Source: Streptomyces sp. CA-210063 (GTDB taxonomy: Bacteria > Actinomycetota > Actinomycetes > Streptomycetales > Streptomycetaceae). From it: a stretch of DNA of 64,000 nucleotides. The notes below the pieces were generated by a model, which ran no database searches, was not told the origin of the DNA, and was given only the letters and a program-made list of their open reading frames with translations. Below are positions 1-64,000 of the stretch, piece after piece. Location of the stretch: NCBI RefSeq assembly GCF_024612015.1, contig NZ_CP102512.1, positions 8,432,001-8,496,000 on the forward strand. Direction: 5' to 3'. Position 1 is the first letter of the stretch; every line of letters begins with the position of its first letter. The translations under genes and the position numbers were made by a program.

Positions 1-490
1 GTGGTGGTCAGCCAGTCGACCACCACTCGCCCCGGTGCCTTGGTCCGTACGGGTCGTGCCGGCGCCTGTACGGTCTCGGTCCCCATCGCTCGCCCCTTCG
101 CTGCCGCGTCCTGGGCCCGTGATGCACGCCATGATGCTCGCGCCCCCCTCGCTCCGACAGGGGGCGTGCGGGGGAAGTGTGCGGGAACCGTGTATTTCCC
201 CTGTGGTGCCGACTTCCGGGAGCCGTCCGTGAATCAGCGGGAAAAGGCCGGACATGCACCGGACGCACGGCCTCCGGGAGTGCTTATCCTTCGGGCTATT
301 CGAGATGGTGCCGAACCGGCCCAGAATTACGTTCGACAGCGCGCGGAAGACGTACGGAACCGCCCGTACGTGTGACGGCCCGCTGCGCCGACGGCTGATG
401 TCGCAGTCGCGGAAACGCGTGTCGTGGTTCTGTGACAGAAGCGTGACCGCGGGAGGACAACAGGCCCTCCGGCCGCCTAACGTGGCGGTC
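1..490. other. Left-edge region without a supportable gene
   Basis: No reading frame here has a convincing start, ribosome site and recognisable product. The first 26 bases form a perfect 9-bp inverted repeat (positions 1-9 and 18-26, GTGGTGGTC against GACCACCAC), which could be the end of a terminator or operator belonging to a gene outside the window. The stretch just before 491 carries GGGAGG (451-456), but it lies too far from the ATG at 491 to be its ribosome site. Confidence 0.4.
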
Positions 491-706
491 ATGGCACCCA
501 TTCCCACCCCTCCCGAAGAGCCCCAGGACGACCCCGGCGACTACGTCGGTCTTGAGGCGTCGAGCGCCGAGCGCCGCGCCGGGGAGCGCGGCTGGTCCAC
601 CGTCAGAAAGCTTCCGCCGGGCGCGATCATCACCATGGAGTACCGCTTCGGCCGGCTGAACTTCGAGGTCGAGGACGGCCGGGTGAAGCGCGCCTGGAAG
701 GGCTGA
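491..706 (+). CDS. I78-type small peptidase inhibitor
   Basis: This is a 71-residue cytosolic-looking protein with no signal peptide. The N-terminal third is acidic and proline-rich (PTPPEEPQDDPGDY). The C-terminal part contains GWSTVRKLPPGAIITMEYRFGR followed by LNFEV, close to the compact inhibitor fold of family I78, in which an arginine- or proline-flanked loop inserts into serine proteases and the chain ends in a basic segment (here VKRAWKG). The length matches the family, normally 60-110 residues. ATG 491 was chosen over the longer in-frame start at 254 because the extension is non-conserved in appearance and overlaps likely promoter sequence. A strong hairpin follows at 734. The target protease is unknown. 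Secreted serine proteases are encoded about 9 kb away, but an inhibitor without a leader would act inside the cell. Confidence 0.7.
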   Translation: MAPIPTPPEEPQDDPGDYVGLEASSAERRAGERGWSTVRKLPPGAIITMEYRFGRLNFEVEDGRVKRAWKG

Positions 707-733
707 ATCCGAGCGCCGTCGGGCGCGGGAACG

Positions 734-769
734 GGCGAAGGCCCGGCTCGTGAGAGCCGGGCCTTCGCC
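734..769. terminator. Bidirectional terminator hairpin
   Basis: A perfect 16-bp inverted repeat (734-749 and 754-769) has a 4-base GTGA loop. It lies between the convergent inhibitor gene and PAP2-like gene, so it can stop transcription from both sides. There is no T-tract, as is usual in Streptomyces. Confidence 0.85.
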
Positions 770-810
770 GTGCGGGGATGGGTGGTGCGTACCGGCCCCG
801 CTGTCTCGTG

Positions 811-1845
811 TCAGCCGCCCGCGAGCGGCCGGGCCGAGGTCGCGTTGTGCGCGACCCGGTCCGCGTGGGGTGGCCGGCGGGAGCCGAGCGGGGTGACCGG
901 GGCCCGCTCCGACCTGGTCAGATGCGGTGCGGGCGACAGATGCAGCGGCACGATCGGGGGATGGGCGGCGCGGGCCGCGATACCGGTGTCGCGGACGGTC
1001 GCGGGCTCCTCGCCGGGCTTGCGCAGCGAGGCCGTGCCCACGGCGGCGGGCGTCGGCGCTGCCGCCGACGCCGGTACGGGCGCCGTACGGCGGTCGCGCA
1101 AGGTGTCCCGCAGCGAGAAGAGCCAGGCCTCGGCGCGGGCGATCAGCGGCTCGAACCAGGGCAGCGCCAGCATGATCAGCAGACCGGCGGCCCAGCCCAG
1201 CAGGACATCGCTCAACCAGTGCGTACCGAGGTAGACCGTGGTGAGACCGACGCCGAGCGAGATCACGGCGGACAGCGCGGACAGCCAGCGTCTGGCCCTC
1301 GGCGTCGACGCCAGATAGGCCAGGATTCCCCAGGTCACCACGGCGTTCGCGGTGTGTCCCGAAGGAAATATGTCGCCGCCCAGCCACATCTCGTTGGAGC
1401 CGATCTCGGTGGCGTAGTGCGGGCCGAGCCGGCCCATGCCGATCTTGGCGGCGCCGACCGTGATGTTCAGCAGCAGCAGCGAGACACCGAGCGCCAGCAT
1501 CGGGCGCAGGGTGTGCTGCCGCCAGGAGCGCCAGCCCAGCCAGGCGGCGACCATCACGGCGGTGGGGCCGCGCTGGCCCAGGACGACGTAGTAGTCCAGG
1601 AAGGCGTGGATCTGCTGCCACTGCTGGTACGGCCGGAAGAACATGATCTGCCAGTCGAGCCGCACCAGCCACGACGTGATGACGACGGCCCACACGATGG
1701 CGACGTAGAAGGCCAGGGTGGAGGCGAACAGCACCACTCTGTGCCGGGTCATCACCGGTACATCGATGTGGGTCGGCCGTTCCGGCTCACGGTCCAACCT
1801 GGAGAAGACCCGGTCCAGACGGGTCGGCTTTAGTTCGGTACGCAC
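811..1845 (-). CDS. PAP2-superfamily membrane protein
   Basis: This 344-residue integral membrane protein has about six hydrophobic segments. The middle contains GGDIFPSGHT, the second conserved block of PAP2 lipid phosphatases, whose His is catalytic. The third block has the His and Asp (THWLSD), but the usual Ser-Arg pair before them is Thr-Thr. The first block reads KIGMGRLGP, so the Arg of the Lys-x6-Arg-Pro motif is also missing. Members of this type likely act on phosphorylated lipids or polyprenyl phosphates at the membrane, but the altered blocks make the activity uncertain. The C-terminal 80 residues are a hydrophilic, Ala/Pro-rich tail. I chose GTG 1845 because a -10-like TGTAACGT sits about seven bases upstream and no ribosome site is visible, which fits a leaderless transcript. 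A longer GTG start at 1890 is possible. Confidence 0.75.
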   Translation of the reverse strand: MRTELKPTRLDRVFSRLDREPERPTHIDVPVMTRHRVVLFASTLAFYVAIVWAVVITSWLVRLDWQIMFFRPYQQWQQIHAFLDYYVVLGQRGPTAVMVAAWLGWRSWRQHTLRPMLALGVSLLLLNITVGAAKIGMGRLGPHYATEIGSNEMWLGGDIFPSGHTANAVVTWGILAYLASTPRARRWLSALSAVISLGVGLTTVYLGTHWLSDVLLGWAAGLLIMLALPWFEPLIARAEAWLFSLRDTLRDRRTAPVPASAAAPTPAAVGTASLRKPGEEPATVRDTGIAARAAHPPIVPLHLSPAPHLTRSERAPVTPLGSRRPPHADRVAHNATSARPLAGG

Positions 1846-2083
1846 GCAATCGACGTTACAGCGAGTGAGCTCTGACGCGACGAGAATCACCGGCTTTGTG
1901 ATGACGCCGTGATGTGGGATTGCTCTCAGATTGATGTTTAATTCTGCTGAATGGCGAATCGATGAGGCACTTCGCCTTCAATTCCATGGGTCAATATGGG
2001 GCAACGGTTTTACACCCCTTTTGAATTCGTTCACCGAATGCTTGCGTGGAATTACCCGTCCGCTCGCCCTGCGTTGCCGTGGG

Positions 2084-3277
2084 TCAGGGGGGACCGGAGC
2101 CATTCAGCCAGAACGCCCCGTAGACCGCCGACACCGCCGCGACCGCGCCGATGACCGCCGCTGACCTGGGCGTACGGGCTCCGGCCAGGGCCCGCGCGAG
2201 GGGCAGCAGCAGCGGGAAGGCGGGCATCAGCAGCCGGGGTTTCGAGCCGAAGTAGCTCGACGCGCACAGCGCCAGCGCGGTGACGACCCCCGCGTAGACC
2301 AGCAGCGGGACCGGCTGTCCCTGTCTTGCACACACCACGTACAGCCAAATGATCGACGCCACCCCGATGATCAGCCCGGCACCCGCCAGGGCCGACGGGA
2401 ACGACGTGAACTTGTCGGCGACGAAACGGGCGAAGGCGTAACCCCCGTCGAAGCCGTTGCGCCACCCCGCCTGGACGTCCAGATAGCCGAGCGGTCCCCT
2501 GCCCGTGCGATGGCCGACCCACAGGACATAGCCGGCCGCACCCAGGGGCGCGAGGAGCATTCCGAGGGCGCGCGGCCAGAGGGGAGCGCCGTCCGGTGCC
2601 TCCACACTCCGGTTACGTACGAAGGGGGGAGCGGGGGCGTGCCGTCGTTCCCGCACGTAGGACGTGATCGCCGCCGCCCAGATCGCCGCGACCACCGCGA
2701 GTCCCACCGGGCGGGTCAGTCCGGCGAAGGCGGCCAGGACGCCGGCGGTCACCCAGCGGCCGGTCAGGACGGCGTACAGCGACCAGGCGGCCAGCGCGGT
2801 GAACAGCGACTCCGTGTACGCCATCGACTGCACGATCCCGACCGGCAGCACCGCCCACAGCAACACCGCGCACACCCCGACCCGGCGGCCGTACACATGG
2901 TCGGCGACCGCGAAGACCCCCCAGGCCGCGGCGAGCGAGGCGAGCGTGCCGACGACCAGGCCGGCGTGGGCGTACGACAGCGGGGTCACCGCCGACACCG
3001 CCCGCTCCAGCCAGGGCAGCAGCGGGAAGAAGGCCAGGTTCGAGTGGACGTCGCCGTTCGGCAGGCGCACCTCGTAGCCATAGCCGAGTTCGGCGACGCG
3101 GGTGTACCAGAGCGAGTCCCAGCGGGCCGACAGCAGCGTCAGGGCACTCTTGTCGCGCGCCGCGCTCCATAGGGCGAGGGCGACGAGGCCCAGGGCGCGC
3201 ACGGCGGCGTACCCGAGGAGCGCGGGGGCGGCCCGCCGCAGCGGAGGCGGCGCCGGGCGCGTAACAAGATCGGTCAC
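2084..3277 (-). CDS. PIG-V/GT39-like mannosyltransferase membrane protein
   Basis: The 397-residue product has roughly ten membrane segments. Early on there is RWDSLWYTRVAELGY followed by a loop with GDVHSNLAFFPLLPWL, and later MAYTESLFTALAAWSLY. This layout matches PIG-V-type and bacterial GT-C glycosyltransferases, which transfer a sugar from a polyprenyl-phosphate donor on the outer face of the membrane; the acidic residue in the first external loop (RWD) is the usual catalytic position. The start is GTG 3277. The gene lies upstream of the PAP2-like gene in the same direction, with an AT-rich 238-bp gap that probably holds a separate promoter. The acceptor (glycoprotein or lipoglycan) cannot be told from the sequence. 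Confidence 0.75.
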   Translation of the reverse strand: MTDLVTRPAPPPLRRAAPALLGYAAVRALGLVALALWSAARDKSALTLLSARWDSLWYTRVAELGYGYEVRLPNGDVHSNLAFFPLLPWLERAVSAVTPLSYAHAGLVVGTLASLAAAWGVFAVADHVYGRRVGVCAVLLWAVLPVGIVQSMAYTESLFTALAAWSLYAVLTGRWVTAGVLAAFAGLTRPVGLAVVAAIWAAAITSYVRERRHAPAPPFVRNRSVEAPDGAPLWPRALGMLLAPLGAAGYVLWVGHRTGRGPLGYLDVQAGWRNGFDGGYAFARFVADKFTSFPSALAGAGLIIGVASIIWLYVVCARQGQPVPLLVYAGVVTALALCASSYFGSKPRLLMPAFPLLLPLARALAGARTPRSAAVIGAVAAVSAVYGAFWLNGSGPP

Positions 3278-3603
3278 GCGCTCGATTATCGGCGGAGTCA
3301 GGAACCGGCCGGGAGGCCCTTACGTGGTGGTCCGCGAGGGACCGCGACGGACGACCCACGGACGAGTGATGAAGGAGTCATGGAGGACCGGTGGACGGCC
3401 CCGGGCGTGGCGTATGCCACACGTCACATGAGGGTTCGATGAGACACCCACCACGTTCCACCGGCCGGAACTCGCGTACGCTGACGGCTCGCTCGCCTTT
3501 CGTTGCGCGGGTCCGGGACACCGCTCCTCCTGGACCGTAGCCGCCGGGGAGTCCCCGCCCCGCTGGTTCCGCCGAACGCGAGAGCATTCTGGGAGGTACG
3601 TAC
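3278..3603. other. Divergent intergenic region
   Basis: The 326 bp separate the mannosyltransferase (leftward) from the MFS exporter (rightward) and must hold both promoters. I see no clear -35/-10 pair, no long dyad and no convincing small gene. The exporter has a GGGAGG ribosome site at 3591-3596. Confidence 0.5.
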
Positions 3604-5217
3604 ATGTCCGGGACGCCCACGGCCGCTGCGCGTCGCCGTCGGGAGGCCGGGGCCGGTGCACACCGCTGGGTCGTCCTGATCGTTCTCTGCGTCAGCCTGC
3701 TGCTCGTCGCCGTGGACGCCACCGTGCTGCACGTGGCGGTGCCCGCGGTCACCGAGGACATCAAGCCCGGCGCCATGGAACTGCTCTGGATCGTCGACGT
3801 CTATCCGCTGGTCTGCGCCTCGCTGCTGATCCTCTTCGGCACGCTCGGTGACCGGGTCGGCCGCAGACGGATCCTCCTTCTCGGATACGCCCTCTTCGGC
3901 GTCGCCTCCGGGCTCGCGGCCTGCGCCGAGAATCCCCAGGTCCTGATCGCGGCCCGCGCCCTGCTCGGCGTCGGCGGCGCGATGATCATGCCCGCGACCC
4001 TGTCGATCCTGCGCCAGGTCTTCCCCGACCGGCGTGAGCGGGCGCTCGCCATCGGCATCTGGAGCGCCGTCGCCGCCGTGGGCGCGGCCGTCGGACCGCT
4101 GCTCGGCGGGTTCCTGCTGGAGCACTTCTGGTGGGGCTCGGTCTTCCTCATCAACATTCCGCTGATGCTCGTCAGCCTGCCGATCGGACGGCTGCTGCTG
4201 CCCGAGTCGACGGGCGACCGCGACGGTCCCTGGGACGTGGTCGGCGCCCTGATGGCCGCCGTCGGCCTCTTCTGCGTCGTCTTCGGAGTGAAGCGGCTCG
4301 GCGGCGGACATACGCCGTTCGACCCGGCCACCGCGCCGGCGCTCCTCGTCGGCGGCGGGCTGCTCATCGCGTTCGTACGACGGCAGCGGCGCCGGGCGCA
4401 TCCGCTGGTCGACCTGCGAATGTTCGCGCGCCCCGCGTTCAGCACGTCCGTCGGCTGCATCGTCCTCGCGATGCTCGCGCTGGTGGGGCTCGAACTGATC
4501 GCCGCGCAGTATCTGCAACTGGTGCTCGGGCTGTCCCCGCTGGAGACGGGGCTACGGCTGCTGCCGCTGACCATCGCCGCGATGGCGGCCGGGCTCGTCG
4601 GCTCCCATATGCTGCACCGCTTCGGGCCGCGCCGCATGGTGTCCCTCGGCTTCTGCCTCACCGCCGTCTCGGTCGTCCTGCTGACGGCGATGGGGCGCCA
4701 CGACAACGCGGGGCTGTTGCTCGCCGGGTTCGTCCTGCTGGGCTTCGGGCTGGAGACGACGCTCTTCGGGGCGTACGAGTCGATGCTGAGCGAGGCGCCC
4801 GCCTCGTCCGCGGGTGGGGCGGCGGCGATCGGCGAGACCTCGTACCAGCTGGGCGCCGGCATCGGGATCGCGCTCCTCGGCAGCGTGATGAACGCGGCGT
4901 ACGCGCCCGGGCTGTCGTCCGTGCCGGGGGTGCCCACGTCGGCGTCCCATGCCGCGGGGCACTCGCTCGGCGAGGCGTACGAGGTCGCGGATCGGCTGGG
5001 CGGGTCCTCGGGAGAGGCCCTGCGGCATGCGGCGCGCGACTCGTTCGTCCATGGGCTGCATGTGACGCTGCTGGTGAGCGCGGCGCTGCTTGTGCTTGGC
5101 GCGGTGATGGCTCTGCGGCTGCCTCGGGGGATGGAGTGCGGGGCGGCTGCGGCGGATGTGCCGGGGCCGCGGGAGGCCACGGCGACGACGCCTGTTCGCG
5201 CGGAGTCGATGCGCTGA
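3604..5217 (+). CDS. DHA2-family 14-TM MFS drug exporter
   Basis: The 537-residue protein has about 14 hydrophobic segments, as expected of the EmrB/QacA (DHA2) branch of the major facilitator superfamily, which extrudes drugs or dyes using the proton gradient. Seen directly: LLWIVDVYPLVCASLLI in TM2; the loop-2/3 motif GDRVGRRR; the antiporter motif C in TM5 (SAVAAVGAAVGPLLGGFLLE), which is diagnostic for exporters; and INIPLML after it. The cytoplasmic N-terminus is basic (AARRRREAG). The start is ATG 3604 with GGGAGG seven bases upstream. No local regulator gene adjoins it, so the substrate and inducer are unknown. A repeat element follows the gene. Confidence 0.9.
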   Translation: MSGTPTAAARRRREAGAGAHRWVVLIVLCVSLLLVAVDATVLHVAVPAVTEDIKPGAMELLWIVDVYPLVCASLLILFGTLGDRVGRRRILLLGYALFGVASGLAACAENPQVLIAARALLGVGGAMIMPATLSILRQVFPDRRERALAIGIWSAVAAVGAAVGPLLGGFLLEHFWWGSVFLINIPLMLVSLPIGRLLLPESTGDRDGPWDVVGALMAAVGLFCVVFGVKRLGGGHTPFDPATAPALLVGGGLLIAFVRRQRRRAHPLVDLRMFARPAFSTSVGCIVLAMLALVGLELIAAQYLQLVLGLSPLETGLRLLPLTIAAMAAGLVGSHMLHRFGPRRMVSLGFCLTAVSVVLLTAMGRHDNAGLLLAGFVLLGFGLETTLFGAYESMLSEAPASSAGGAAAIGETSYQLGAGIGIALLGSVMNAAYAPGLSSVPGVPTSASHAAGHSLGEAYEVADRLGGSSGEALRHAARDSFVHGLHVTLLVSAALLVLGAVMALRLPRGMECGAAAADVPGPREATATTPVRAESMR

Positions 5218-5282
5218 ACTGTTCGGGCGCGCGGCGTCCGGGCTGAGCTCGGGGCGGGGTTTCGCTCACCGGCGCTTGCCGG

Positions 5283-5355
5283 GTGCCGCTGCGCCCACCC
5301 TCCCCCACTCTCGGCTTCGCTCGATCGGGAGGTGCCCCCATCGCCCCAGCGGCAC
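5283..5355. repeat. Nested palindromic repeat element, copy 1
   Basis: The core at 5300-5332 is a 33-base sequence (CTCCCCCACTCTCGGCTTCG at its start) that recurs with one mismatch at 51917-51949. The core folds on itself (CCTCCC 5299-5304 with GGGAGG 5327-5332) and is enclosed by a 9-bp inverted repeat, GTGCCGCTG (5283-5291) and CAGCGGCAC (5347-5355). It lies between the MFS and acyl-CoA dehydrogenase genes and may end transcription of the former. I remember similar dispersed palindromes in Streptomyces intergenic regions. Confidence 0.75.
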
Positions 5356-5360
5356 GACTG

Positions 5361-5390
5361 CCCGCAGGTGGGTAGGCCCGCAGGTGGGTA
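5361..5390 (+). repeat. Two 14-bp direct repeats before acyl-CoA dehydrogenase
   Basis: CCCGCAGGTGGGTA occurs at 5361-5374 and again at 5377-5390, a 16-bp period, about 45 bp upstream of the next start codon. The placement near a promoter suggests a regulator site, but a chance duplication is possible. Confidence 0.5.
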
Positions 5391-5432
5391 CGGTGATTAG
5401 CGTCGCTAGTTTTACGAGCCGGAGGTGCCCTC

Positions 5433-6602
5433 ATGAGCTTCGACCCCACCGATTTCCTTGGCCTCGACGATTCTCTCGACCCCGAGGACCTCGCCGTGCG
5501 GGACACCGTGCGGAGTTGGGCGGCGGATCGGGTGTTGCCGTACGTCGCCGAGTGGTACGAGCAGGGGGAGTTGCCCGGGATTCGGGAACTGGCGCGCGAG
5601 TTGGGGGCCATCGGGGCGCTGGGGATGTCGCTCGACGGGTATGGGTGCGCGGGGGCCAGTGCCGTGCAGTACGGGCTCGCCTGCCTGGAGCTGGAGGCGG
5701 CGGACTCGGGGATCCGGTCGCTTGTGTCCGTGCAGGGGTCGCTCGCGATGTACGCCATTCATCGGTTCGGGAGCGAGACGCAGAAGCAGGCGTGGCTGCC
5801 GCGGATGGCCTCCGGTGAGGTGATCGGGTGCTTCGGGCTCACCGAACCCGATCACGGCTCCGACCCGGCGTCGATGCGTACGTACGCCAAGCGGGACGGC
5901 GGCGACTGGGTCCTCAACGGGCGGAAGATGTGGATCACCAATGGGTCCGTCGCCGGGGTCGCCGTGGTGTGGGCCCAGACGGAGGACGGTATCCGCGGGT
6001 TCGTCGTGCCGACGGACACCGCCGGATTCTCGGCGCCGGAGATCAAGCACAAGTGGTCCCTGCGAGCATCGGTCACGAGTGAACTCGTCCTGGATGACGT
6101 GCGGTTGCCCGCCGATACCGTATTGCCGGAGGTCACGGGGCTGAAAGGACCGCTGAGTTGTCTTTCGCACGCCCGCTACGGAATCGTGTGGGGCTCGATG
6201 GGAGCCGCGCGGGCCTCTTTCGAGGCGGCGGTCGAATACGCGAAGACACGGGAGCAGTTCGGGAAGCCGATCGGGGGATTCCAGCTCACCCAGGCCAAAC
6301 TCGCCGACATGGCGGTCGAGTTGCACAAGGGGATTCTGCTCGCCCACCATCTGGGGCAGCGGATGGACGCGGGACGGCTCCGTCCCGAGCAGATCAGCTT
6401 CGGCAAGCTGAACAACGTACGAGAGGCGATCGAGATCTGCCGTACCGCCCGCACGATTCTCGGCGCCAACGGGATCTCCCTGGAGTACCCGGTGATGCGG
6501 CACGCGACGAATCTGGAGTCCGTGCTCACCTATGAGGGCACCGTCGAAATGCACCAACTCGTGCTGGGCAAGGCGCTCACCGGGTTTGACGCCTTCCGGT
6601 GA
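5433..6602 (+). CDS. Acyl-CoA dehydrogenase, glutaryl-CoA dehydrogenase-like
   Basis: This 389-residue flavoenzyme has the full acyl-CoA dehydrogenase layout: helical N-domain (about 1-125), beta middle domain with the FAD/substrate signature CFGLTEPDHGSDP and the WITNGS segment, and helical C-domain. The catalytic base is the Glu in TYEGTVEMHQL, which is the position and context of the glutaryl-CoA dehydrogenase subgroup (human Glu370, TYEGT); REQFGKPIGGFQ and ILGANGI also fit. The likely reaction is FAD-dependent dehydrogenation, and possibly decarboxylation, of glutaryl-CoA from lysine or tryptophan breakdown, with electrons passing to ETF. ATG 5433 is preceded by CCGGAGG. The gene stands alone. 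Choosing between glutaryl-CoA and another short-chain substrate needs alignment of the binding-site residues. Confidence 0.88.
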   Translation: MSFDPTDFLGLDDSLDPEDLAVRDTVRSWAADRVLPYVAEWYEQGELPGIRELARELGAIGALGMSLDGYGCAGASAVQYGLACLELEAADSGIRSLVSVQGSLAMYAIHRFGSETQKQAWLPRMASGEVIGCFGLTEPDHGSDPASMRTYAKRDGGDWVLNGRKMWITNGSVAGVAVVWAQTEDGIRGFVVPTDTAGFSAPEIKHKWSLRASVTSELVLDDVRLPADTVLPEVTGLKGPLSCLSHARYGIVWGSMGAARASFEAAVEYAKTREQFGKPIGGFQLTQAKLADMAVELHKGILLAHHLGQRMDAGRLRPEQISFGKLNNVREAIEICRTARTILGANGISLEYPVMRHATNLESVLTYEGTVEMHQLVLGKALTGFDAFR

Positions 6603-6655
6603 GCCGCGTCGCATGACACGCGCACCGGAAGACGGGGCCGGCGAGCGGCCCTGCC

Positions 6656-7099
6656 TCAGCTCTGGTTGAAGAAACCGTCGACCGGACGGCTCGCGACCTC
6701 GCCGCTGACGATCTCCGTGTCGGCGGGGGTCAGCAGGAACACGCGGTTGGACACCCGCTCGATCGAACCACGCAGACCGAAGATCAGTCCGGCCGCGAAG
6801 TCGACGACACGCTTGGCGTCGGCGGGCTCCATGTTCGTGAGATTCATGATCACCGGGACGCCGTCCCGGAAGAGCTCGCCGATGTGCCGGGCGTCACGGA
6901 AGCTGTCCGGCGTGACCGTGCCGATCCGGCGGCCGTGGTCCTGCGCGGACTCGGACGCGACCTTGACGCGAGGGTCGGTGACCCAGGCCTCGCCGGAGCC
7001 GGACTCCCGCTCATCGGCGTAGTCGTCGTCGTAGTAACGCTCGTCATCGTTGTCGTCGACGAGGCCAAGCCAGGCACTCGCCTTGCGCACCGATCCCAT
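6656..7099 (-). CDS. SepF-like cell-division protein (stand-alone paralogue)
   Basis: The 147-residue protein starts with a short segment ([13 protein letters not shown]), has a highly acidic linker ([18 protein letters not shown]) and ends in a SepF domain (about 65-140) with [21 protein letters not shown] and [18 protein letters not shown]. SepF binds FtsZ and the membrane and acts in septum formation. The main sepF of streptomycetes sits in the division cluster next to ftsZ. This gene is in an unrelated context, so it is one of the SepF-like paralogues (from memory, SflA/SCO1749 and SflB/SCO5967 in S. coelicolor), thought to adjust the number or position of septa. The amphipathic membrane helix seen at the start of true SepF appears shortened here. 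ATG 7099 follows AGGAGG. Confidence 0.88.
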
Positions 7100-7404
7100 G
7101 GACGCCTCCTCTCGCAGCGGTCTTTCGTACTTTCCGCATCCCTATCGTCGTCCATGATGCGGATGTCTCGCCAAGTGGATAGACGCCGCACGGGGGTTTC
7201 GTGACGGTACTGGTGCAGAACGAATTCGTCGAGAGTCCATGTGCCCCAAGGGCTTCGCTGTACACACCTGCTGACGGAGAGTGAAATAATATTGTTCGCG
7301 GCGTTTGGGTGAGTGTCGGTGCGTCCGGGTGAACGTTCCGGCGACTACGATGCGGCGACATCCGCGAGCGCGTGGAGACAGCGGGGGAGACACGGGGGAG
7401 TGTC
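7100..7404. other. Divergent intergenic region
   Basis: The 305 bp lie between the leftward SepF-like gene and the rightward DUF5685 gene. A relatively AT-rich stretch around 7270-7300 (GAGTGAAATAATATTGTTCG) is a plausible promoter core for one of them. No gene is supportable. Confidence 0.5.
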
Positions 7405-8625
7405 GTGTTCGGAATAGTGAGGCCCTGCGGCCATCGGCTCGGTGAAGGCCTGCGGACACAATGGATGGCGCATCTGTGCGGGCTCTGTCTCGCGCTGCGC
7501 GGGGACCACGGGCAGTTCGCCCGGGTCGTCACCAACTACGACGGCCTGTTGGTCTCGGTGCTGACGGAAGCTCAGGCCGAGCGGAGCACCGACTGGCGAC
7601 GGACCGCCGGGCCCTGCCCGCTGCGCGGGATGCGCACCGCCTCCGTCGCCCAGGGCGAGGGCGCGCGGCTCGCCGCCGCCGTCTCGCTGGTGCTCGCCTC
7701 GGCCAAGGTGCGCGACCACCTGGCCGACGGAGACGGACTGCTCGCCCGCAAACCGGTGGCGCTCGCCGCGCGCCGGATCGCGACGAGCTGGGGGCGCGCG
7801 GGCGCCCGTACGGGAACGGACATCGGGTTCGACACGGCGCTGCTGGTCGACGCCGTGGACCGGCAGATCGGCATCGAGACGCTGGCCGGGCCGGGCACCC
7901 CGCTGCTGACGGTCACCGAACCGACCGAGACGGCGACCGCGGCGGCCTTCGCGTACACCGCGGTACTGGCCGGCCGCCCCGGCAACGCCGAACCGCTCGC
8001 CGAGGCCGGACGTCTCTTCGGCCGGCTCGCCCATCTGCTGGACGCGGTGGAGGACCAGGCCGACGACGCCGCCTCCGGTGCGTGGAATCCGCTGACCGCC
8101 ACGAGGACCTCCCTGGCCGAGGCCCGGCGGCTCGCCGACGACGCCCTGCACGGCATCCGGCTCGCCCTGCGCGAGGCCGACTTCGTGGACGGCAAGCTGG
8201 CCCATCTGCTGCTCGTACACGAGTTGCGCAGGTCGGTGGACCGGTCGTTCGGTGCGGTGCCGGTGTGCTCGGCCCATCAAGGGGGTGGGGCGCCGCAGCA
8301 GGGCGACCCGTACGGCAGTTCGTATGCGGGCGGCGGGAATCCGTACGCGGGCGGTGGCGGGAACCCGTATGCCGGAGGCGGTGGACATCCGTTCGGCGGT
8401 GGGGGCGGGGCCCACGGCGGTGGCCTCGGTGGGGTGCCGTCGCCGCAGCCGCCGAGGCGGCGGGGGTTCTGGGCGGGATGCGGGATGTTCTCGCTGCTGT
8501 GCTGCACCTGCCAGATGTGCTGCGCGAAGGAGTACGAGGGCCCCTGGTCCCGGAAGAGGCGTAAGGGCTGTTGCCGGGACTCCGACTGCTGTGACGCGTG
8601 CGAGTGCTGCGGCTGCGACTGCTGA
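7405..8625 (+). CDS. DUF5685 family protein with Cys-rich tail
   Basis: This is a 406-residue protein of a family recorded only as DUF5685. It opens with FGIVRPCGHRL and then HLCGLCLALRGDHG: a single Cys followed by Cys-x2-Cys, which looks like a metal-binding knot. The core (about 40-290) is helical and Ala-rich. It is followed by a Gly-rich segment with NPYAGGGG and similar repeats (about 295-350). The last 50 residues contain 15 Cys, in CCTCQMCC, GCCRDSDCCDACECC and a terminal CDC. I chose GTG 7405 because the conserved-looking MFGIVRPC starts there with GGGGGAG just upstream; a longer GTG 7372 start adds little. Function is unknown. Many paired cysteines suggest metal (zinc, copper or Fe-S) binding or a disulfide-rich tail, and no membrane segment is clear. 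Confidence 0.8.
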   Translation: MFGIVRPCGHRLGEGLRTQWMAHLCGLCLALRGDHGQFARVVTNYDGLLVSVLTEAQAERSTDWRRTAGPCPLRGMRTASVAQGEGARLAAAVSLVLASAKVRDHLADGDGLLARKPVALAARRIATSWGRAGARTGTDIGFDTALLVDAVDRQIGIETLAGPGTPLLTVTEPTETATAAAFAYTAVLAGRPGNAEPLAEAGRLFGRLAHLLDAVEDQADDAASGAWNPLTATRTSLAEARRLADDALHGIRLALREADFVDGKLAHLLLVHELRRSVDRSFGAVPVCSAHQGGGAPQQGDPYGSSYAGGGNPYAGGGGNPYAGGGGHPFGGGGGAHGGGLGGVPSPQPPRRRGFWAGCGMFSLLCCTCQMCCAKEYEGPWSRKRRKGCCRDSDCCDACECCGCDC

Positions 8626-9132
8626 AACGGTGGCGGGACGTCATCGAGGAGTGGCCCCCGCCGCGCATGGTGACGGCACCGGTGTTCGGCTGCCCGAACC
8701 CACGTGGCGGGGCTGAACACCTGAACAGGTCAACACATGACTTCCGGACACCCCGGGTGGCGTGCCCGGGTACTCCGACCGGCTGCCCCGGGCGGTGATC
8801 GCCGTCGCGGCCGACGATGATGGTGCTCGGCGCTCCCGGCTCTTGTGGCCTGCTCCGATGACCCGTTGGCCGGTCCTGCCGGAGGGTGCTCAGCATTCAC
8901 ACAGAACCCGCACATATGGCCTGGTGGGATCAACTGTCGTGGAGGGTGCGCCGGTTGGATCCCGAGAGGCCGAAAGGCACTCTTGCGTGGGTCGGCGGTG
9001 CGGCCGAATACTTCCCCCCAGCGCCTTGTCAGGGGCACGGCGTGTTCGGAATCCGGACCGATGTCCCTGATCTGCGCCTCACGGGCCCCGACCCCACGCG
9101 GGCCCCCGACTTCCCTTTGGAGGGAACGAATA
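8626..9132 (+). other. Long leader region before protease gene
   Basis: About 500 bp without a supportable gene. It should carry the promoter of the secreted protease at 9133, whose ribosome site GGAGGGAAC is at 9118-9126. Open frames across it lack credible starts and family resemblance. I see no long dyad. Confidence 0.45.
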
Positions 9133-10035
9133 GTGAGGATCAAGCGCACCACCCCCCGCAGCGGCATAGCGAGACGGACCCGGCTGATCGCCGTGACCAC
9201 CGGACTCGTGGCCGCGGCCGCCGTCACGGTTCCCAGCGCCAACGCGGCAGGCACCCAGACGTTCAGCGCCTCCGAACTGAAGAGCGCCAGCTCCTCGGTG
9301 CTCAAGGCCGACATCCCGGGCACCGCCTGGGCGATCGACCCGGCGACGGACAAGCTCGTCGTCACGATCGACAGCACCGTCTCCAAGACGGAGCTCGCGC
9401 AGATCAAGGAGGCGGCGGGCGAGAACGCCGACGCCCTGACGATCAAGCGGACCCCCGGCAAGTTCAACAAGCTGATCAAGGGCGGCGACGCCATCTATGC
9501 GAGTAGCTGGCGCTGCTCCCTCGGCTTCAACGTCCGCAGCGGGAGCACCTACTACTTCCTGACCGCGGGTCACTGCACCGACGGCGCGGGCACCTGGTAC
9601 TCCAACTCCGGCCGTACCACGGTCCTCGGCCCGACCACCGGGTCGAGCTTCCCGACCAACGACTACGGCATCGTGCGCTACAGCAACACGACCATCGCCA
9701 AGGACGGCACCGCCGGCAGCGTGGACATCACCAGCGCGGCCACCCCGAGCGTGGGCACCAACGTCATTCGCACCGGCTCCACCACCGGTACCCGCACCGG
9801 GCGCGTGACCGCCCTCAACGCGACCGTGAACTACGGTGGCGGCGACGTCGTCTACGGCATGATCCAGACCACGGTCTGCGCCGAGCCCGGCGACTCCGGC
9901 GGCCCGCTCTACGGCAGCAACGGTGTGGCGTACGGTCTCACCTCCGGCGGCAGCGGCAACTGCACCTCCGGTGGCACGACCTTCTTCCAGCCGGTCACCG
10001 AGGCCCTGAGCGCGTACGGCGTCAGCGTCTTCTAG
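9133..10035 (+). CDS. Secreted S1 serine protease (alpha-lytic/streptogrisin type)
   Basis: The 300-residue preproenzyme starts with a twin-basic region and hydrophobic leader ([18 protein letters not shown]) ending at ANAAG. A short prodomain of about 80 residues follows (ending near KGGDAIYAS), then a mature domain of about 190 residues. The catalytic triad is visible: His in LTAGHC, Asp in TNDYGIVRY, Ser in GDSGGPLYG. Cysteines pair as in streptogrisins (WRCSLGF with GHC; VCAEPGD with GNCTSGG). It would be exported and self-processed to digest protein outside the cell. The prodomain is the short single-copy type. GTG 9133 was chosen because GGAGGG precedes it and the leader begins there. 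It is the first of two related protease genes, with a second homologue 1.1 kb downstream. Confidence 0.93.
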
Positions 10036-10101
10036 ACCGACCGGGCGCCGGCGCACTTCCCCCCGGCATCGGCGCCCACCCCGGCAGTGGCCGGCAGCAG
10101 A

Positions 10102-10134
10102 CGAGCCCCCGCACGGATGACGTGCGGGGGCTCG
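10102..10134 (+). terminator. Terminator hairpin after S1 protease
   Basis: Arms 10102-10115 and 10121-10134 are perfectly complementary over 14 bp around a 5-base loop (core GAGCCCCCGCACG). It sits 67 bp after the protease stop codon. Confidence 0.85.
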
Positions 10135-10245
10135 CCCTCGTTCGGGCGGCGGAGTTACCGTCAAGATGCGTGCGGGTGCGCGCCGAGGCGCGCACCGCCC
10201 GTGAGTACTTCCTCTCATACGCCCACTTCGGACCCTGGGGGCCGT

Positions 10246-10729
10246 GATGGTCGAGGAGCTGGTGACGGCGGGGGTGGCCCTCGCGTCCGTCGGCACGGCG
10301 TACGTGATGTCGGCGGCGCGGGTCGTGAGGCAGTACGAGCGGGGGGTGGTCTTCCGGCTCGGCCGGCTGAGGCCGAACGTGCGCGGGCCCGGCTTCACGT
10401 AGATCAAGGATGTCTCGCTGCCCGAGACCATGAAACGGTCCATGGCCCGGCAGGCCGAGGCCGACCGTGAGCGCCGGGCCCGGGTCATCAACGCCGACGC
10501 CGAGCTGCAGGCTTCGAAGAAGCTCGCCGAGGCCGCCAAGGAGATGTCCGAGCAGCCCGCCGCGCTCCAACTGCGGCTGCTGCAGACCGTGGTGGCGGTG
10601 GCGGCCGAGAAGAACTCCACGCTCGTCCTGCCGTTCCCGGTGGAGCTGCTGCGGTTCCTGGAGAGGGCCCAGCAAGGGGCTCCGCCGGTTCAGGGGGTGG
10701 CGCACCCGCCGCCGCATGGTGCGCCGTAG
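10246..10729 (+). pseudogene. Slipin (SPFH/Band 7) pseudogene with internal deletion
   Basis: Reading from ATG 10246 gives a slipin N-terminus: a membrane segment, then RQYERGVVFRLGRLRPNVRGPGF and Thr, followed by TAG at 10399-10401. The same frame continues directly with IKDVSLPETMKRSMARQAEA, RRARVINADAELQASKKLAEAA and NSTLVLPFPVELLRFLE, the C-terminal half of the same family. In intact slipins about 100 residues of the Band 7 domain lie between these two blocks. The deletion is in phase, and the stop codon appears to have been made at the join: T from the left codon, AG from the GAG that normally precedes IKDV. Slipins scaffold membrane microdomains and usually sit with NfeD-type proteases. 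This copy is almost certainly non-functional. The fragment from ATG 10430 could still be translated as 99 residues. Confidence 0.88.
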
Positions 10730-10760
10730 CCGGTGATCGGGCCACGGGCAGGTGGGCTTC

Positions 10761-10795
10761 TCGCGCAGTTCCCCGCGCCCCTGAAAAGCAGGGGC
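10761..10795 (+). repeat. Dispersed intergenic repeat/hairpin, copy A
   Basis: The 22 bases at 10761-10782 (beginning TCGCGCAGTTCCCCGCGCCC) recur identically at 50604-50625. Here the sequence continues into a hairpin (GCCCCT 10777-10782 with AGGGGC 10790-10795). It lies just after the slipin remnant and could serve as a terminator. Confidence 0.65.
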
Positions 10796-11184
10796 TGCGC
10801 CTCGTGCTTCTGAAACCGATGCGGAAGCAACTCCCGCCCCTCGGGACCCGTTTGAAACCGGACCTCTGTAGGGTGATTTTCAGACAGGACTAGACCTCAC
10901 CCGTTGCGCAGGAGGTCGTTGCTTCCTGTGTTTGCAGTGTGAATTCCTGCGATCGCGAGGTGGGACGTTACCGGACGGTAATGGCATAGGGGGCGTGCGC
11001 TCGGGTTGTGTGCTCGGCCTGAAGTCGACCTTGTGTGTCCCCTGTGCGCCTAGGAATAGTTGGCGCCGCACAGTTGGCATGGACGCGGCGTTTTTTATCG
11101 TCCGTCGCCTCCTTGCCCGTACGCCTTCCGGTCGAATGGGGCCCCCACGCCCCTGTCGGCCAACCCCCCACAGGAGGACGTAAG
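10796..11184 (+). other. Leader region of second S1 protease
   Basis: About 390 bp with no supportable gene. It must include the promoter of the protease at 11185. The last bases give a strong ribosome site (AGGAGG, 11173-11178). A TTG preceded by AGGAGG near 10919 opens only a seven-codon frame and is not called. Confidence 0.45.
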
Positions 11185-12264
11185 TTGAAGCACCGACGCA
11201 TACCCAGGCGCCGTGCCGTCGTGACGGGTGCGGGCATCGCCGCACTGGTCGCCGCGGGAGTGACCTTCCAGACTGCGAACGCGAGTGAGACCGCACCGAC
11301 CCCCGAGCTGAAAGCGCTCTCCATCACGGCGGCCGGAAAGCTCGCCCTCACCCTCGACGCGGACCTCGGCACCGACGCGGCGGGAACGTACTACGACGCG
11401 AAGAGCAAGCTCCTCGTCGTGAACGTGCTCGACGAGGCCGCCGCCGAGACCGTCGAGGCGGCCGGCGCCAAGGCCCGCATCGTCGAGAACTCCCTCGCCG
11501 AACTGAAGGGCGCCCGGACGACCCTCAAGGAGGACGCCACCATCCCCGGTACCTCCTGGGCCACCGACCCGACCACCAACAAGGTCGTCGTCACCGCGGA
11601 CCGCACCGTCTCCGAGGCCGAGCTGGCCAAGCTGACGAAGGTCGTGGACGGCCTCGGCGCCAAGGCCGAACTCAAGCGCACCGAGGGAGAGTTCAAGCCC
11701 TTCGTCGCGGGCGGCGACGCCATCACCGGCGGCAGCGGCCGCTGCTCCCTCGGCTTCAACGTGGTCAAGGGCGGCGAGCCGTACTTCCTGACGGCCGGTC
11801 ACTGCACCGAGGGCATCTCCACGTGGTCGGCCGATGGCCAGGTCATCGGCGAGAACGAGGACTCCAGCTTCCCGGACAACGACTACGGCCTGGTCAAGTA
11901 CACCGCTGACGTCGATCACCCGAGCGAGGTCAACCTCTACAACGGCTCCACCCAGGCGATCAGCGGGGCCGCCGAGGCGACCGTCGGCATGGAGGTCACC
12001 CGCAGCGGCTCGACCACCCAGGTCCACAGCGGCACGGTCACCGGCCTCGACGCCACCGTGAACTACGGCAGCGGCGACATCGTCAACGGCCTCATCCAGA
12101 CCGACGTCTGCGCCGAGCCCGGCGACAGCGGCGGCTCGCTCTTCTCGGGCGACAAGGCCATCGGCCTCACCTCCGGCGGCAGCGGCGACTGCACCTCGGG
12201 CGGCGAGACCTTCTTCCAGCCCGTCACCGAGGCGCTGTCGGCGACCGGTACGCAGATCGGCTGA
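11185..12264 (+). CDS. Secreted streptogrisin-type S1 serine protease
   Basis: This 359-residue preproprotease has a basic leader (KHRRIPRRR, then a hydrophobic stretch to ANAS), a prodomain of about 150 residues of the alpha-lytic protease type (with [20 protein letters not shown]), and a mature domain beginning near [14 protein letters not shown]. The triad is His in FLTAGHC, Asp in DNDYGLVKY and Ser in [16 protein letters not shown] and [10 protein letters not shown] are hallmarks of streptogrisins A/B/E. The prodomain is needed for folding in this family. I chose TTG 11185 because AGGAGG lies seven bases upstream and the leader starts there. The longer in-frame ATG at 11035 would add 50 residues unlike a signal peptide. 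The mature domain resembles that of the gene at 9133, so the two are paralogues from an old duplication. The acidic mature domain is unlike trypsin-like enzymes. Confidence 0.93.
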
Positions 12265-12287
12265 GGCGAGGGCCGGAAGGCCGAAGT

Positions 12288-12352
12288 GCCGGAGGGCCGG
12301 AGGGTCACGCCTTGGAAGGTCGAGGTCACGCTTCCAAGGCCGGCCCTCCGGC
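12288..12352 (+). terminator. Compound hairpin after streptogrisin gene
   Basis: A 13-bp perfect outer stem (GCCGGAGGGCCGG 12288-12300 with 12340-12352) encloses an 8-bp inner stem (CTTGGAAG 12311-12318 with CTTCCAAG 12331-12338). It starts 24 bp after the stop codon. Confidence 0.8.
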
Positions 12353-12739
12353 TTCTTCTCCAGGGCCGCCATCACCACGGTGATGGCGGCCCTTGCCGCT
12401 GCCCAGGCCGAGAGCACCAGCAGTGGCCCGGTGATGTCGTTGCCCTTGAAGTACGCGATCGAGCGGGCCGCCCAGCCGCCCGCCCCCGGTGGCAGCGCCG
12501 GGCCGATCGCCGCCCAGGACGGCGGCAGCAGCAGCTCCCAGAACGGCGGCAGCAGCGGCGGCAGGGCGCCGCCCGCGCTCGGGTTGCCCGCGATCGCCAC
12601 CAGCGGGACGGCCACGCCGATGCCGGTGATCCCGACGACGCGCTGGAGCGCCGGCGTGGCCGCGCCCCTCGCCAAGACGACCAGCGCTCCCAGCCCCCGC
12701 AGGGCGGCCACGTTCCCCGAGTTCTTCCAGGAAGGACCT
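12353..12739 (-). pseudogene. C-terminal remnant of a multi-pass membrane protein
   Basis: On the minus strand this stretch reads NVAALRGLGALVVLARG, then IAGNPSAGGALPPLLPPFW, PALPPGAGGWAARSIAYFKG and ITGPLLVLSAWAAARAA. That is the typical end of a YhgE/DUF3533-like or ABC-2-like membrane protein (a GNP-SG motif, then PPGAG and a final membrane helix). No start codon with a ribosome site lies upstream, the N-terminal membrane segments are absent, and the frame has no stop before running antisense through the protease gene. I read it as a decayed fragment, cut at its 5' end by the dnaE2 promoter region. The exact family is less certain than the fact of truncation. Confidence 0.6.
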
Positions 12740-12821
12740 GGGCGGGGTCGGCCGTCTGTGTCATGGCCCCACGGTCCGGGGCGGAGGGTGTTTGCGCAGG
12801 TGGGATGGGGCCGAAGGGCGA

Positions 12822-12837
12822 TCGCACGCAAGTTCGA
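12822..12837 (+). promoter_or_regulatory. LexA-like SOS box upstream of dnaE2
   Basis: TCGCACGCAAGTTCGA differs at one position from the actinobacterial LexA dyad TCGAAC-N4-GTTCGA. It lies 80 bp before the chosen dnaE2 start and next to a possible -10 (TATGGT 12847-12852). Regulation of dnaE2 by LexA is well established in mycobacteria, so the site fits its context. Confidence 0.75.
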
Positions 12838-12916
12838 AAAGTGGTCTATGGTGGAGACGGGAAGGCTGTGAACTGATGTTCGAGTCGAGTGGTTGAGTCG
12901 AGTGCGGGAGGTGCGT

Positions 12917-15900
12917 GTGTCGGGGTTCGCGCATCTGCACACCGCCTCCGGGTTCTCCCTGCGCTATGGCGCCTCGCACCCGGAGCGGCTGGCCGAGCGT
13001 GCCTTCGAACGGGGCATGGACGCCCTCGCGCTCACCGACCGGGACACCCTCGCGGGCTCCGTCCGGTTCGCCAAGGCCTGCGCGAGGGCGGGGATCCGCC
13101 CGCTGTTCGGGGTGGAGCTGGCGGTGGCGTCTGCCGTCGAGGGGGCGGCCGTACGGCAGGCGCGGCGACGGACCCCCGTACGCGGTGGTGCCTTCATCGA
13201 CGAGTCGACTCCTCGGGTGGCGTTCCTCGCCCGGGACGGCGCCAAGGGGTGGGCCGAGCTATGCAGAATCGTTTCGGCGGCGCATGCGGGCGCGGGCGCG
13301 GGTGAGGGTGAGGGTGAGGGCGGGGGCAGAAGTGAGAGCCCGCCGCTGCTGCCCTGGTCGGAGTGTGCCGCCGAGGGCCTGACCGTGCTGCTCGGGCCGG
13401 CCTCCGACGTGGGGCGCGCGCTCGCCGCCGGGCGCCCCGACCGCGCCGCGAAGCTCCTCGTGCCCTGGCGGGAGGTGTACGGCGACGCCCTGCGTCTCGA
13501 AGCGGTGTGGCACGGCCGCGAGGGCACCGGCCCCGGTTCGCTGCGGCTGGCCGCCCGTACCGTCGGCTTCGCCGCCGAGCAGCGGATCCGTCCGGTGCTC
13601 AGCAACGCCGTCCGGTACGCCGACCCCGGTATGGGCCCGGTCGCCGACGTCCTGGACGCGGCCCGGCGGCTCGTCCCCGTCGACCCCCGGGGCGAGCTGG
13701 ACTCCGGGGAGGCCTGGCTCAAGGGGGCGGACGCCATGCTGGCCGTCGCCGAGCGGGTCGTCGAGGCCGCCGGCTACCGCCGCGGCGCCGCGTACCGCCT
13801 GCTGGAGCAGACCCGGGCCACGGCCGCCGAGTGCCTCGTCGACCCGGAGGACGACCTCGGCCTCGGCACCGTCCACTTCCCCGAGCCGCACCTCGTCGGC
13901 GCGGGCCGCCGCACCGCCCAGCGGGCGCTGGCCTCACGGGCGGCGGCCGGGATGATGCGGCACGGCTACGACACCCGGCGTGCGTACTGGGACCGGATGC
14001 ACCAGGAGCTGGACGTCATCGCCCACCACGGCTTCGCCTCCTATTTCCTGACGGTCGCTCAGGTCGTCGACGACGTGCGGAAGATGGGGATCAGGGTCGC
14101 CGCGCGGGGCTCCGGCGCCGGCTCCCTCGTCAACCATCTCCTCGGCATCGCCCACGCCGACCCCGTCGAACACGGTCTGCTGATGGAGCGGTTCCTGTCC
14201 AAGCGGCGGGTCGCGCTGCCCGACATCGACATCGATGTGGAGTCCGCGCGCCGCCTGGAGGTCTACCGCGCGATCATCGACCGGTTCGGCACGGAGCGGG
14301 TCGCGACCGTCGCGATGCCGGAGACGTACCGTGTCCGCCACGCCGTCCGCGACGTGGGTGCGGCCCTCTCCCTGGACCCCGCCGACATCGACCGGATCGC
14401 CAAGTCCTTCCCGCACATCCGGGCGCGGGACGCGCGGGCCGCGCTCGAAGAGCTGCCCGAACTCAGGAAGCTGGCCAGGGAGTTTCAGCGGGAAGGGGCG
14501 AAGTACGGCCGTCTGTGGGAGCTGGTCGAATCCCTCGACGCCCTTCCGCGCGGAGTCGCCATGCACCCGTGCGGGGTGCTCCTCTCCGACGCCTCCCTCC
14601 TCGCCCGTACGCCGGTGATGCCGACCAGCGGCGAGGGGTTCCCCATGTCCCAGTTCGACAAGGACGACGTCGAGGACCTCGGGCTGCTCAAGCTCGATGT
14701 GCTGGGCGTGCGGATGCAGTCGGCGATGGCGCACGCGGTGGCGGAGGTGGCGCGGGCGACGGGGGAGCGGGTCGACCTGGACGCGCTCGACTTCGAGCGG
14801 GGCGCGGGCGACCCGGCGACCTATCGACTCATCCGTTCCACCGAGACGTTGGGCTGCTTCCAGATCGAGTCGCCGGGGCAGCGGGACCTGGTGGGGCGGC
14901 TCCAGCCGGCCACCTTCCACGACCTGGTGGTCGACATCTCCCTCTTCCGGCCCGGTCCGGTCGCCGCCGACATGGTGCGGCCGTTCATCGCGGCCCGGCA
15001 CGGGCGGGCGCCGGTCCGCTACCCGCACGACGATCTGGCGGAGCCGCTGCGGGAGACGTACGGCGTGGTCGTCTTCCATGAGCAGATCATCGACATCGTG
15101 CACCTCATGACCGGCTGCGGCCGGGACGAGGCGGACCAGGTGCGGCGCGGGCTCTCCGACCCCGAGTCGCAGGGGCGGATCCGGGTCTGGTTCGCGCAGC
15201 GCGCGGCCGCGGAGGGGTACGACGCCGAGACGATCGCCCGGACCTGGGAGATCGTCGAGGCCTTCGGGTCGTACGGCTTCTGCAAGGCGCACGCGGTGGC
15301 TTTCGCGGTGCCGACGTACCAGTCGGCGTGGCTGAAGGCGCACCATCCGGCGGCGTTCTACGCCGGGTTGCTCACGCACGACCCCGGGATGTACCCGAAG
15401 CGGCTGCTGCTGGCGGACGCGCGGCGGCGCGGGGTGCCGATCCTGCCGTTGGACGTGAACCGGTCGGCGGTCGCCCACCGTATCGAACTGGTGTCTGAAT
15501 CAAGGGGGTCGGGAGAGGAGAAGGTGTGGGGAATCCGGCTCGCCCTCTCCGATGTGCACGGCATCAGTGAGGCCGAGGCGGCGCGGATCGCGGACGGGCA
15601 GCCGTACGCCTCGCTGCTGGACTTCTGGGAGCGGGCGCGGCCGAGCCGACCGCTGGCTCAAAGACTGGCCCAGGTGGGCGCGTTGGACGCCTTCGGTGCC
15701 AACCGGCGTGATCTGCAACTGCACTTGACCGAGCTGCACCGGGGCAGCCGGGGTGCGGGCGGTGGCCAGCTGCCGTTGGCGGGTGGGCGCAGGACCGCGT
15801 CGGCCGGTCTGCCGGACCTGTCCTCCGCCGAGAGGCTCAGCGCCGAGCTGGGCGTGCTGTCGATGGACGTCTCGCGCAACCTGATGGACGACCACCGGGA

Positions 15901-16465
15901 GTTCCTCGACGAGTTGGGCGTGGTGTCGGCGCGGCGGCTGCGGGAGGCGCGGCACGGGGAGACGGTGCTGGTCGCGGGCGCCAAGGCGGCGACCCAGACC
16001 CCGCCGATCCGCTCCGGCAAACGGGTCATCTTCACCACCCTCGACGACGGCACCGGCCTGGTCGACCTCGCTTTCTTCGACGACTCCCACGACGCCTGCG
16101 CCCACACCGTCTTCCACTCCTGGCTGCTGCTGGTGCGTGGGGTGGTACAGCGGCGCGGCCCGCGCAGCCTCAGCGTGGTGGGCGCGGCCGCCTGGAACCT
16201 CGCCGAGCTGGTGGAGCTGCGGCGCGAGGGCGGCCTCGACGCGGTGGCGCCCCGGCTGGCGGAGCCCGTGGACGCCGGGGGCGCACCGGCGAGCGGCGAC
16301 ACCGATGGCGCACCGGCGAGCGGCGACACCGGCCGCCGGATCCGCATGCCCACCGGTTACGAGATGCACCCGTGGGCCGATCTGCGGCCGGCGGGCGCGG
16401 AGCCCTCACAAGGTCCTTCTCAGGTACGGAAGTTGTGGCACCAGAGTCCAGGGAGTGCGGGATGA
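12917..16465 (+). CDS. dnaE2: Error-prone DNA polymerase III alpha subunit (DnaE2/ImuC)
   Basis: The 1182-residue polymerase begins with a PHP domain (FAHLHTASGFSLRYGASHPE and ALALTDRDTLAG). The C-family polymerase core has MERFLSKRRVALPDIDIDV, where the Asp-x-Asp supplies catalytic metal ligands, and later EDLGLLKLDVLG. Then follow the helix-hairpin-helix region (VHGISEAEAARI) and an OB-fold (FTTLDDGTGLVDLAFF). The lack of the long C-terminal tau-binding extension marks the DnaE2/ImuC type, which carries out mutagenic bypass of DNA damage. GTG 12917 is preferred: GGGAG lies about six bases upstream and the PHP domain starts at once. TTG 12893 and two other GTGs are alternatives. The C-terminal tail carries a duplicated 24-base stretch encoding GAPASGDT. 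A LexA-like box lies upstream, and the stop codon overlaps the next start (ATGA). Confidence 0.96.
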   Translation: MSGFAHLHTASGFSLRYGASHPERLAERAFERGMDALALTDRDTLAGSVRFAKACARAGIRPLFGVELAVASAVEGAAVRQARRRTPVRGGAFIDESTPRVAFLARDGAKGWAELCRIVSAAHAGAGAGEGEGEGGGRSESPPLLPWSECAAEGLTVLLGPASDVGRALAAGRPDRAAKLLVPWREVYGDALRLEAVWHGREGTGPGSLRLAARTVGFAAEQRIRPVLSNAVRYADPGMGPVADVLDAARRLVPVDPRGELDSGEAWLKGADAMLAVAERVVEAAGYRRGAAYRLLEQTRATAAECLVDPEDDLGLGTVHFPEPHLVGAGRRTAQRALASRAAAGMMRHGYDTRRAYWDRMHQELDVIAHHGFASYFLTVAQVVDDVRKMGIRVAARGSGAGSLVNHLLGIAHADPVEHGLLMERFLSKRRVALPDIDIDVESARRLEVYRAIIDRFGTERVATVAMPETYRVRHAVRDVGAALSLDPADIDRIAKSFPHIRARDARAALEELPELRKLAREFQREGAKYGRLWELVESLDALPRGVAMHPCGVLLSDASLLARTPVMPTSGEGFPMSQFDKDDVEDLGLLKLDVLGVRMQSAMAHAVAEVARATGERVDLDALDFERGAGDPATYRLIRSTETLGCFQIESPGQRDLVGRLQPATFHDLVVDISLFRPGPVAADMVRPFIAARHGRAPVRYPHDDLAEPLRETYGVVVFHEQIIDIVHLMTGCGRDEADQVRRGLSDPESQGRIRVWFAQRAAAEGYDAETIARTWEIVEAFGSYGFCKAHAVAFAVPTYQSAWLKAHHPAAFYAGLLTHDPGMYPKRLLLADARRRGVPILPLDVNRSAVAHRIELVSESRGSGEEKVWGIRLALSDVHGISEAEAARIADGQPYASLLDFWERARPSRPLAQRLAQVGALDAFGANRRDLQLHLTELHRGSRGAGGGQLPLAGGRRTASAGLPDLSSAERLSAELGVLSMDVSRNLMDDHREFLDELGVVSARRLREARHGETVLVAGAKAATQTPPIRSGKRVIFTTLDDGTGLVDLAFFDDSHDACAHTVFHSWLLLVRGVVQRRGPRSLSVVGAAAWNLAELVELRREGGLDAVAPRLAEPVDAGGAPASGDTDGAPASGDTGRRIRMPTGYEMHPWADLRPAGAEPSQGPSQVRKLWHQSPGSAG

Positions 16466-17430
16466 CCATCCTCTGCGTACGTTTCCAGCTGCCACCGGGG
16501 TACGAGGCGGCCCTGCCCGGTCTCCTCGGCCTGCTCGAGGACTTCACCCCGGTCGTGGAGGCGCTGCCGCCCGACGGGGCGCTGGCCGATCTGCGGGGCG
16601 CCGAACGGTACTTCGGCCGGGACGCCGAGGAGCTGGCCCGGCTGATCCGGGTCCGCGCCCTCGCGCTGTACGGCGTCGACTGTGTGATCGGCGCCGGGCC
16701 GGGGCCGCTGCTGGCGCGGCTGGCGCTGGGGGCGGCCACGCCCGGGTCGCCGTGCGCGGTCCCCGAGGACCTCGTCGTGGACTTCCTCGCCGAACTACCC
16801 GTCCGCGCGCTGCCCGGGGTCGGCACCGCGACCGCCCGCACGCTGTGCGAGTACGGCCTCGACACCCTCGGCGGGGTCGCCGGCGCGCCCCTGTCCACGC
16901 TCCAGCGCCTGGTCGGCGCGCGGACCGGCCGCGAACTGCACGAGAAGGCGAACGGCGTCGACCGCGGCCGGGTCGTACCGAACGCCGTCGCGTGCTCCCT
17001 CGCCACCGAACAGCCCTTCCCCCACGACGAGTTGAACCCGGACCGGCATCGCCGCGCCCTGCTCGCCGGCACCGAGGAACTGGGCTCCCGGCTGCGCGCC
17101 CTGGAGAAGGTCTGCCGCACCCTCACCCTCACCGTCCGCTACGCCGACCGTTCTTCGACGACCCGCACCCGCACCCTCAAGGAACCGACCGCCCACTCCC
17201 CGGCGCTGACCTCGGTGGCCTACGGCCTGTACGACGCCCTCGGCCTCCAGCGCGCCCGCGTCCGCGCGATCGCCCTGCGCGTCGAGGGGCTGACCCCCGC
17301 CGACCAGGCCTCCCACCAGCTCGCCTTCGACCCCGCCGACGAGAAGGCCCGCCGGATCGAGGAGGTCGCCGACCGGGCCCGCGCGAAGTTCGGCCCGCAC
17401 GCGGTGACACCGGGCACGCTGGCCGCGTAA
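16462..17430 (+). CDS. Degenerate Y-family polymerase, ImuB-like
   Basis: The 322-residue protein matches Y-family polymerases in the helix-hairpin-helix thumb (LPVRALPGVGTATARTLCEYGLDTLGGV) and little-finger region (LRALEKVCRTLTLTVRYAD, then the TSVAYGLYDAL segment). The catalytic palm is broken: the first metal-ligand block, normally xHVDMDxFxA, reads ILCVRFQLP, and the SIDEA block reads LPPDGALAD, leaving one Asp and no Glu. It is also shorter than Pol IV (usually 350-420). Mycobacterial ImuB likewise lacks the catalytic acids and bridges DnaE2 to the beta clamp; I infer the same role. QLAFD near the end (about 299-303) is a candidate clamp-binding motif. ATG 16462 overlaps the dnaE2 stop, so translation is coupled. 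No ImuA-like gene adjoins. Confidence 0.85.
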   Translation: MTILCVRFQLPPGYEAALPGLLGLLEDFTPVVEALPPDGALADLRGAERYFGRDAEELARLIRVRALALYGVDCVIGAGPGPLLARLALGAATPGSPCAVPEDLVVDFLAELPVRALPGVGTATARTLCEYGLDTLGGVAGAPLSTLQRLVGARTGRELHEKANGVDRGRVVPNAVACSLATEQPFPHDELNPDRHRRALLAGTEELGSRLRALEKVCRTLTLTVRYADRSSTTRTRTLKEPTAHSPALTSVAYGLYDALGLQRARVRAIALRVEGLTPADQASHQLAFDPADEKARRIEEVADRARAKFGPHAVTPGTLAA

Positions 17431-17575
17431 TCCCCTCCTACGGCTGTCCATAGGCCCACGGCGGCACGATCCGCGTGCCGTCGTTGCTGCGCATCGCGCC
17501 CAACGGTCCCCTCAGGCCCGTCCGGTGACGGTTCGACGTCACGTGTCAGCGTCCACGACCATCACTTGAAGTTTT

Positions 17576-17618
17576 TACTGACGCGTAACTTCCCACTTTT
17601 TCTACTCGCCCGTAACTT
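17576..17618 (+). promoter_or_regulatory. Paired CGTAACTT repeats before lipase
   Basis: Two copies of the pattern TACT-x2-C-x-CGTAACTT occur, with the shared octamer at 17584-17591 and 17611-17618 (27-bp spacing). They lie about 85-120 bp before the lipase start in a locally AT-rich stretch. The spacing, near 2.5 helical turns, suggests regulator binding or an overlapping promoter. The rest of 17431-17701 shows nothing clear. Confidence 0.5.
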
Positions 17619-17701
17619 GGCGAAGAAGAACAGCATCCTCGTGATCCGGATCACAGGGCGAACGTCGTCGCACGTCCCTTGAGCCGCAAGGAGATCACCC
17701 G

Positions 17702-18571
17702 ATGCTGCCCTGGAAACGCCTGCTCAGACCCTTGGCCGCCCTGTGCCTGGCCACCGCCGCGACCGTCGTCCCCACCGCCGCAGCCGAGGCCGCCGACACG
17801 GCCGCCGCGCCCAGCCGTGGCTGGAACGACTACTCCTGCAAACCCTCCAGCGCCCACCCCCGCCCCGTCGTCCTGGTCCACGGAACCTTCGCCAACTCCG
17901 TCGACAACTGGCTGGGCCTCGCGCCCTACCTCGTGCACCGCGGCTACTGCGTCTACTCCCTCGACTACGGGCAGCTCCCCGGCGTCGCCTTCTTCAACGG
18001 GCTCGGCCCGGTCGACAAGTCGGCGGAGCAACTCGACGCCTTCGTCGACAAGGTGCTCGCCGCGACCGGCGCCCCCGAGACCGACCTCGTCGGCCACTCG
18101 CAGGGCGGCATGATGCCCCGCTACTACCTCAAGTTCCTCGGCGGAGCCGCGGAGGTGAACGCCCTCGTCGGCATCGCGCCCTCCAACCACGGCACCACGC
18201 TGAACGGCCTCACCGAACTCCTCACGTACTTCCCCGGTGCCGGCGACCTGCTGTCCACCACCACCCCGGCCCTCGCCGACCAGGTGGCCGGATCCGCCTT
18301 CATGACCAAGCTCAACGCGGGCGGCGACACCGTCCCGGGCGTCACCTACACGGTCCTCGCCACCAAGTACGACGAGGTGGTCACGCCGTACGAGTCCCAG
18401 TTCCTCAGCGGGCCCGGTGTACGCAACATCGTCATCCAGGACCTCTGCGCGCTCGACCTCTCCGAACACGCGGCGGTCGGCCTCCTCGACCGCATCGCGT
18501 TCCACGAGGTCGTCAACGCCCTGGATCCGGCCCGTGCCACCCCGACGACCTGCCTCTCGGCCGTCGGCTGA
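17702..18571 (+). CDS. Secreted alpha/beta-hydrolase lipase (EstA/class 2 lipase-like)
   Basis: The 289-residue secreted enzyme has a signal peptide (LLRPLAALCLATAATVV, cleavage near AEAAD). The oxyanion-hole segment is VVLVHGTFANS, the nucleophile elbow is DLVGHSQGGMMPRYYL, the acid is the Asp in LATKYDEVVTPYES and the base is the His in DLSEHAAVG. Six other residues are cysteines spread in a pattern typical of disulfide-stabilised extracellular lipases. It would hydrolyse acylglycerols or other esters outside the cell. AAGGAG lies eight bases before ATG 17702. From memory it corresponds to S. coelicolor SCO1735, a characterised extracellular lipase. The gene is monocistronic, followed by a strong terminator. 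Confidence 0.92.
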   Translation: MLPWKRLLRPLAALCLATAATVVPTAAAEAADTAAAPSRGWNDYSCKPSSAHPRPVVLVHGTFANSVDNWLGLAPYLVHRGYCVYSLDYGQLPGVAFFNGLGPVDKSAEQLDAFVDKVLAATGAPETDLVGHSQGGMMPRYYLKFLGGAAEVNALVGIAPSNHGTTLNGLTELLTYFPGAGDLLSTTTPALADQVAGSAFMTKLNAGGDTVPGVTYTVLATKYDEVVTPYESQFLSGPGVRNIVIQDLCALDLSEHAAVGLLDRIAFHEVVNALDPARATPTTCLSAVG

Positions 18572-18591
18572 CACGTGCATGTGCGGAGACG

Positions 18592-18630
18592 CCGGGGCCT
18601 GTCCGGCCTGAGCCGCCCGACAGGCCCCGG
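18592..18630 (+). terminator. Terminator hairpin after lipase
   Basis: Arms CCGGGGCCTGTC (18592-18603) and GACAGGCCCCGG (18619-18630) are perfectly complementary over 12 bp, 21 bp after the lipase stop codon. Confidence 0.85.
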
Positions 18631-18891
18631 AAGTCGTCGGCGGCCGTGCCGGCCGCCGCTCCTGGCGGGGCTGATCAGCAAGCTAGCCCCAAGGAACCGT
18701 GGAATCGCCTGCTGAGGGCGGGTACGAGAGATCCTTATGGTGGCGTTAAGGAGGGGCTAACCGAGGGCTGAGGAAGACGGGTTCTCGTACCGGCCGGTGA
18801 TCCGTTTCTTACCTGGGCGCGGAACAATCCGACTGCTCATGTCAGTTGATGACCGGCTGAGGATCAGTCGGAGAGAAGCAGAGGAGCGCCC
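18631..18891 (+). other. Leader of dienelactone hydrolase with long-range dyad
   Basis: Within this gap GGTACGAGA (18721-18729) is complementary to TCTCGTACC (18783-18791), enclosing a smaller CCTTA/TAAGG hairpin and a GGAGGGGCTAACC stretch. This could be a structured 5' leader, but I cannot match it to a known riboswitch class. The downstream gene has GAGGAG just before its ATG. Confidence 0.35.
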
Positions 18892-19662
18892 ATGACCGCT
18901 GTGCGGGGAACATCCGTGGACATCGCCACCGAGGACGGCACCGCCGACGCCTACCTCGTCCACCCCGACGACGACGCCCGGCATCCAGCGGTCCTGTTCT
19001 ACATGGACGCGTTCGGGCTGCGACCGCATCTGAGGGCGATGGCCGACCGCCTGGCCGGTGCCGGGTACACGGTCCTCGTCCCCAATGTCTTCCACCGGTC
19101 GGGACGGACCCCGGTGTTCGATCTGCCCGAGTTCATCGATCCGGGCGCGCGTCCGGAGCTGTGGGGACAGATCATGCCCGTCATGCGGGCGCTGACGCCG
19201 GAGTCGGCGCTGCGGGACGCGGCGGCGTATCTGGGGTGGCTGGCCGACAGCCCGCGGGCCGCCGCCGGGCCCGTCGGGATCACCGGCTACTGCATGGGGG
19301 CCCGGCTGGCCCTGTACACCGCCGGTGCCTTCCCGGAGCGGGTCGCCGCCGTGGCCGGGTTCCACGGTGGGGGCCTGGCGACCGACGCCCCCGACAGCCC
19401 CCACCTGTCGGTGCCCCGGATCACCGGCGAGGTGTACCTCGGGCACGCCGACCAGGATCCGTCCCTGCCGCCGGAGCAGATCGACCTGCTCGACAAGACC
19501 CTCACCGAGGCGGGCGTCCGCCACCGCACCGAGGTCTACACGGGCGCGTCCCACGGCTACACCCAGGCCGACACCGCCTCCTACGACGCCGAGGCGGCGG
19601 AACGCCACTGGACGGCCTTGCTGGACCTCCTGGACCGCACCCTCACACGGCCCCGCTCATGA
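18892..19662 (+). CDS. Dienelactone hydrolase family protein
   Basis: The 256-residue cytosolic alpha/beta hydrolase has the Cys nucleophile of this family in GITGYCMGARLAL, the acid Asp in YLGHADQDPSLP and the base His in TGASHGYTQ. A typical N-terminal PAVLFYMDAFGLRP segment forms the oxyanion region. Family members open lactone rings in aromatic ring-cleavage pathways or act as general esterases, and no other ring-cleavage gene adjoins, so the substrate is unknown. ATG 18892 follows GAGGAG. The stop codon overlaps the next gene's start (ATGA at 19659-19662), so the hydrolase and acetyltransferase are translated together. Confidence 0.88.
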   Translation: MTAVRGTSVDIATEDGTADAYLVHPDDDARHPAVLFYMDAFGLRPHLRAMADRLAGAGYTVLVPNVFHRSGRTPVFDLPEFIDPGARPELWGQIMPVMRALTPESALRDAAAYLGWLADSPRAAAGPVGITGYCMGARLALYTAGAFPERVAAVAGFHGGGLATDAPDSPHLSVPRITGEVYLGHADQDPSLPPEQIDLLDKTLTEAGVRHRTEVYTGASHGYTQADTASYDAEAAERHWTALLDLLDRTLTRPRS

Positions 19663-20120
19663 CGCAGGCGCCGCGCGAGCAGGCCATCAGAGTCGCGGGC
19701 CCCGCCGACGTGGCCGCCGTGAAGGCCGTGACGGACGCCGCGTACCACCGCTACATCGAGCGCATCGGACGGCTGCCGCAGCCCATGGAGGCGGACCACG
19801 CGGCGAACGTGGCAGCCGGGCGGGTCTTCGTGGCCGGGGACCCCGTGATCGGCCTGGTGGTCGTCGAGGCGTACGAGGACCATCTGTTCCTCGACAACAT
19901 CGCCGTCCATCCCGACGCCCATGGGCGGGGCGTCGGGCGGCGGCTGCTGGAATTCGTGGACACGCGCGCGCGTGCCCTGGGCCTGTCCGAAGTCAGGCTC
20001 TACACACATGCGGCGATGTGGGAGAACCAGAGGATCTACCCGAAGTTCGGTTACGAGGTCGTGGAGCGTCGCGCGGAGGGGCCGCACGAGCGCGTCCACT
20101 ACCGCAAGCGGCTCGCCTGA
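19659..20120 (+). CDS. GNAT-family N-acetyltransferase
   Basis: The 153-residue protein has a single GNAT fold with the acetyl-CoA pyrophosphate loop HPDAHGRGVGRRLLEFV (motif A) after the LFLDNIAV strand, and a C-terminal VRLYTHAAMWENQRIYPKFGYE (motif B, where an Asn/Tyr pair is usual). It likely moves an acetyl group from acetyl-CoA to a small amine or protein residue. It overlaps the dienelactone hydrolase by four bases and faces a small leftward gene immediately downstream. The acceptor is unknown. Confidence 0.88.
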   Translation: MTQAPREQAIRVAGPADVAAVKAVTDAAYHRYIERIGRLPQPMEADHAANVAAGRVFVAGDPVIGLVVVEAYEDHLFLDNIAVHPDAHGRGVGRRLLEFVDTRARALGLSEVRLYTHAAMWENQRIYPKFGYEVVERRAEGPHERVHYRKRLA

Positions 20121-20134
20121 CCACCTGACGGTGC

Positions 20135-20269
20135 TCAGCCGTCCGGCCACCAGGTGCGCGCGATGTCCTTTCGCACTTCCCGGCGCTCTACGGGGCGTTC
20201 GTCGGCCTCGTCCCGCACACGGCGGGACGTGGACTTCCTCAGGGGCTTCTGCACGGTCGTACGGCGCAT
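20135..20269 (-). CDS. Small basic protein, 44 residues, unknown function
   Basis: ATG 20269 is preceded by a near-perfect AAGGAGG ribosome site (rightmost edge about 20280), which makes translation likely despite the size. The product is highly charged: MRRTTVQKPLRKSTSRRV, a middle rich in Glu/Arg pairs, and a tryptophan-rich end (TWWPDG). There are no cysteines or membrane segments. I believe similar short proteins occur in other streptomycetes but cannot name a family. It lies between the acetyltransferase (convergent) and the divergent methyltransferase, with its promoter in the 137-bp gap to the latter. Confidence 0.65.
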   Translation of the reverse strand: MRRTTVQKPLRKSTSRRVRDEADERPVERREVRKDIARTWWPDG

Positions 20270-20349
20270 GGCTGCCTCCTTGCGTCTACCGGGTTCCGCG
20301 GTTTCACGGAGGTAGACCCTTTCCGGGAGCGTTCCTCATCGTTCGTGCT

Positions 20350-20400
20350 CTGTCAGTGGCGGCTGTCACCATCTGGACTGTCAGTGGCAGGTGTCACTCT
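20350..20400 (+). promoter_or_regulatory. Tandem 20-bp repeat at likely leaderless promoter
   Basis: Two 20-base copies beginning CTGTCAGTGGC lie at 20350-20369 and 20378-20397 (18 of 20 identical, 28-bp period). The second copy reads CTGTCAGTG-N8-CACTCT, one base off at each end from the LexA-independent DNA-damage promoter motif TTGTCRGTG-N8-TANNNT. If CACTCT is the -10 (20395-20400), transcription would begin at or next to the ATG at 20407, giving a leaderless mRNA. Confidence 0.6.
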
Positions 20401-20406
20401 GGCGGC

Positions 20407-21066
20407 ATGACCAACATCGACGACGGTGAAACCTCCCGAGCCCTTGAAACACCGAAGAACCCGGCGGCGGATGCCCCCTCGGCGACCCCCGACTGGGACG
20501 CGGAAGCCGCCACTTTCGACGACGAACCCGATCATGGCCTGCGGGATCCCGTCGTCCGGGAGGCCTGGGCGACCCGGTTGCGCGACTGGCTGCCGCCCCG
20601 CGCCTGCGACGTACTCGACCTCGGCTGCGGCACCGGCAGCCTGTCACTCCTCGCGACCGAGCAGGGGCACCGGGTGACCGGAGTGGACGCCTCCCCGGCC
20701 ATGGTCGCCCTCGCCCGCGGCAAACTCGCCGGGCACCCCGCCGTGTTCCTCGTCGGCGACGCGGCGGCACCGCCCGTCGGGGAGGAGCGGTTCGACGTCG
20801 TCCTCGTCCGCCATCTCCTGTGGACCCTGCCCGACCCGGCCCGCGTCCTGCGCCGCTGGTGCGGACTGCTCCGGCCCGGAGGCCGTCTCGTGCTGGTCGA
20901 GGGTGTCTGGGGCACGGTCAGCCCGGTCGGCATACCCGCCGAGCGGCTGCACGGGCTGGTCGCGCCGCTCGTGTCCGACGCGGTGGTGGAGTGGCTGGGG
21001 GACGACTCCTCGCTGTGGGGGAGGAAGGTGGAGGACGAGCGGTACGCGGTGCTGGCCCGTCTCTGA
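20407..21066 (+). CDS. Class I SAM-dependent methyltransferase
   Basis: The 219-residue protein has the class I SAM-binding signature DVLDLGCGTGSLSLL, the acidic ribose-binding end of strand 2 in VTGVDASPAM, and the DVVLVRHLLWTLPDP/LLRPGGRLVLVEG blocks of the UbiE/type 11 group. The first 35 residues are polar and probably disordered. The start is ATG 20407; there is no ribosome site, but a promoter-like tandem repeat ends seven bases before it, fitting leaderless expression. The methyl acceptor is unknown. The promoter hints at DNA-damage control. It is convergent with the DUF402 gene 35 bp away. Confidence 0.85.
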   Translation: MTNIDDGETSRALETPKNPAADAPSATPDWDAEAATFDDEPDHGLRDPVVREAWATRLRDWLPPRACDVLDLGCGTGSLSLLATEQGHRVTGVDASPAMVALARGKLAGHPAVFLVGDAAAPPVGEERFDVVLVRHLLWTLPDPARVLRRWCGLLRPGGRLVLVEGVWGTVSPVGIPAERLHGLVAPLVSDAVVEWLGDDSSLWGRKVEDERYAVLARL

Positions 21067-21100
21067 CCGTCCACCTCGGCACCGTCCACCTCAGCACCGT

Positions 21101-21604
21101 CTACGCCAGCAGCGACTCCAGGCCGCCTTCGGCGGTGGCGAGCACCTCGAGTTCGTCGAGGGCGGCGACGGCGGCCGCCGCGGCCTCCGGGTCGCTCCCC
21201 GCGAGCCCGCTCTCCTCGAACTCGTCCTCGTCCAGCCGTAGTACGGTCGTGCCGTCCGCGGAGCGCCACAGGTCGAGGTCGAGATCCTCCACGACGAGTT
21301 CCCCACCGGAGAACGTGGCCGGGCGGGTGATGTCGCAGTACCAGCCCTTCAGCGTGCCCCGCGCGTCCCGGACCTCCTTCACCGCGTACCACCGGTCGCG
21401 CCAGTAGTACTCGGTGAAGACGTCACCGGGCTCGAACCGTACGAAGCCGAAGTCCCGTACGCCGTCGCTCGCCCAGGAGGCGCGGACCGCGATCCGGGTG
21501 CCGTCGTCGCTCAACAGCCGCGCGGGGTAACGGATCTTCGTACGGCCCGCCTTGAGTAGGACGACGTCCAACTCCTCCATCGAGTCAGTCGAGTTCGCGG
21601 ACAT
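21101..21604 (-). CDS. DUF402 domain protein
   Basis: The 167-residue protein contains the DUF402 fold: strands FVRFEPGDVFTEYYWRDRWYAV and then GTLKGWYCDITRPA, followed by ELVVEDLDLDLW and VLRLDEDEFEESGL. Related proteins of known structure (FomD) are nucleotide- or phosphonate-handling phosphatases with two metal sites formed by Tyr, Asp and Glu residues of exactly this region (YCDI, DLDLDLW), so a metal-dependent phosphatase-like role is plausible. ATG 21604 has GGAGG about six bases upstream and overlaps the end of the preceding acetyltransferase gene by 20 bases, indicating one transcript. MEELDVV at 21580 is a second possible start. Confidence 0.82.
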   Translation of the reverse strand: MSANSTDSMEELDVVLLKAGRTKIRYPARLLSDDGTRIAVRASWASDGVRDFGFVRFEPGDVFTEYYWRDRWYAVKEVRDARGTLKGWYCDITRPATFSGGELVVEDLDLDLWRSADGTTVLRLDEDEFEESGLAGSDPEAAAAAVAALDELEVLATAEGGLESLLA

Positions 21605-22514
21605 ATCGCACCTCCGTGGCGCACACTTCGTAGCCGAACCACTTGTTGATCGCGAGCATCGGCCCGTTGTCGCTGTCGTTGCCGGTGAACGCCTCCGTGT
21701 AGCCGGCTGCGCGGGCACGGTGCAGGGAGTCGTTCTTGGCGAGCTTGGCGAGGCCCCGGCCGCGGAAGGCGCGGGCGGTGCCCGTCATACCGGTGAAGTA
21801 GCGGTCCCGGCCGTCCGTGCGGACCGCGGTGAACGCGGCGAGCGTGCCGTCCACGACGACCACCGTGCTCAGCGCGTGGTCGAGGAGCGGGTGGCGGAAG
21901 GTCTCCTCCCACCACAGCTCGTAGTCGTCCAGTTCCGCGTCGAGGTCGCCCGGCTCGTCCGCCGTCGTCTCCGCGTCCAGGTCGAACAGGGGGCGCGGGT
22001 CGTCCGTGAAGTCGGCGGCCGTGCGCAGCTCGACGCCCTCGGGCAAGGCCCCGAGCGGGGGGAGGGCGCCGTGGGCCAGGTCCAGGCGGAGGAAGTGGGC
22101 GGAGCGGCTGGCCGTGTAGCCGCGCCGCTCGGCGAACGCGCGGTTCTCGGGGGTGTCCAGCACCCAGGAGAGCAGCCGCTTCGCCCCCACCGCGGTCAGG
22201 CGCTCCTCGGCGGCGCGCACCAGCAGACCGCCCGCGCCCCGGCGCAGGTGCTCCGGATGCACATACACGTTGACGTTGCCCTGGCCCGGTACGGGGCTGT
22301 CATGGGCGATGTCCAGCTGCGCGGTGCCGATCACCTCGCCGTCCGCCTCGGCTACCAGCCGCTGGTGGTGGGCCTCGGGCGGCGCGTGCGTGGCGTCGTG
22401 GAGCAGGGACTCGGCGGTGCTGACCATGAAGGGCAGCGCCCGCCGTCGTACGTCGGCGAAGGCCTCGGCGTCCGCTCTGTCGGCGGCACGGAGGTCGCGC
22501 ACGATCACTGTCAT
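21585..22514 (-). CDS. Tandem-GNAT acetyltransferase
   Basis: The 309-residue protein holds two GNAT domains. The first (about 1-145) has NVNVYVHPEHLRRGAGGLLVRA; the second (about 165-305) has GTARAFRGRGLAKLAKNDSL and a final WFGYEV. Both retain the acetyl-CoA loop. Two-domain GNATs of this kind resemble MshD, the last enzyme of mycothiol synthesis, but the block order also fits the many uncharacterised tandem GNATs of streptomycetes, so I give only the family. It is the first gene of a leftward pair with the DUF402 gene and is divergent from the GntR gene, sharing a 71-bp promoter gap. Confidence 0.85.
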   Translation of the reverse strand: MTVIVRDLRAADRADAEAFADVRRRALPFMVSTAESLLHDATHAPPEAHHQRLVAEADGEVIGTAQLDIAHDSPVPGQGNVNVYVHPEHLRRGAGGLLVRAAEERLTAVGAKRLLSWVLDTPENRAFAERRGYTASRSAHFLRLDLAHGALPPLGALPEGVELRTAADFTDDPRPLFDLDAETTADEPGDLDAELDDYELWWEETFRHPLLDHALSTVVVVDGTLAAFTAVRTDGRDRYFTGMTGTARAFRGRGLAKLAKNDSLHRARAAGYTEAFTGNDSDNGPMLAINKWFGYEVCATEVRYVRELD

Positions 22515-22585
22515 GTGAGCGCACGCTACGCGGGCGGCGCAGGGAGTCGCCTCCGAATTTTCGGTGGGTGCGGGACAATCGCCGC

Positions 22586-22954
22586 GTGACCTTGAAGATT
22601 CGCATCGTGGAGGGGGCCGCGCCCTACGAGCAGGTGCGCGCCCAGATCTCCGAACAGGCCCACTCCGGGGCGCTCCCCGTCGGCTACCGGCTGCCCACCG
22701 TACGGGGGCTCGCCGAGCAGCTCGGGCTCGCCGCCAACACCGTCGCCAAGGCGTATCGCGCGCTGGAGACGGACGGGGTGATCGAGACGCGGGGGCGCAA
22801 CGGAACCTTCGTGGCCGCCGCCGGCTCGGCCGCGGAGCGCGAGGCCGCGGCGGCCGCCGGGTCGTACGCGGAGCGGGTGCGCCGACTCGGGCTCAGCGAG
22901 GCGCAGGCGTTGGCGGCGGCCCGCGACGCCCTGCGGGCCGCGTACGCGGAGTAG
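22586..22954 (+). CDS. GntR-family regulator, YtrA subgroup
   Basis: The 122-residue repressor-type protein has an N-terminal winged helix (YEQVRAQISEQAHSGAL, LPTVRGLAEQLGLAANTVAKAYRALETDGVIETRGRNGTFV) and only about 45 further residues. That short helical tail lacks any ligand-binding domain, which is the YtrA subgroup. Such proteins usually control a neighbouring ABC transporter, but none adjoins; the divergent tandem-GNAT/DUF402 operon 71 bp away is the natural target. GTG 22586 gives the domain its usual N-terminus (TLKIRIVEG). Confidence 0.88.
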   Translation: MTLKIRIVEGAAPYEQVRAQISEQAHSGALPVGYRLPTVRGLAEQLGLAANTVAKAYRALETDGVIETRGRNGTFVAAAGSAAEREAAAAAGSYAERVRRLGLSEAQALAAARDALRAAYAE

Positions 22955-22971
22955 CGAGTGTCGCTAGGGCC

Positions 22972-23742
22972 CTAGGCCCGCGCCAGGTGATCCGGGGTGC
23001 GGGTCGGTTTCAGGCCCGCCCTTCTCGCCGCGCGGGCGAAGGTCATCGCGTCCTCGACGGCCGCCGCGTGCGGGTCGTTGTTGAAGTAGACGTAGGTGTC
23101 GGCGCTGGTGGGCCACGTGTCGGCGATGCGGTGGGCCCAGGTCGTCAGGGACTGGCGGCCGTAGTGGGGCCAGGGGTGGGCCCGGCCCTGGTGGAAGCGG
23201 AGGTAGGCCCAGTCGGTGGTCCGCCACAGCGGGGTCGCCGGGCGGGAGTGGGCGTCGGCCCAGCACAGGGCCGCGCCGTGGGACTCGAGGACCTCGCGGA
23301 CCTCGGGCGTCCACCAGGAGTCGTGGCGGGGCTCGACCGCGATCCGGGTGCCGGAGGGGAAGCAGCCGAGGCAGGTGTCCAGGAGGTCCGCGTCGGCCCG
23401 CAGCGTCGGCGGCAGCTGGAGCAGGATCGGGCCCAGGCGCTCGCCCAGACCCTCCGCGTGGCTCATCAGGCGGTGCACCGGCTCCTCGGGGTCCCGCAGC
23501 CGTTTGATGTGGGTCAGATACCGGCTCGCCTTCACCGCGACCACGAAGTCCCCCGGCACCCGCTCCCGCCACGCCTCGAAGTTCTCCCGCGTCGGCAGGC
23601 GGTAGAACGCGTTGTTGAGTTCGACCGTCGCGAAACGCGCCGCGTACTCCTCCAGCCACAGCCGGGTGGGGCAGCCCTCCGGGTAGAGGGCGCCCCGCCA
23701 GTCCTTGTACTTCCACCCCGACGTGCCGACGAACAGGGTCAT
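22972..23742 (-). CDS. DUF72 (YecE-like) TIM-barrel protein
   Basis: The 256-residue protein shows DUF72 hallmarks: LFVGTSGWKYKDWRG at the start, ATVELNNAFYRLPT, FVVAVKASRYLTHIKRL, LGPILLQLPP, IAVEPRHDSWW and VYFNNDPHAAAVEDA. The family folds as a TIM barrel, is widespread in bacteria and has no agreed biochemical role, although the conserved Arg/His/Asn set suggests hydrolase or nucleotide-related activity. It follows the AAA ATPase gene by 15 bases in the same direction, so the two are likely co-transcribed. Confidence 0.9.
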   Translation of the reverse strand: MTLFVGTSGWKYKDWRGALYPEGCPTRLWLEEYAARFATVELNNAFYRLPTRENFEAWRERVPGDFVVAVKASRYLTHIKRLRDPEEPVHRLMSHAEGLGERLGPILLQLPPTLRADADLLDTCLGCFPSGTRIAVEPRHDSWWTPEVREVLESHGAALCWADAHSRPATPLWRTTDWAYLRFHQGRAHPWPHYGRQSLTTWAHRIADTWPTSADTYVYFNNDPHAAAVEDAMTFARAARRAGLKPTRTPDHLARA

Positions 23743-23757
23743 ACGGCCATCAAAGCA

Positions 23758-24870
23758 CTACAGGTACAGGCCCGCGTCCGCTCCGCCCCGAGGCTCCGGC
23801 AGGGACGTCGGTGACGTGCCGCGACGCAGCGCGTACAGCTCGGCCAGGGTGGCGCCCTCACGGCCGACGCCCTCCTCCGTGCCGAGCCAGCCGACCGCCT
23901 CCGCGCGGGTGAGGGCGCCCACCTCGATCCGGGCGAGGCACCGCCCGGGGCGGACCACGGCGGGATGGAGGCGTTCCAGGTCCTCGTTGGTGGTGACGCC
24001 GACCAGGACGTTGCGGCCCTGGCCGAGGAGACCGTCCGTGAGGTTCAGCAGGCGGGACAGCGCCTGGCCGGCGGTGTGCTTGGCCTCGCCGCGGATCAGC
24101 TCGTCGCAGTCCTCCAGGAGGAGCAGCCGCCAGCGGCCCTTGCCCGTCGAGTCCTCCTCGCCGATGGCGATGTCCATCAGATAGCCGACGTCGGAGAAGA
24201 GCCGCTCGGGGTCCAGGACGCAGTCGACCTGGCACCAGTCCCGCCAGGAGCGGGCCAGCGTGCGCAGCGCGGAGGTCTTGCCCGTGCCGGGCGGGCCGTG
24301 CAGCAGCAGGAGACGGCCCGCGATGTCCTCGGGGGTCGTCTTCATCAGGTGGTCCATCGCGTCCGCCACCGGGGCCGTGTAGTTCGGCCGTACCTCTTCC
24401 CAGGTGCCCGCCGAGATCTGCCGGGTCGTACGGTGCGGGCCCCGGCGCGGCGAGACGTACCAGAAGCCCATCGTCACGTTCTCCGGCTGTGGCTCGGGCT
24501 CGTCGGCCGCGCCGTCGGTGGCCTGGCCGAGCACCTTCTCCGCCAGCTCGGCGGTGGTCGCGGTGACCGTGACATCGGCGCCCCGGTTCCAGCGGGAGAT
24601 CAGCACGGTCCAGCCGTCGCCCTCGGCGAGGGTCGCGCTGCGGTCGTCGTCCCGCGCCGCGCGCAGCACCCGGGCGCCCGGCGGCAGCAGGGTGGCCCCG
24701 GACCGTACCCGGTCGATGTTCGCCGCGTGCGCGTACGGCTGCTCGCCCGTCGCGAAACGGCCGAGGAACAGCGCGTCGACGACATCGGACGGGGAGTCGC
24801 TGTCGTCGACGTTGAGCCGGATCGGCAGTGCGTCGTGTGGGTTGGCAGACATGCCGCCATGATCCGTCAC
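23758..24870 (-). CDS. AAA-family ATPase (DUF5925 N-terminus)
   Basis: The 370-residue ATPase has a 170-residue N-domain (with LNVDDSDSPSDVVDALFLGRFATG) followed by an AAA core: Walker A LLHGPPGTGKTSALR, Walker B RLLLLEDCDEL, sensor 1 VGVTTNED and the arginine-finger region HPAVVRPGRC. The Walker B ends in Asp-Cys-Asp-Glu rather than the usual Asp-Glu, but the second acid is present. The N-domain is the DUF5925 type common in actinobacteria; the target is unknown. GTG 24870 is favoured by GGGGAG just upstream; ATG 24852 is a second option that lacks a good ribosome site. It is the promoter-proximal gene of a pair with DUF72. Confidence 0.8.
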   Translation of the reverse strand: MTDHGGMSANPHDALPIRLNVDDSDSPSDVVDALFLGRFATGEQPYAHAANIDRVRSGATLLPPGARVLRAARDDDRSATLAEGDGWTVLISRWNRGADVTVTATTAELAEKVLGQATDGAADEPEPQPENVTMGFWYVSPRRGPHRTTRQISAGTWEEVRPNYTAPVADAMDHLMKTTPEDIAGRLLLLHGPPGTGKTSALRTLARSWRDWCQVDCVLDPERLFSDVGYLMDIAIGEEDSTGKGRWRLLLLEDCDELIRGEAKHTAGQALSRLLNLTDGLLGQGRNVLVGVTTNEDLERLHPAVVRPGRCLARIEVGALTRAEAVGWLGTEEGVGREGATLAELYALRRGTSPTSLPEPRGGADAGLYL

Positions 24871-25016
24871 CGAGGGCTCCCCTTGCATCCGCTTTCCGTA
24901 GTGCGCCGGTCGTGTCCGCCGAAGCCCGCGCTCCCCGCCCCCGCGGTCGGTCCGATTGCCCGCGAGTTCACCGGCGGAAGCTCCCCTACCACCACCCCGC
25001 ACGGTTACTGTTGCCC

Positions 25017-26438
25017 ATGATGGGACGTCATGGGTGGAATTCGGGGGACCGGCGGTGGCGGCTCACCGCGCTGCTCGGCGTGGCGGCGGCGGTTCTCGCC
25101 CTGGTCGTGACCTTGCTCAACACGCTTCCCGGGAACGGCGGCAGCACCGCCGGCACCTCGCCCGACGGCGACAAGGTGCACGGCACGCCCGCCACCCCGT
25201 CCGAGGCCACCGGACCCGAGGTGGGCTGGGGCTTCACCCACACCCAGTTCAGCGCGGACGAGGGCAGCGAGGCCGCCGTCGGGCGCGTCGAGGAACGCCT
25301 CGGGGAGCAGCCCCTGCCGCAGATCCAGCACATCATGGGCTGGGGCGCCGGTAATCCCGAACCCGTCAAGGGGCGTTACGACTTCGAGGACATGGACCGG
25401 CGCGTCGACTTCGTCCGCGCCACCGGCGGCACCCCCGTCGTCACCCTGTGCTGCGCGCCCGACTGGATGAAGGGCGGCGAGTCCGGCGCCGACAACACCA
25501 ACTGGAGCCAGGCCGCGCTGGAGACCGCGCCCGAGCCGGAGCACTTCGCGGACTACGCCGCCCTCGCCGCGACCGTCGCCAAGCGCTACCCCGATGTACG
25601 GCACTTCATCGTCTGGAACGAGTTCAAGGGCTTCTGGAACAACAGCGAGGCCCGCTGGGACTACGAGGGGTACACCGAGCTGTACAACCTCGTCTACGAG
25701 GCCCTGAAGAAGGTTGACGAGGACATCATGGTCGGCGGGCCGTATCTGGTCATGGACAGTCTCGATCCGCGGCAGAAGCAGGACGCGTCGACATCGCTGA
25801 AGGGTCCCTGGGGTGCCATGGACCAGCGGGTCCTCGACGCGTTCGACTACTGGAACAAGAACAAGGCCGGCGCGGACTTCGTGGTGGTGGACGGGTCCAG
25901 TTACTCCAAGGACGACGATCTGATCCCCGACGAGTTCGCGGCCACCGACAAGTTCACGGCCGTGAGCGAGTGGGTGCGGGAGCGCTCCGCCGGCCTGCCG
26001 TTGTGGTGGGCCGAGTACTACGTGGAGCCCGCCGACGGTGATGACAACCGCCATGGCTGGTCCGAGAACCGTCGCGTCGCCGTCCAGGCCTCCGGGCTGA
26101 TCGGGATGGCCAAGGGTGGGGCGACCTCCGGGTTCTACTGGAATCCGGAGGAGAAGAGCGGGGAGTGCCCCGGGTGTCTGTGGACTCCCACGGACACGAA
26201 GGACGGTGGCGAGTCGCTGCCCATGTACGGCCTGCTGTCCCGGTTCAGCGAGGAGTTTCCGCCGGGGACCAGGTACGAGACGGTGTCCGTTGCGGCGGAT
26301 GACAAGCCGAACGTCCGGGTGCTGGCCGATGACAAGGCTGTGCTCGTGGTCAACACCCTCGATCGCAGGATCAGTGCGGAGATCGACGGTGAGAAGTTCG
26401 ATATGGGTGCGTACGAGGTGAAGTGGCTCAAGAGGTGA
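25017..26438 (+). CDS. Membrane-anchored GH39-like glycoside hydrolase
   Basis: The 473-474 residue protein (start ATG 25017 or 25020) has a cytosolic N-terminus, one membrane segment (LTALLGVAAAVLALVVTLL) and a large outer domain. In the TIM-barrel part, FIVWNEFKGFWN supplies the acid/base Glu after Asn (clan GH-A pattern) and LPLWWAEYYVEP supplies the nucleophile Glu. The overall design resembles family 39 beta-xylosidase-like enzymes, including PslG-type glycosidases found with exopolysaccharide operons. It is convergent with the polysaccharide operon that begins 107 bp away, so a role in trimming or releasing that polymer is a good inference. The C-terminal 80 residues form a small beta domain. 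No ribosome site is clear. Confidence 0.82.
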   Translation: MMGRHGWNSGDRRWRLTALLGVAAAVLALVVTLLNTLPGNGGSTAGTSPDGDKVHGTPATPSEATGPEVGWGFTHTQFSADEGSEAAVGRVEERLGEQPLPQIQHIMGWGAGNPEPVKGRYDFEDMDRRVDFVRATGGTPVVTLCCAPDWMKGGESGADNTNWSQAALETAPEPEHFADYAALAATVAKRYPDVRHFIVWNEFKGFWNNSEARWDYEGYTELYNLVYEALKKVDEDIMVGGPYLVMDSLDPRQKQDASTSLKGPWGAMDQRVLDAFDYWNKNKAGADFVVVDGSSYSKDDDLIPDEFAATDKFTAVSEWVRERSAGLPLWWAEYYVEPADGDDNRHGWSENRRVAVQASGLIGMAKGGATSGFYWNPEEKSGECPGCLWTPTDTKDGGESLPMYGLLSRFSEEFPPGTRYETVSVAADDKPNVRVLADDKAVLVVNTLDRRISAEIDGEKFDMGAYEVKWLKR

Positions 26439-26529
26439 CTGCCGCGGGGGGCGTGGGGAACTGCGGGACCGTCGTGGCTGGTCGCGCCCACGCGGCGGAG
26501 CCGCATATCGATACAGCCCCGCGCCCCTG

Positions 26530-26546
26530 AAGGGGCTTCGCCCCTT
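26530..26546. terminator. Short terminator hairpin between convergent operons
   Basis: AAGGGGC (26530-26536) and GCCCCTT (26540-26546) form a 7-bp stem with a TTC loop. The hairpin overlaps the stop codon of the flippase fusion. The preceding CCCCGCGCCCCTG resembles the dispersed repeat seen at 10761 and 50604. Confidence 0.6.
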
Positions 26547-29500
26547 ACGGCGCGCCCATCGTCAAGAAGCGCTGTACGAGTGATGCCAGCAGCAGTGCCA
26601 GCAGCGGCAGGCTGAACCAGAAGCTGCTCTGGAGCCAGCGGAGTTGGCGGACGCTCGGGGGGATCGCCACGCGTACGACCTCGCGGACGCTCAGCAGGAC
26701 GATCAGGGCGATCGCGGCGAGGCCGCCCACGACCGACCACGGGGTCCAGGTGACCTGGGGGCCGATCGGTCCGGGGTCGGCCTCGGGGGCCTTTCCGGGC
26801 TGGTCGCGCAGGGCGAAGATCGTGGCGTCGGCGTTGGCGAAGACCTGCTTGAGGTCCTCGCGCTTGTCGAGGTTCTGGATGAGCCGGGACTCCCAGTTCC
26901 TGGAGTAACCGGCGTCCATCTGGAGCGAGGTGACCTGGCTGCGGTTGATCATCAGATACGAGTTGGCGCCGGCGTCCTTCAGGGCCTTGGCCACGCCGGA
27001 CACCAGGACCGGGTCGCTCGGCGCGAGCGTCGGCACGTACTCGACCTTCTCCATGTCCCGCGCGCCCCACGGCATCGCGGGCGTCACGCTGTTCACCGGG
27101 TCGTCGCTGAGCCAGAGGAGCCGTACGGTCGGGTCGTCGTGGGCGTAGACGTACTCCATGGCGGCGACCTCGCCCGGGCGGACGCGCTCGAAGGGCTCGT
27201 TGCCCCAGCGGGCGATCAGGAAGCCGCCGATGAGGACGAGGCCGGCCATGAGGGCGGCCAGCGGGGCGAGGCTCACCCGGTCCTTGTCACGCTCCTCGGC
27301 CGTGGCGCCGGTGCGCGGGAAGAGGGCGAGGCCCGCGAGCAGGGCGGCGCCGGGCAGGGCGAACATGAAGACGCGCAGGGCCATCTCACCGCCGTACGAC
27401 TGCATGCCGAAGCCCAGGAACGGCACGAAGGTCAGGACCAGCAGTGAACGTTCGCGGTACTTGTTCTCGCGGCGGCGCAGGAAGCCGTAGCAGGCCAGGA
27501 GCATGACCAGGCCGGCGAGGGCGACGCGGGCGTACAGCACGAGTTTGTGGGTCGAACTGCCCTCGCCGATACGGCCGGAGACGGACGAGGTGACGTTCCC
27601 GCCCACGCCGCCGACCCCGCCGAAGAGTTCGTCGAAATGGCCGGACCAGTACGGCTCGGCGAGGAAGCCCACCCACACGGCGACCATGACGCCGAACAGG
27701 ATCGGCAGGCCGCGCAGCTCGGAGCGGCCGACCAGGACGAGGACCGCGAGGACGCCCAGCATCACGAACGGGGTGAGCTGATGGGCGGGGACCGTCGCCG
27801 CGTACAGCGCGATCAGGACCATCAGCAGGACCGCCCGCCGGCGGCGGTCCGTCGGTTCCACCTCCGCCTCGCCGGGGCGCACCTTGCCCCACAGCATGTG
27901 CGGGGCGCGGAACCAGACCAGGAGGATCGCGACGAAGGCCAGGTAGAGAAGGTAGGTGAAGCCCTGGGGGGAGAAGTAGTCCTGGCCCACCCAGCCGCTC
28001 AGGACGAAGATCCAGACTCCCGTCCACCTGGCACGCCAGCCCGCCCGCATATGGCGGGTGAGGAGGAACAGCGGGGGCAGATAGAGGAGTTGGACGGCCG
28101 TCGGCCACCAGCGGATGATTTCGGTGAAGTCGCTGACCCCGCAGGCCTCGGCGACGAACGCGGCCGCCGCGAAGAAGCCCGGCCAGCTCCAGCGGGCGTC
28201 CAGGTCGGGGACGGCCGAGCCGGTGCGGTCGATGTAGTCGATGAAGCCCAGGTGCTGCCAGGCCGTGGCGAACCTGGGCTCGGCCTCGATCACGGCGGGC
28301 AGCGCGTGCAGGGAGAAGACGGTGGCCAGCAGCGTGATCAGCAGCAGACCCCGGTGCTCGCGGGCCGGCCACAGCAGCGAGGCGAACACCGTGGCCAGCA
28401 GCGCCGCCCCGACCAGCGTCGGGGTGGGCAGCACGGAGATCAGGCCGAGCCCGCCCATCCCGTCCAGGTCGGCGTCGTCCAGCGTCAGCGCCGGCAGCCA
28501 GTACAGCAGGAGCGCGGAGAGCAGCAGAAAGCCGAGGACCACACCGGTGATCGTGGGGTGCAGCAGCCGTTCCCGGAGGGGCACACGCGGTGCCTCCTGA
28601 GCGGACGGCACCTCTTGGACCTGGGCTTTCATCGGCTCCTGTACGGGCTTGACCGGTTCCTCGGCTTCCTGCTCCCGTTCCTCGGCTTCCTGTACGAAGG
28701 CCGCTTCCCGTACGGCCTCCTCGAACGGGGCGTCCACCTCCGGGGCCTGAGCCGGGCCCAGGGACGATTCCGAGCCGGGCTCTCGTTCTTCAACAGGCAG
28801 ACCCAGCGAGGGTGGCATTCCGAGTGGGCGTGTCGGCCGGTCCTGGGCCCAGGCCGGCCGGTGGTCCTTGCGTACGGACGCGGTTCCGGTGGGCGGGGTG
28901 CCGGGGCCGGGGCGGACGTCCGGGCGGCGTTCCAGATGGTCGAAGTCGAGGTGGACACCGAGGGCCAGGGTGTCGGCGTCGAGCCGCCGGGTCCAGGCGC
29001 CGCTCTGCTTCTTCGCGGCGGAGGCCACCCGGCCCAGGTCGGCGAGGTCGCCGTCCGGTGCCGCGTCCGCGGGCACCTCGGCGGGCGGCGCGGTCCGCAC
29101 GATCCGGTACAGCCTGGGCGCGGCGATCAGCACGATCACCGCGAGGCTGGAGATCTCGGCGACACCCGCGCCGGTCAGACCCATCCGGGGGAGCAGGACC
29201 AGCGTCAGACCGAGGACCAGGGCGCACAGCAGACCCTGGAGCCAGGCGAGTCCGGCGGTGCGGCTCTGGGCGCGCAGCACCGCGAAGTACGTCTCCATCA
29301 CGACCCGCAGCGCCGCGCCGACCGCGAACCAGCGCAGCAGCGGGGTCGCCGCGTCCGCGTAGCCCTGCCCGAAGACGGCCAGGATCCACGGCGCCCCGAA
29401 GAACAGCCCCGCGCACACCGGCAGCATGATCCGGGCCATCCGCCTCAGCGCGGCCCGGGTGTTGGCGGCGAGCCGCGCCGGGTCGTGCGCGCCCTCCACG

Positions 29501-30441
29501 GTCAGGGAGGCGCCCATGTTGATGGCGAGCAGGTTGACCGTGCCGCCGATGGTGGTGGTGATGTAGAAGTACGCGTTGTCGGCGGAGCTGACCTGGGCGG
29601 CGACGATCACCGGGACCAGATAGACCACGGCCAGCGAGAAGAGCGAGCCGGTGTAGTCGCCCGCGAGGAAACGGCCGATCTCCTTCAGCGAGGGCGGACG
29701 CGTGTGGTCCGCGGTGGCCTTCACATGCTTCGGGATCAGCCGCCGGAACACCAGCCAGCCCAGCGGCAGCACGGACATCGCGATCGCCGCCACCCAGGAC
29801 ACGAAGACGCCCATGGTCGGGATCGCGGCGGCGAACACCACCAGCAGCACCAGCTTCACCGCCGAGAACACGGTGTTGCCGACCGGCACCCACATCGCGC
29901 TGCGCAGCCCGGTGAGCACCCCGTCCTGGAGCGTCAGCAGAGACCAGGCGACCACCGCGAGCACGAAGAACACGGCGTTCACCGGGTCGTGCAGGAAACG
30001 GTACGACGACCCCCACAGGCCCAGCGTCAGCAGGAACACGCCTGCCGCGAGCGCCACGATCACCGAACTTCCCGCGTACGTACGGAAGATCAGCCGCCCC
30101 GTACCGCGGCCCGCGACGGGGATGAACCGGGCCAGCGCGCCCATCAGCGTCAGCGCGGTGAGCCCCGCCAGGAGCTTCATCGCGGCGATCGCGGCGGAGC
30201 CCTGGCCGACCGAGGCCTCGGTGTAGTAGCGGGCGGCGGCCAGCCAGAAGCCGAGGCCCAGCACGGCCGAGATACCGGTGTTCAGCATCAGGGCGTAGGC
30301 GTTGCGGAACAGCTGCTCGCCCCCCGCCCCTGTGCCCAGCCCGGGCAGTCGCAGCCTGCGGCCGGAGCCGGACTTCTGCTCGGTCTCCTCGGTCGTGGTG
30401 CCCTCGGCCTCTTGTGCCGTGGTGGTCGTCGTGTCAGACAC
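26545..30441 (-). CDS. Wzx-type flippase fused to a second multi-TM domain
   Basis: The 1298-residue protein has three parts. Residues about 45-455 are a MATE/Wzx-like lipid-linked oligosaccharide flippase with about 12-14 helices (GQGSAAIAAMKLLAGLTALTLMG; FLAGDYTGSLFSLAVVYLVPV). Residues about 460-620 are a hydrophilic Glu/Pro/Gln-rich linker. Residues about 625-1298 form a second membrane domain with roughly ten helices, an aromatic loop (GWVGQDYFSPQGFTYLLYL), a 150-residue soluble stretch and two final helices; this resembles polymerase/ligase-like or GT-C membrane proteins. I infer one polypeptide joining export and polymerisation of a surface polysaccharide. GTG 30441 overlaps the deacetylase stop by eight bases; a longer in-frame ATG lies at 30537. 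It is the last gene of a four-gene overlapping operon. Confidence 0.82.
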   Translation of the reverse strand: MSDTTTTTAQEAEGTTTEETEQKSGSGRRLRLPGLGTGAGGEQLFRNAYALMLNTGISAVLGLGFWLAAARYYTEASVGQGSAAIAAMKLLAGLTALTLMGALARFIPVAGRGTGRLIFRTYAGSSVIVALAAGVFLLTLGLWGSSYRFLHDPVNAVFFVLAVVAWSLLTLQDGVLTGLRSAMWVPVGNTVFSAVKLVLLVVFAAAIPTMGVFVSWVAAIAMSVLPLGWLVFRRLIPKHVKATADHTRPPSLKEIGRFLAGDYTGSLFSLAVVYLVPVIVAAQVSSADNAYFYITTTIGGTVNLLAINMGASLTVEGAHDPARLAANTRAALRRMARIMLPVCAGLFFGAPWILAVFGQGYADAATPLLRWFAVGAALRVVMETYFAVLRAQSRTAGLAWLQGLLCALVLGLTLVLLPRMGLTGAGVAEISSLAVIVLIAAPRLYRIVRTAPPAEVPADAAPDGDLADLGRVASAAKKQSGAWTRRLDADTLALGVHLDFDHLERRPDVRPGPGTPPTGTASVRKDHRPAWAQDRPTRPLGMPPSLGLPVEEREPGSESSLGPAQAPEVDAPFEEAVREAAFVQEAEEREQEAEEPVKPVQEPMKAQVQEVPSAQEAPRVPLRERLLHPTITGVVLGFLLLSALLLYWLPALTLDDADLDGMGGLGLISVLPTPTLVGAALLATVFASLLWPAREHRGLLLITLLATVFSLHALPAVIEAEPRFATAWQHLGFIDYIDRTGSAVPDLDARWSWPGFFAAAAFVAEACGVSDFTEIIRWWPTAVQLLYLPPLFLLTRHMRAGWRARWTGVWIFVLSGWVGQDYFSPQGFTYLLYLAFVAILLVWFRAPHMLWGKVRPGEAEVEPTDRRRRAVLLMVLIALYAATVPAHQLTPFVMLGVLAVLVLVGRSELRGLPILFGVMVAVWVGFLAEPYWSGHFDELFGGVGGVGGNVTSSVSGRIGEGSSTHKLVLYARVALAGLVMLLACYGFLRRRENKYRERSLLVLTFVPFLGFGMQSYGGEMALRVFMFALPGAALLAGLALFPRTGATAEERDKDRVSLAPLAALMAGLVLIGGFLIARWGNEPFERVRPGEVAAMEYVYAHDDPTVRLLWLSDDPVNSVTPAMPWGARDMEKVEYVPTLAPSDPVLVSGVAKALKDAGANSYLMINRSQVTSLQMDAGYSRNWESRLIQNLDKREDLKQVFANADATIFALRDQPGKAPEADPGPIGPQVTWTPWSVVGGLAAIALIVLLSVREVVRVAIPPSVRQLRWLQSSFWFSLPLLALLLASLVQRFLTMGAP

Positions 30442-31240
30442 GGGAACGGATGGCCTTCCGGACCTGTCGTGCTCTTCGGACCATGGCGTACCCCTTGGTG
30501 AGGGCACGGTCCCGGGCGAAGTCGCGGGCGATCGCACGGCCCTCGATCAGCCGCTCGAACTCCACGGCTCCCGTGGAGCGCCGCACGGTGACCCTTCGCA
30601 GCGCGTACGGGCCCTGCCGGCGCCGGGCGAGCGCGTTGCCGACCGCCAGCGACTGGGCGAACCCCGCCTCGCGCACCGCGACGCGCACCCGGCGGCTGGA
30701 GTAGCCGTACGGGTACGCGAACGAGACGGGCCGGGTGCCCAGTTCGTCGGCGACGATCCTCCGGCAGCGCCGCAGCTCGAACCGGAGCCGGTCGTCGTCC
30801 AGCATGTCGAGCTGCGGATGCGTGTGGCTGTGCCCGCCGATCTCCACACCGTGCTCGGCGAGTTCGCGCACCTGGGCCCAGTCGAGCATGGTGTCGAGGG
30901 CACCGCCGTTGTCGTACGGGCCCTTGATCCAGGCCGTGGAGACGAACAGCGAGGCCGCGAAGCCGTGCTTGACGAGGACGGGCAGGGCGTGGCGGTGCAC
31001 GCCCTCGTAGCCGTCGTCGAAGGTGACCAGCACGGGCCGGGCGGGGAGCGGGCGGCCCGACCGCCAACTCGCCGCCAGATCGGCCGTGTCGACCGGGGTG
31101 AAACCCAGGTCGTCGATGAGGGCCATCTGCTCCGCGAAGGCCTCCGGGGTCACCGACAGGTCCCGGGTCGCGTCGTTCGGCGAGGTGGAGACCGCGTGGT
31201 ACATCAGGATCGGTACGGCTGATTCCATCGCTTCCGTCAT
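30434..31240 (-). CDS. Polysaccharide deacetylase (NodB domain, CE4)
   Basis: The 268-residue protein has the NodB motifs: RPVLVTFDDGYEGV (catalytic Asp and first metal ligand) and GGHSHTHPQL (His-x3-His metal ligands), followed by SFAYPYGYSSRRV. There is no signal peptide or membrane helix, so it either acts inside the cell on lipid-linked intermediates or leaves by another route. CE4 enzymes remove N- or O-acetyl groups from sugar polymers. Its start overlaps the preceding glycosyltransferase stop (ATGA) and its stop overlaps the flippase start, consistent with a single assembly line for one polysaccharide. Confidence 0.9.
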   Translation of the reverse strand: MTEAMESAVPILMYHAVSTSPNDATRDLSVTPEAFAEQMALIDDLGFTPVDTADLAASWRSGRPLPARPVLVTFDDGYEGVHRHALPVLVKHGFAASLFVSTAWIKGPYDNGGALDTMLDWAQVRELAEHGVEIGGHSHTHPQLDMLDDDRLRFELRRCRRIVADELGTRPVSFAYPYGYSSRRVRVAVREAGFAQSLAVGNALARRRQGPYALRRVTVRRSTGAVEFERLIEGRAIARDFARDRALTKGYAMVRRARQVRKAIRSRV

Positions 31241-32250
31241 GACGAGCCCCCCTCGCCCCCCTTGCCGGCGGTGCCGCCCGGAATCTCGCCGACCGAGAAC
31301 GTGACGTCACCCCTGCGGGCCCGGACGCTCCCGACAACGTACCCCCCGGCCGCCGCCGCCACCCCCGCGACGATCGCGCCCGCGCGTCCCGCGCCCCCCT
31401 TGCGGCCGAGCAGCGCGTCGCGCAGCCCGCGCGCCACCCCGGCGGGCAGCACACGGGTGGTGTACCGGCGCTCCGACTCCAGCCCCTTGCCGGCGCCGAC
31501 GCTCCGCGCCACCAGCGCCTTCGACAGGCCCTCGGCGTACGTACGCGTGCGGAAGTACCCGAAGCGCTCCCGCGCGTCGGGCACCCGGTGGTGGATCACC
31601 GCCCGGTCGTCGAGCAGCAGGACCGCGTCCGGTCTGGCCCGGGAGAGACGGATGCACAGCTCCGTCTCCTCACAGCCCAGCGGGCGCTTGTCCCCGTCGC
31701 GGCCGATGCCCGTGGCGAAGCCGCCGGCCGCGTCGAAGGCGCCGCGGCGGAACGAGGCGTTGCCGCCGAGTACGTTGCGGACCTCGGCGACACCGCCCGG
31801 CAGGCCCTTGTAGGCGCAGCCCACCACCCAGTCGAACTCCTCCGGGAACCAGGCCGGGCGGCGGCCGGACGCCCACACGGGCACCGTCCGGCCGCCGACG
31901 GCCATGACCCGGGGATCGGCGTACCCCTCGACGAAGTACCGCAGCCAGTCGCGCTCGGCGACGGCGTCGTCGTCGAGGAACGCGATGATCTCCCCGTACG
32001 AGGCGGCGATGCCCGTGTTGCGGCCCGCGGACAGCCCGCGGGGGCCCGCGTTGGCGAGCACCCGGACCTCCTCAACCTCTTTGTACTCCCTGGTCAGACG
32101 CTCCAGCAGCGCCTGGTTGTGGTCCACCACCAGGAGCGTCTCCAGGGCCGGCCGGGACTGGGCGCGCACCGAGGCGACCGCCGCGAGGATGTCCTCCCAG
32201 CGGTCCTCGGTGTACGCACAGATCACGACCGAGACGGCCGGCTCGTTCAA
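31237..32250 (-). CDS. Family 2 glycosyltransferase
   Basis: The 337-residue protein has a GT-A core: AVSVVICAYTEDRW at the start, GLSAGRNTGIAASYGEIIAFLDDDAV (nucleotide-sugar binding DDD) and a later PLGCEETELCIRL that supplies the usual catalytic base (EE/ED motif). The C-terminus has a weakly hydrophobic Ala/Gly-rich segment (AIVAGVAAAAGGYVVGSV) that may attach it to the membrane. I chose TTG 32250: it overlaps the preceding stop in TTGA, GGGGAGAG lies five bases upstream, and the fold starts immediately. Longer in-frame starts would run antisense-like through the previous gene. The donor and acceptor sugars are unknown. Confidence 0.88.
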   Translation of the reverse strand: MNEPAVSVVICAYTEDRWEDILAAVASVRAQSRPALETLLVVDHNQALLERLTREYKEVEEVRVLANAGPRGLSAGRNTGIAASYGEIIAFLDDDAVAERDWLRYFVEGYADPRVMAVGGRTVPVWASGRRPAWFPEEFDWVVGCAYKGLPGGVAEVRNVLGGNASFRRGAFDAAGGFATGIGRDGDKRPLGCEETELCIRLSRARPDAVLLLDDRAVIHHRVPDARERFGYFRTRTYAEGLSKALVARSVGAGKGLESERRYTTRVLPAGVARGLRDALLGRKGGAGRAGAIVAGVAAAAGGYVVGSVRARRGDVTFSVGEIPGGTAGKGGEGGSS

Positions 32251-33080
32251 GACGACTCTCCCCGGCCGGCGGTGAGCATCGTCGCGTGCGAACGGCGGCG
32301 CAGCGCACGCCGGTTGGAGCGCTCCTTCAGGATCACCTTCAGCACGCGCAGCCCGTCGCGCACGGCCCGCAGATTGCTCGCGCCGTGGATGCGCAGATAC
32401 TCGTGGCTGGGGATCTCCTGCACCTTCAGGCCCGCCTTGACGACCCGGATGTTCATCAGGGTCTCCACCTCGAAGCCGGTGCAGTCGAGGTCGATCTTGT
32501 CCAGGCAGTGCCGCCAGAACGCGTTGTAGCCGTAGCACAGGTCGGTGTAGCGGGCGCCGAACTTGCGGTTCACGGTGGTGCACAGCGCCCAGTTGCCGAG
32601 CTTGCGGATCAGGGTCATGTCGTCGGTGCCGCCGCCGTTGGCGAAGCGGGAACCCTTGGCGAAGTCCGCGCCCGAGACGAGGGCGGAGACGTACGACACG
32701 ATCTCGTGGCCGTCGGCCGAGCCGTCCGCGTCGACCATCACGATGATGTCGCCGGTGCACGCCTTGAAACCGGTGATCAGGGCGTCCCCCTTGCCCTTCC
32801 CGCGCTGCGGGACGACCTTGACGTCCGGCCACAGCTCGCGGGCCACCTCGACGGTGTTGTCGGTGGAGTTGCCGTCGACCAGGACCACCTCGTGGATCCA
32901 GCCGGGCAGTGTTTTGAAGACGTACGGAAGGTTCTCCGCCTCGTTCATGGCGGGGATCACCACACTCACCGGCGGCGCGATGGCCAGGTGGTTGGAGATC
33001 GGCCGGTACTTCGCGAGCGCCGAGGACTCGGCGCTCGTGGTATCGGAATCGGATATCGCCGGGCGCAGAACTGAGCTCAT
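32247..33080 (-). CDS. Family 2 glycosyltransferase, dolichyl-phosphate mannose synthase-like
   Basis: The 277-residue enzyme has VSVVIPAMNEAENLPYV, VLVDGNSTDNTVEVA and GDIIVMVDADGSADG (DAD metal/nucleotide motif), then GSRFANGGGTDD and a C-terminal amphipathic end without membrane helices. This is the polyprenyl-phosphate glycosyltransferase branch of GT2, so it may load a sugar onto a polyprenyl carrier used by the membrane glycosyltransferases of the locus. ATG 33080 follows a GAGGG about ten bases upstream. It is the first gene of the operon, and its stop overlaps the next start (TTGA). Confidence 0.88.
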   Translation of the reverse strand: MSSVLRPAISDSDTTSAESSALAKYRPISNHLAIAPPVSVVIPAMNEAENLPYVFKTLPGWIHEVVLVDGNSTDNTVEVARELWPDVKVVPQRGKGKGDALITGFKACTGDIIVMVDADGSADGHEIVSYVSALVSGADFAKGSRFANGGGTDDMTLIRKLGNWALCTTVNRKFGARYTDLCYGYNAFWRHCLDKIDLDCTGFEVETLMNIRVVKAGLKVQEIPSHEYLRIHGASNLRAVRDGLRVLKVILKERSNRRALRRRSHATMLTAGRGESS

Positions 33081-33444
33081 GAGTCTGGTCCCTCTCGTCC
33101 GGTGAACCACCCGCCCCTGGGTGGTTCGGCTCTTTGTCCGGTTCGAAAGGGGGGTTCTCACTTACGGCATGCCGAGACCGATCTCCGTATCGATCTCGTG
33201 CACACCCGGTGAGCTGGCAAAAGCCGGCCGACTGTCGCGACTCGGCAGTCGGTCGCGCGGCGCGACTCGGTAATAGTTGCGGTCACCGAGCACGGCACCC
33301 CCCTACCGCGCCCCGCGCCGGGACCGTCGAGCTCCCTGAGCCCTCCCCTAGGAGCATGTGCCGACGGACCGATGCGGGTGGATGTGTAACGATGTACGAA
33401 GGTATTGATGGTTGCACCCTTATGGCAAGGCCTATTACGAGGTC
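33081..33444 (-). other. Promoter region of polysaccharide operon
   Basis: The 364-bp gap precedes the four-gene operon and follows the acyltransferase gene. It contains two copies of CGCGACTCGG about 25-30 bp apart near 33240-33270 and a relatively AT-rich run at 33395-33465. I see no certain promoter hexamers and no supportable small gene. Confidence 0.45.
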
Positions 33445-34566
33445 TCACGTTTTTGTTGTTGTGTCCGTTACCTGACCTCCCGACCGGATTTTGCCCATCC
33501 GCTTCAACAGTTTGTCGGCCGGTTCGAACAGTTCCGGCCGTGCCAACACCGTGTTCCGCAGCGCCCGGACCGGGGCTCGGCGAGCCCGGTGTCCGAGCGC
33601 CACCGGATGGCGTCGGGTGACCCACCCCTCCGACACGGAGATCTCACGTGTCTTCAGGGAATCCTTGTACTGCTTCTGCCCCCGGCCCAGATCCAGGTAG
33701 GCGATGCCGTCGGCGGCGCCCTCCTCGGCCATGTGCAGATGCAGGAGCAGGCCCGGCGAGAACTTCGCGAACGCCGGGTCGTACGCCGGGAACCAGCATG
33801 TCAGCACCCGCTCGGAGCGCAGCCCGAAATGAGCCGCGACCGGCTTGCCGTCCGCGTACAGCACGGACAGCTGGCCGGCGAAGGAGTCGGAGCGGGTGTG
33901 GAAGAGCTGCTGCACGAGGTGGGTGATCCACGGGTGCGCGAAGCGGTCGCTGCGGCCCGTTCTGCGGTACTGCGCCGACTTCCAGGCCATCAGCGTGCGC
34001 AGGGCCTTCGGGTCGCGCTCGTCGTGCACATAGCGCACCTCGCTCACCGCGCGGCCGAGCCTGCGTTCCTTGGCGAGCGTCGAGCGGACGAACTTCGGCG
34101 AGTCGGCGCGCAGTTGGCCGAGATAGGCCTCGTAGCCCTGTTCCAGGTCCATGACCGGGGAGGGGAAGGTGCCGGTGATGTGGGCGGCGAACGGGGTCTG
34201 GCCCTCCGCCAGATGGTCGAACTCCCACACCGCGAGCCCGCAGGCCCGCAGCAGCTCCTGGGCGTCCCAGGTGAAGCCGGGGCGGTGGACCACGCCCTGG
34301 CAGTCGGAGAGGCCGAGGCCGACGGCTCTGCCCACCCCGACGGCGGATCTCTGGTACGGGAAGAAGGCCGCCGGTTCGCCGTCCTCCCGTACGACGGCGA
34401 TCCGCACCCCGCGCCGGCAGCGGCCCACCGCGAGCGCGAACTCCGGGGACAGGAACGGGTTCGCCAGCCCGGGCGCGCCGTGCAGATGTGCCTTCGACTG
34501 CAGGGCGGTCCAGGCCGCCCGGTCGGCGGCGGTCAGTTCGCCGGGGCGGTACACACTGATGTCCAC
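33445..34566 (-). CDS. CelD/FemAB-like GNAT acyltransferase
   Basis: The 373-residue protein matches the Acetyltransf_6 (CelD/BcsL) group: NPFLSPEFALAVGRCRRGVRIAVV early, MDLEQGYEAYLGQLRADSPKFVRSTLAKERRL in the middle and VAAHFGLRSERVLTCWFPAYDPAFAKFSPGLLLHLHMAEEGAADGIAYLDLGRGQKQYK toward the end. Members of this group sit in exopolysaccharide and cellulose loci and are thought to attach acyl or aminoacyl groups to the polymer. Its place upstream of the glycosyltransferase operon supports that. It starts three bases after the small membrane protein gene ends. Confidence 0.85.
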   Translation of the reverse strand: MDISVYRPGELTAADRAAWTALQSKAHLHGAPGLANPFLSPEFALAVGRCRRGVRIAVVREDGEPAAFFPYQRSAVGVGRAVGLGLSDCQGVVHRPGFTWDAQELLRACGLAVWEFDHLAEGQTPFAAHITGTFPSPVMDLEQGYEAYLGQLRADSPKFVRSTLAKERRLGRAVSEVRYVHDERDPKALRTLMAWKSAQYRRTGRSDRFAHPWITHLVQQLFHTRSDSFAGQLSVLYADGKPVAAHFGLRSERVLTCWFPAYDPAFAKFSPGLLLHLHMAEEGAADGIAYLDLGRGQKQYKDSLKTREISVSEGWVTRRHPVALGHRARRAPVRALRNTVLARPELFEPADKLLKRMGKIRSGGQVTDTTTKT

Positions 34567-34569
34567 GTC

Positions 34570-34959
34570 TCAGGTCCGTCTTCTCTCCGTACGGGCGCCG
34601 AGGCGCCGTACCAGACTCGGCAGGAGGACGAGCGAGCTGATCACGGTCACGGCCGCGATCCCACCGGTCACCGACCACGAGTGGGTGGCGATCATGCCCT
34701 GCGCGACGAGGAGGTTCACCGCGATCGCGCCCGCGACGGACGTCACGACCCGGCCGAACGGCTCCAGCCCACGCAGTACGGCCCCGATGGCGGCTCCTGG
34801 CGCGACGAGGAGGAAGAACAGAGTGAACGGGCCGCGCAGCACCGAGTCCGCGTCGGCGAACGCGAGCAGCGCGCCGACCCCCGCGACGGCAGCGGCCACG
34901 CCCGCCAGCAGTGGCCCGCCACCGCCGGACAGAGATGGCTTGATACCTAAGGTCTGCAT
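34570..34959 (-). CDS. Small four-helix membrane protein
   Basis: The 129-residue protein begins MQTLGIKPSLSGGGGPL and has about four hydrophobic segments (LAGVAAAVAGVGALLAF; FTLFFLLVAPGAAIGAVL; VVTSVAGAIAVNLLVAQG; IAAVTVISSLVLLP) with a basic C-terminal tail (RRLGARTERRRT). I do not recognise a family. Its tight link to the CelD-like acyltransferase (three-base gap) suggests that it serves the polysaccharide pathway, for example as a membrane partner. ATG 34959 was chosen over the upstream in-frame ATG 35046 because the extra 29 residues are polar and would delay the first helix. Confidence 0.65.
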   Translation of the reverse strand: MQTLGIKPSLSGGGGPLLAGVAAAVAGVGALLAFADADSVLRGPFTLFFLLVAPGAAIGAVLRGLEPFGRVVTSVAGAIAVNLLVAQGMIATHSWSVTGGIAAVTVISSLVLLPSLVRRLGARTERRRT

Positions 34960-35102
34960 TGGCGACTTTGCCCCCTGAAGCGCCGGATGCCGGGCTTCAA
35001 TGTCGCTCAGCGGGCGCGGGGGAGTCAATACGTCGAGACGCGCCACGGGACCGCGCGACCCATTTGTGATGCACCGGCAAAGAAATTCTCAGCCGGATAC
35101 GG

Positions 35103-35139
35103 AGTTTCCCTGGAGGCAAGCCGCGCCTCCAGGGAAACT
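35103..35139 (-). terminator. Terminator hairpin after S8 peptidase
   Basis: A 15-bp perfect stem (35103-35117 with 35125-35139, core GTTTCCCTGGAGGC) has a 7-base loop and lies 48 bp beyond the peptidase stop codon. Confidence 0.85.
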
Positions 35140-35187
35140 TCCGTTCACAGAAGGGCAGTTGTCGTTGTCCTGCCCCTTGCCTTGTCC

Positions 35188-36393
35188 TTACTGGACGATC
35201 TGCAGCAGACGGTTCGGGGAACCGGTGCCCGCGCTGGTGACCTTGCCGGTGACGGCGCCGGCGGTCAGGGCCGAGGCGACCTGGGCCGGGGTGGCCGAGG
35301 TGTGGCCGGCCAGGTAGACCGCGGCCGCGCCGGCGACGTGGGGGGTCGCCATCGAGGTGCCCGAGATGGTGTTCGTCGCGGTGTCGCTGGTGTACCAGCC
35401 GGCCGTGATCGACGAACCCGGGGCGAAGATGTCCAGCGTCGCGCCGAAGTTGGAGTAGCTCGCCTTGGCGTCCGTGTTGGTGGTGGCGCCGACCGTGATC
35501 GCCGAGGCGACGCGGGCCGGGGAGTACGAGGAGGCGTTGGCGCTGCTGTTGCCCGCCGCGACCGCGTAGGTCACTCCGCTGGCTATGGAGTTCGCCACGG
35601 CCGTGTCGAGCGCGGTGGAGGCGCCGCCGCCGAGCGACATGTTGGCGACCGAGGGACCGCTGTGGTTCGCGGTCACCCAGTCGATGCCCGCGACGACGCC
35701 CGCCGTGGTGCCCGAGCCGGCGTTGTTCAGCACGCGGACGGCCACGATCTTGGCCTGCTTGGCGATGCCGTACGTCGAGCCCGCGATGGTGGTGGCCACA
35801 TGGGTGCCGTGACCGTTGCCGTCCTGCGCGACGTTGTCGCCGTCGACGGCGTCGTAGCCGTTGGTGGCCCGGCCGCTGATCTGTGAGTGCGTGATGCGCA
35901 CGCCGGTGTCGATGACGTATGCCGTCACACCGCTGCCCGCCGTGTCCGGGTAGGTGTACGTGCCGGAGAGCGGCAGCGACGCCTGGTCGGAACGGTCCAG
36001 GCCCCACGGGGCGCTGGTCTGGGTGGCGTCCGCGGTGAACACCTGGTTCTGCTCGACGGAGGCGACCGACGGGTCGGCGGCGAGTCTCCTGGCCTCGGCC
36101 GCCGAGAGCTCGGCCGAGTAGCCGTTGAGCGCGGACTTGAAGGTCCGCTTCACCGTGCCGCCGTACTCCTCGACCAGGTCCTTGCCCGCGCTCGACGCGG
36201 CCTTGAGGCCCGCGCTCTTCTTGAGCGTGACGATGTAGCTGTCCTTGATCGCGGTGGGGGAGCCGGCCGCGAGCACCTTGCCCTCAGCCGGGGCGGCCTG
36301 GGCGGGCAGTGCGGTGAGACCGCCGAGCAGGGCGGCCGTCGCCACGGTGGTGACGGCGGCGACACGGATGTTGTTGATACGCAGGTGTGCCAT
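35188..36393 (-). CDS. Secreted subtilisin-like S8 serine protease
   Basis: The 401-residue preproprotease has a signal peptide (VAAVTTVATAALLGGLTAL, cleavage near AQAAP), an I9 inhibitor-type prodomain (about 40-120, with YIVTLKKSAG and SALNGYSAELS) and a subtilisin/proteinase-K-type mature domain. The triad is visible: Asp in AYVIDTGVRITH, His in GNGHGTHVATTIAG and Ser in ISGTSMATPHVAG; the oxyanion Asn lies in AVAAGNSSANA. No C-terminal domain is present, so the enzyme ends after the fold. ATG 36393 follows GAGGAGG. It would be a general extracellular protease, divergent from the SGNH lipase. Confidence 0.95.
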   Translation of the reverse strand: MAHLRINNIRVAAVTTVATAALLGGLTALPAQAAPAEGKVLAAGSPTAIKDSYIVTLKKSAGLKAASSAGKDLVEEYGGTVKRTFKSALNGYSAELSAAEARRLAADPSVASVEQNQVFTADATQTSAPWGLDRSDQASLPLSGTYTYPDTAGSGVTAYVIDTGVRITHSQISGRATNGYDAVDGDNVAQDGNGHGTHVATTIAGSTYGIAKQAKIVAVRVLNNAGSGTTAGVVAGIDWVTANHSGPSVANMSLGGGASTALDTAVANSIASGVTYAVAAGNSSANASSYSPARVASAITVGATTNTDAKASYSNFGATLDIFAPGSSITAGWYTSDTATNTISGTSMATPHVAGAAAVYLAGHTSATPAQVASALTAGAVTGKVTSAGTGSPNRLLQIVQ

Positions 36394-36707
36394 TACGAGG
36401 GATTCCTCCTCATAGGCGGCGCGCGCCAGGGTGCGGCACGCGTCTGTGGGGGGTGCGTGCGTGGTCGCACTCACGGCCGGGAGCGTCGCGTTCCGCTACT
36501 GGCTTCCAGCAGAGTGATCGATCCACGGGTGCAGCTCAAGAGAGTTGAGGCCTTGTCATGTTTCTGTCACACGCATGTAATCGAACGAAGGTTGAACGCG
36601 GTGGGTACGTTCCGTTGAGAGCGGGAAAGTATTGACATGAACACTTCCGATCAACACGCGTAGTTGCTACGACGGTTGAGGCAGAGATCCTGCTAAAGGG
36701 AGGTTCC
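36394..36707. other. Divergent promoter region, protease and SGNH lipase
   Basis: The 314 bp hold both promoters. TTGACA at 36632-36637 is a consensus -35, but no good -10 lies at the usual distance (TAGTTG is 23 bp away), so I leave it as a weak suggestion for the lipase. GGGAGG at 36699-36704 overlaps the position just before its ATG. Confidence 0.45.
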
Positions 36708-37514
36708 ATGAGACGTTCCCGACTTGCGGCATACGTGACCTCGCTCCTCCTCGCCGTCGGCGCCACCCTCACCGGGTCCGCGACGGCGCAGGCATCCCAA
36801 CAGGCCGCCGCCACCGGCTATGTGGCGCTCGGCGACTCCTATTCCTCGGGTGTCGGCGCGGGCAGCTACCTCTCCTCCAGCGGCGACTGCAAGCGCAGCA
36901 CGAAGGCCTACCCGTACCTCTGGGCGGCCGCCAACGCCCCCTCGTCCTTCAACTTCACGGCCTGCTCGGGCGCCCGAACGGGTGATGTCCTGGCGAGTCA
37001 ACTGGGCCCGCTGGGCACGGGTACCGGGCTCGTCTCGATCACCGTCGGCGGCAACGACGCAGGCTTCGCCGACGTGATGACCACCTGCGTCCTGCAGTCC
37101 GACAGCGCCTGTGTCGCACGCATCAACACGGCGAAGACGTACGTCGACGCGACGCTGCCCGGCCAGCTGGACAAGGTCTACTCGGCGATCAGCGCGAAGG
37201 CACCGGCCGCCCATGTGGTGGTGCTCGGCTACCCCCGCTTCTACCAGCTGGGCGGCACCTGCCCCGGGATGTCCCAGGCCAAGCGGTCCGCCATCAACAA
37301 CGCGGCGGACTACCTCAACACCGCGATCGCCAAACGCGCCGCCGACCACGGCTTCACCTTCGGCGACGTGCGCCCCACCTTCACCGGGCACGAACTGTGC
37401 TCCGGCAGCGCGTGGCTGCACAGCCTCAACCTGCTGAACGTGGGCGAGTCGTACCACCCGAAGGCCGCGGGGCAGTCGGGCGGCTATCTGCCGGTGTTCA
37501 GGAACGTGGCCTGA
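36708..37514 (+). CDS. Secreted SGNH/GDSL-family lipase
   Basis: The 268-residue secreted hydrolase has a signal peptide (YVTSLLLAVGATLTG, cleavage near AQASQ) and the four SGNH blocks: YVALGDSYSSGVGAG (Ser), CSGARTGDVL (Gly), SITVGGNDAGFADV (Asn), and VGESYHPKAAGQ (His); the last lacks the usual Asp two residues earlier, as in related Streptomyces lipases that use a Ser-His dyad. Six cysteines probably form three disulfides. From memory it is the counterpart of S. coelicolor SCO1725, an extracellular lipase of known structure. Its last 17 bases overlap the end of the convergent kinase gene. Confidence 0.93.
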   Translation: MRRSRLAAYVTSLLLAVGATLTGSATAQASQQAAATGYVALGDSYSSGVGAGSYLSSSGDCKRSTKAYPYLWAAANAPSSFNFTACSGARTGDVLASQLGPLGTGTGLVSITVGGNDAGFADVMTTCVLQSDSACVARINTAKTYVDATLPGQLDKVYSAISAKAPAAHVVVLGYPRFYQLGGTCPGMSQAKRSAINNAADYLNTAIAKRAADHGFTFGDVRPTFTGHELCSGSAWLHSLNLLNVGESYHPKAAGQSGGYLPVFRNVA

Positions 37515-39234
37515 CGGCCCTGCCGAGCGCTGCGGCCTCGTCGTAGTCGCTGTAGTCGTCAGGGTTCTCGGAGTCGTCGGAGGGGGAGGTCCCGCCCGTG
37601 GTCGGGGCCTCCGTCTCGCACGTCACCGAGAACGCGACGGAGTTGGACTCGACGCGCACCGGGCCGCGGACCTCGACGCTGATCTCGTCCGAGTGGCTCC
37701 CGGACGTCGACACGACGACCTGGTCCTGCCGGGTCCTCTCGCCACCGGACGGGAACGACAGCGTCTTCCAGCCGGTGTCCTCCACCTCGCCGTTCTTCGC
37801 CACCCAGCGGTAGTCGACCTCCACGGGCACGCTGCCCACGGTGAACGTCGCGGTGAAGGTGGGCACCTCGGCGTCCGGCGGCGGACAGGCGCCGGAGTAG
37901 TCGGTGTTCGCGCCCTCGAGCGTCACCTGCACGGACTGCGCGGGCGGCTTGCCGGTCGCTCCGCCGTCGTCGGGGGTGTCGGAGGGGGTGCCGGCGTCGT
38001 CGCTCGTGTCGCCGCCGCCCGGCTCCTCGCCCGTCCCCCCGTCGCCCGTCTGCTCGTTGGTGCCGCCCACCGTGCCCGCCCCGTTGGTGGGGTTGCCGTT
38101 GTTCCCGTCGTCGCGGTTGATGAGCGCGTAGGTGAGTCCGGCGATGGCGAAGGCGACCGCGGCGATACCGGCGATCAGGAAGACGAGGGCACGGCGGTTG
38201 CGGTCCGGCTCGCCGGCGGGCACCGCGGAAGGGTGGGTGGCGGCGGCCGGGGCGCGGTGCGGCGGGGTCGGGGGCCCGAACCGATTCGTGCCCGGCCCCG
38301 GGCCCGTGTGCGCGGCCGGGCCCGGGAAGGCGGCCACCGTCGGGCTGTACGGCGTCGAGGTGACCGTGTCGGAGCGTGGGGCACCCCGCCCGGAGGGAGT
38401 GCCCCCGGCGCCGATGATCCGCAGGTCCTGCTCGGCCTGTTCTGCGGAGATCCGGGCGGCCGGATCCTTGCGCAGCAGCCCCTCGATCACGGGGGTCAGC
38501 GGGCCGGCCCGGTGCGGCGGCGGGAGTTCCTCGTCGACGACCGCGCGCAGCGTGCTCAACGGAGTGTTCTGCCGGAAGGGCGAGTTGCCCTCGACCGCCG
38601 CGTACAGCAGCACGCCGAGCGACCACAGGTCCGACTCGGGGCCGGGCGTACGGCCCAGCGCGCGCTCAGGGGCGAGGAACTCGGGGGAGCCGATGACCTC
38701 GCCGGTCATGGTCAGCGCGGAACTGCCCTCCACCATGGCGATGCCGAAGTCGGTGAGGACGACCCGGCCGTCGTTGGACATGAGCACGTTGGCCGGTTTC
38801 ACGTCCCGGTGCAGCACCCCCGCCTCGTGCGCGGCGCGCAGCGCGGCCAGCACCTCGGCGCCGATGTGCGCGGCGCGCTGCGGGGAGAGGGGGCCCTCGG
38901 CGTCCAGCAGGTCGGCGAGCGAGAGCCCGCGCACCAGCTCCATCACGATCCACGGGCGGCCGTCCTCCATCGCCACGTCGTACACCGTGACGACATTGCG
39001 GCTGTCGACCCGCGCGGCCGCCCACGCCTCCCGCTCCAGGCGGGCGTACATCCGCTCGACGTCGGGTGCCGGGACACCCCCCGGCGCCCGCACCTCCTTG
39101 ACGGCGACCTCACGGTGCAGCACCTCGTCGCGGGCCCGCCACACGGTCCCCATGCCGCCCGCGCCCAGCGGGGTCAGCAGCCGGTAGCGGCCCGCGATCA
39201 GACGTTCACTGCCCGGTTCTTCGGACACGGCCAT
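37498..39234 (-). CDS. PknB-type membrane Ser/Thr protein kinase
   Basis: The 578-residue protein has a full Hanks-type kinase domain (about 14-275): glycine loop LGAGGMGTVWRA, VAVKEV lysine, HRDVKPANVLM catalytic loop, LTDFGIA, and the SPEFLAPERA segment. A Pro-rich juxtamembrane region follows, then one membrane helix (LVFLIAGIAAVAFAIAGLTYALI, about 325-347). The outer part has a Gly/Asp/Thr-rich spacer and a C-terminal beta-sandwich-like domain with two Cys (SGACPPPD; SVTCETE) but no PASTA repeats. It would sense an outside signal and phosphorylate cytoplasmic targets. It is convergent with the SGNH lipase, and the two coding ends overlap by 17 bp. Confidence 0.92.
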   Translation of the reverse strand: MAVSEEPGSERLIAGRYRLLTPLGAGGMGTVWRARDEVLHREVAVKEVRAPGGVPAPDVERMYARLEREAWAAARVDSRNVVTVYDVAMEDGRPWIVMELVRGLSLADLLDAEGPLSPQRAAHIGAEVLAALRAAHEAGVLHRDVKPANVLMSNDGRVVLTDFGIAMVEGSSALTMTGEVIGSPEFLAPERALGRTPGPESDLWSLGVLLYAAVEGNSPFRQNTPLSTLRAVVDEELPPPHRAGPLTPVIEGLLRKDPAARISAEQAEQDLRIIGAGGTPSGRGAPRSDTVTSTPYSPTVAAFPGPAAHTGPGPGTNRFGPPTPPHRAPAAATHPSAVPAGEPDRNRRALVFLIAGIAAVAFAIAGLTYALINRDDGNNGNPTNGAGTVGGTNEQTGDGGTGEEPGGGDTSDDAGTPSDTPDDGGATGKPPAQSVQVTLEGANTDYSGACPPPDAEVPTFTATFTVGSVPVEVDYRWVAKNGEVEDTGWKTLSFPSGGERTRQDQVVVSTSGSHSDEISVEVRGPVRVESNSVAFSVTCETEAPTTGGTSPSDDSENPDDYSDYDEAAALGRAVRPRS

Positions 39235-39294
39235 CCCCCGTCACTCGCATCCGCGCGACATCTCCACTCTGTACGTTTTCTCCCCAAAAGTAGC

Positions 39295-41175
39295 TCAGCC
39301 GATCGCGGATGCGGCCCCCCTGAGCACCAAACCGGCCCCCAGTGCGACGACCAGCAACGCCGACGCCAGCGGCACGGTCCGGCGCACCAGCGCCGCCGTC
39401 GGGCCGCCGAGCCGGCCCTCGCCCTTGTCCAGCACCCGCGTCGCCCAGCCGCCCGCCTTCACCACGGCGTACCCGGCCGCCGTCAGCGTGAGCGCCAGCC
39501 CGATGCCGTACGCCACCACGAGCAGCAGCCCGAACCACGCCTTCCCCAGCGCCGCCGCGCCGACCAGCACGACCACGGCCGACGGGCTCGGCACCATCCC
39601 GCCCGCGAAACCGAGCAGGATCGTGCCGCGCAGGGTGGGCGCGGTGGGGTGCGTGTGCGTGAAGCCACCGTGGGTGTGGGTGACACCGCCGCCGAAGAGG
39701 GAGCGCTTCTGGGTGGGGGCGTGGTCGTGGTCGTGGTCGTGGCCATGGTCGTGGCTGTGCTGGTGGCCGTGGCCGTGGCCGTGGTCGTGCTTGTGGCCGT
39801 GGGCCGTGGCGTGTGAGGGGGCGGGGGTGTGGGCCTTGGCCGGGGCGTGCTCGTGGGTGTGCGCTACGACTGACGCGTGGGCGTGCGTGTGCGCCTGGGC
39901 GTGGGCGAGTACGAGCTCCCGGCCGGGCTCGGGCGCGTGGTCGTGCGTGGGGGAGTGCCCGTCCTCGTGCCCGTGCTTGTGGTCGTGGTCGTGGTGGTGG
40001 TGACCGTGCTCGTGACTGTGGTCGTGGTGGTGACCGTGCTCGTCACTGTGATCGTGGTGGTGACCGTGCTCGTGCTCGTCGTCGTGATCGTGGCTGTGGT
40101 CGTGCGTGTGCCCGTTCCCGTGGCCCTGCCCGGGTGCCACCGCGAGCTTGCGGTTCAGCCACGCGCGTCGGGCGAGCGTCACGCCCGCCGTCATCACGAA
40201 GAGGCCGCTCGCGATGCCCAGCCAGGTGATCACGGACGGCGCCGCGGCCGAACCGGCGAGGACGAGGAGGCCGAGGGCGACGACGCCCAGCGTGTGAGTG
40301 ACCGTCACGGACGCGGCCATGGGGAGGACGTCACGCATCCGGGCCCGGTCGCGGGCGGCGGCCGTCGCGGCCATCAGGGTCTTGCCGTGACCCGGGCCCA
40401 GCGCGTGCATCGCGCCCAGGAACATGGCGATGCCGAAGGCCAGCGCGCCGAAGCCGAGCGTGAGGTCCTGGCTGGAGACCAGGTCGTCGAGGGCCCGGGT
40501 CCAGCGGTCCGCGCCGCGCGGGAGGATCGAGGCGCCGGGCGCGTCGCTCTCCTGCTCGGCCAGCGCGGGGCCGCCCGGCTCCACCTGGAGGGACGCAGTG
40601 GCCGTGTCCTCCGGCGACTGCAGCAACTCCTCGGGATAGCTGGTGAGTTGCTTCGACACCGACTCCTCGGGCACGTCCGACCCGGTCAGCGTCATCCGGT
40701 CGCCCCGGGCGGTGACCTCCCGCCAGCCGGGACCGGAGTCCACGGCGGAGTGGAAGCGTACGTCGGCGGCCCGGTCCGGCAGCGGAGCTGTCAGCCGGCA
40801 CTCCACGCGCAGCGTCTTCAGCCCCGCCTGGCCCGGCCGCTCCTCGGCGCCGCTGGACTTGAGCGTGACCTCAACGGCACTCCCGTCGACGGTGACCTCA
40901 CTGCCCTCGGCGGCCTTCGCACACCGCTCCCGGGCCCAGTCGCCCACCCCCTGCCGCTCGATGGCGGGCGCCGCCTGGGTCGCCGGGATCTCCGCCAGGT
41001 CCTCGACATGGAAGATCTTCAGCTGTCCGGCGGCGGCGACCAGGCCGTCGTACCGGTTGACGGTGAAGTTGCCGAGCGGGTGGGCGCTCGCGGCCTGGGC
41101 GGGGACGAGGACGAGCGCGCAGACGGACAGGAAGACCGCCGTGCAGGAGGCGAACACGCGCCGGGGAGAGGTCAC
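39295..41175 (-). CDS. Histidine-rich nickel/cobalt-type transporter (RcnA/HoxN group)
   Basis: The 626-residue protein has a signal-type N-terminus, an outer domain of about 220 residues (SAHPLGNFTVNRYDGL; two Cys), and then a six-helix transporter. Helix 2 carries AMFLGAMHALGPGHGKTLM, the His-x5-His signature of the RcnA/UreH/NiCoT relatives. Between helices 3 and 4 lies a loop (about 350-510) holding 57 histidines, mostly as HDH, HGH and HTH units. The C-terminal half has GFAGGMVPSPSAVVVLVG. It likely moves Ni, Co or another divalent metal, with the His loop as a metal store or sensor. GTG 41175 overlaps the preceding TPR gene's stop (GTGA), so they are coupled. Confidence 0.88.
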   Translation of the reverse strand: MTSPRRVFASCTAVFLSVCALVLVPAQAASAHPLGNFTVNRYDGLVAAAGQLKIFHVEDLAEIPATQAAPAIERQGVGDWARERCAKAAEGSEVTVDGSAVEVTLKSSGAEERPGQAGLKTLRVECRLTAPLPDRAADVRFHSAVDSGPGWREVTARGDRMTLTGSDVPEESVSKQLTSYPEELLQSPEDTATASLQVEPGGPALAEQESDAPGASILPRGADRWTRALDDLVSSQDLTLGFGALAFGIAMFLGAMHALGPGHGKTLMAATAAARDRARMRDVLPMAASVTVTHTLGVVALGLLVLAGSAAAPSVITWLGIASGLFVMTAGVTLARRAWLNRKLAVAPGQGHGNGHTHDHSHDHDDEHEHGHHHDHSDEHGHHHDHSHEHGHHHHDHDHKHGHEDGHSPTHDHAPEPGRELVLAHAQAHTHAHASVVAHTHEHAPAKAHTPAPSHATAHGHKHDHGHGHGHQHSHDHGHDHDHDHAPTQKRSLFGGGVTHTHGGFTHTHPTAPTLRGTILLGFAGGMVPSPSAVVVLVGAAALGKAWFGLLLVVAYGIGLALTLTAAGYAVVKAGGWATRVLDKGEGRLGGPTAALVRRTVPLASALLVVALGAGLVLRGAASAIG

Positions 41176-42944
41176 TTGGCGGCCTCCATGGCCTGCGGTG
41201 TCTTCAGGGTCTTGCGGGCCTGAGCCGCGCCGAGCGGCGAGAATCCGGCGTTGAGGTCGAGCGCCGCCTTCAGCGAGGCCCGGGCCTCCTTCCTGTCGCC
41301 GACCGCGTACTCGACCATGCCTCGGTGGTACAGGAACGTCGCGTCCTTGTACCCGGTGGCGGTGGCCCGGCGGGCGTACGGCAGGGCCTCGTCGTCGCGG
41401 CCGTTGACATGGAGCGCCCAGGCGAGGGCGTCCGCCGTGTGGACCGTCTCCCGGCGCTTCCACTCGGCCTCGGCGGCCCGCAGCGCGGCCTTGGTGTCAC
41501 CGTGGTCCGCGGCGGCGAGCGCGGTGTCGAGGTCCGCGTTGACGCCGTTGGAGCGGGCGATGGCCGTATAGGCGTCCACCAGCGTGTACTGGTCGCGCGC
41601 CTTCGTCCTGTCGCCCTGCGCCTCGTACAGCTCACCGAGCACCACGAGCGGTCCCGGCAGCGGGTAGGCGGACACGACCTGCTCCAGGCCGCGGATCGCC
41701 TCCGCGCTGTCGCCGCTCGCGGCCTGGGCGCGGGCGCGGCCCTCCAGGGCGGGGAGGTAGGTGTCGTCGGCGCCGAGGGCGCGCGCGTAGTGGTCGAGCG
41801 AGGTCTTGTATTCGCCCTGCCGCCAGGCGAGTTGGCCGAGCTGGGTGGCCACGTAGGCGATGTCGCCCCGGGTCACCGCCGAGGCGAGTGCCTTCTCCAG
41901 CACGCGGCGGGCGGTCTTCACGTCGCCGCGCAGCTCGTACACGTAGGCGTACCGCGTGAACACGGGGATGCCGGGGCGGCGGGTGTCGGCGAGCCGCACC
42001 GCCTTCAACGCCTCGTCGTAGCGGCCGAGTTCGACCAGGGCGTCGATGCGGCTGCACAACGCCCGTTCGCTGTACGGGTTTTCCTCGAGCGCACGGTCGG
42101 CGTAGCCCAGTGCGTCCTTGAACTCGTGGCGGGCGGCGGCGAGGGCGGCGAGGCCGGCGAGCGCCGGGTCGTTGTCCGGCCGCAGCTTCAGCGAGCGTCG
42201 CAGGGCCTTCTCGGCCTGCGGGTAGCGGGAGGGGTCGCCCTTGACGCGGGCCTGCTCGACATAGGCGAGGCCGAGGGTGGACCAGGAGCCGAAGTCCTTG
42301 GGCTGTTCCTTGAGATGGGCCTGGAGCGCCGTGACCGTCGTGTCGAGGTCGCCACTGGCGAGCTGGGCCGCCGAGACGCCCGGCGAGGTCGACATGGCCA
42401 CCGTCCGGTCGTCGTCCCGGGCGCCCAGCGCGACCGCGAAACCGGTGAACGCGACGGCCAGCGCGGCCGCGCACGCGGTGAGCCGCAGCAGCCGATGCCG
42501 GGCCGGTTCGCCGGCGCGCCGGCGATCAGGCTCGGGCGCGGGCTCCGGGCGGGGCTCGGCGTCGGAGGCGGGGCCGGACTCGGCGATGTCGCGGTGGTCG
42601 TCGGAGGCGGGGCCGGACTCGGCGATGTCGCGGTGGTCGTCGGAGGCGGGGCCGGACTCGGCGATGTCGCGGTGGTCGTCGGAGGCGGGGCCGGACTCGG
42701 CGATGTCGCGGTGGTCGTCGGAGGCGGGGCCGGACTCGGCGATGTCGCGGTGGTCGTCGGACGCGGGGCCGGACTCGGCGATGTCACGGTGACCGTCGGA
42801 CGCGGGGCCGGACTCGGCGATGTCACGGTGACCGTCGGACGCGGGGCCCGACTCGGCGATCTCGCGCCGGTCGTCCTCGGGAGCCCCCTCGTCGGGACGC
42901 GGACGCCCGTCCTCCGACGCGCTCTCGTTCGTACGCGGGGACAT
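41172..42944 (-). CDS. TPR-repeat membrane protein with N-terminal tandem repeats
   Basis: The 590-residue protein has three zones. Residues about 25-128 are eight tandem copies of a 13-residue unit (HRDIAESGPASDD type) encoded by a 39-bp repeat. One membrane helix follows (LTACAAALAVAFTGFAVAL, about 150-168). The rest is a string of TPR-like units (LAYVEQARVKGDPSRYPQAE; ALGYADRALEENPYSERAL; AWRQGEYKTSLDHYARAL), placing a helical scaffold outside the cell. TPR domains mediate protein assembly. Its coupling to the metal transporter and proximity to the DUF4331 gene suggest a joint surface complex. ATG 42944 follows GAGGAGAG. Confidence 0.85.
   Translation of the reverse strand: MSPRTNESASEDGRPRPDEGAPEDDRREIAESGPASDGHRDIAESGPASDGHRDIAESGPASDDHRDIAESGPASDDHRDIAESGPASDDHRDIAESGPASDDHRDIAESGPASDDHRDIAESGPASDAEPRPEPAPEPDRRRAGEPARHRLLRLTACAAALAVAFTGFAVALGARDDDRTVAMSTSPGVSAAQLASGDLDTTVTALQAHLKEQPKDFGSWSTLGLAYVEQARVKGDPSRYPQAEKALRRSLKLRPDNDPALAGLAALAAARHEFKDALGYADRALEENPYSERALCSRIDALVELGRYDEALKAVRLADTRRPGIPVFTRYAYVYELRGDVKTARRVLEKALASAVTRGDIAYVATQLGQLAWRQGEYKTSLDHYARALGADDTYLPALEGRARAQAASGDSAEAIRGLEQVVSAYPLPGPLVVLGELYEAQGDRTKARDQYTLVDAYTAIARSNGVNADLDTALAAADHGDTKAALRAAEAEWKRRETVHTADALAWALHVNGRDDEALPYARRATATGYKDATFLYHRGMVEYAVGDRKEARASLKAALDLNAGFSPLGAAQARKTLKTPQAMEAAK
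42561..42872 (-). repeat. Eight-copy 39-bp in-frame tandem repeat
   Basis: Units start at 42561, 42600, 42639, 42678, 42717, 42756, 42795 and 42834. The first five (3' in the gene) are identical or nearly so; the last three differ at a few bases (for example GGAGGC to GGACGC, and GCGGTGGTC to ACGGTGACC). The period is a multiple of three, so copy-number change keeps the frame. This is a candidate variable-number repeat. Confidence 0.95.
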
Positions 42945-43043
42945 GCCCTCTCCTCAACATCCTTGCCGAGTGCGGTGGTTGTGGTCGTGGGGCGCGGCCC
43001 GCGCCGTGGGGGATGGGTACGAGCGGGCCGCGCCGGTTCGGTG

Positions 43044-43070
43044 GGCCGGGCCCGGAGGAGGGGCCCGGCC
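43044..43070 (-). terminator. Terminator hairpin after DUF4331 gene
   Basis: GGCCGGGCCC (43044-43053) and GGGCCCGGCC (43061-43070) form a perfect 10-bp stem with a 7-base loop, ten bp beyond the DUF4331 stop. Read-through would still reach the TPR gene. Confidence 0.75.
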
Positions 43071-43079
43071 GGGAGGGGC

Positions 43080-44603
43080 CTAGTAGTAGGCCCGGTCGTT
43101 CCGGCGGCGCCACCACAGCAGACCCGCGCCGATGAGCAGGACACCGCCCGCGCCGGCGCCGGCCGAGGCCGCGATCAGCGTGGTGTCGTCGGCGGTGCTC
43201 GCCTCGACACCGGTGCCGAGAGCGCTGCGCACGTTGTTCGTGGTGTTGCCCTTGACGGTCTTGCCACGCGAACCGGCCGTCGGCAGACCCACGTACGGGA
43301 AGTGCTTGCCGAACTTCTTGTCGTTCTTGTCGACCGCGTCGCCCAAGTCGTTCTTGGCGCCGAGCAGTTCACCCTCGACGACCTGCAGCGCGATGTCGAG
43401 CACGTCGTCGGTGAGCCGACGCCCGTTCGGGAAGCCCTGGTTGTCACCGTCGAGCACGCCGAGCCGCTTCGGCTTCTTGGTGGGCGCGATGGAGGTGTTG
43501 AGGCGCAACTGCTCCGACGGGGTCACGTGCGGGGGCTGGTTGAGGCCCTCGACGCCCTTCAGGAAGACGTCGACCAGGTCGTTGCGCGGCTCCGCGGGAG
43601 CCGGGATCTTGTAGATCGCCTCGATGAGCTTGGGCAGCTCGGGCTCGGTGACGTTGTTCAGGAACTGGGCGTCGTCCACCGGCGAGGACGCGTTGAACGT
43701 GTCCTTGTCCTTGATGGGGTTGACGACCTCGTTGACCAGCGGCATGCCCAGACGCGACACCTGGCGGTACTCGCCGTCGGCGCCCTCCCGCTGGGTCGTC
43801 GACCAGATACCGACGATCGGCTGGTCCTTGGACTCGGCGAGCGCGTCGCTCGGCACCTGCAGGGCGATCGAGTTGACGTTGTACTGCTTGAGCGTGTCCC
43901 GCCCGACCTCGGAGAGGTCACCGCCGTACAGCAGGTCGAAGACGCGCAGGTCCAGGAAGAACGGGTCGTCGGCCTGGCCGGCGTACGTCGTCACCCCGCT
44001 CGCCGTCTCGTAGACGGCCTCGTCGCGCAGCTTCTTGAAGTCGGGCATCGACGCCTTGCCGACGTTCGACGGCGCCACCCACACGTCGTCCGCGAGCTTC
44101 GTCTTGGAGACGGCGCTGCGGTTCTTCAGCTTGATGAGCTCGATGTCGTACGTCTGCGTGATGTTGAGGTCCGGGTCGTCGAGGCTCTCGACGACGCCCG
44201 TGTTGTACAGGAAGGTCTTGTCGTTCTTCGTCTTCGTCTTGAACGTGTACCGGAAGATGAGGTCTTCCTGCGCGTCGCCGTCCTGGTCGACGCGGATGTC
44301 GTACTGGGCCTCCTCGGAGAACGGGAAGAAGTTCGGTCCGCCCGCCGGCTCCTCGAAGGGGATCCAGTTCGCGATGATCGTCGTCGTGTCCGGCTTGTCC
44401 GGACTGACGAACGCGTACACGTCCGTGTTGTCGAACTGGGGCTCCCCCGAGATCAGCGGGGCCTCCCGGTGGCTGGAGGCGGAGGCCGCCCCCGGCTCCA
44501 GCACGGTCACGCCGGCGGCTGCGAGCCCTCCGGCGGCCAGCGAAGCACAGATGAGGGACGCGACGCTCCTGCGTCCCGAGCCGCTCCTGGAAGTAGGTGT
44601 CAT
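43080..44603 (-). CDS. Secreted, membrane-anchored DUF4331 protein
   Basis: The 507-residue protein has a signal peptide (SLICASLAAGGLAAAGVTVL, then ASASSHREAP), where HREAP is the DUF4331 opening. FDNTDVYAFVSPDKPDTTTIIANWIPFEEP and DIRVDQDGDAQEDLIFRYTFKT follow, then a C-terminal helix with a positive stop (GGVLLIGAGLLWWRRRN). DUF4331 proteins are found on bacterial surfaces and lack a known activity; the conserved HREAP and DQDGD parts may bind metal. It lies between the ECF sigma gene (divergent) and the TPR/metal-transporter pair, so the sigma factor may control it. The ribosome site is weak (AGAGGA). Confidence 0.9.
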   Translation of the reverse strand: MTPTSRSGSGRRSVASLICASLAAGGLAAAGVTVLEPGAASASSHREAPLISGEPQFDNTDVYAFVSPDKPDTTTIIANWIPFEEPAGGPNFFPFSEEAQYDIRVDQDGDAQEDLIFRYTFKTKTKNDKTFLYNTGVVESLDDPDLNITQTYDIELIKLKNRSAVSKTKLADDVWVAPSNVGKASMPDFKKLRDEAVYETASGVTTYAGQADDPFFLDLRVFDLLYGGDLSEVGRDTLKQYNVNSIALQVPSDALAESKDQPIVGIWSTTQREGADGEYRQVSRLGMPLVNEVVNPIKDKDTFNASSPVDDAQFLNNVTEPELPKLIEAIYKIPAPAEPRNDLVDVFLKGVEGLNQPPHVTPSEQLRLNTSIAPTKKPKRLGVLDGDNQGFPNGRRLTDDVLDIALQVVEGELLGAKNDLGDAVDKNDKKFGKHFPYVGLPTAGSRGKTVKGNTTNNVRSALGTGVEASTADDTTLIAASAGAGAGGVLLIGAGLLWWRRRNDRAYY

Positions 44604-44744
44604 GCCGTCCGTCCTCTGTCCCAACTTGCCTGACGAACGCCATTCGGAGCGGTCGGCAGGGTGGATTGGTCGAATCCCAAACGTTCTTACGGCGCGTTTG
44701 AAAGGTTGTTTCAGCGGAGAGCCGGATTCGTTGATCTGATCGGT

Positions 44745-44837
44745 GATCCGAACGGTCCTCGGATCCGTGATCCGGTCTGTGACGCGATCCGTTCGGATCC
44801 GTCGACGGAAGACCCGCGCTTTGGGCAGGCTGATCCG
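44745..44837. promoter_or_regulatory. Cluster of six GATCCG motifs in divergent promoter
   Basis: GATCCG occurs at 44745, 44762, 44769, 44786, 44796 and 44832, all within 93 bp of the 315-bp gap between the DUF4331 and sigma-factor genes. Several occur as TGATCCG or CGGATCCG. Such density is unlikely by chance and suggests a repeated binding site or promoter elements for the adjacent sigma factor. Confidence 0.55.
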
Positions 44838-44918
44838 TAACCCCATCCGGAGGTGGGTTCGTTGCGAATGCCTTACGCGCGGAGATGGCCGTGCACGGCC
44901 GGAGACGAGGGGGAGCGA

Positions 44919-45461
44919 GTGGAGGCGGACAAACTTCTGGTCCGTGTGGCCGGAGGTGACCAACGGGCGTTCGAGGAGCTGTACGCGCTGGTGTCCGGCC
45001 CGGTGTTCGGTCTGGTCCGCCGGGTCGTGCGGGACCCCGCCCAGTCGGAGGAGGTGGCTCAGGAAGTGCTGCTCGAACTCTGGCGCTCCGCGGGCCGGTT
45101 CGACCCCGCCCGCGGCAGCGCCCTGTCCTGGATCCTCACCCTCGCGCACCGGCGCGCGGTGGACCGGGTGCGCAGTGCCCGCGCCGCCACCGAGCGCGAG
45201 CAGCGCGAGGGGCGCCGCAACCACCACCCCGCCTTCGACCAGGTCGCCGAGGAGGTCGAGGCCGGACTCGAACGCCAGTGGGTGCGCCACTGCCTGGAGA
45301 AGCTCACCACCCTCCAGCGCGAGTCCGTCACCCTCGCCTACTACGACGGCTACACCTACCGTGAAGTGGCCGAGCGGCTCTCCCTGCCGCTCGGCACGGT
45401 CAAGACCCGTATGCGCGACGGACTCACACGGCTGCGCGAATGCCTGGGAGGAGTCGCATGA
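44919..45461 (+). CDS. ECF sigma factor, SigK-like
   Basis: The 180-residue sigma factor has region 2 (QRAFEELYALVSGPVFGLVRRVVRDPAQSEEVAQEVLLELWRSAGRFD) and region 4 (LTTLQRESVTLAYYDGYTYREVAERLSLPLGTVKTRMRDGLTRLREC). This pattern matches the SigK/ECF19-type group, whose members pair with an RskA anti-sigma. GTG 44919 is preferred: GAGGGGGAG ends about four bases before it and region 2 starts soon after. GTG 44853 and ATG 44868 are longer options. The anti-sigma gene follows 34 bp later, and the divergent DUF4331 operon is the natural target. Confidence 0.9.
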   Translation: MEADKLLVRVAGGDQRAFEELYALVSGPVFGLVRRVVRDPAQSEEVAQEVLLELWRSAGRFDPARGSALSWILTLAHRRAVDRVRSARAATEREQREGRRNHHPAFDQVAEEVEAGLERQWVRHCLEKLTTLQRESVTLAYYDGYTYREVAERLSLPLGTVKTRMRDGLTRLRECLGGVA

Positions 45462-45495
45462 GCGCCCTGATCGGCCGGCCCGGGGGAGGTGCCAC

Positions 45496-46299
45496 GTGAG
45501 CCTGTTCCGCCGCGAGGACCTCCACTCGCTCGCCGCCCCCTACGCGCTCGACGCCCTGGAGCCCGCCGAGCGGCGCCGCTTCGAGAAGCATCTGGAGCGC
45601 TGCGACCGCTGCCCCGCCGACGTGCGCGCCCTGTCGGAGGACGCGGTCCGCCTCGCCTGGTCGACGGCCGCCCCGGCACCGGCCGCGATGCGCGACCGGG
45701 TCTTCGCCGCCGTACGCAACACACCCCAGGCGGCTCCGGCCCAGGCGCGCCCCCAGCAGCATCTGCCGCCGCATGTGTGGGGCACCGCTCCGCCGCCGAA
45801 GGTGCGCGCGCGTGCGCCCCGGATGCGCTCTCTGCTCGCCCCGCTGGCCACCGCCACGGCCGCCGCCGCGCTCGTCGTGGCGTCCCTCTTCGCCGTCCAG
45901 GCGAACCGCGCCCAGGACCAACTGGACGCGGAGCGGGCCCAGGCGAGTGAGATCGCCCACGTTCTCGCCGCACCGGACGCCCGCGCGACCAGTGACCGGG
46001 ACGCGGAGGGCCAGGCAATCGGAGTGATCGCTTCCGCCGAGGAGGGGAGCGCGATCGTGACCCTCAGCGGATTCGAGAACCTCCCCGAGGACCGAGTGCA
46101 TCAGCTCTGGCTCATGCGCCCCGACGTGCAACCGCGCTCCTTGGGCCTCTTCGACGGCGACACGCCCTTGGTCGCCGTCGGAATGAACACCGACGCGACG
46201 TCACTCGCCGTGACCGTCGAACCCGACGGCGGATCACCTCAGCCCACCAGCCAGCCAGTTGTCCAACTCGCCCTGGAATCAGTCGGATTCGGAGAGTAA
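45496..46299 (+). CDS. RskA-type transmembrane anti-sigma factor
   Basis: The 267-residue protein has an N-terminal zinc-type anti-sigma (ZAS) domain, with the His-x3-Cys-x2-Cys motif in KHLERCDRCPAD. A linker and one membrane helix follow (LLAPLATATAAAALVVASLFAV, about 112-135). The outer RskA domain contains GQAIGVIASAEEGSAIVTLSGFENLPEDRVHQLWLM. It should hold the upstream sigma factor inactive until regulated proteolysis, as for mycobacterial SigK/RskA. GTG 45496 follows GGGGGAGG. Confidence 0.92.
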   Translation: MSLFRREDLHSLAAPYALDALEPAERRRFEKHLERCDRCPADVRALSEDAVRLAWSTAAPAPAAMRDRVFAAVRNTPQAAPAQARPQQHLPPHVWGTAPPPKVRARAPRMRSLLAPLATATAAAALVVASLFAVQANRAQDQLDAERAQASEIAHVLAAPDARATSDRDAEGQAIGVIASAEEGSAIVTLSGFENLPEDRVHQLWLMRPDVQPRSLGLFDGDTPLVAVGMNTDATSLAVTVEPDGGSPQPTSQPVVQLALESVGFGE

Positions 46300-46414
46300 T
46301 CAACAAGGCTGTTACCGGGTAGGTAAATACCGGGACCGTGATTCCCGAGTGCTCCAACGGAGCGATATGGTTACGCTGCCCGGGCCGGGTGGACTCGTAC
46401 GGGTGGGGAGTGAC

Positions 46415-46681
46415 ATGGAACAGATAACAGTGCACAGGGCGCGAGTCCCTGCGATCACCTGCGGGAGCAGCGCGACCAGTTCGCGGCTCGACCGCCATCT
46501 CTCGGTGCTGAGCGGCCCCGCCGTGCCACAGCGCGAGGCGGCCGAGGCGACCTCGCTGATGCGCGAGATAACGTCACGCTCCCCGCAGGAGCGCAGCAGC
46601 CGCAAGGACACACGCCTCGGACGGGTCTCACTGTTCGCACCCCTGAAGAGGCTGCGCCGCTCGCTGTTCGGCAGCCGCTAG
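46415..46681 (+). CDS. Small basic protein, 88 residues, unknown function
   Basis: ATG 46415 follows GGGGAG. The protein opens MEQITVHRARVPAITCGSSA, has a middle with LDRHLSVLSGPAVPQREAAEATSLMREI and ends in a strongly basic segment (APLKRLRRSLFGSR). One Cys is present, with no signal peptide and no membrane helix. I think similar short proteins occur across Streptomyces but know no function. The gap before it has GTTACCGGGTAGGTAAATACCGGG with the heptamer TACCGGG twice, possibly its promoter or operator, so it seems to be transcribed apart from the sigma/anti-sigma pair. Confidence 0.65.
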   Translation: MEQITVHRARVPAITCGSSATSSRLDRHLSVLSGPAVPQREAAEATSLMREITSRSPQERSSRKDTRLGRVSLFAPLKRLRRSLFGSR

Positions 46682-46722
46682 CACCACAGCTCCAAGGGCT
46701 TTCCCCGCTACAGAGCCCGCGC

Positions 46723-47946
46723 TCAGGCGACCACACCGTCCCGGCGCAGCGCTGCGATCTCGTCGTCCGTCATCCCCACGGCACGCAGCAGCGACCCGGT
46801 GTGCTCCCCGAGCGCGGGCACCGCGCCCATCCGCGCCTCGTCCCCGCCCGGCAGCGTGATGGGCGGGAGCAACGCCCTGAGCGGCCCCACCGGTGAGCCC
46901 ACTTCCCGCCACCGGTCCCGGGCCGCCAACTGCGGATGCTCCGCCACCTCCATGACATCCCTCAGCCGCGCACAGGCGATCCCCGCCGCCTCCAGCCGCG
47001 CCACCGCCTCGTCGGTGTCCAGCACGCCCAGCGCCTCCGCGACCAGTTCGTCCGTACGCCCCCGGCGGGCGACCCGCGCCGGATTCGTCGCGAACGCCGG
47101 ATCGTCCGCCAACTCCGGCCGTCCCAGCACCTGTTCGACGAGCCGCCGCCACTCCCGGTCGTTCTGCACCGACAGCAGCACCCGCCCGCCGTCCGCCGTC
47201 GGATAGGCGTCGTACGGCGCGATCACCGCGTGCGCCAGCCCCGTCCGCACCGGGGGAGCCCCGTCGTGCATCGCATGGTGCAGCGGATGCCCCATCCACT
47301 CCGCCAGCGCCTCCAGCATCGACACCTCCACCGGCCCGCCCCGCCCGGTCGTGCCCCGCCGTACGAGCGCCGCGAGCACCCCCGAGAACGCGTACATCCC
47401 GGCGGCGATGTCCGCCGCCGGGATGCCCGCCTTCACCGGCTGCTCCTCGGTCCCCGTCACCGACACCAGGCCGGCCTCGCACTGCACGAGCATGTCGTAC
47501 GCCCGCTTGTCCGCGTACGGCCCCGACGCCCCGTAGCCCGAGATGTCCACCGCGATCAGCCGGGGGTGCGCGGCGCACAGGGTGGCGGCGTCCAGGCCGA
47601 GCCGGGCCGCCGCGCCGTGCGCCAGGTTCTGCACGAACACGTCCGCGTCCGCCACCAGCCGCCGTACGACGGCCAGACCGCGCGGGTCCTTCAGGTCCAG
47701 CGCCAGGGACTCCTTGCCCCGGTTGCACCACACGAAGTGCGAGGCCAGGCCCCGGGCGGCCGTGTCGTAGCCGCGGGCGAAGTCACCGCCGTCCACCCGC
47801 TCGACCTTGATGACCCGCGCGCCGAGGTCGGCGAGCTGCCGGGTGGCGAAGGGTGCCGCGACGGCCTGCTCGACGGCGACGACGGTGATGCCGTCGAGGG
47901 GCAGGGGATCGCCGGTGCGGGGGAGTGAGCGCATGCCGTGGATCAT
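46723..47946 (-). CDS. CaiB/BaiF family (class III) CoA-transferase
   Basis: The 407-residue enzyme has VVAVEQAVAAPFATRQLADLGARVIKVER at the start, LDLKDPRG, DVFVQNLAHGAAARLGLD and the catalytic Asp in DKRAYDMLVQCEAG, the position used for the acyl-aspartyl intermediate in class III transferases. The later PVEVSMLEALAEWMGH and HPQLAARDRWREV are typical. It would move CoA between carboxylic acids, but substrates cannot be told. The short N-terminal HGMRSLPRTG leaves alternative starts (ATG 47934). It is convergent with the small basic protein and adjacent to the ABC exporter. Confidence 0.9.
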   Translation of the reverse strand: MIHGMRSLPRTGDPLPLDGITVVAVEQAVAAPFATRQLADLGARVIKVERVDGGDFARGYDTAARGLASHFVWCNRGKESLALDLKDPRGLAVVRRLVADADVFVQNLAHGAAARLGLDAATLCAAHPRLIAVDISGYGASGPYADKRAYDMLVQCEAGLVSVTGTEEQPVKAGIPAADIAAGMYAFSGVLAALVRRGTTGRGGPVEVSMLEALAEWMGHPLHHAMHDGAPPVRTGLAHAVIAPYDAYPTADGGRVLLSVQNDREWRRLVEQVLGRPELADDPAFATNPARVARRGRTDELVAEALGVLDTDEAVARLEAAGIACARLRDVMEVAEHPQLAARDRWREVGSPVGPLRALLPPITLPGGDEARMGAVPALGEHTGSLLRAVGMTDDEIAALRRDGVVA

Positions 47947-48022
47947 GTCCCCGGCGGGGCGCCGTTGTCACCAGGGCGTGCCGAGCGTCACGTGGCCCCG
48001 GCACCCGCCCCCGCTCACTGGC

Positions 48023-48051
48023 CCCCGGCCCGTCCCCCGGGCGGGCCGGGG
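48023..48051 (-). terminator. Terminator hairpin after ABC operon
   Basis: CCCCGGCCCG (48023-48032) and CGGGCCGGGG (48042-48051) form a 10-bp perfect stem with a 9-base loop, two bp beyond the permease stop. Confidence 0.75.
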
Positions 48052-48053
48052 AG

Positions 48054-48836
48054 TCACTTGGGTCCGGCCGCGTACGTCCGGACCGCGAGCGGTACGAACA
48101 CCGCGAGCAGCACCGCGCACCAGGCCAGCGAACCGGCGACCGGATGCGCCACCGGCCAGGCGGCACCGTCGGGCACGGGCGCGTTCCCGAAGAGGTCGCG
48201 GAGGGCCGTGGTCACCGCGCTGATCGGGTTCCACTCGGCGACCGTGCGCAGCCAGCCCGGCAGACCCTCGGTCGGGATGTACGCGCTGGACAGCAGCGGC
48301 AGCAGGAAGGTCGCGCCGCCCAGCTGCCCGGCCGCCTCCTCGTTCCGGGTCAGGAGGCCCAGGAAGATACCGATCCACACGGCCGCGAACCGGAACAGCA
48401 GCAACAGCCCGAACGCGCCGACCGCCGCGAGGGCGCTCCCCTCGATCCGCCAGCCCACCGCGAGCCCCACCAGCAGGAACGGCACGGTCCCGGCGGCCGT
48501 GACGACCACGTCCGCCGCCGCCTGCCCGAGCGGTACGGCGGCCCGGCTCATCGGCAGCGTGCGGAAGCGGTCCATCACGCCCCGGTGCGTGTCCTGCGCG
48601 GCCTGGAACATGCCGGTCATGATTCCGCCCGCCGCCGTCGCCACCAGCAGACCGGGCACCAGGAACCGCCGGTACTCCTCGCCAGGGACGGCGAGGGCGC
48701 TGCCGAAGACGTACCCGAAGAACAGCAGCATGGATATGGGCATGGTCTGGGTGAGGATCAGCAGTCCTGGGTTGTTCCGGACCCGCCGCAGCTGCCGGCC
48801 CAGCATCGCCGTGCCGTCGTACGCCAACGCGCTCAT
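48054..48836 (-). CDS. ABC-2 type permease (DrrB-like)
   Basis: The 260-residue permease has six membrane helices and the ABC-2 layout: RRVRNNPGLLILTQTMPISMLLFFGYVFG, then FLVPGLLVATAAGGIMTGMFQAA, QDTHRGVMDRFRTLPM, and SSAYIPTEGLPGWLRTVAEWNPISAV, the typical block before the last helix. With the ATPase it forms a two-subunit exporter of the daunorubicin-resistance type. Its ATG overlaps the ATPase stop (ATGA, 48833-48836). Confidence 0.92.
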   Translation of the reverse strand: MSALAYDGTAMLGRQLRRVRNNPGLLILTQTMPISMLLFFGYVFGSALAVPGEEYRRFLVPGLLVATAAGGIMTGMFQAAQDTHRGVMDRFRTLPMSRAAVPLGQAAADVVVTAAGTVPFLLVGLAVGWRIEGSALAAVGAFGLLLLFRFAAVWIGIFLGLLTRNEEAAGQLGGATFLLPLLSSAYIPTEGLPGWLRTVAEWNPISAVTTALRDLFGNAPVPDGAAWPVAHPVAGSLAWCAVLLAVFVPLAVRTYAAGPK

Positions 48837-49789
48837 GCCGCACGCTCCTTGGGGGTCACTGATCCGGTCGTCAGCCGGAGGAAGACGTCATCCAGGGTCG
48901 GCGGGCGCAGACTCGCGTCCATCAACGGCACGCCCGCCGCGTCGAGTTCACGGACGAGCCGGGGGAGGGTGAGCGTCGGGTCGAGGGTGACCGCGCCCAC
49001 GGCGTGCCGCTCGTGGTCGAACGACGGCTCCGCACCGGTGAGTTGGTCGAGGACGCCCGCCGCCTTGGTCATCGCGTCCGCGTGGGAGACGACGACCTCC
49101 GCGTACGAGCCGATCAGCGCCTTGAGTTGGGGCGGCGAGCCGCTGTGGGCGATCCGGCCCCGGTCCATCAGCACGATCTGATCGGCGAGTTGATCGGCCT
49201 CCTCCAGATACTGCGTGGTCAGCAGCACGGTCGTCCCCTCCGCCTTCAGGGCGCGCACGGCCTCCCAGATCTGGTTGCGGCTGACCGGGTCGAGCCCGGT
49301 GGTGGGCTCGTCGAGGAAGAGCACCGCCGGATGCCGGATCAGGCTCGCCGCGAGGTCGAGCCGGCGGCGCATGCCGCCCGAGTACGTGGAGGCCGGCCGG
49401 TCGGCGGCCTCGGTCAGACCGAAACGGTCGAGGAGTTCGGCCGCGCGTGCCCCCGTGTCGCGGACGCGGTGCAGCCGTGCGAACAGCCGCAGGTTCTGCC
49501 GCCCGGTGAGGTCCCCGTCCACCGACGCGTACTGCCCCGTCACCCCGATGGCCCGCCGGACCGCCCCCGGCTCCCGCACGAGGTCGTGCCCCGCGATCCG
49601 CGCCGAGCCCGCGTCCGGCCGCAGCAGCGTCGCCAGCAGCCGTACGGCCGTCGTCTTGCCCGCCCCGTTCGGGCCGAGCATCCCGACCACCGAGCCCTCC
49701 GCCACGGCCAGATCGAGGCCGCGGACGGCATGGACGTCCCCGAAACGCTTCTCCAGGCCCTCACTAAGTACAGCGTACGTAGTTGTCAT
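48833..49789 (-). CDS. ABC transporter ATPase (DrrA-like)
   Basis: The 318-residue ATPase has Walker A MLGPNGAGKTTAVRL, a DrrA-type VTGQYASVDGDLTGRQNL block (Q-loop), signature YSGGMRRRLDLA, Walker B AVLFLDEPTTGLDP and H-loop region LLTTQYLEEAD. The C-terminal 80 residues (LDPTLTLPRLVRELDAAGVP) are the extra domain of drug exporters of this class. ATG 49789 is used; codons 3-8 overlap one of two palindromic operators, so the nearby TetR protein can block the start of the gene itself. Confidence 0.93.
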   Translation of the reverse strand: MTTTYAVLSEGLEKRFGDVHAVRGLDLAVAEGSVVGMLGPNGAGKTTAVRLLATLLRPDAGSARIAGHDLVREPGAVRRAIGVTGQYASVDGDLTGRQNLRLFARLHRVRDTGARAAELLDRFGLTEAADRPASTYSGGMRRRLDLAASLIRHPAVLFLDEPTTGLDPVSRNQIWEAVRALKAEGTTVLLTTQYLEEADQLADQIVLMDRGRIAHSGSPPQLKALIGSYAEVVVSHADAMTKAAGVLDQLTGAEPSFDHERHAVGAVTLDPTLTLPRLVRELDAAGVPLMDASLRPPTLDDVFLRLTTGSVTPKERAA

Positions 49790-49825
49790 GGGTGGACCAT
49801 AGCGCATTACGTACGCTGTACGTAA
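49764..49825. promoter_or_regulatory. Two palindromic TetR operators
   Basis: Site B (49807-49825) is a perfect palindrome, TTACGTAC-GCT-GTACGTAA. Site A (49764-49782) is the related CTAAGTAC-AGC-GTACGTAG, with 7 of 8 arm positions paired, sharing a 13-base core in inverted orientation. They flank the 63-bp gap between the divergent ABC and TetR genes, and site A lies inside the first codons of the ATPase gene. Confidence 0.85.
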
Positions 49826-49852
49826 CTAGGATGGTGGCCGAGGTGATGATCG

Positions 49853-50560
49853 ATGGCTGGCCGACCGGCCGTACCCCAAGTGATCTGGGCGCGCCCCGAG
49901 CGCACCGGCCGAGGTCCCAGGCCCGCGTTCAGCCGTGCGGACATCGCGGCGGCGGCCGTGCGGCTCGCCGACGAGGGCGGCCTCGACGCGGTGTCCATGC
50001 GGCATGTCGCGGCCGAGCTGGGCTGCGGCACGATGTCGCTGTACAACTACGTGCCGCGCAAGGAGGACCTGCACGAGCTGATGGTCGACGCGGTCGGCGG
50101 GGAGCACGAGCTGTGGGAGCCGAGCGGGGACTGGCGGGCCGACATGCGGCGGGTGGCCCATCAGACGCGGGCCCTGCTGCGCCGGCACCCGTGGATGCCA
50201 CGGCTGATGTCCCCGGTCTACGGGTTCAGCCCCAACGGGCTGCGGTATCTGGAGCACTGCATGACCTGTATGGACTCGCTCGACGCGCCGTACGGGACGA
50301 AGATGCAGCTGCTCGGGATGGTGAACGGGTGCGTGACGACGTACGTCGCGAACGAGCTGGCGACGGCTGAGCGGGTGCGGTCACTGCCGTGGTCGGAGGA
50401 GCGGGAGAACGAGGTGCGGATCGCGTATCTCGGGGCGCAGATCGCGAGTGGGGCGTATCCGCGGCTGGCCGCGGCGTTCATGGAGGACTCGGGGCCGATT
50501 GATCTGGAGGCCGCGTTCGAGTGGATGCTTGGTCGGGTGATCGATTCGTTCGCGCCGTAG
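49853..50560 (+). CDS. TetR-family repressor (TetR_C domain)
   Basis: The 235-residue regulator has the TetR helix-turn-helix (FSRADIAAAAVRLADEGGLDAVSMRHVAAELGCGTMSLYNYVPRKEDLHELMVDAV) followed by a helical ligand domain ending in DLEAAFEWMLGRVIDSF. MSLYNYV and the C-domain layout match TetR-class proteins that control drug exporters. It is divergent from the DrrAB-like operon, and two matching palindromes lie between them, so it most probably represses the exporter and itself until a drug-like ligand binds. The N-terminal 20 residues are a polar lead. Confidence 0.93.
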   Translation: MAGRPAVPQVIWARPERTGRGPRPAFSRADIAAAAVRLADEGGLDAVSMRHVAAELGCGTMSLYNYVPRKEDLHELMVDAVGGEHELWEPSGDWRADMRRVAHQTRALLRRHPWMPRLMSPVYGFSPNGLRYLEHCMTCMDSLDAPYGTKMQLLGMVNGCVTTYVANELATAERVRSLPWSEERENEVRIAYLGAQIASGAYPRLAAAFMEDSGPIDLEAAFEWMLGRVIDSFAP

Positions 50561-50603
50561 GGGTTTGGGGGTTGGTGGGCGGCTGCGGGTCCGTGGGGGC
50601 CGG

Positions 50604-50625
50604 TCGCGCAGTTCCCCGCGCCCCT
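50604..50625 (+). repeat. Dispersed intergenic repeat, copy C
   Basis: These 22 bases are identical to 10761-10782. Here they lie between the convergent TetR and type-ISP-like genes and run on into AAAGCGCCCGGGCC. An allied but rearranged version occurs near 26456-26530. Confidence 0.65.
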
Positions 50626-50664
50626 AAAGCGCCCGGGCCCGGCGTTTGAACAGTTCGCTCCTCC

Positions 50665-51858
50665 TCACAGCAGTGTGAACTGGCCCTCCGGGCCCTCCTC
50701 GTGGTGGTCCAGGACTGAGGCCGGTTTGCGGGCGGCTTCCGGGATCGGGAGTACGCCCGCCTTGCGCAGGTCCGCCGTCGTGATCGGGTTCTCGACTGTC
50801 AACTCGGCCTGCCTCGGGCGCTGTTCCGCGAGGAGTGCCAGCACTGTGATCAGTTCCAGCAGCTCCGACGTCCAGGGCTGGGGCCAGGTCGTCGGGCGTA
50901 CCGCCTCCAGCGTGCCCGGCTCCGCCGGGGCCGTGCGGCGGGTGAACCACTCCTCCAGGACGCGGACGCCGCCGACGTGGAAGTCCCAGGCCTCGGACGG
51001 TACGGGGGAGATGCGGCCCTCGCCGACGAGGAGGGCTTCCTCCTCGCGGTCGTAGAGGAGTTCCAGGGGTCGGGAGGGGAGCGGGGCGCGGACGTAGGGG
51101 CGGCGGCCGCCGGGGAGTTTGGGGCGGTCGCCGTCGCGGCGCATGAGCCAGAGGGTGCGGCGGCCCAGTTCGACGCCGTGCGACCAGGCTTCGGGGTCGG
51201 TGGGGAGGGGGATCTCGATGCCGTGGGGGCCGGGCCGCGCGGCCACCAGCACCCAGGCGAGGAGGTCCAGCGGGGTGGCGGGGGCGGTGCCGAGGCGTTC
51301 GCCGACGTACTCCGGCAGGCCCGGCGCGAGGTTCGGCTCCAGGCCGCCCGGGCGACGGAACAGCGGGCGGATCCTGGCGATGCGCGGGCCATGGAGCGGG
51401 AGCAGGGGCAGGACGGGGGAGGCGAGGAGAACGGGGCCCGACGACTCCGGGGCCACCGTCTGCTCGACGACGAACACCTGGTGCTCGTCCGCCACACGCC
51501 ACAGCTCCGGGCGGGCGGAGTCGATCAGGCGGTGGTCGGGGATGAGCCACTGCTCGTCGAAGGGGGCGGCCAGGACCCGTACCGGCTCGGGGCAGGGGCC
51601 CGACTCGCGGGCCAGCCGGCCGGTGCCGCTCGACTGGCCCGGCAGTTGGGTCACCGCCGAGACGAGCGTGCGGGAGCGGGTCGGGACGAACAGGGCCTCC
51701 CGGTCCGGGCCCTCGGCCTTCACCAGGGCGTCCCAGCGGGCTTTCAGGGAGGCCGCGTCGGGGGCCGTCGGCCACCCCCGGCCGAGCCGTGGCGGTGCGA
51801 CGGACCACGGCATGAGGTCCGCGAGCAGCGGAACGTCGTCGGGCGTCACGCTCGGCAT
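50665..51858 (-). CDS. Orphan type-ISP restriction-like C-terminal (specificity) protein
   Basis: The 397-residue protein resembles the C-terminal specificity region of type ISP (LlaBIII-like) restriction-modification enzymes: ARTLVSAV-like block near 60, VRVLAAPFDEQWLIPDHRLIDSARPELWRVADEHQVFVVEQ and PLFRRPGGLEPNLAPGLPEYV. None of the other parts is present: no helicase, no nuclease, no methyltransferase motif (NPPY/FxGxG). It therefore cannot cut or modify DNA alone. Such stand-alone proteins are frequent in Streptomyces under this label, so the domain may have another use. It follows the GntR gene across a 199-bp inverted-repeat element. Confidence 0.7.
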   Translation of the reverse strand: MPSVTPDDVPLLADLMPWSVAPPRLGRGWPTAPDAASLKARWDALVKAEGPDREALFVPTRSRTLVSAVTQLPGQSSGTGRLARESGPCPEPVRVLAAPFDEQWLIPDHRLIDSARPELWRVADEHQVFVVEQTVAPESSGPVLLASPVLPLLPLHGPRIARIRPLFRRPGGLEPNLAPGLPEYVGERLGTAPATPLDLLAWVLVAARPGPHGIEIPLPTDPEAWSHGVELGRRTLWLMRRDGDRPKLPGGRRPYVRAPLPSRPLELLYDREEEALLVGEGRISPVPSEAWDFHVGGVRVLEEWFTRRTAPAEPGTLEAVRPTTWPQPWTSELLELITVLALLAEQRPRQAELTVENPITTADLRKAGVLPIPEAARKPASVLDHHEEGPEGQFTLL

Positions 51859-51870
51859 CGTACGACCCTA

Positions 51871-52069
51871 GGGGGTGCTGCGAGAGTCCCGCCCAGCACC
51901 CGCGGCGCCCGGCACGCTCCCCCACTCTCGGCTTCGCTCGAGCGGGAGGGGCCTCCACCGCCGTACCGGCCAAAGACCCAAGTAACTCCGCTGCAGGGGC
52001 CTTCGTCCGGCACGCCGAGGCCACGCACCGGACACCGCGGGCACCGCACGGGACTCTCGCAGCACCCCC
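51871..52069. repeat. 199-bp element with 21-bp terminal inverted repeats
   Basis: The ends 51871-51891 (beginning GGGGGTGCTGCGAGAG) and 52049-52069 are exact reverse complements over 21 bp and enclose 157 bp, which include the second copy (51917-51949) of the 33-base palindromic repeat also at 5300-5332. The element fills almost the whole gap between the GntR stop and the type-ISP-like start, ending 12 bp before the latter. I see no target-site duplication and no coding capacity, so it is either a MITE-like element or a very large RNA hairpin. Confidence 0.85.
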
Positions 52070-52071
52070 GG

Positions 52072-52821
52072 TCAGTGGGCATCGAGGCTGACCGTGAAGG
52101 AGAAGCGGTCGCCGCGGTAATGGATGACCGCGACGTCCAGGACGCGGCCGTCCTCGTCGTAGGTCACGCCCGTGTAGTGCAGGATCGGGCTGAGCAGCGG
52201 TACTCGCAGCAGGCGGGCCGTCTCCGGGTCCGCGAGGCGGGCCTCCACCGTGTCCGTGATCCGGCCGATGGCCACACCCACCACGTCCCGCAGCACCTTG
52301 GTCATCGGCCAGCGGAGCAGGTCGCCGCCGTCGATGCGTTCGGCCAGCTCGGGGCGGACGTAGTTGCGGGCGTGGTTGGTGGGCTCGCCCGTCCTCTCGT
52401 CGCCGCGCAGCCGGTGGTACGTGGCCACCTCGGTCAAGTCCGGGAAGTACTCCGCGAGTTCACCCGACAGAGGGGTGCTGCCCTGGTCCAGCAGCTCGGT
52501 CGTCATGCCCGACTGCTGGGCCACGATCGCGTCCACCGAGCCGAGCAGCCGCACCGGCGCGCCCCGCTGGGCGCTCGGCTCGATGAACGTGCCGCGCCGG
52601 CGGTGCCGGGTGATCAGCCCCTCCTCCTCCAGCTCCTTCAGCGCCTGCCGCATGGTCAGCACACTCACCCCGTAGTGCCCGGCCAACTGCTCCTCGGTGG
52701 GCAGCCGCAGAGGATCCCGGGGCGCCCGGCCCAGTATCGAGGCGCGCAGGGACTGCGAGACCTGATACCAGAGCGGCAGTTTGCGGTTCAGGACGATCGA
52801 ATCCGGAGCGAATGAGGTCAC
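52072..52821 (-). CDS. GntR/HutC-family regulator with UTRA domain
   Basis: The 249-residue regulator has a winged helix (PLWYQVSQSLRASIL, RLPTEEQLAGHYGVSVLTMRQALKELEEEGLITRHRRRGTFI) and a C-terminal UTRA ligand domain (ATYHRLRGDERTGEP, PMTKVLRDVVGVAIGRITDTVEARLAD, LLRVPLLSPILHYTGVTYDEDGRVLDVAVIHYRGDRFSF). HutC-type UTRA domains bind small effectors such as sugars, amino acids or histidine breakdown products. GTG 52821 lies 28 bp after the hmgA stop in the same direction, so it may be co-transcribed and respond to a tyrosine-catabolism intermediate; this is inference. Confidence 0.9.
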   Translation of the reverse strand: MTSFAPDSIVLNRKLPLWYQVSQSLRASILGRAPRDPLRLPTEEQLAGHYGVSVLTMRQALKELEEEGLITRHRRRGTFIEPSAQRGAPVRLLGSVDAIVAQQSGMTTELLDQGSTPLSGELAEYFPDLTEVATYHRLRGDERTGEPTNHARNYVRPELAERIDGGDLLRWPMTKVLRDVVGVAIGRITDTVEARLADPETARLLRVPLLSPILHYTGVTYDEDGRVLDVAVIHYRGDRFSFTVSLDAH

Positions 52822-52849
52822 GACGGTATCCGTACCCGGCGGAACGTGT

Positions 52850-54166
52850 TCAGTGCAACGGGCTGAAGTGGCGCTGGAGCCCGGACCACACCTCGTCGTA
52901 CGCCTGTTGCAGGTGCTCCGCCCCCGCCGCCTGCGCGGTCGTGAGGATCGGCCAGCGGGTCTCGAACATGAAGGCGAGCCCGTCGTCGACCCGCTGGGGC
53001 TTGAGTTCCGCCGCGCTCGCCTTGTCGAAGGTCTCCCGGTCCGGGCCGTGCGCCGACATCATGTTGTGCAGCGAGCCGCCACCCGGCACGAAGCCCTCCG
53101 CTTTCGCGTCGTACGCGCCTTCGATCAGGCCCATGTACTCGCTCATCACGTTCCGGTGGAAGTACGGCGGCCGGAACGTGTCCTCGCCCACCAGCCAGCG
53201 CGGCGCGAAGACCACGAAGTCCACCCCGGCCAGACCCGGGGTGTCCGACGGCGACGTCAGCACGGTGAAGATCGACGGGTCCGGGTGGTCGTACGAGATC
53301 GTCCCGATGACGTTGAAGCGGCGCAGGTCGTAGACGTACGGCGTGTAGTTGCCGTGCCAGGCGACCACGTCGAGGGGGGAATGGCCGTAGGTGGCCGTCC
53401 AGAGGTTGCCGCAGAACTTGTTCACCACCTCCACCGGACCCTCGACGTCCTCGTACGCGGCCACCGGCGCCCGGAAGTCACGCGGGTTCGCCAGGCCGTT
53501 GGCGCCGATCGGGCCGAGGTCGGGGAGGCGGAAGGGGGCGCCGTAGTTCTCGCAGACGTAGCCGCGGGCGGAGGCGTCGAGGAGGTCGACGCGGAAGCGG
53601 ACGCCCCGGGGGATCAGGGCGACCTCACCGGGCTCCGCGTGCAGCAGGCCGAACTCCGTGCGCAGGAGGAGGCCGCCCTGCTCCGGGACGATCAGGAGTT
53701 CGCCGTCCGCGTCGCTGAAGACGCGGTCCATGGAGGAGTTGGCGTGATACAGGTGCACGGCCATGCCCGTGCGCTGGGCCGCGTCGCCGTTGCCGCCGAG
53801 GGTCCACAGGCCCCGTACGAAGTCCGTCTCCGCCGGGGGCTCCGGGAGGGGGTTCCAGCGGAGGCGGTTGGGGTCGGGGACCGTCTCGGTGAAGGGGGCC
53901 GTGCGGAGGGTGCCGTGGTCCGCGTGGGTGAAGGCGGGGTGGGCGGCCGACGGGCGGACGCGGTAGAGCCAGGAGCGGCGGTTGTGCGCCCTCGGCTCGG
54001 TGAAGGCGGTGCCGCTGAGCTGCTCCGCGTACAGGCCGAGCGGGGCGCGCTGCGGGGAGTTGCGGCCCTGCGGCAGCGCGCCCGGGGCCGCCTCCGAGGC
54101 GTGCTCGTTGCCGAAACCGGAGAGGTACTCCAGCCCCTCGGCCGTCTTCCGCGCGTCGCCGCCCAT
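52850..54166 (-). CDS. hmgA: Homogentisate 1,2-dioxygenase
   Basis: The 438-residue enzyme opens homogentisate, the aromatic intermediate of tyrosine and phenylalanine breakdown, to maleylacetoacetate using non-heme Fe(II). Seen: [15 protein letters not shown] at the start; [36 protein letters not shown]; and the iron-binding set in [18 protein letters not shown] (His, Glu) and [15 protein letters not shown] (His). Length matches the family (430-445). ATG 54166 follows GAAGGAG. A 26-bp imperfect palindrome just upstream is a likely operator. Other genes of the pathway (hpd, fahA, maiA) are not in the window. Confidence 0.97.
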
Positions 54167-54186
54167 GCCCGCTCCTTCGCGATTCT

Positions 54187-54212
54187 GATTCCTATGCTTC
54201 ACCGTAGGATTC
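54187..54212 (-). promoter_or_regulatory. Imperfect palindrome upstream of hmgA
   Basis: GATTCCTATG (54187-54196) and CGTAGGATTC (54203-54212) form a dyad (8 of 10 paired) about 20-45 bp upstream of the hmgA start. This position, in or near the leader, suits a repressor operator. The downstream GntR/UTRA protein is one candidate. Confidence 0.55.
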
Positions 54213-54331
54213 GGCCGGGGAGGGCGCAAGGGGAGCGCAAGGTGACAGGTCGACAACCGGACGCCGGTGGGACGTCGACAGATCGGGTGCATCGGGCGGA
54301 GGGGGAGAACCGGATTCGGAGGGGATCCGTC

Positions 54332-54354
54332 TTGTCAGTGCGGTGCTCTAGTCT
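54332..54354 (+). promoter_or_regulatory. LexA-independent DNA-damage promoter motif
   Basis: TTGTCAGTG (54332-54340), eight bases, then TAGTCT (54349-54354) is a perfect match to the RecA-NDp consensus TTGTCRGTG-N8-TANNNT, which is activated by PafBC in actinobacteria. It points rightward to the TetR gene at 54473 (about 110 bp leader). Confidence 0.8.
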
Positions 54355-54472
54355 CCCGACAGGCCGTGGACGTGCGGATGTTCGCCGTTCGCCCGTCCAC
54401 TGCTGAGCGGGAGCGGCGGTACCGCCCGTACTGATATTCGGAAGGCTCATCGGACCTCGGCGGAAAGGCATC

Positions 54473-55090
54473 ATGAAGCCCGTGTCCCAGGCGACCTCCT
54501 TGCGCCGCGCCCCCGTGCAGCGGCGCAGTGCCGAACGACTGACCAGGATCCTCGACGCCTGCGCCGACCTCCTCGACGAGGTGGGGTACGACGCGCTGAG
54601 CACCCGTGCGGTGGCGCTGCGCGCGGGTGTGCCCATCGGCTCCGTCTACCGCTTCTTCGGCAACAAGCGCGCGATGGCCGACGCGCTCGCCGAACGCAAT
54701 CTGGACCGTTTCACCGACAGTGTCACCCGCCGCCTCCAGGCGACGGGCGGCGGGGACTGGCGCACCGCGACGGACGCCGTCCTCGACGAGTACCTCGACA
54801 TGAAGCGCAACGCCCCCGGCTTCGCGCTCATCGACTTCGGCAACCAGATCCCCGTCGGCGGCCTCCGCCAGGAACCCAACCACCGCGTCGCCGACCGCCT
54901 GTCCGAACTGCTCTCCGCGTACATCGACCGTGCCCCCGACGAGGACCTCCGCCGCACCTTCCTCATCGCCGTCGAGACCGCCGACACCCTCGTCCACCTG
55001 GCCTTCCGGGTCTCGCCGGAGGGCGACGCGCGGATCATCCAGGAGATGCGGGAGCTGCTGCGGGCGTATCTGGCGCGTGTGCTGGACTGA
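54473..55090 (+). CDS. TetR/AcrR-family regulator
   Basis: The 205-residue protein has the DNA-binding part RRSAERLTRILDACADLLDEVGYDALSTRAVALRAGVPIGSVYRFFGNKRAMADALAERNLDRF (standard TetR helix-turn-helix with YRFFGNK) and a mainly helical ligand domain. It lies upstream of the molybdopterin oxidoreductase gene in the same direction, separated by a terminator, and a GCATACCGGTCGGTATGC palindrome in the next promoter fits TetR operators. Its own promoter has the DNA-damage motif. The ligand is unknown. ATG 54473 has AAGGCATC rather than a strong ribosome site. Confidence 0.9.
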   Translation: MKPVSQATSLRRAPVQRRSAERLTRILDACADLLDEVGYDALSTRAVALRAGVPIGSVYRFFGNKRAMADALAERNLDRFTDSVTRRLQATGGGDWRTATDAVLDEYLDMKRNAPGFALIDFGNQIPVGGLRQEPNHRVADRLSELLSAYIDRAPDEDLRRTFLIAVETADTLVHLAFRVSPEGDARIIQEMRELLRAYLARVLD

Positions 55091-55259
55091 CACCGGACCG
55101 GACCGGGGGCGCGGCTTTTCCGGCCTCGGCCCGCCGGCCCGCCGACACCGGCCCCGGGCGCGGGCTGTCTGGCGTCGGACGCCGGGGTGTGGGCTGTCTG
55201 GCGTCGGCCCGCCGGCGTCGGACGCCGGGGCGCGGGCCGCCTGGCGTCAGGCCCATGCC

Positions 55260-55298
55260 GGGACCGTCGCCGGGGCCGCCGGCCCCGGCGACGGTCCC
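55260..55298 (+). terminator. Strong terminator after TetR gene
   Basis: Arms 55260-55277 and 55281-55298 (GGACCGTCGCCGGGGCC core) are perfectly complementary over 18 bp with a 3-base loop. The 150 bp before it consists of GC-rich, partly repeated sequence (GGCGTCGGACGCCGGGG at 55171 and 55214). Confidence 0.85.
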
Positions 55299-55340
55299 GT
55301 GAATTCCCCGACAAGACTCCCGGCAGGGCCTCCCCGCGAT

Positions 55341-55358
55341 GCATACCGGTCGGTATGC
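55341..55358 (+). promoter_or_regulatory. Palindromic TetR-type operator
   Basis: GCATACCG-GT-CGGTATGC is a perfect 8-bp-arm palindrome about 80 bp before the oxidoreductase start. The ATACCG-CGGTAT core is common for TetR-family sites, so the regulator encoded just upstream is the likely binder. Confidence 0.75.
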
Positions 55359-55436
55359 TCGGCTTCGGTGTCGCGTGCCTTCGCGCGCGGCCCAGTCCGA
55401 GCGCCATCGTCGTCGCCGCCCCCTCCGGGAGGACCC

Positions 55437-57692
55437 GTGTCCAGCACCACCGACTCCCGCACCGCCCTGCGCGTCTGCCCGCTCTGCGAGGCGACCTGCG
55501 GACTCACCCTCACCATCGAGGGCACCCGGGTGACCAAGGCCCGTGGTGACCGGGACGATGTGTTCAGCAAGGGCTTCATCTGCCCTAAGGGCGCCTCCTT
55601 CGGGGCCGCCGACGGGGACCCCGACCGACTGCGCACCCCGCTGGTCCGCAGGGACGGGGAGCTGCGGGAGGCCACCTGGGAGGAGGCCTTCGACGCCGTG
55701 GCCGCCGGACTCAGGCCCGTCGTCGAGGCGCACGGACCGAACGCCGTCGGCGTTGTCCTCGGCAACCCCAACGTCCACACCATGGCCGGCGCCCTCTATC
55801 CGCCCGTCCTCCTCGCCGGCCTCGGCACCCGCAGTCTGTTCACCGCCTCCACCGTCGACCAGATGCCCAAGCACGTCTCCAGCGGACTGCTCTTCGGCGA
55901 CGCCCACGCCATCCCCGTACCCGACCTCGACCGCACCGACCATCTGCTGCTCCTGGGCGCCAACCCCCTCGAGTCCAACGGCAGTCTGTGCACCGCCCCC
56001 GACTTCCCCGGCAAGCTCAAGGCCCTCAAGGCGCGCGGCGGCACCCTCACCGTCGTCGACCCGCGTACGACCCGTACGGCCAAGCTGGCCGACCGGCACG
56101 TCGCGATCCGGCCGGGCACGGACGCGCTGCTGCTCGCGGCGATGGCGTACGTCCTCTTCGAGGAGGACCTGGTCGACCTCGGGGATCTCGCCCCGCATGT
56201 GCAGGGGGTCGACGAACTCACGGCGGCCGTAAGGGAGTTCACGCCCGAGGCCGTCGCCGGGGCCTGTGACGTGGACGCCGGCGTCATCCGGGCGCTCGCC
56301 CGCGAACTGGCCGCCGCGCCCACCGCCGCCGTCTACGGCCGCATCGGCAGCTGCACCGTCCCGCACGGCACCCTCGCCAGCTGGCTGGTCGACGTGCTCA
56401 ACATCCTCACCGGCAACCTCGACCGTCCCGGCGGCGCCCTGTTCCCGCACGCGGCGACCGACAGGACACCCCGGCCCGCCGGACCGGGCCGCGGCTTCGC
56501 CCTCGGCCGCTGGCACAGCCGGGTGAGCGGCCACCCCGAGGCCAAGGGCGAACTGCCGCTGTCGTCGCTCGCCGAGGAGATCGACACCGCCACCCCCGAG
56601 GGCGGCCCGATCCGCGCGCTCATCGCCGTCGCCGCCAACCCCGTGCTCTCCGCGCCCGACGGCGACCGCCTCGACAAGGCGCTCGGTTCCCTGGACTTCA
56701 TGGTCAGCGTCGACCCGTACCTGGGCGAGACCGCACGCCACGCCGACGTCGTCCTGCCGCCGCCCCCGCCCTCCCAGAGCCCGCACTTCGACTTCGCGTT
56801 CAACGCCTTCGCCGTACACAACCAGGTCCGCTACAACCGCGCCGCCGTCCCCCTGGAGGACGGCCGCATGCACGAGACGGAGATCCTCGCGCGGCTGACC
56901 CTCGCCGCCACCGGTATGCACGGCGCCGACCCGTCCGCCGTGGACGACCTGGTCATCGGCCAGACCCTGGGGAAGGCCGTGAAGGAGGCCCACTCACCCG
57001 TCCACGGCCGCGACCCGCGCGAACTCGCGGACCGGCTCACCGGTGACACCGGTCCCGAGCGCCGCCTCGACATGATGCTGCGCCTCGGCCCGTACGGCGA
57101 GGGCTTCGGCGCCCGGCCGGACGGACTGACCCTGGAGAAGCTGCTCGCCCACCCGCACGGCATCGACCTCGGACCGCTGAAGCCGCGTCTGCCGCAGCCG
57201 CTGAAGACGGTGAGCGGCAGGATCGAACTGCTGCCGCGGCCGATCGTCGACGATCTGCCGAGGCTCCACGCCGCCCTGCGGGAACGCCCGGACGGCCTCG
57301 TCCTCATCGGCCGCCGGCATCTGCGTTCCAACAACAGTTGGCTGCACAACATCCCCGCCCTCACCGGCGGCACCAACCGCTGCACCCTGCACATCCACCC
57401 CGACGACGCCGAACGCCTCGGACTCGCCGACGGGGACGCCGTACGGATCAAGGGCGCCGGGGGAGAGGTCACCGCTCCCGCCGAGGTCACCGATGTCGTA
57501 CGGCGCGGTGTCGTGAGCCTTCCGCACGGCTGGGGACACGACCGTCCCGGCACCCGGATGAGCCACGCCGCGATCGACCCCGGGGTGAACGTCAACCAGC
57601 TCCTCGACGGCTCGCTGCTCGACCCCCTTTCGGGCAACGCGGTCCTCAACGGCGTCCCCGTCGAACTAGCCCGAGCAGGCGCAACGCTGTGA
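55437..57692 (+). CDS. Molybdopterin oxidoreductase with [4Fe-4S] site
   Basis: The 751-residue cytosolic enzyme has an N-terminal Cys-x2-Cys-x3-Cys...Cys cluster motif (CPLCEATCG ... GFICPKG) for a [4Fe-4S] centre, then bis-MGD-binding domains: TVDQMPKHVSSGLLFG, LLLGANPLESNGS, TLTVVDPRTTRTAKLADRHVAIRPGTDALLLAAM, NILTGNLDRPGGALFPHAA, VHNQVRYNRAAVPLEDG, and a C-terminal molydopterin-binding domain (LVLIGRRHLRSNNSWLHNIPALTGG; LPHGWGHD). It belongs to the formate dehydrogenase/nitrate reductase superfamily. The Mo ligand, normally Cys/SeCys/Ser, is not evident at the usual place. No partner subunit adjoins, so the electron acceptor is unknown. GTG 55437 has GGGAGGA five bases before it. Confidence 0.9.
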   Translation: MSSTTDSRTALRVCPLCEATCGLTLTIEGTRVTKARGDRDDVFSKGFICPKGASFGAADGDPDRLRTPLVRRDGELREATWEEAFDAVAAGLRPVVEAHGPNAVGVVLGNPNVHTMAGALYPPVLLAGLGTRSLFTASTVDQMPKHVSSGLLFGDAHAIPVPDLDRTDHLLLLGANPLESNGSLCTAPDFPGKLKALKARGGTLTVVDPRTTRTAKLADRHVAIRPGTDALLLAAMAYVLFEEDLVDLGDLAPHVQGVDELTAAVREFTPEAVAGACDVDAGVIRALARELAAAPTAAVYGRIGSCTVPHGTLASWLVDVLNILTGNLDRPGGALFPHAATDRTPRPAGPGRGFALGRWHSRVSGHPEAKGELPLSSLAEEIDTATPEGGPIRALIAVAANPVLSAPDGDRLDKALGSLDFMVSVDPYLGETARHADVVLPPPPPSQSPHFDFAFNAFAVHNQVRYNRAAVPLEDGRMHETEILARLTLAATGMHGADPSAVDDLVIGQTLGKAVKEAHSPVHGRDPRELADRLTGDTGPERRLDMMLRLGPYGEGFGARPDGLTLEKLLAHPHGIDLGPLKPRLPQPLKTVSGRIELLPRPIVDDLPRLHAALRERPDGLVLIGRRHLRSNNSWLHNIPALTGGTNRCTLHIHPDDAERLGLADGDAVRIKGAGGEVTAPAEVTDVVRRGVVSLPHGWGHDRPGTRMSHAAIDPGVNVNQLLDGSLLDPLSGNAVLNGVPVELARAGATL

Positions 57693-57726
57693 CCTGGAGT
57701 TCTGCGCTTATTGCTCGCATGTCAAC

Positions 57727-57759
57727 GTCTTGTTAAGACTTGTCGGGCCGCCCTAACGT
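57727..57759 (+). promoter_or_regulatory. Putative promoter with overlapping dyad before citrate transporter
   Basis: TTGTTA (57730-57735) and TAACGT (57754-57759) are 18 bp apart and resemble -35/-10 elements. GTCTT-GTT-AAGAC (57727-57739) is a small palindrome over the -35. The predicted start of transcription is about 50 bases before the ATG. Confidence 0.5.
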
Positions 57760-57813
57760 CGTCGCACCGCCGGTGCCCTGGTGGGAGTTCAAGGGCGAAC
57801 GTTAGGTATCCAC

Positions 57814-59283
57814 ATGCTGACCATCCTCGGCTTCGCCATGATCGCGACCTTCCTGGTCCTGATCATGATGAAGAAGATGTCGCCGATCGCGGCGCTCGTG
57901 CTGATCCCGGCACTTTTCTGTGTGTTCGTCGGAAAAGGAGCCCATCTCGGCGACTACGTCATCGAGGGGGTGGGCAACCTCGCGCCCACCGCCGCGATGC
58001 TGATGTTCGCCATCGTCTACTTCGGCCTCATGATCGACGTCGGTCTCTTCGACCCGATCGTCCGGGGCATCCTGAAGTTCTGCAAGGCCGACCCGCTGCG
58101 CATCGTCGTCGGCACGGCCCTGCTCGCCGCGATCGTCTCGCTGGACGGCGACGGCTCGACCACCTTCATGATCACGGTCTCGGCGATGTACCCGCTGTAC
58201 AAGCGCCTGAAGATGAGCCTGGTCGTGATGACCGGTGTCGCCGCCACCGCCAACGGCGTGATGAACACGCTGCCCTGGGGCGGTCCGACCGCCCGCGCCG
58301 CCACCGCGCTCAAGCTCGACGCCGGCGACATCTTCGTCCCGATGATCCCGGCGCTCCTCGTCGGCCTGCTCTTCGTGTTCATCCTCGCCTACGGCCTCGG
58401 CCTGCGGGAGCGCAAGCGCCTCGGTGTGCTCAGCCTCGACGAGGTGCTGGAGCAGGAGAAGATCGTCAAGGACGAGGAGAAGTCCGAGACCGGGGAAACC
58501 GTCCTTGTCGGCGCGGGCGCCTCGTCCTCTGCCGCCGCCGGCTCCGGTGACGACAAGGGCCGTACGACGAAGACCACCGGTGGTGCGGGTTCCGGCGCCG
58601 ACGCCGACGATTCCGCGGACGACGACGCGGACGACGTCCGCCTCCAGGGCCTGGACCCCAACCGCCCGACGCTGCGCCCCAAGCTGTACTGGTTCAACGC
58701 GCTGCTCACCGTCGCGCTGCTCACCGCCATGATCATGGAGTTGCTGCCGATCCCGGTGCTGTTCATCCTCGGCGCCGCGCTCGCCCTGACGGTGAACTTC
58801 CCGAACATCCCCGACCAGAAGGCCCGGTTGGCCGCCCACGCCGACAACGTCCTCAACGTCTCCGGCATGGTCTTCGCCGCCGCCGTCTTCACCGGCGTCC
58901 TCCAGGGCACCGGCATGGTCGACTCGATGGCCAAGTGGATCGTCGACGGCATCCCGTCCGGCATGGGCCCGCACATGGCCCTCGTCACCGGCTTCCTGAG
59001 CCTGCCGCTCACCTACTTCATGTCCAACGACGGCTTCTACTTCGGCGTCCTGCCGGTCCTCGCCGAGGCCGGCGCCGCCCACGGTGTCTCGCCGCTGGAG
59101 ATCGCCCGCGCCTCCCTCGTCGGTCAGCCGCTGCACATGTCGAGCCCGCTGGTGCCGGCCGTGTACGTCCTGGTGGGTATGGCGAAGGTCGAGTTCGGCG
59201 ACCACACGAAGTTCGTGGTGAAGTGGGCGGCCGCCACTTCGCTGGTCATCCTCGGTGCGGGGATCCTGTTCGGCATCATCTGA
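57814..59283 (+). CDS. CitMHS-family citrate transporter
   Basis: The 489-residue transporter begins MLTILGFAMIATFLVLIMMKK, the typical start of CitMHS metal-citrate:proton symporters, and has about 12 helices. Characteristic blocks are SLDGDGSTTFMITVSAMYPLYKRL, ANGVMNTLPWGGPTARAATALKLD, and FMSNDGFYFGVLPVLAEAGAAHGV. The central cytoplasmic loop (about 215-285) is unusually long, acidic and low-complexity (GSGADADDSADDDADDV). It would import citrate complexed with a divalent metal. ATG 57814 is chosen over GTG 57781 since the first helix starts there. The next MFS gene follows by 68 bp. Confidence 0.95.
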   Translation: MLTILGFAMIATFLVLIMMKKMSPIAALVLIPALFCVFVGKGAHLGDYVIEGVGNLAPTAAMLMFAIVYFGLMIDVGLFDPIVRGILKFCKADPLRIVVGTALLAAIVSLDGDGSTTFMITVSAMYPLYKRLKMSLVVMTGVAATANGVMNTLPWGGPTARAATALKLDAGDIFVPMIPALLVGLLFVFILAYGLGLRERKRLGVLSLDEVLEQEKIVKDEEKSETGETVLVGAGASSSAAAGSGDDKGRTTKTTGGAGSGADADDSADDDADDVRLQGLDPNRPTLRPKLYWFNALLTVALLTAMIMELLPIPVLFILGAALALTVNFPNIPDQKARLAAHADNVLNVSGMVFAAAVFTGVLQGTGMVDSMAKWIVDGIPSGMGPHMALVTGFLSLPLTYFMSNDGFYFGVLPVLAEAGAAHGVSPLEIARASLVGQPLHMSSPLVPAVYVLVGMAKVEFGDHTKFVVKWAAATSLVILGAGILFGII

Positions 59284-59351
59284 TCCATGGAACCCGACTC
59301 CCACCCGACTCCCTCGAACCGGAGTGAACTTCCTTCAGGAGGAACCACATC

Positions 59352-60647
59352 GTGAGGCCCGGTAGGAACCGCGGCTGGCTGCTCCGCCTCGTCATCGCCT
59401 TCAGCTTCGCGCAGGGGGCGGTGTCGATGGCCCGGCCCGCCGTGTCCTACCGGGCCCTCGCGTTGGGCGCCGACGAGCGGGCGGTCGGCGTGATCGCGGG
59501 GGTCTACGCCCTCCTCCCGCTGTTCGCCGCCGTCCCGCTCGGCCGCAGGACCGACCAGGGCCGGTGCGCGCCCCTGCTGCCCGTGGGCGTCGTCCTCATA
59601 TCCGGCGGCTGCGTCATGAGCGGCCTGGCGAACTCGCTGGTGGCGATGGCCGTCTGGAGCGGCGTGATGGGCCTGGGCCATCTCTGCTTCGTCATCGGCG
59701 CCCAGTCCCTGGTCGCCCGCCAGTCCGCACCCCACGAACACGACCGCAACTTCGGCCACTTCACCATCGGCGCCTCCCTCGGCCAACTGGTCGGCCCGAT
59801 CGCCGCAGGCGTCCTGATCGGCGGCCCGGACATGACCCGTACGAGCGCCCTGGCACTGGTGGTGGCGGGCGCGGGGGCGGCGGTCGCGTTCACCTCGCTG
59901 TGGCGGATAGAGCGTCCCATCGAGCCCAAGTCCCGTACGGCACAGGGCAAGCGCGTGCCCGTGCACCGCATCCTGCGCACCCGTGGAGTGCCGGGCGGCA
60001 TCTTCATCAGCCTCGCCGTGCTGTCGGCCACCGACATCCTCACCGCGTATCTGCCGGTGGTCGGCGAGCACCGGGGCATCGCGCCCTCGGTGATCGGCGT
60101 CCTGCTGAGTCTGCGCGCGGCGGCGACCATCGCGTGCCGCCTGGTGATGACACCCATGCTGCGACTGCTCGGCCGCACCGCGCTGCTCACCGTGACCTGT
60201 GTGCTGGGGGCCGTGCTGTGCGCCGGGATCGCGCTGCCGGTACCGGTGTGGGCATTGGCCCTGATCCTCGCCGCCCTCGGGTTCTGCCTCGGTGTCGGGC
60301 AGCCGCTGTCCATGACGACGGTGGTGCAGGCCGCGCCGGACGACGCCCGTTCCACCGCCCTCGCTCTGCGGCTGACGGGAAACCGGCTGGGGCAGGCCGG
60401 GGCGCCCGCCGCGGCGGGCCTGATCGCCGGAGTCGCGGGCGTGGCCGCGCCGTTCGTGATGCTCGGCGCGCTGCTGCTGGTGTCATCGGGCATCGCGCTG
60501 CGCTCGCCGGCGGAGCCGGGGCAGGGGAGCGGCACGTCGGAGAAGGAGGAGGAAGAGGAGGGGGAGGGGGAGGGGGAGGGGGAAGGGGAAGCGGAACGGA
60601 AGGGCTCGCGGCCCGGTGCTTCCCTGGGCCGGAAGAGGGATATCTGA
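59352..60647 (+). CDS. MFS transporter with acidic repeat tail
   Basis: The 431-residue protein has about 12 helices and DHA-type motifs (PLGRRTDQGR at loop 2/3, where GRRTDQ replaces the usual GxLADRxGRR; GPIAAGVLIGGPDM). The substrate cannot be told. The last 45 residues are cytoplasmic low complexity: EKEEEEEGEGEGEGEGEAERKG, encoded by an almost pure purine run. GTG 59352 follows AGGAGG. The gene lies downstream of the citrate transporter and may share its transcript, but functional linkage is unproven. Confidence 0.85.
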   Translation: MRPGRNRGWLLRLVIAFSFAQGAVSMARPAVSYRALALGADERAVGVIAGVYALLPLFAAVPLGRRTDQGRCAPLLPVGVVLISGGCVMSGLANSLVAMAVWSGVMGLGHLCFVIGAQSLVARQSAPHEHDRNFGHFTIGASLGQLVGPIAAGVLIGGPDMTRTSALALVVAGAGAAVAFTSLWRIERPIEPKSRTAQGKRVPVHRILRTRGVPGGIFISLAVLSATDILTAYLPVVGEHRGIAPSVIGVLLSLRAAATIACRLVMTPMLRLLGRTALLTVTCVLGAVLCAGIALPVPVWALALILAALGFCLGVGQPLSMTTVVQAAPDDARSTALALRLTGNRLGQAGAPAAAGLIAGVAGVAAPFVMLGALLLVSSGIALRSPAEPGQGSGTSEKEEEEEGEGEGEGEGEAERKGSRPGASLGRKRDI

Positions 60648-60747
60648 CGGGTCGTCGGGCGCGGCTCCCCCCACCCAGGGTGTGATGTGACAGAGAGTCA
60701 GGCGAAAGAGCGATTTGTGTGAAAATCGTCTGACTCGGAGGTTCCGC

Positions 60748-61350
60748 ATGTCCACCTCGTCCCGCCCGCGCCCCGCCGGAGTGCGCGCGAGTGCCGCCCT
60801 CCTCGCGGCACTCACCGTCACGGGAGCCAGCCTGATCACGGCACCGGCCGCCGTCGCCGCACCGGGCGACCCCGACGTCGTGATCCACAAGGTGGGCTTC
60901 CCGTTCGACAACCAGCGCAACCAGCCGCTGGTCTGCGACTTCTACCTCACCGCCTTCAACTTCACCCCGCCGCAGCGCGTCAGCTGGACGATCGACAGGC
61001 AGCCTCCCGTCCCGGAGACCGACCCCATCGCCACGGGCGAGATCACACTCGAAGCCGACGGCAGCGGGCACAGCACGCCCGTGGCGCCCGAGGACGCGGT
61101 GCGGCTCCCCAACGGGCGGTACGTGCTGACCTGGAGGACCGTCGGCGGGCCCGTCGAGGAGGGGCGCAGAAACCTCACGGTCGAGTGCCCGCTCGTCGCA
61201 CCCAACGGCGGCCCCCCGGCCGGCGGCGGCGGTCTCGCCATGACGCAGGACTTCTCGCCGGTCGCCGGCGCGGCCGCCGTGGGCCTCGCCGCGGTCGGCG
61301 GAGTGACCTATCTGCGGCTGCGCCGGCGTCGCGCCGATGGCGCGGCGTAG
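60748..61350 (+). CDS. Secreted C-terminally anchored protein, possible sortase substrate
   Basis: The 200-residue protein has a signal peptide (ASAALLAALTVTGASLI, cleavage near AVAAPG), an outer domain with two Cys (LVCDFYLTAF; TVECPLV), and a C-terminal sorting-like end: a Gly-rich spacer, LAMTQDF, a hydrophobic helix (AGAAAVGLAAVGGVTYLRL) and RRRR. LAMTQ matches the class E sortase motif LAxTG in four of five places. The stop codon overlaps the start of the adjoining sortase gene by 14 bases, so they are translated together. The fold of the outer domain is not one I recognise. ATG 60748 follows CGGAGG. Confidence 0.75.
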   Translation: MSTSSRPRPAGVRASAALLAALTVTGASLITAPAAVAAPGDPDVVIHKVGFPFDNQRNQPLVCDFYLTAFNFTPPQRVSWTIDRQPPVPETDPIATGEITLEADGSGHSTPVAPEDAVRLPNGRYVLTWRTVGGPVEEGRRNLTVECPLVAPNGGPPAGGGGLAMTQDFSPVAGAAAVGLAAVGGVTYLRLRRRRADGAA

Positions 61351-62335
61351 ACGGCGGCCGAGGCCGTGGTACCGGACGCGCGCCTACCGCCTGACGCGGA
61401 CGGTCGTGATGACCACCGCGCTGGTGGTGGGCGGCGTCCACTGGGCGCAGGACGGCGAGCGTGCCGACCCCGCCGAGGCCCGCACCGCCTGGGCCGACAC
61501 CGGGGCGCGCGGTGCGGGGGCACCGCGCGCCCCGGCGCCCCAGTACTCCACACCCCCGCCCCCCGGCACGCCCTCCCGCGCCGCCTCCCCGAGGACGACA
61601 CCCGACGAGCGGGCCGAGCGGGCGGAGGGGGTTCAGCAGGCCGAGCGCGTGAGCCCGGAGCCCGTAGAGCCCGCGCCGCCCGCATCCGCCGAGCCCACGA
61701 GACCGGCGCCCGCCGCGTCGACGAGGCGGACACCCGCCGAGCCCGCGCGCCCGGCGCCCGCCGCCCCCACCGGGCCGACACCCGCCAATCCCACCAGCCC
61801 CGCCAGGCGCGCCGAACCCGTGAAGCCCACCCCCACCCGGCCGACCAAGCCGAAGCGGCCCGCCCAGCCCCGTACCCTCCCGCCCTCCCGGGCGAAGACC
61901 CTCACCATCCGCTACCTCGGCATCAAAGCCCCGGTCATGGACCTCCGCCTCGACAGCGACGGGCGGCTTCCCGCGCCTCCGGACGACAAGCCCAAGCTGG
62001 TCGGCTGGTACTCGGAGGGGCCCGCGCCCGGCGGGCCCGGCACCGCGGTCGTCGTCGGCCACCGGGACACCCGGACGGGTCCCGCCGTCTTCGCCGCGCT
62101 GGAGATGATCAAGCCCGGCCGCATCGTGGAGGTCCGGCGGGACGACGGCCGCACCGCCGTGTACACCGTGGACGCCGTGAGGACGTACGAGAAGGCCCGC
62201 TTCCCCAACAAGGAGGTGTACGGCCGGCGCGGCCGCCCGGAGCTTCGCCTGATCACCTGCGGTGGGACGTACGACCGGCGGAAGGGGTACGCGAGCAACG
62301 TCGTCGTCTTCGCCCACCTCACCGCGACCCGCTGA
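61337..62335 (+). CDS. Class F sortase
   Basis: The 332-residue transpeptidase has a basic N-terminus, one membrane helix (TVVMTTALVVGGVHW, about 21-35), a long Pro/Ala/Thr-rich outer linker (about 45-185) and a sortase fold. Catalytic residues are visible: His in VVVGHRDTRTG, Cys in LRLITCGGTYDRR, Arg in that same stretch. The catalytic signature LITC and the length of the fold fit class F, which is common in actinobacteria. It would attach a secreted protein to the cell wall. The candidate partner is encoded immediately upstream and overlaps it. Confidence 0.92.
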   Translation: MARRRRRPRPWYRTRAYRLTRTVVMTTALVVGGVHWAQDGERADPAEARTAWADTGARGAGAPRAPAPQYSTPPPPGTPSRAASPRTTPDERAERAEGVQQAERVSPEPVEPAPPASAEPTRPAPAASTRRTPAEPARPAPAAPTGPTPANPTSPARRAEPVKPTPTRPTKPKRPAQPRTLPPSRAKTLTIRYLGIKAPVMDLRLDSDGRLPAPPDDKPKLVGWYSEGPAPGGPGTAVVVGHRDTRTGPAVFAALEMIKPGRIVEVRRDDGRTAVYTVDAVRTYEKARFPNKEVYGRRGRPELRLITCGGTYDRRKGYASNVVVFAHLTATR

Positions 62336-62483
62336 CCCGCTGACCCGCGCGCACGACGTGAACGGGCGTGCGGGGCGCGGGATGTGCGCCTCGGTGAGCA
62401 CCGGGGGCGTACGGGCGCACGCACGGCCCGGCCCCAGCGCGGCTGACGGCTCCGGAGCCGGTGATCCCGTTAGAGGTGGAGGC

Positions 62484-63068
62484 ATGACCTCGCACTCCAC
62501 CCGCACCCGTCACTCCACCCGCACCCGTCACTCCACCCGCACCCGTCACTCCACCCGCACCCGCGCCCGTCACTCCACCCGCACCCGTCGCTCCACGCCC
62601 ACCAACCCCCGCCGAGTCACCCGCACCCGCGTCGCCCTCGCGGCGGCCGCCTGTCTGCTCGCCGTCGGCGCCCCGACCGCGTACGCCGCGTTCACCGAGG
62701 ACGCCACCACCGGTTCCGTGGTCGCCCCGGCGCGCGGCACGCCGTACATCGAGACACGGCTCTTCTTCGGGACCGAGCGGCCCGACGGCGGTCCGGCCGT
62801 CACCGAGGAGCAGTTCACGGACTTCGTCGACCGCGAGGTCACGCCGGGGTTTCCGGGCGGGCTGACCGTGCAGGAGGGGCGCGGGCAGTGGCGGGGTGCG
62901 AGCGGGACCATCGAGAAGGAGCGGTCGTACGAGCTGATCCTGCTGTATCCGGCGGCGGCGGCCGGCGGATACGACCGGAAGATCGAGGAGATCCGCGGCG
63001 ACTACCGGAAGCAGTTCGCGCAGGAGGCGGTGGCGCGGGTCGACGACCGGACGCTGGTGGACTTCTGA
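62484..63068 (+). CDS. Secreted DUF3574 protein with repeat-expanded leader
   Basis: The 194-residue protein has a DUF3574 domain (about 85-190) with YIETRLFFGTERPDGGPAVT, FTDFVDREVTPGFPGGLTVQ and SYELILLYPAAA. The signal peptide has a normal hydrophobic core (VALAAAACLLAVGAPTAYA, cleavage about residue 67) but an enormous basic n-region: five copies of HSTRTR from an 18-bp tandem repeat. It would be exported. No function is known for DUF3574. ATG 62484 has GAGGTGGAG before it. Alternative starts inside the repeat are not possible because only HSTRTR codons lie there. Confidence 0.8.
   Translation: MTSHSTRTRHSTRTRHSTRTRHSTRTRARHSTRTRRSTPTNPRRVTRTRVALAAAACLLAVGAPTAYAAFTEDATTGSVVAPARGTPYIETRLFFGTERPDGGPAVTEEQFTDFVDREVTPGFPGGLTVQEGRGQWRGASGTIEKERSYELILLYPAAAAGGYDRKIEEIRGDYRKQFAQEAVARVDDRTLVDF
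62493..62588 (+). repeat. 18-bp tandem repeats in leader of DUF3574 gene
   Basis: CACTCCACCCGCACCCGT is repeated at 62493, 62511 and 62529; the copy at 62547 differs only in its last base, and after a 6-bp insertion a fifth, exact copy starts at 62571. The next unit has diverged. The period is a multiple of three, so copy-number change lengthens or shortens the n-region of the signal peptide without a frameshift. Confidence 0.93.
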
Positions 63069-63092
63069 GGCCGGGGCCGCTTCGCCCCGGCC
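63069..63092 (+). terminator. Terminator hairpin after DUF3574 gene
   Basis: GGCCGGGGC (63069-63077) and GCCCCGGCC (63084-63092) form a 9-bp stem directly after the stop codon. Confidence 0.8.
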
Positions 63093-63207
63093 GTCGACGG
63101 GCGGGGCGGTGACGAGTCCTGCCTCACTGTCCGAGGCCCTGGTGCCGGAAAACTATCAGGGCTAGTTTTTGGTGCGGACGACACGGCTCCGCCCGGGAGG
63201 CAGCGCG

Positions 63208-64000
63208 ATGAAGGCACACGACGGCATGTACATCGGCGGTAGCTGGCGGCCCGCCGCCGGCACCGACACGATCGAGGTCGTGAACCCGGCCGACGAGCAG
63301 GTGATCGACCGGGTCCCGGCGGGCACGGCCGAGGACGTCGACGCCGCCGTTCGGGCCGCTCGCGCGGCCCTCCCCGGCTGGGCCGCGACCTCGCCCGCCG
63401 AGCGGGGCGCGATCATCGGCGCGCTGCGCGACGTGCTCGCCGCGCGCCGGGAGGAGATCGCCGAGACGGTGACGGCGGAGCTCGGCTCACCGCTGCCGTT
63501 CTCCCAGAGGGTGCACGCGGACCTGCCGGTCGCGGTCGCCGGTTCGTACGCCGAGCTGGCCGCGAAGCACCCCTTCGAGGAGAAGGTCGGCAACTCGACC
63601 GTCCATCACGAGCCCATCGGCGTCGTCGGCGCGATCACCCCCTGGAACTACCCGCTCCACCAGATCGTCGCCAAGGTCGCCCCGGCCCTCGCCGCGGGCT
63701 GCACCGTCGTCCTGAAGCCCGCCGAGGACACCCCGCTGACCGCCCAGCTGTTCGCCGAGGCCGTCCACGAGGCGGGCGTGCCCGCCGGGGTGTTCAACCT
63801 GGTCACCGGCCTCGGCCCGGTCGCCGGGCAGGCGCTCGCCGAGCACGACGGCGTCGACCTGGTCTCCTTCACCGGCTCCACGGCGGTGGGCCGCCGCATC
63901 GCCGCGACGGCGGGGGCCGCCATCAAGAAGGTCGCCCTGGAACTCGGCGGCAAGTCCGCCAACGTGATCCTCCCGAGCGCCGACCTGACCAAGGCGGTCG
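63208..64000 (+). CDS. Aldehyde dehydrogenase (N-terminal part, runs off window)
   Basis: Translation from ATG 63208 gives MKAHDGMYIGGSWRPAAG and continues open to the window end (264 codons). The NAD(P)-dependent aldehyde dehydrogenase marks are present: VVGAITPWNYPLHQ, AGCTVVLKPAEDTPLTAQL, VDLVSFTGSTAVGRRI, and KVALELGGKSANVIL, whose Glu is the general base. The catalytic Cys lies beyond the edge. The full enzyme would be about 475-490 residues. GGGAGG lies six bases before the ATG. From memory, S. coelicolor has an aldehyde dehydrogenase at the equivalent place (SCO1706). Substrate unknown. Confidence 0.9.
   Translation, partial: MKAHDGMYIGGSWRPAAGTDTIEVVNPADEQVIDRVPAGTAEDVDAAVRAARAALPGWAATSPAERGAIIGALRDVLAARREEIAETVTAELGSPLPFSQRVHADLPVAVAGSYAELAAKHPFEEKVGNSTVHHEPIGVVGAITPWNYPLHQIVAKVAPALAAGCTVVLKPAEDTPLTAQLFAEAVHEAGVPAGVFNLVTGLGPVAGQALAEHDGVDLVSFTGSTAVGRRIAATAGAAIKKVALELGGKSANVILPSADLTKAV

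Follow-up and report, generated by a model that had tools for sequence, protein, structure and literature searches.

In Streptomyces sp. CA-210063, a gene for a Y-family protein directly follows dnaE2, which raises the question of whether its product is a polymerase or an inactive partner of DnaE2, and whether the pair represents a mutasome of its own kind. The stretch of DNA analysed (the window, 64,000 bp, G000:C1:8432001–8496000) lies in a genome of 10.86 Mb on a single contig. In the species collection, the closest named relatives of dinB2 belong to S. caniscabiei, S. scabiei, and S. stelliscabiei (91–93%). The gene pair given in the preliminary description is present as two ORFs on the forward strand (12893–16465 and 16462–17430). 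The interval named there starts at 12822, ahead of dnaE2, and includes the LexA box at 12870–12881.

12870..12881, + strand: LexA (SOS) box GAACTGATGTTC upstream of dnaE2 (GAACN4GTTC pattern scan)
12893..16465, + strand: dnaE2, error-prone C-family polymerase, 1190 aa from TTG (Pfam and NCBIfam)
14222..14230, + strand: catalytic DID of DnaE2 (PDIDID; aligned DnaE2s)
14696–14698, + strand: third Asp of DnaE2 (KLDVLG; aligned DnaE2s)
16462..16465, + strand: ATGA, shared by the dnaE2 stop and the dinB2 start (sequence)
16462..17430, + strand: dinB2 (scDinB2-like), fingerless Y-family protein, 322 aa (Pfam, NCBIfam, alignment)
16468..16485, + strand: first palm strand ILCVRF, corresponding to ILHVDMD of active relatives (alignment)
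16567..16581, + strand: PPDGA, equivalent of the SLDEA block, Asp38 kept, Gly39 replacing Glu (alignment)
16807..16962, + strand: thumb (HhH) domain of DinB2, IMS_HHH_1 PF21999, residues 116–167, E = 9e-10
16996..17319, + strand: little finger domain of DinB2, IMS_C PF11799, residues 179–286, E = 7.3e-20
17317..17331, + strand: clamp-binding-like motif QLAFD of DinB2, residues 286–290 (conservation)
17335..17421, + strand: RecA-NT-like C-terminal helix with FG, ARRIEEVADRARAKFGPHAVTPGTLA (model and conservation)

The dnaE2–dinB2 operon and its SOS box

Pfam detected the PHP, Pol3 alpha, finger, HHH_6, and OB domains in DnaE2, and the NCBIfam model for error-prone polymerases scored 631.6 bits, under its cut-off of 939. 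The Asp pair of the DxD motif and the third Asp, which we take to be catalytic from the corresponding positions of E. coli DnaE, are kept in all 83 aligned Streptomyces-type DnaE2 sequences, 71 of which also carry a QLPL motif of their own. Judged by eye, translation of dnaE2 more likely starts at the GTG at 12917, which follows GGGAGG, than at TTG at 12893.

The LexA box is the sole perfect GAACN4GTTC sequence in the whole window. Within 200 bp upstream of dnaE2, a perfect box was found in 70 of the 73 named Streptomyces loci (L003–L082), and the remaining three have a box with one mismatch. In 18 further, divergent Streptomyces loci the box is perfect in one and has at most one mismatch in 15; among 11 non-Streptomyces dnaE2 loci none is perfect and one has a single mismatch. 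The chance level for random 200-bp sequences at 70% GC is 0.14% for a perfect box and 4.6% for at most one mismatch. A LexA-like site at 12824 (one mismatch) was dismissed because such sites occur at chance level in the window (26 with up to one mismatch vs 19.6 expected). In S. venezuelae, LexA binds upstream of the dnaE2–dinB2 pair, and mitomycin C induces the two genes 30.6- and 13.7-fold, according to the available text of PMC9380542. Judged by its SOS box, the pair in the window belongs to the LexA regulon, in vivo induction being known from S. venezuelae.

The overlap of the two genes by ATGA, noted earlier, is seen at 16462–16465. In-frame dinB2 start codons at exactly −4 relative to the dnaE2 stop were counted in 29 of the 33 distinct loci that have dnaE2 upstream; for this count the script favoured the start nearest to −4, 37 rows were de-duplicated by genome to 29, four loci with an unreliable dnaE2 stop (L146, L148, L154, and L155) were scored as misses, and the loci whose stretch lacks dnaE2 (L147, L153, L156, L197, and L201) were left out. 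The overlap context GGGATGAC occurs in all 81 loci, the window's own included. A 4-bp overlap of dnaE2 and dinB2 is also reported for most Streptomyces (PMC3901139, in the part of the text available).

Lost and retained parts of DinB2

Both altered metal-binding blocks had been placed correctly in the preliminary description: ILCVRF is the first palm strand and PPDGA corresponds to SLDEA. In the first block, Arg replaces the first metal-binding Asp (HVDMD to CVRF). DinB2 keeps this strand, skips the fingers straight after it, and resumes at the helix preceding PPDGA. The profile searches display the same gap. The Pfam catalytic domain IMS is matched only at profile positions 75–146 of 148 (beginning at position 72–75), the NCBIfam Pol IV models align from residue 13–24 against model position 79–123 with scores of at most 150.2 bits (cut-offs at least 256), and the best PDB match pairs residue 14 with residue 79.

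In a reference alignment of 27 short and 12 full-length proteins (11 actinomycete PolY proteins and the DinB1 of the same genome), the fingers block of about 60 residues is absent from all 27 short proteins and present in all 12 full-length ones; 13 full-length relatives had been fetched, of which L171 and L181 were omitted since the start pattern missed them. A larger alignment comprised 343 short relatives, a non-random sample of top matches and divergent loci. Here, 7–35 residues were counted in the fingers block, compared to 59–60 in the 12 full-length proteins, and the distance from the first strand to the SLDEA equivalent is 31–39 residues in the 325 of 343 proteins with the strand pattern vs 95–96 in the full-length proteins. 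The first strand is mostly displaced in this alignment (338 of 343 proteins are gapped at the first Asp column), and the loss of the first Asp was therefore rechecked by the strand pattern independently of the alignment column. None of the 343 short proteins has [VLIA]DxD ahead of the SLDEA equivalent, and Arg occupies the place of the first Asp in 316 of the 325 with a strand-pattern match. The Glu of SLDEA is kept in none of the 343 (Ala in 162, Gly in 155), the Asp in 213.

The earlier view of a shortened, catalytically dead Y-family partner was thus borne out, with the fingers deleted and the first Asp and the Glu gone in 343 of 343 proteins. The second metal block, which had been described as altered, is lost only in part: its Glu is gone and its Asp survives in PPDGA. 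The idea that realignment might restore an intact catalytic set was rejected because neither [VLIA]DxD nor the Glu is found in the 343 short proteins; the fingers are missing as well. A hidden longer N-terminus was also considered and rejected: the in-frame extension from 16372 (352 aa) overlaps dnaE2 and bears no likeness to fingers by eye. Having lost parts needed for catalysis, DinB2 should be unable to polymerise.

The thumb and little finger, by contrast with these lost parts, are retained as described earlier (Pfam E-values listed above). The candidate clamp motif QLAFD is real as a conserved element, with a QLxFD/QIxLD-type pattern in 342 of 343 relatives and Q286 and D290 invariant among 74 DinB2 sequences; its fifth position, however, is D and not the F of the published clamp consensus QL[S/D]LF (PMC3919608, as given in the available text). 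The structure model places a helix at residues 291–310. In this tail E300, D304, and G311 are invariant and F310 is conserved in at least 90% of the 74 sequences, and a conserved helix ending in [KRH][FY]G was detected by pattern in 342 of 343 relatives. The likeness of the tail to the RecA N-terminus was judged by eye and not by profile; a RecA-NT-like motif is described for such inactive Y-family groups in the available text of PMC6511836. The relative placement of the domains in the model is uncertain (pTM 0.60). DinB, Dpo4, iota, eta, kappa, and Rev1 appear in the Foldseek and VIA lists, and no ImuB structure is among the matches listed. A 63-aa piece, shorter than advised for a protein search, gave no matches.

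Selection, distribution, and plasmid relatives

Compared with 43 equally long relatives, the dinB2 of the window has a median dN/dS of 0.37 (range 0.20–0.46); the 43 were drawn from 80 loci, 37 being left out for indels or length. The first 100 codons, covering the palm remnant, are more constrained than the rest of the gene (0.28 vs 0.40). Forty-eight columns are invariant among the 74 DinB2 sequences. The gene is thus under purifying selection. A few copies elsewhere look broken, P0102 without the tail motif and the match at locus L146 without its first 65 residues.

DinB2 was detected (best E ≤4.5e-47) in 181 of the 199 sampled Streptomyces genomes; 14 have weaker matches only (best E at least 1.5e-30) and four have none. 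DinB1 is present in 195 of the 199, including each of the 194 good genomes. Outside the genus, the proteins obtained from other families of the class are longer: of these 13 full-length relatives, 12 contain DMDAF and SLDEAF, and L171 contains SLDEAF alone. In a tree of 63 rows, a branch with a support of 100 separates all 51 short DinB2s, which form two main subgroups (A, support 81; B, support 99), from the other rows; the trees were calculated by a quick method with a long-branch warning, and ImuB stood outside them. In three genomes, the dinB2 gene beside a native-type dnaE2 falls into the other subgroup, which consists largely of plasmid and orphan genes. The split of these DinB2s has a support of 99, and their DnaE2s are nested near that of the window (97). 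In one Streptomyces lineage, dinB2 thus appears to have been displaced in place by a far relative beside a retained dnaE2; since dinB2 was replaced while dnaE2 stayed, the pair would not be tightly co-evolving.

Relatives of a second-subgroup DinB2 were found on 128 plasmid records, 125 of them from Streptomyces. By raw count, the 11 records fetched comprise ten annotated as linear and one as circular. Some plasmids carry dnaE2 followed directly by a dinB2-like gene, for example a 36.9-kb S. anulatus plasmid; pFRL3 has such a cassette with a divergent lexA, and a plasmid of Streptomyces sp. S8 has one with Ku and LigD nearby. Orphan plasmid DinB2s have no dnaE2 in the flanks fetched. Several plasmid relatives lie near Ku or LigD, and among the matches listed in both tables a distance to Ku of up to 10 kb was found in 7 of 18 non-independent records (2.2 expected). 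A LexA-controlled plasmid operon for a "DNA polymerase IV" is listed in the available text of PMC9380542. In the texts covered, we found neither plasmid dnaE2–dinB2 cassettes nor the displacement of dinB2 beside a native-type dnaE2 described.

Probable role of DinB2 and comparison with known systems

The anatomy of the pair, the loss of catalytic parts, the conservation, the SOS box, and the gene overlap are directly seen here. The LexA-regulated operon of Streptomyces probably provides DnaE2 as the polymerase and DinB2 as a fingerless scaffold with a broken metal site, which positions DnaE2 with the clamp and RecA after DNA damage. Upon damage, both proteins would be made from one mRNA. DinB2 would serve as a palm–thumb–little-finger platform with the little finger seated on the primer-template, and would bind the clamp and one RecA protomer, RecA taking the place of ImuA. 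DinB2 would hold DnaE2 at blocked ends, probably by the thumb, following the published ImuB model; DnaE2 would extend and DinB2 only position. Mutagenic bypass as the cellular outcome, and with it the term mutasome, is a prediction. If the adaptor reading is true, a C-family translesion polymerase has here a natural Y-family scaffold of very small size, which allows the roles of ImuB to be split into parts.

Several observations weigh against this scaffold. An S. coelicolor dnaE2 deletion is reported to affect neither UV survival, UV mutagenesis, nor end patching, despite induction of the gene (available text of PMC3901139 and PMC3919608, citing Tsai 2012), and an established "SOS mutasome", as titled in the preliminary description, is not supported. 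The hydrophobic residue at the fifth position is missing from the clamp-like motif of DinB2, and 71 of 83 DnaE2 sequences carry a QLPL motif themselves; DinB2 may therefore be unneeded for clamp access. The replacement of dinB2 beside a retained dnaE2 in one lineage, the orphan plasmid DinB2s, and the uncertain domain arrangement of the model count against it, too. A different, rather unlikely role would be that DinB2 mainly serves the ends or breaks of linear replicons as a non-catalytic adaptor for any available polymerase (DinB1, Pol I, or DnaE2). Linear but not circular replicons are reported to need either DinB1 or DinB2 (available text of PMC4513846), and end patching does not need DnaE2 (citing Tsai 2012, in the text available). 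Such a telomere role is puzzling for a dead protein, and the literature conflict is sharpened here: DinB2, counted there as one of two telomere-supporting "translesion polymerases", is without polymerase essentials. DinB2 reportedly standing in for DinB1 at telomeres, together with a silent dnaE2 mutant, is not expected of a simple mutasome. The 128 plasmid records, mostly linear where fetched, and the neighbourhood of Ku and LigD fit an adaptor for ends. In an extended form of this idea, the fingerless DinB2 would be not simply the ImuB of DnaE2 but a non-catalytic, portable adaptor for DNA ends, clamp, and RecA in Streptomycetaceae, spread on mainly linear plasmids, often by NHEJ genes, and capable of taking the place of the chromosomal gene next to a native-type dnaE2. 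It would aid telomere patching via another polymerase, which would explain how a non-polymerising DinB2 could replace DinB1 in the published genetics. We regard this extended form as doubtful. Against the role at linear ends or breaks, DinB1 is found in all 194 good Streptomyces genomes, so that DinB2 is never alone in the sample, and DinB2 itself is found in only 181 of 199. Moreover, one cassette plasmid (Streptomyces sp. S8) is recorded as circular, the Ku count comes from non-independent records among the matches listed, and the count of linear plasmids is raw.

That DinB2 is an authentic ImuB with its ImuB-C supplied from another locus seems improbable. The two share the logic of an inactive Y-family protein adjoining an SOS-induced DnaE2, and the S. 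coelicolor pair is termed an imuBC cassette in the available text of one review. DUF6504, which was taken to represent ImuB-C (with Caulobacter as the single control above cut-off), gave no match above cut-off or at a significant E-value in the DinB2 protein or the whole genome, and ImuB proper was rejected on this basis. Among 60 class genomes scanned, 27 have a DUF6504 protein, compared to none of the four Streptomyces, the window's own included. In addition, the 51 short DinB2s stand apart from the 12 full-length relatives in a tree without ImuB. The least probable explanation is that of a decaying, pseudogene-like remnant kept by its position behind dnaE2. It would account for the loss of fingers and catalytic residues, for the fact that 14 of the 195 matching Streptomyces genomes in the sample have weak matches only, and for the single broken-looking copies P0102 and L146, but it is largely refuted by the dN/dS selection test, in which the palm remnant is the more constrained part, and the gene with its 48 invariant columns has been kept through two deep subgroups. 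The SOS-induced scaffold for DnaE2 remains our preferred reading.

Among known proteins, the DinB1 (DNA polymerase IV) of the same genome (G000:C1:8903353–8904699) has the Y-family palm, thumb, and little finger in common with DinB2 and, unlike it, keeps ILHLDMDAF, the fingers, and SLDEAF. Full-length PolY-core proteins of other Actinomycetes (L169–L181 and L234) are about 36–42% identical to DinB2. The position of the QL motif and the FG tail are as in DinB2 in the 11 aligned, and a dnaE2 match lies upstream in L171, L179, and L234; in contrast to DinB2, L234 and 12 of the 13 relatives fetched contain both DMDAF and SLDEAF. The L234 locus also carries a DUF6504 gene. ImuB of the ImuA–ImuB–DnaE2 systems (tuberculosis, Pseudomonas) resembles DinB2 as a dead Y-family partner of an SOS-induced DnaE2 with a RecA-NT-like motif, and some ImuBs are structurally reduced, too (available text of PMC12926913). 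DinB2 differs in the lack of ImuB-C, as it ends at residue 322, about ten residues past the RecA-NT-like helix, and in that no ImuA was found. No imuA gene adjoins dnaE2–dinB2, which agrees with the preliminary description; with the RecA and ImuA models, only the two recA genes were significant in the whole genome, a search in which no control genome passed the ImuA cut-off. The ImuB-like logic without a neighbouring ImuA gene proposed earlier is backed by the sequence.

The closest counterpart is the scDinB2-like group, also named DnaE2B-iPolY-RecA. The available text of PMC6511836 describes S. coelicolor DinB2 as an inactive Y-family member coupled with DnaE2 and devoid of ImuB-C, and inactive groups like it as having a RecA-NT-like motif and no ImuA. 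The DnaE2B-iPolY-RecA system, found mostly in Streptomyces, is named in the available text of PMC12926913, where complex models above thresholds are given for 11 association types. The proposal of a distinct two-component mutasome is therefore to be amended: the variant is distinct, but it has already been published, and it is not strictly two-component because RecA is its predicted third component. Complete loss of the fingers is unstated in the available text of both papers, and no statement of it was found in the texts covered. The assignment is based on genus, synteny, and described features, S. coelicolor CAB50953.1 being compared by description only. In these the window agrees with the group: the genus is the same, an inactive Y-family gene with a RecA-NT motif stands in a dnaE2 operon, neither ImuA nor ImuB-C was found, and nothing essential differs from what the available text of PMC6511836 and PMC12926913 describes. 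The pair in the window is the Streptomyces dnaE2–dinB2 pair already known from publications of 2019 and 2026.

Neighbours of dnaE2-dinB2 and candidate RecA partners

In the window, two open reading frames lie 5' of dnaE2 and one follows it, their translations being judged by eye:
8845-10035, secreted serine-protease-like, 5' of dnaE2
11035-12264, secreted serine-protease-like, 5' of dnaE2
17702-18571, lipase-like, after dnaE2

Elsewhere in the genome, two genes matched the whole RecA model (E < 1e-142):
G000:C1:2682243-2683028, (-), recA (L206)
G000:C1:9290936-9291721, (-), recA (L207)
Because the genome carries two recA genes, both RecA proteins are candidate partners of the DinB2 tail.

Apparently displaced and plasmid-borne dinB2

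At three loci (L194-L196, in genomes G173, G134 and G038), a dinB2 of the largely plasmid/orphan subgroup adjoins a native-type dnaE2; here, dinB2 was apparently displaced in place. The plasmid pFRL3 (L230) bears a dnaE2-dinB2 cassette with its own lexA, which is located upstream in divergent orientation. Genes for Ku, LigD or an ATP-dependent ligase were found close to plasmid-borne DinB2 relatives (L226, L228, L242, L243, L245 and L246). Among the matches listed, Ku was located within 10 kb of dinB2/dnaE2 in 7 of the 18 records listed for both, compared to 2.2 expected under uniform placement; the lists are not independent.

A locus with full-length PolY

Locus L234 (G406:C122), from a different actinomycete, holds a DUF6504 gene, dnaE2 and the gene of a full-length PolY in a row. 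This PolY contains both DMDAF and SLDEAF, and the gene row is similar to a published system type.
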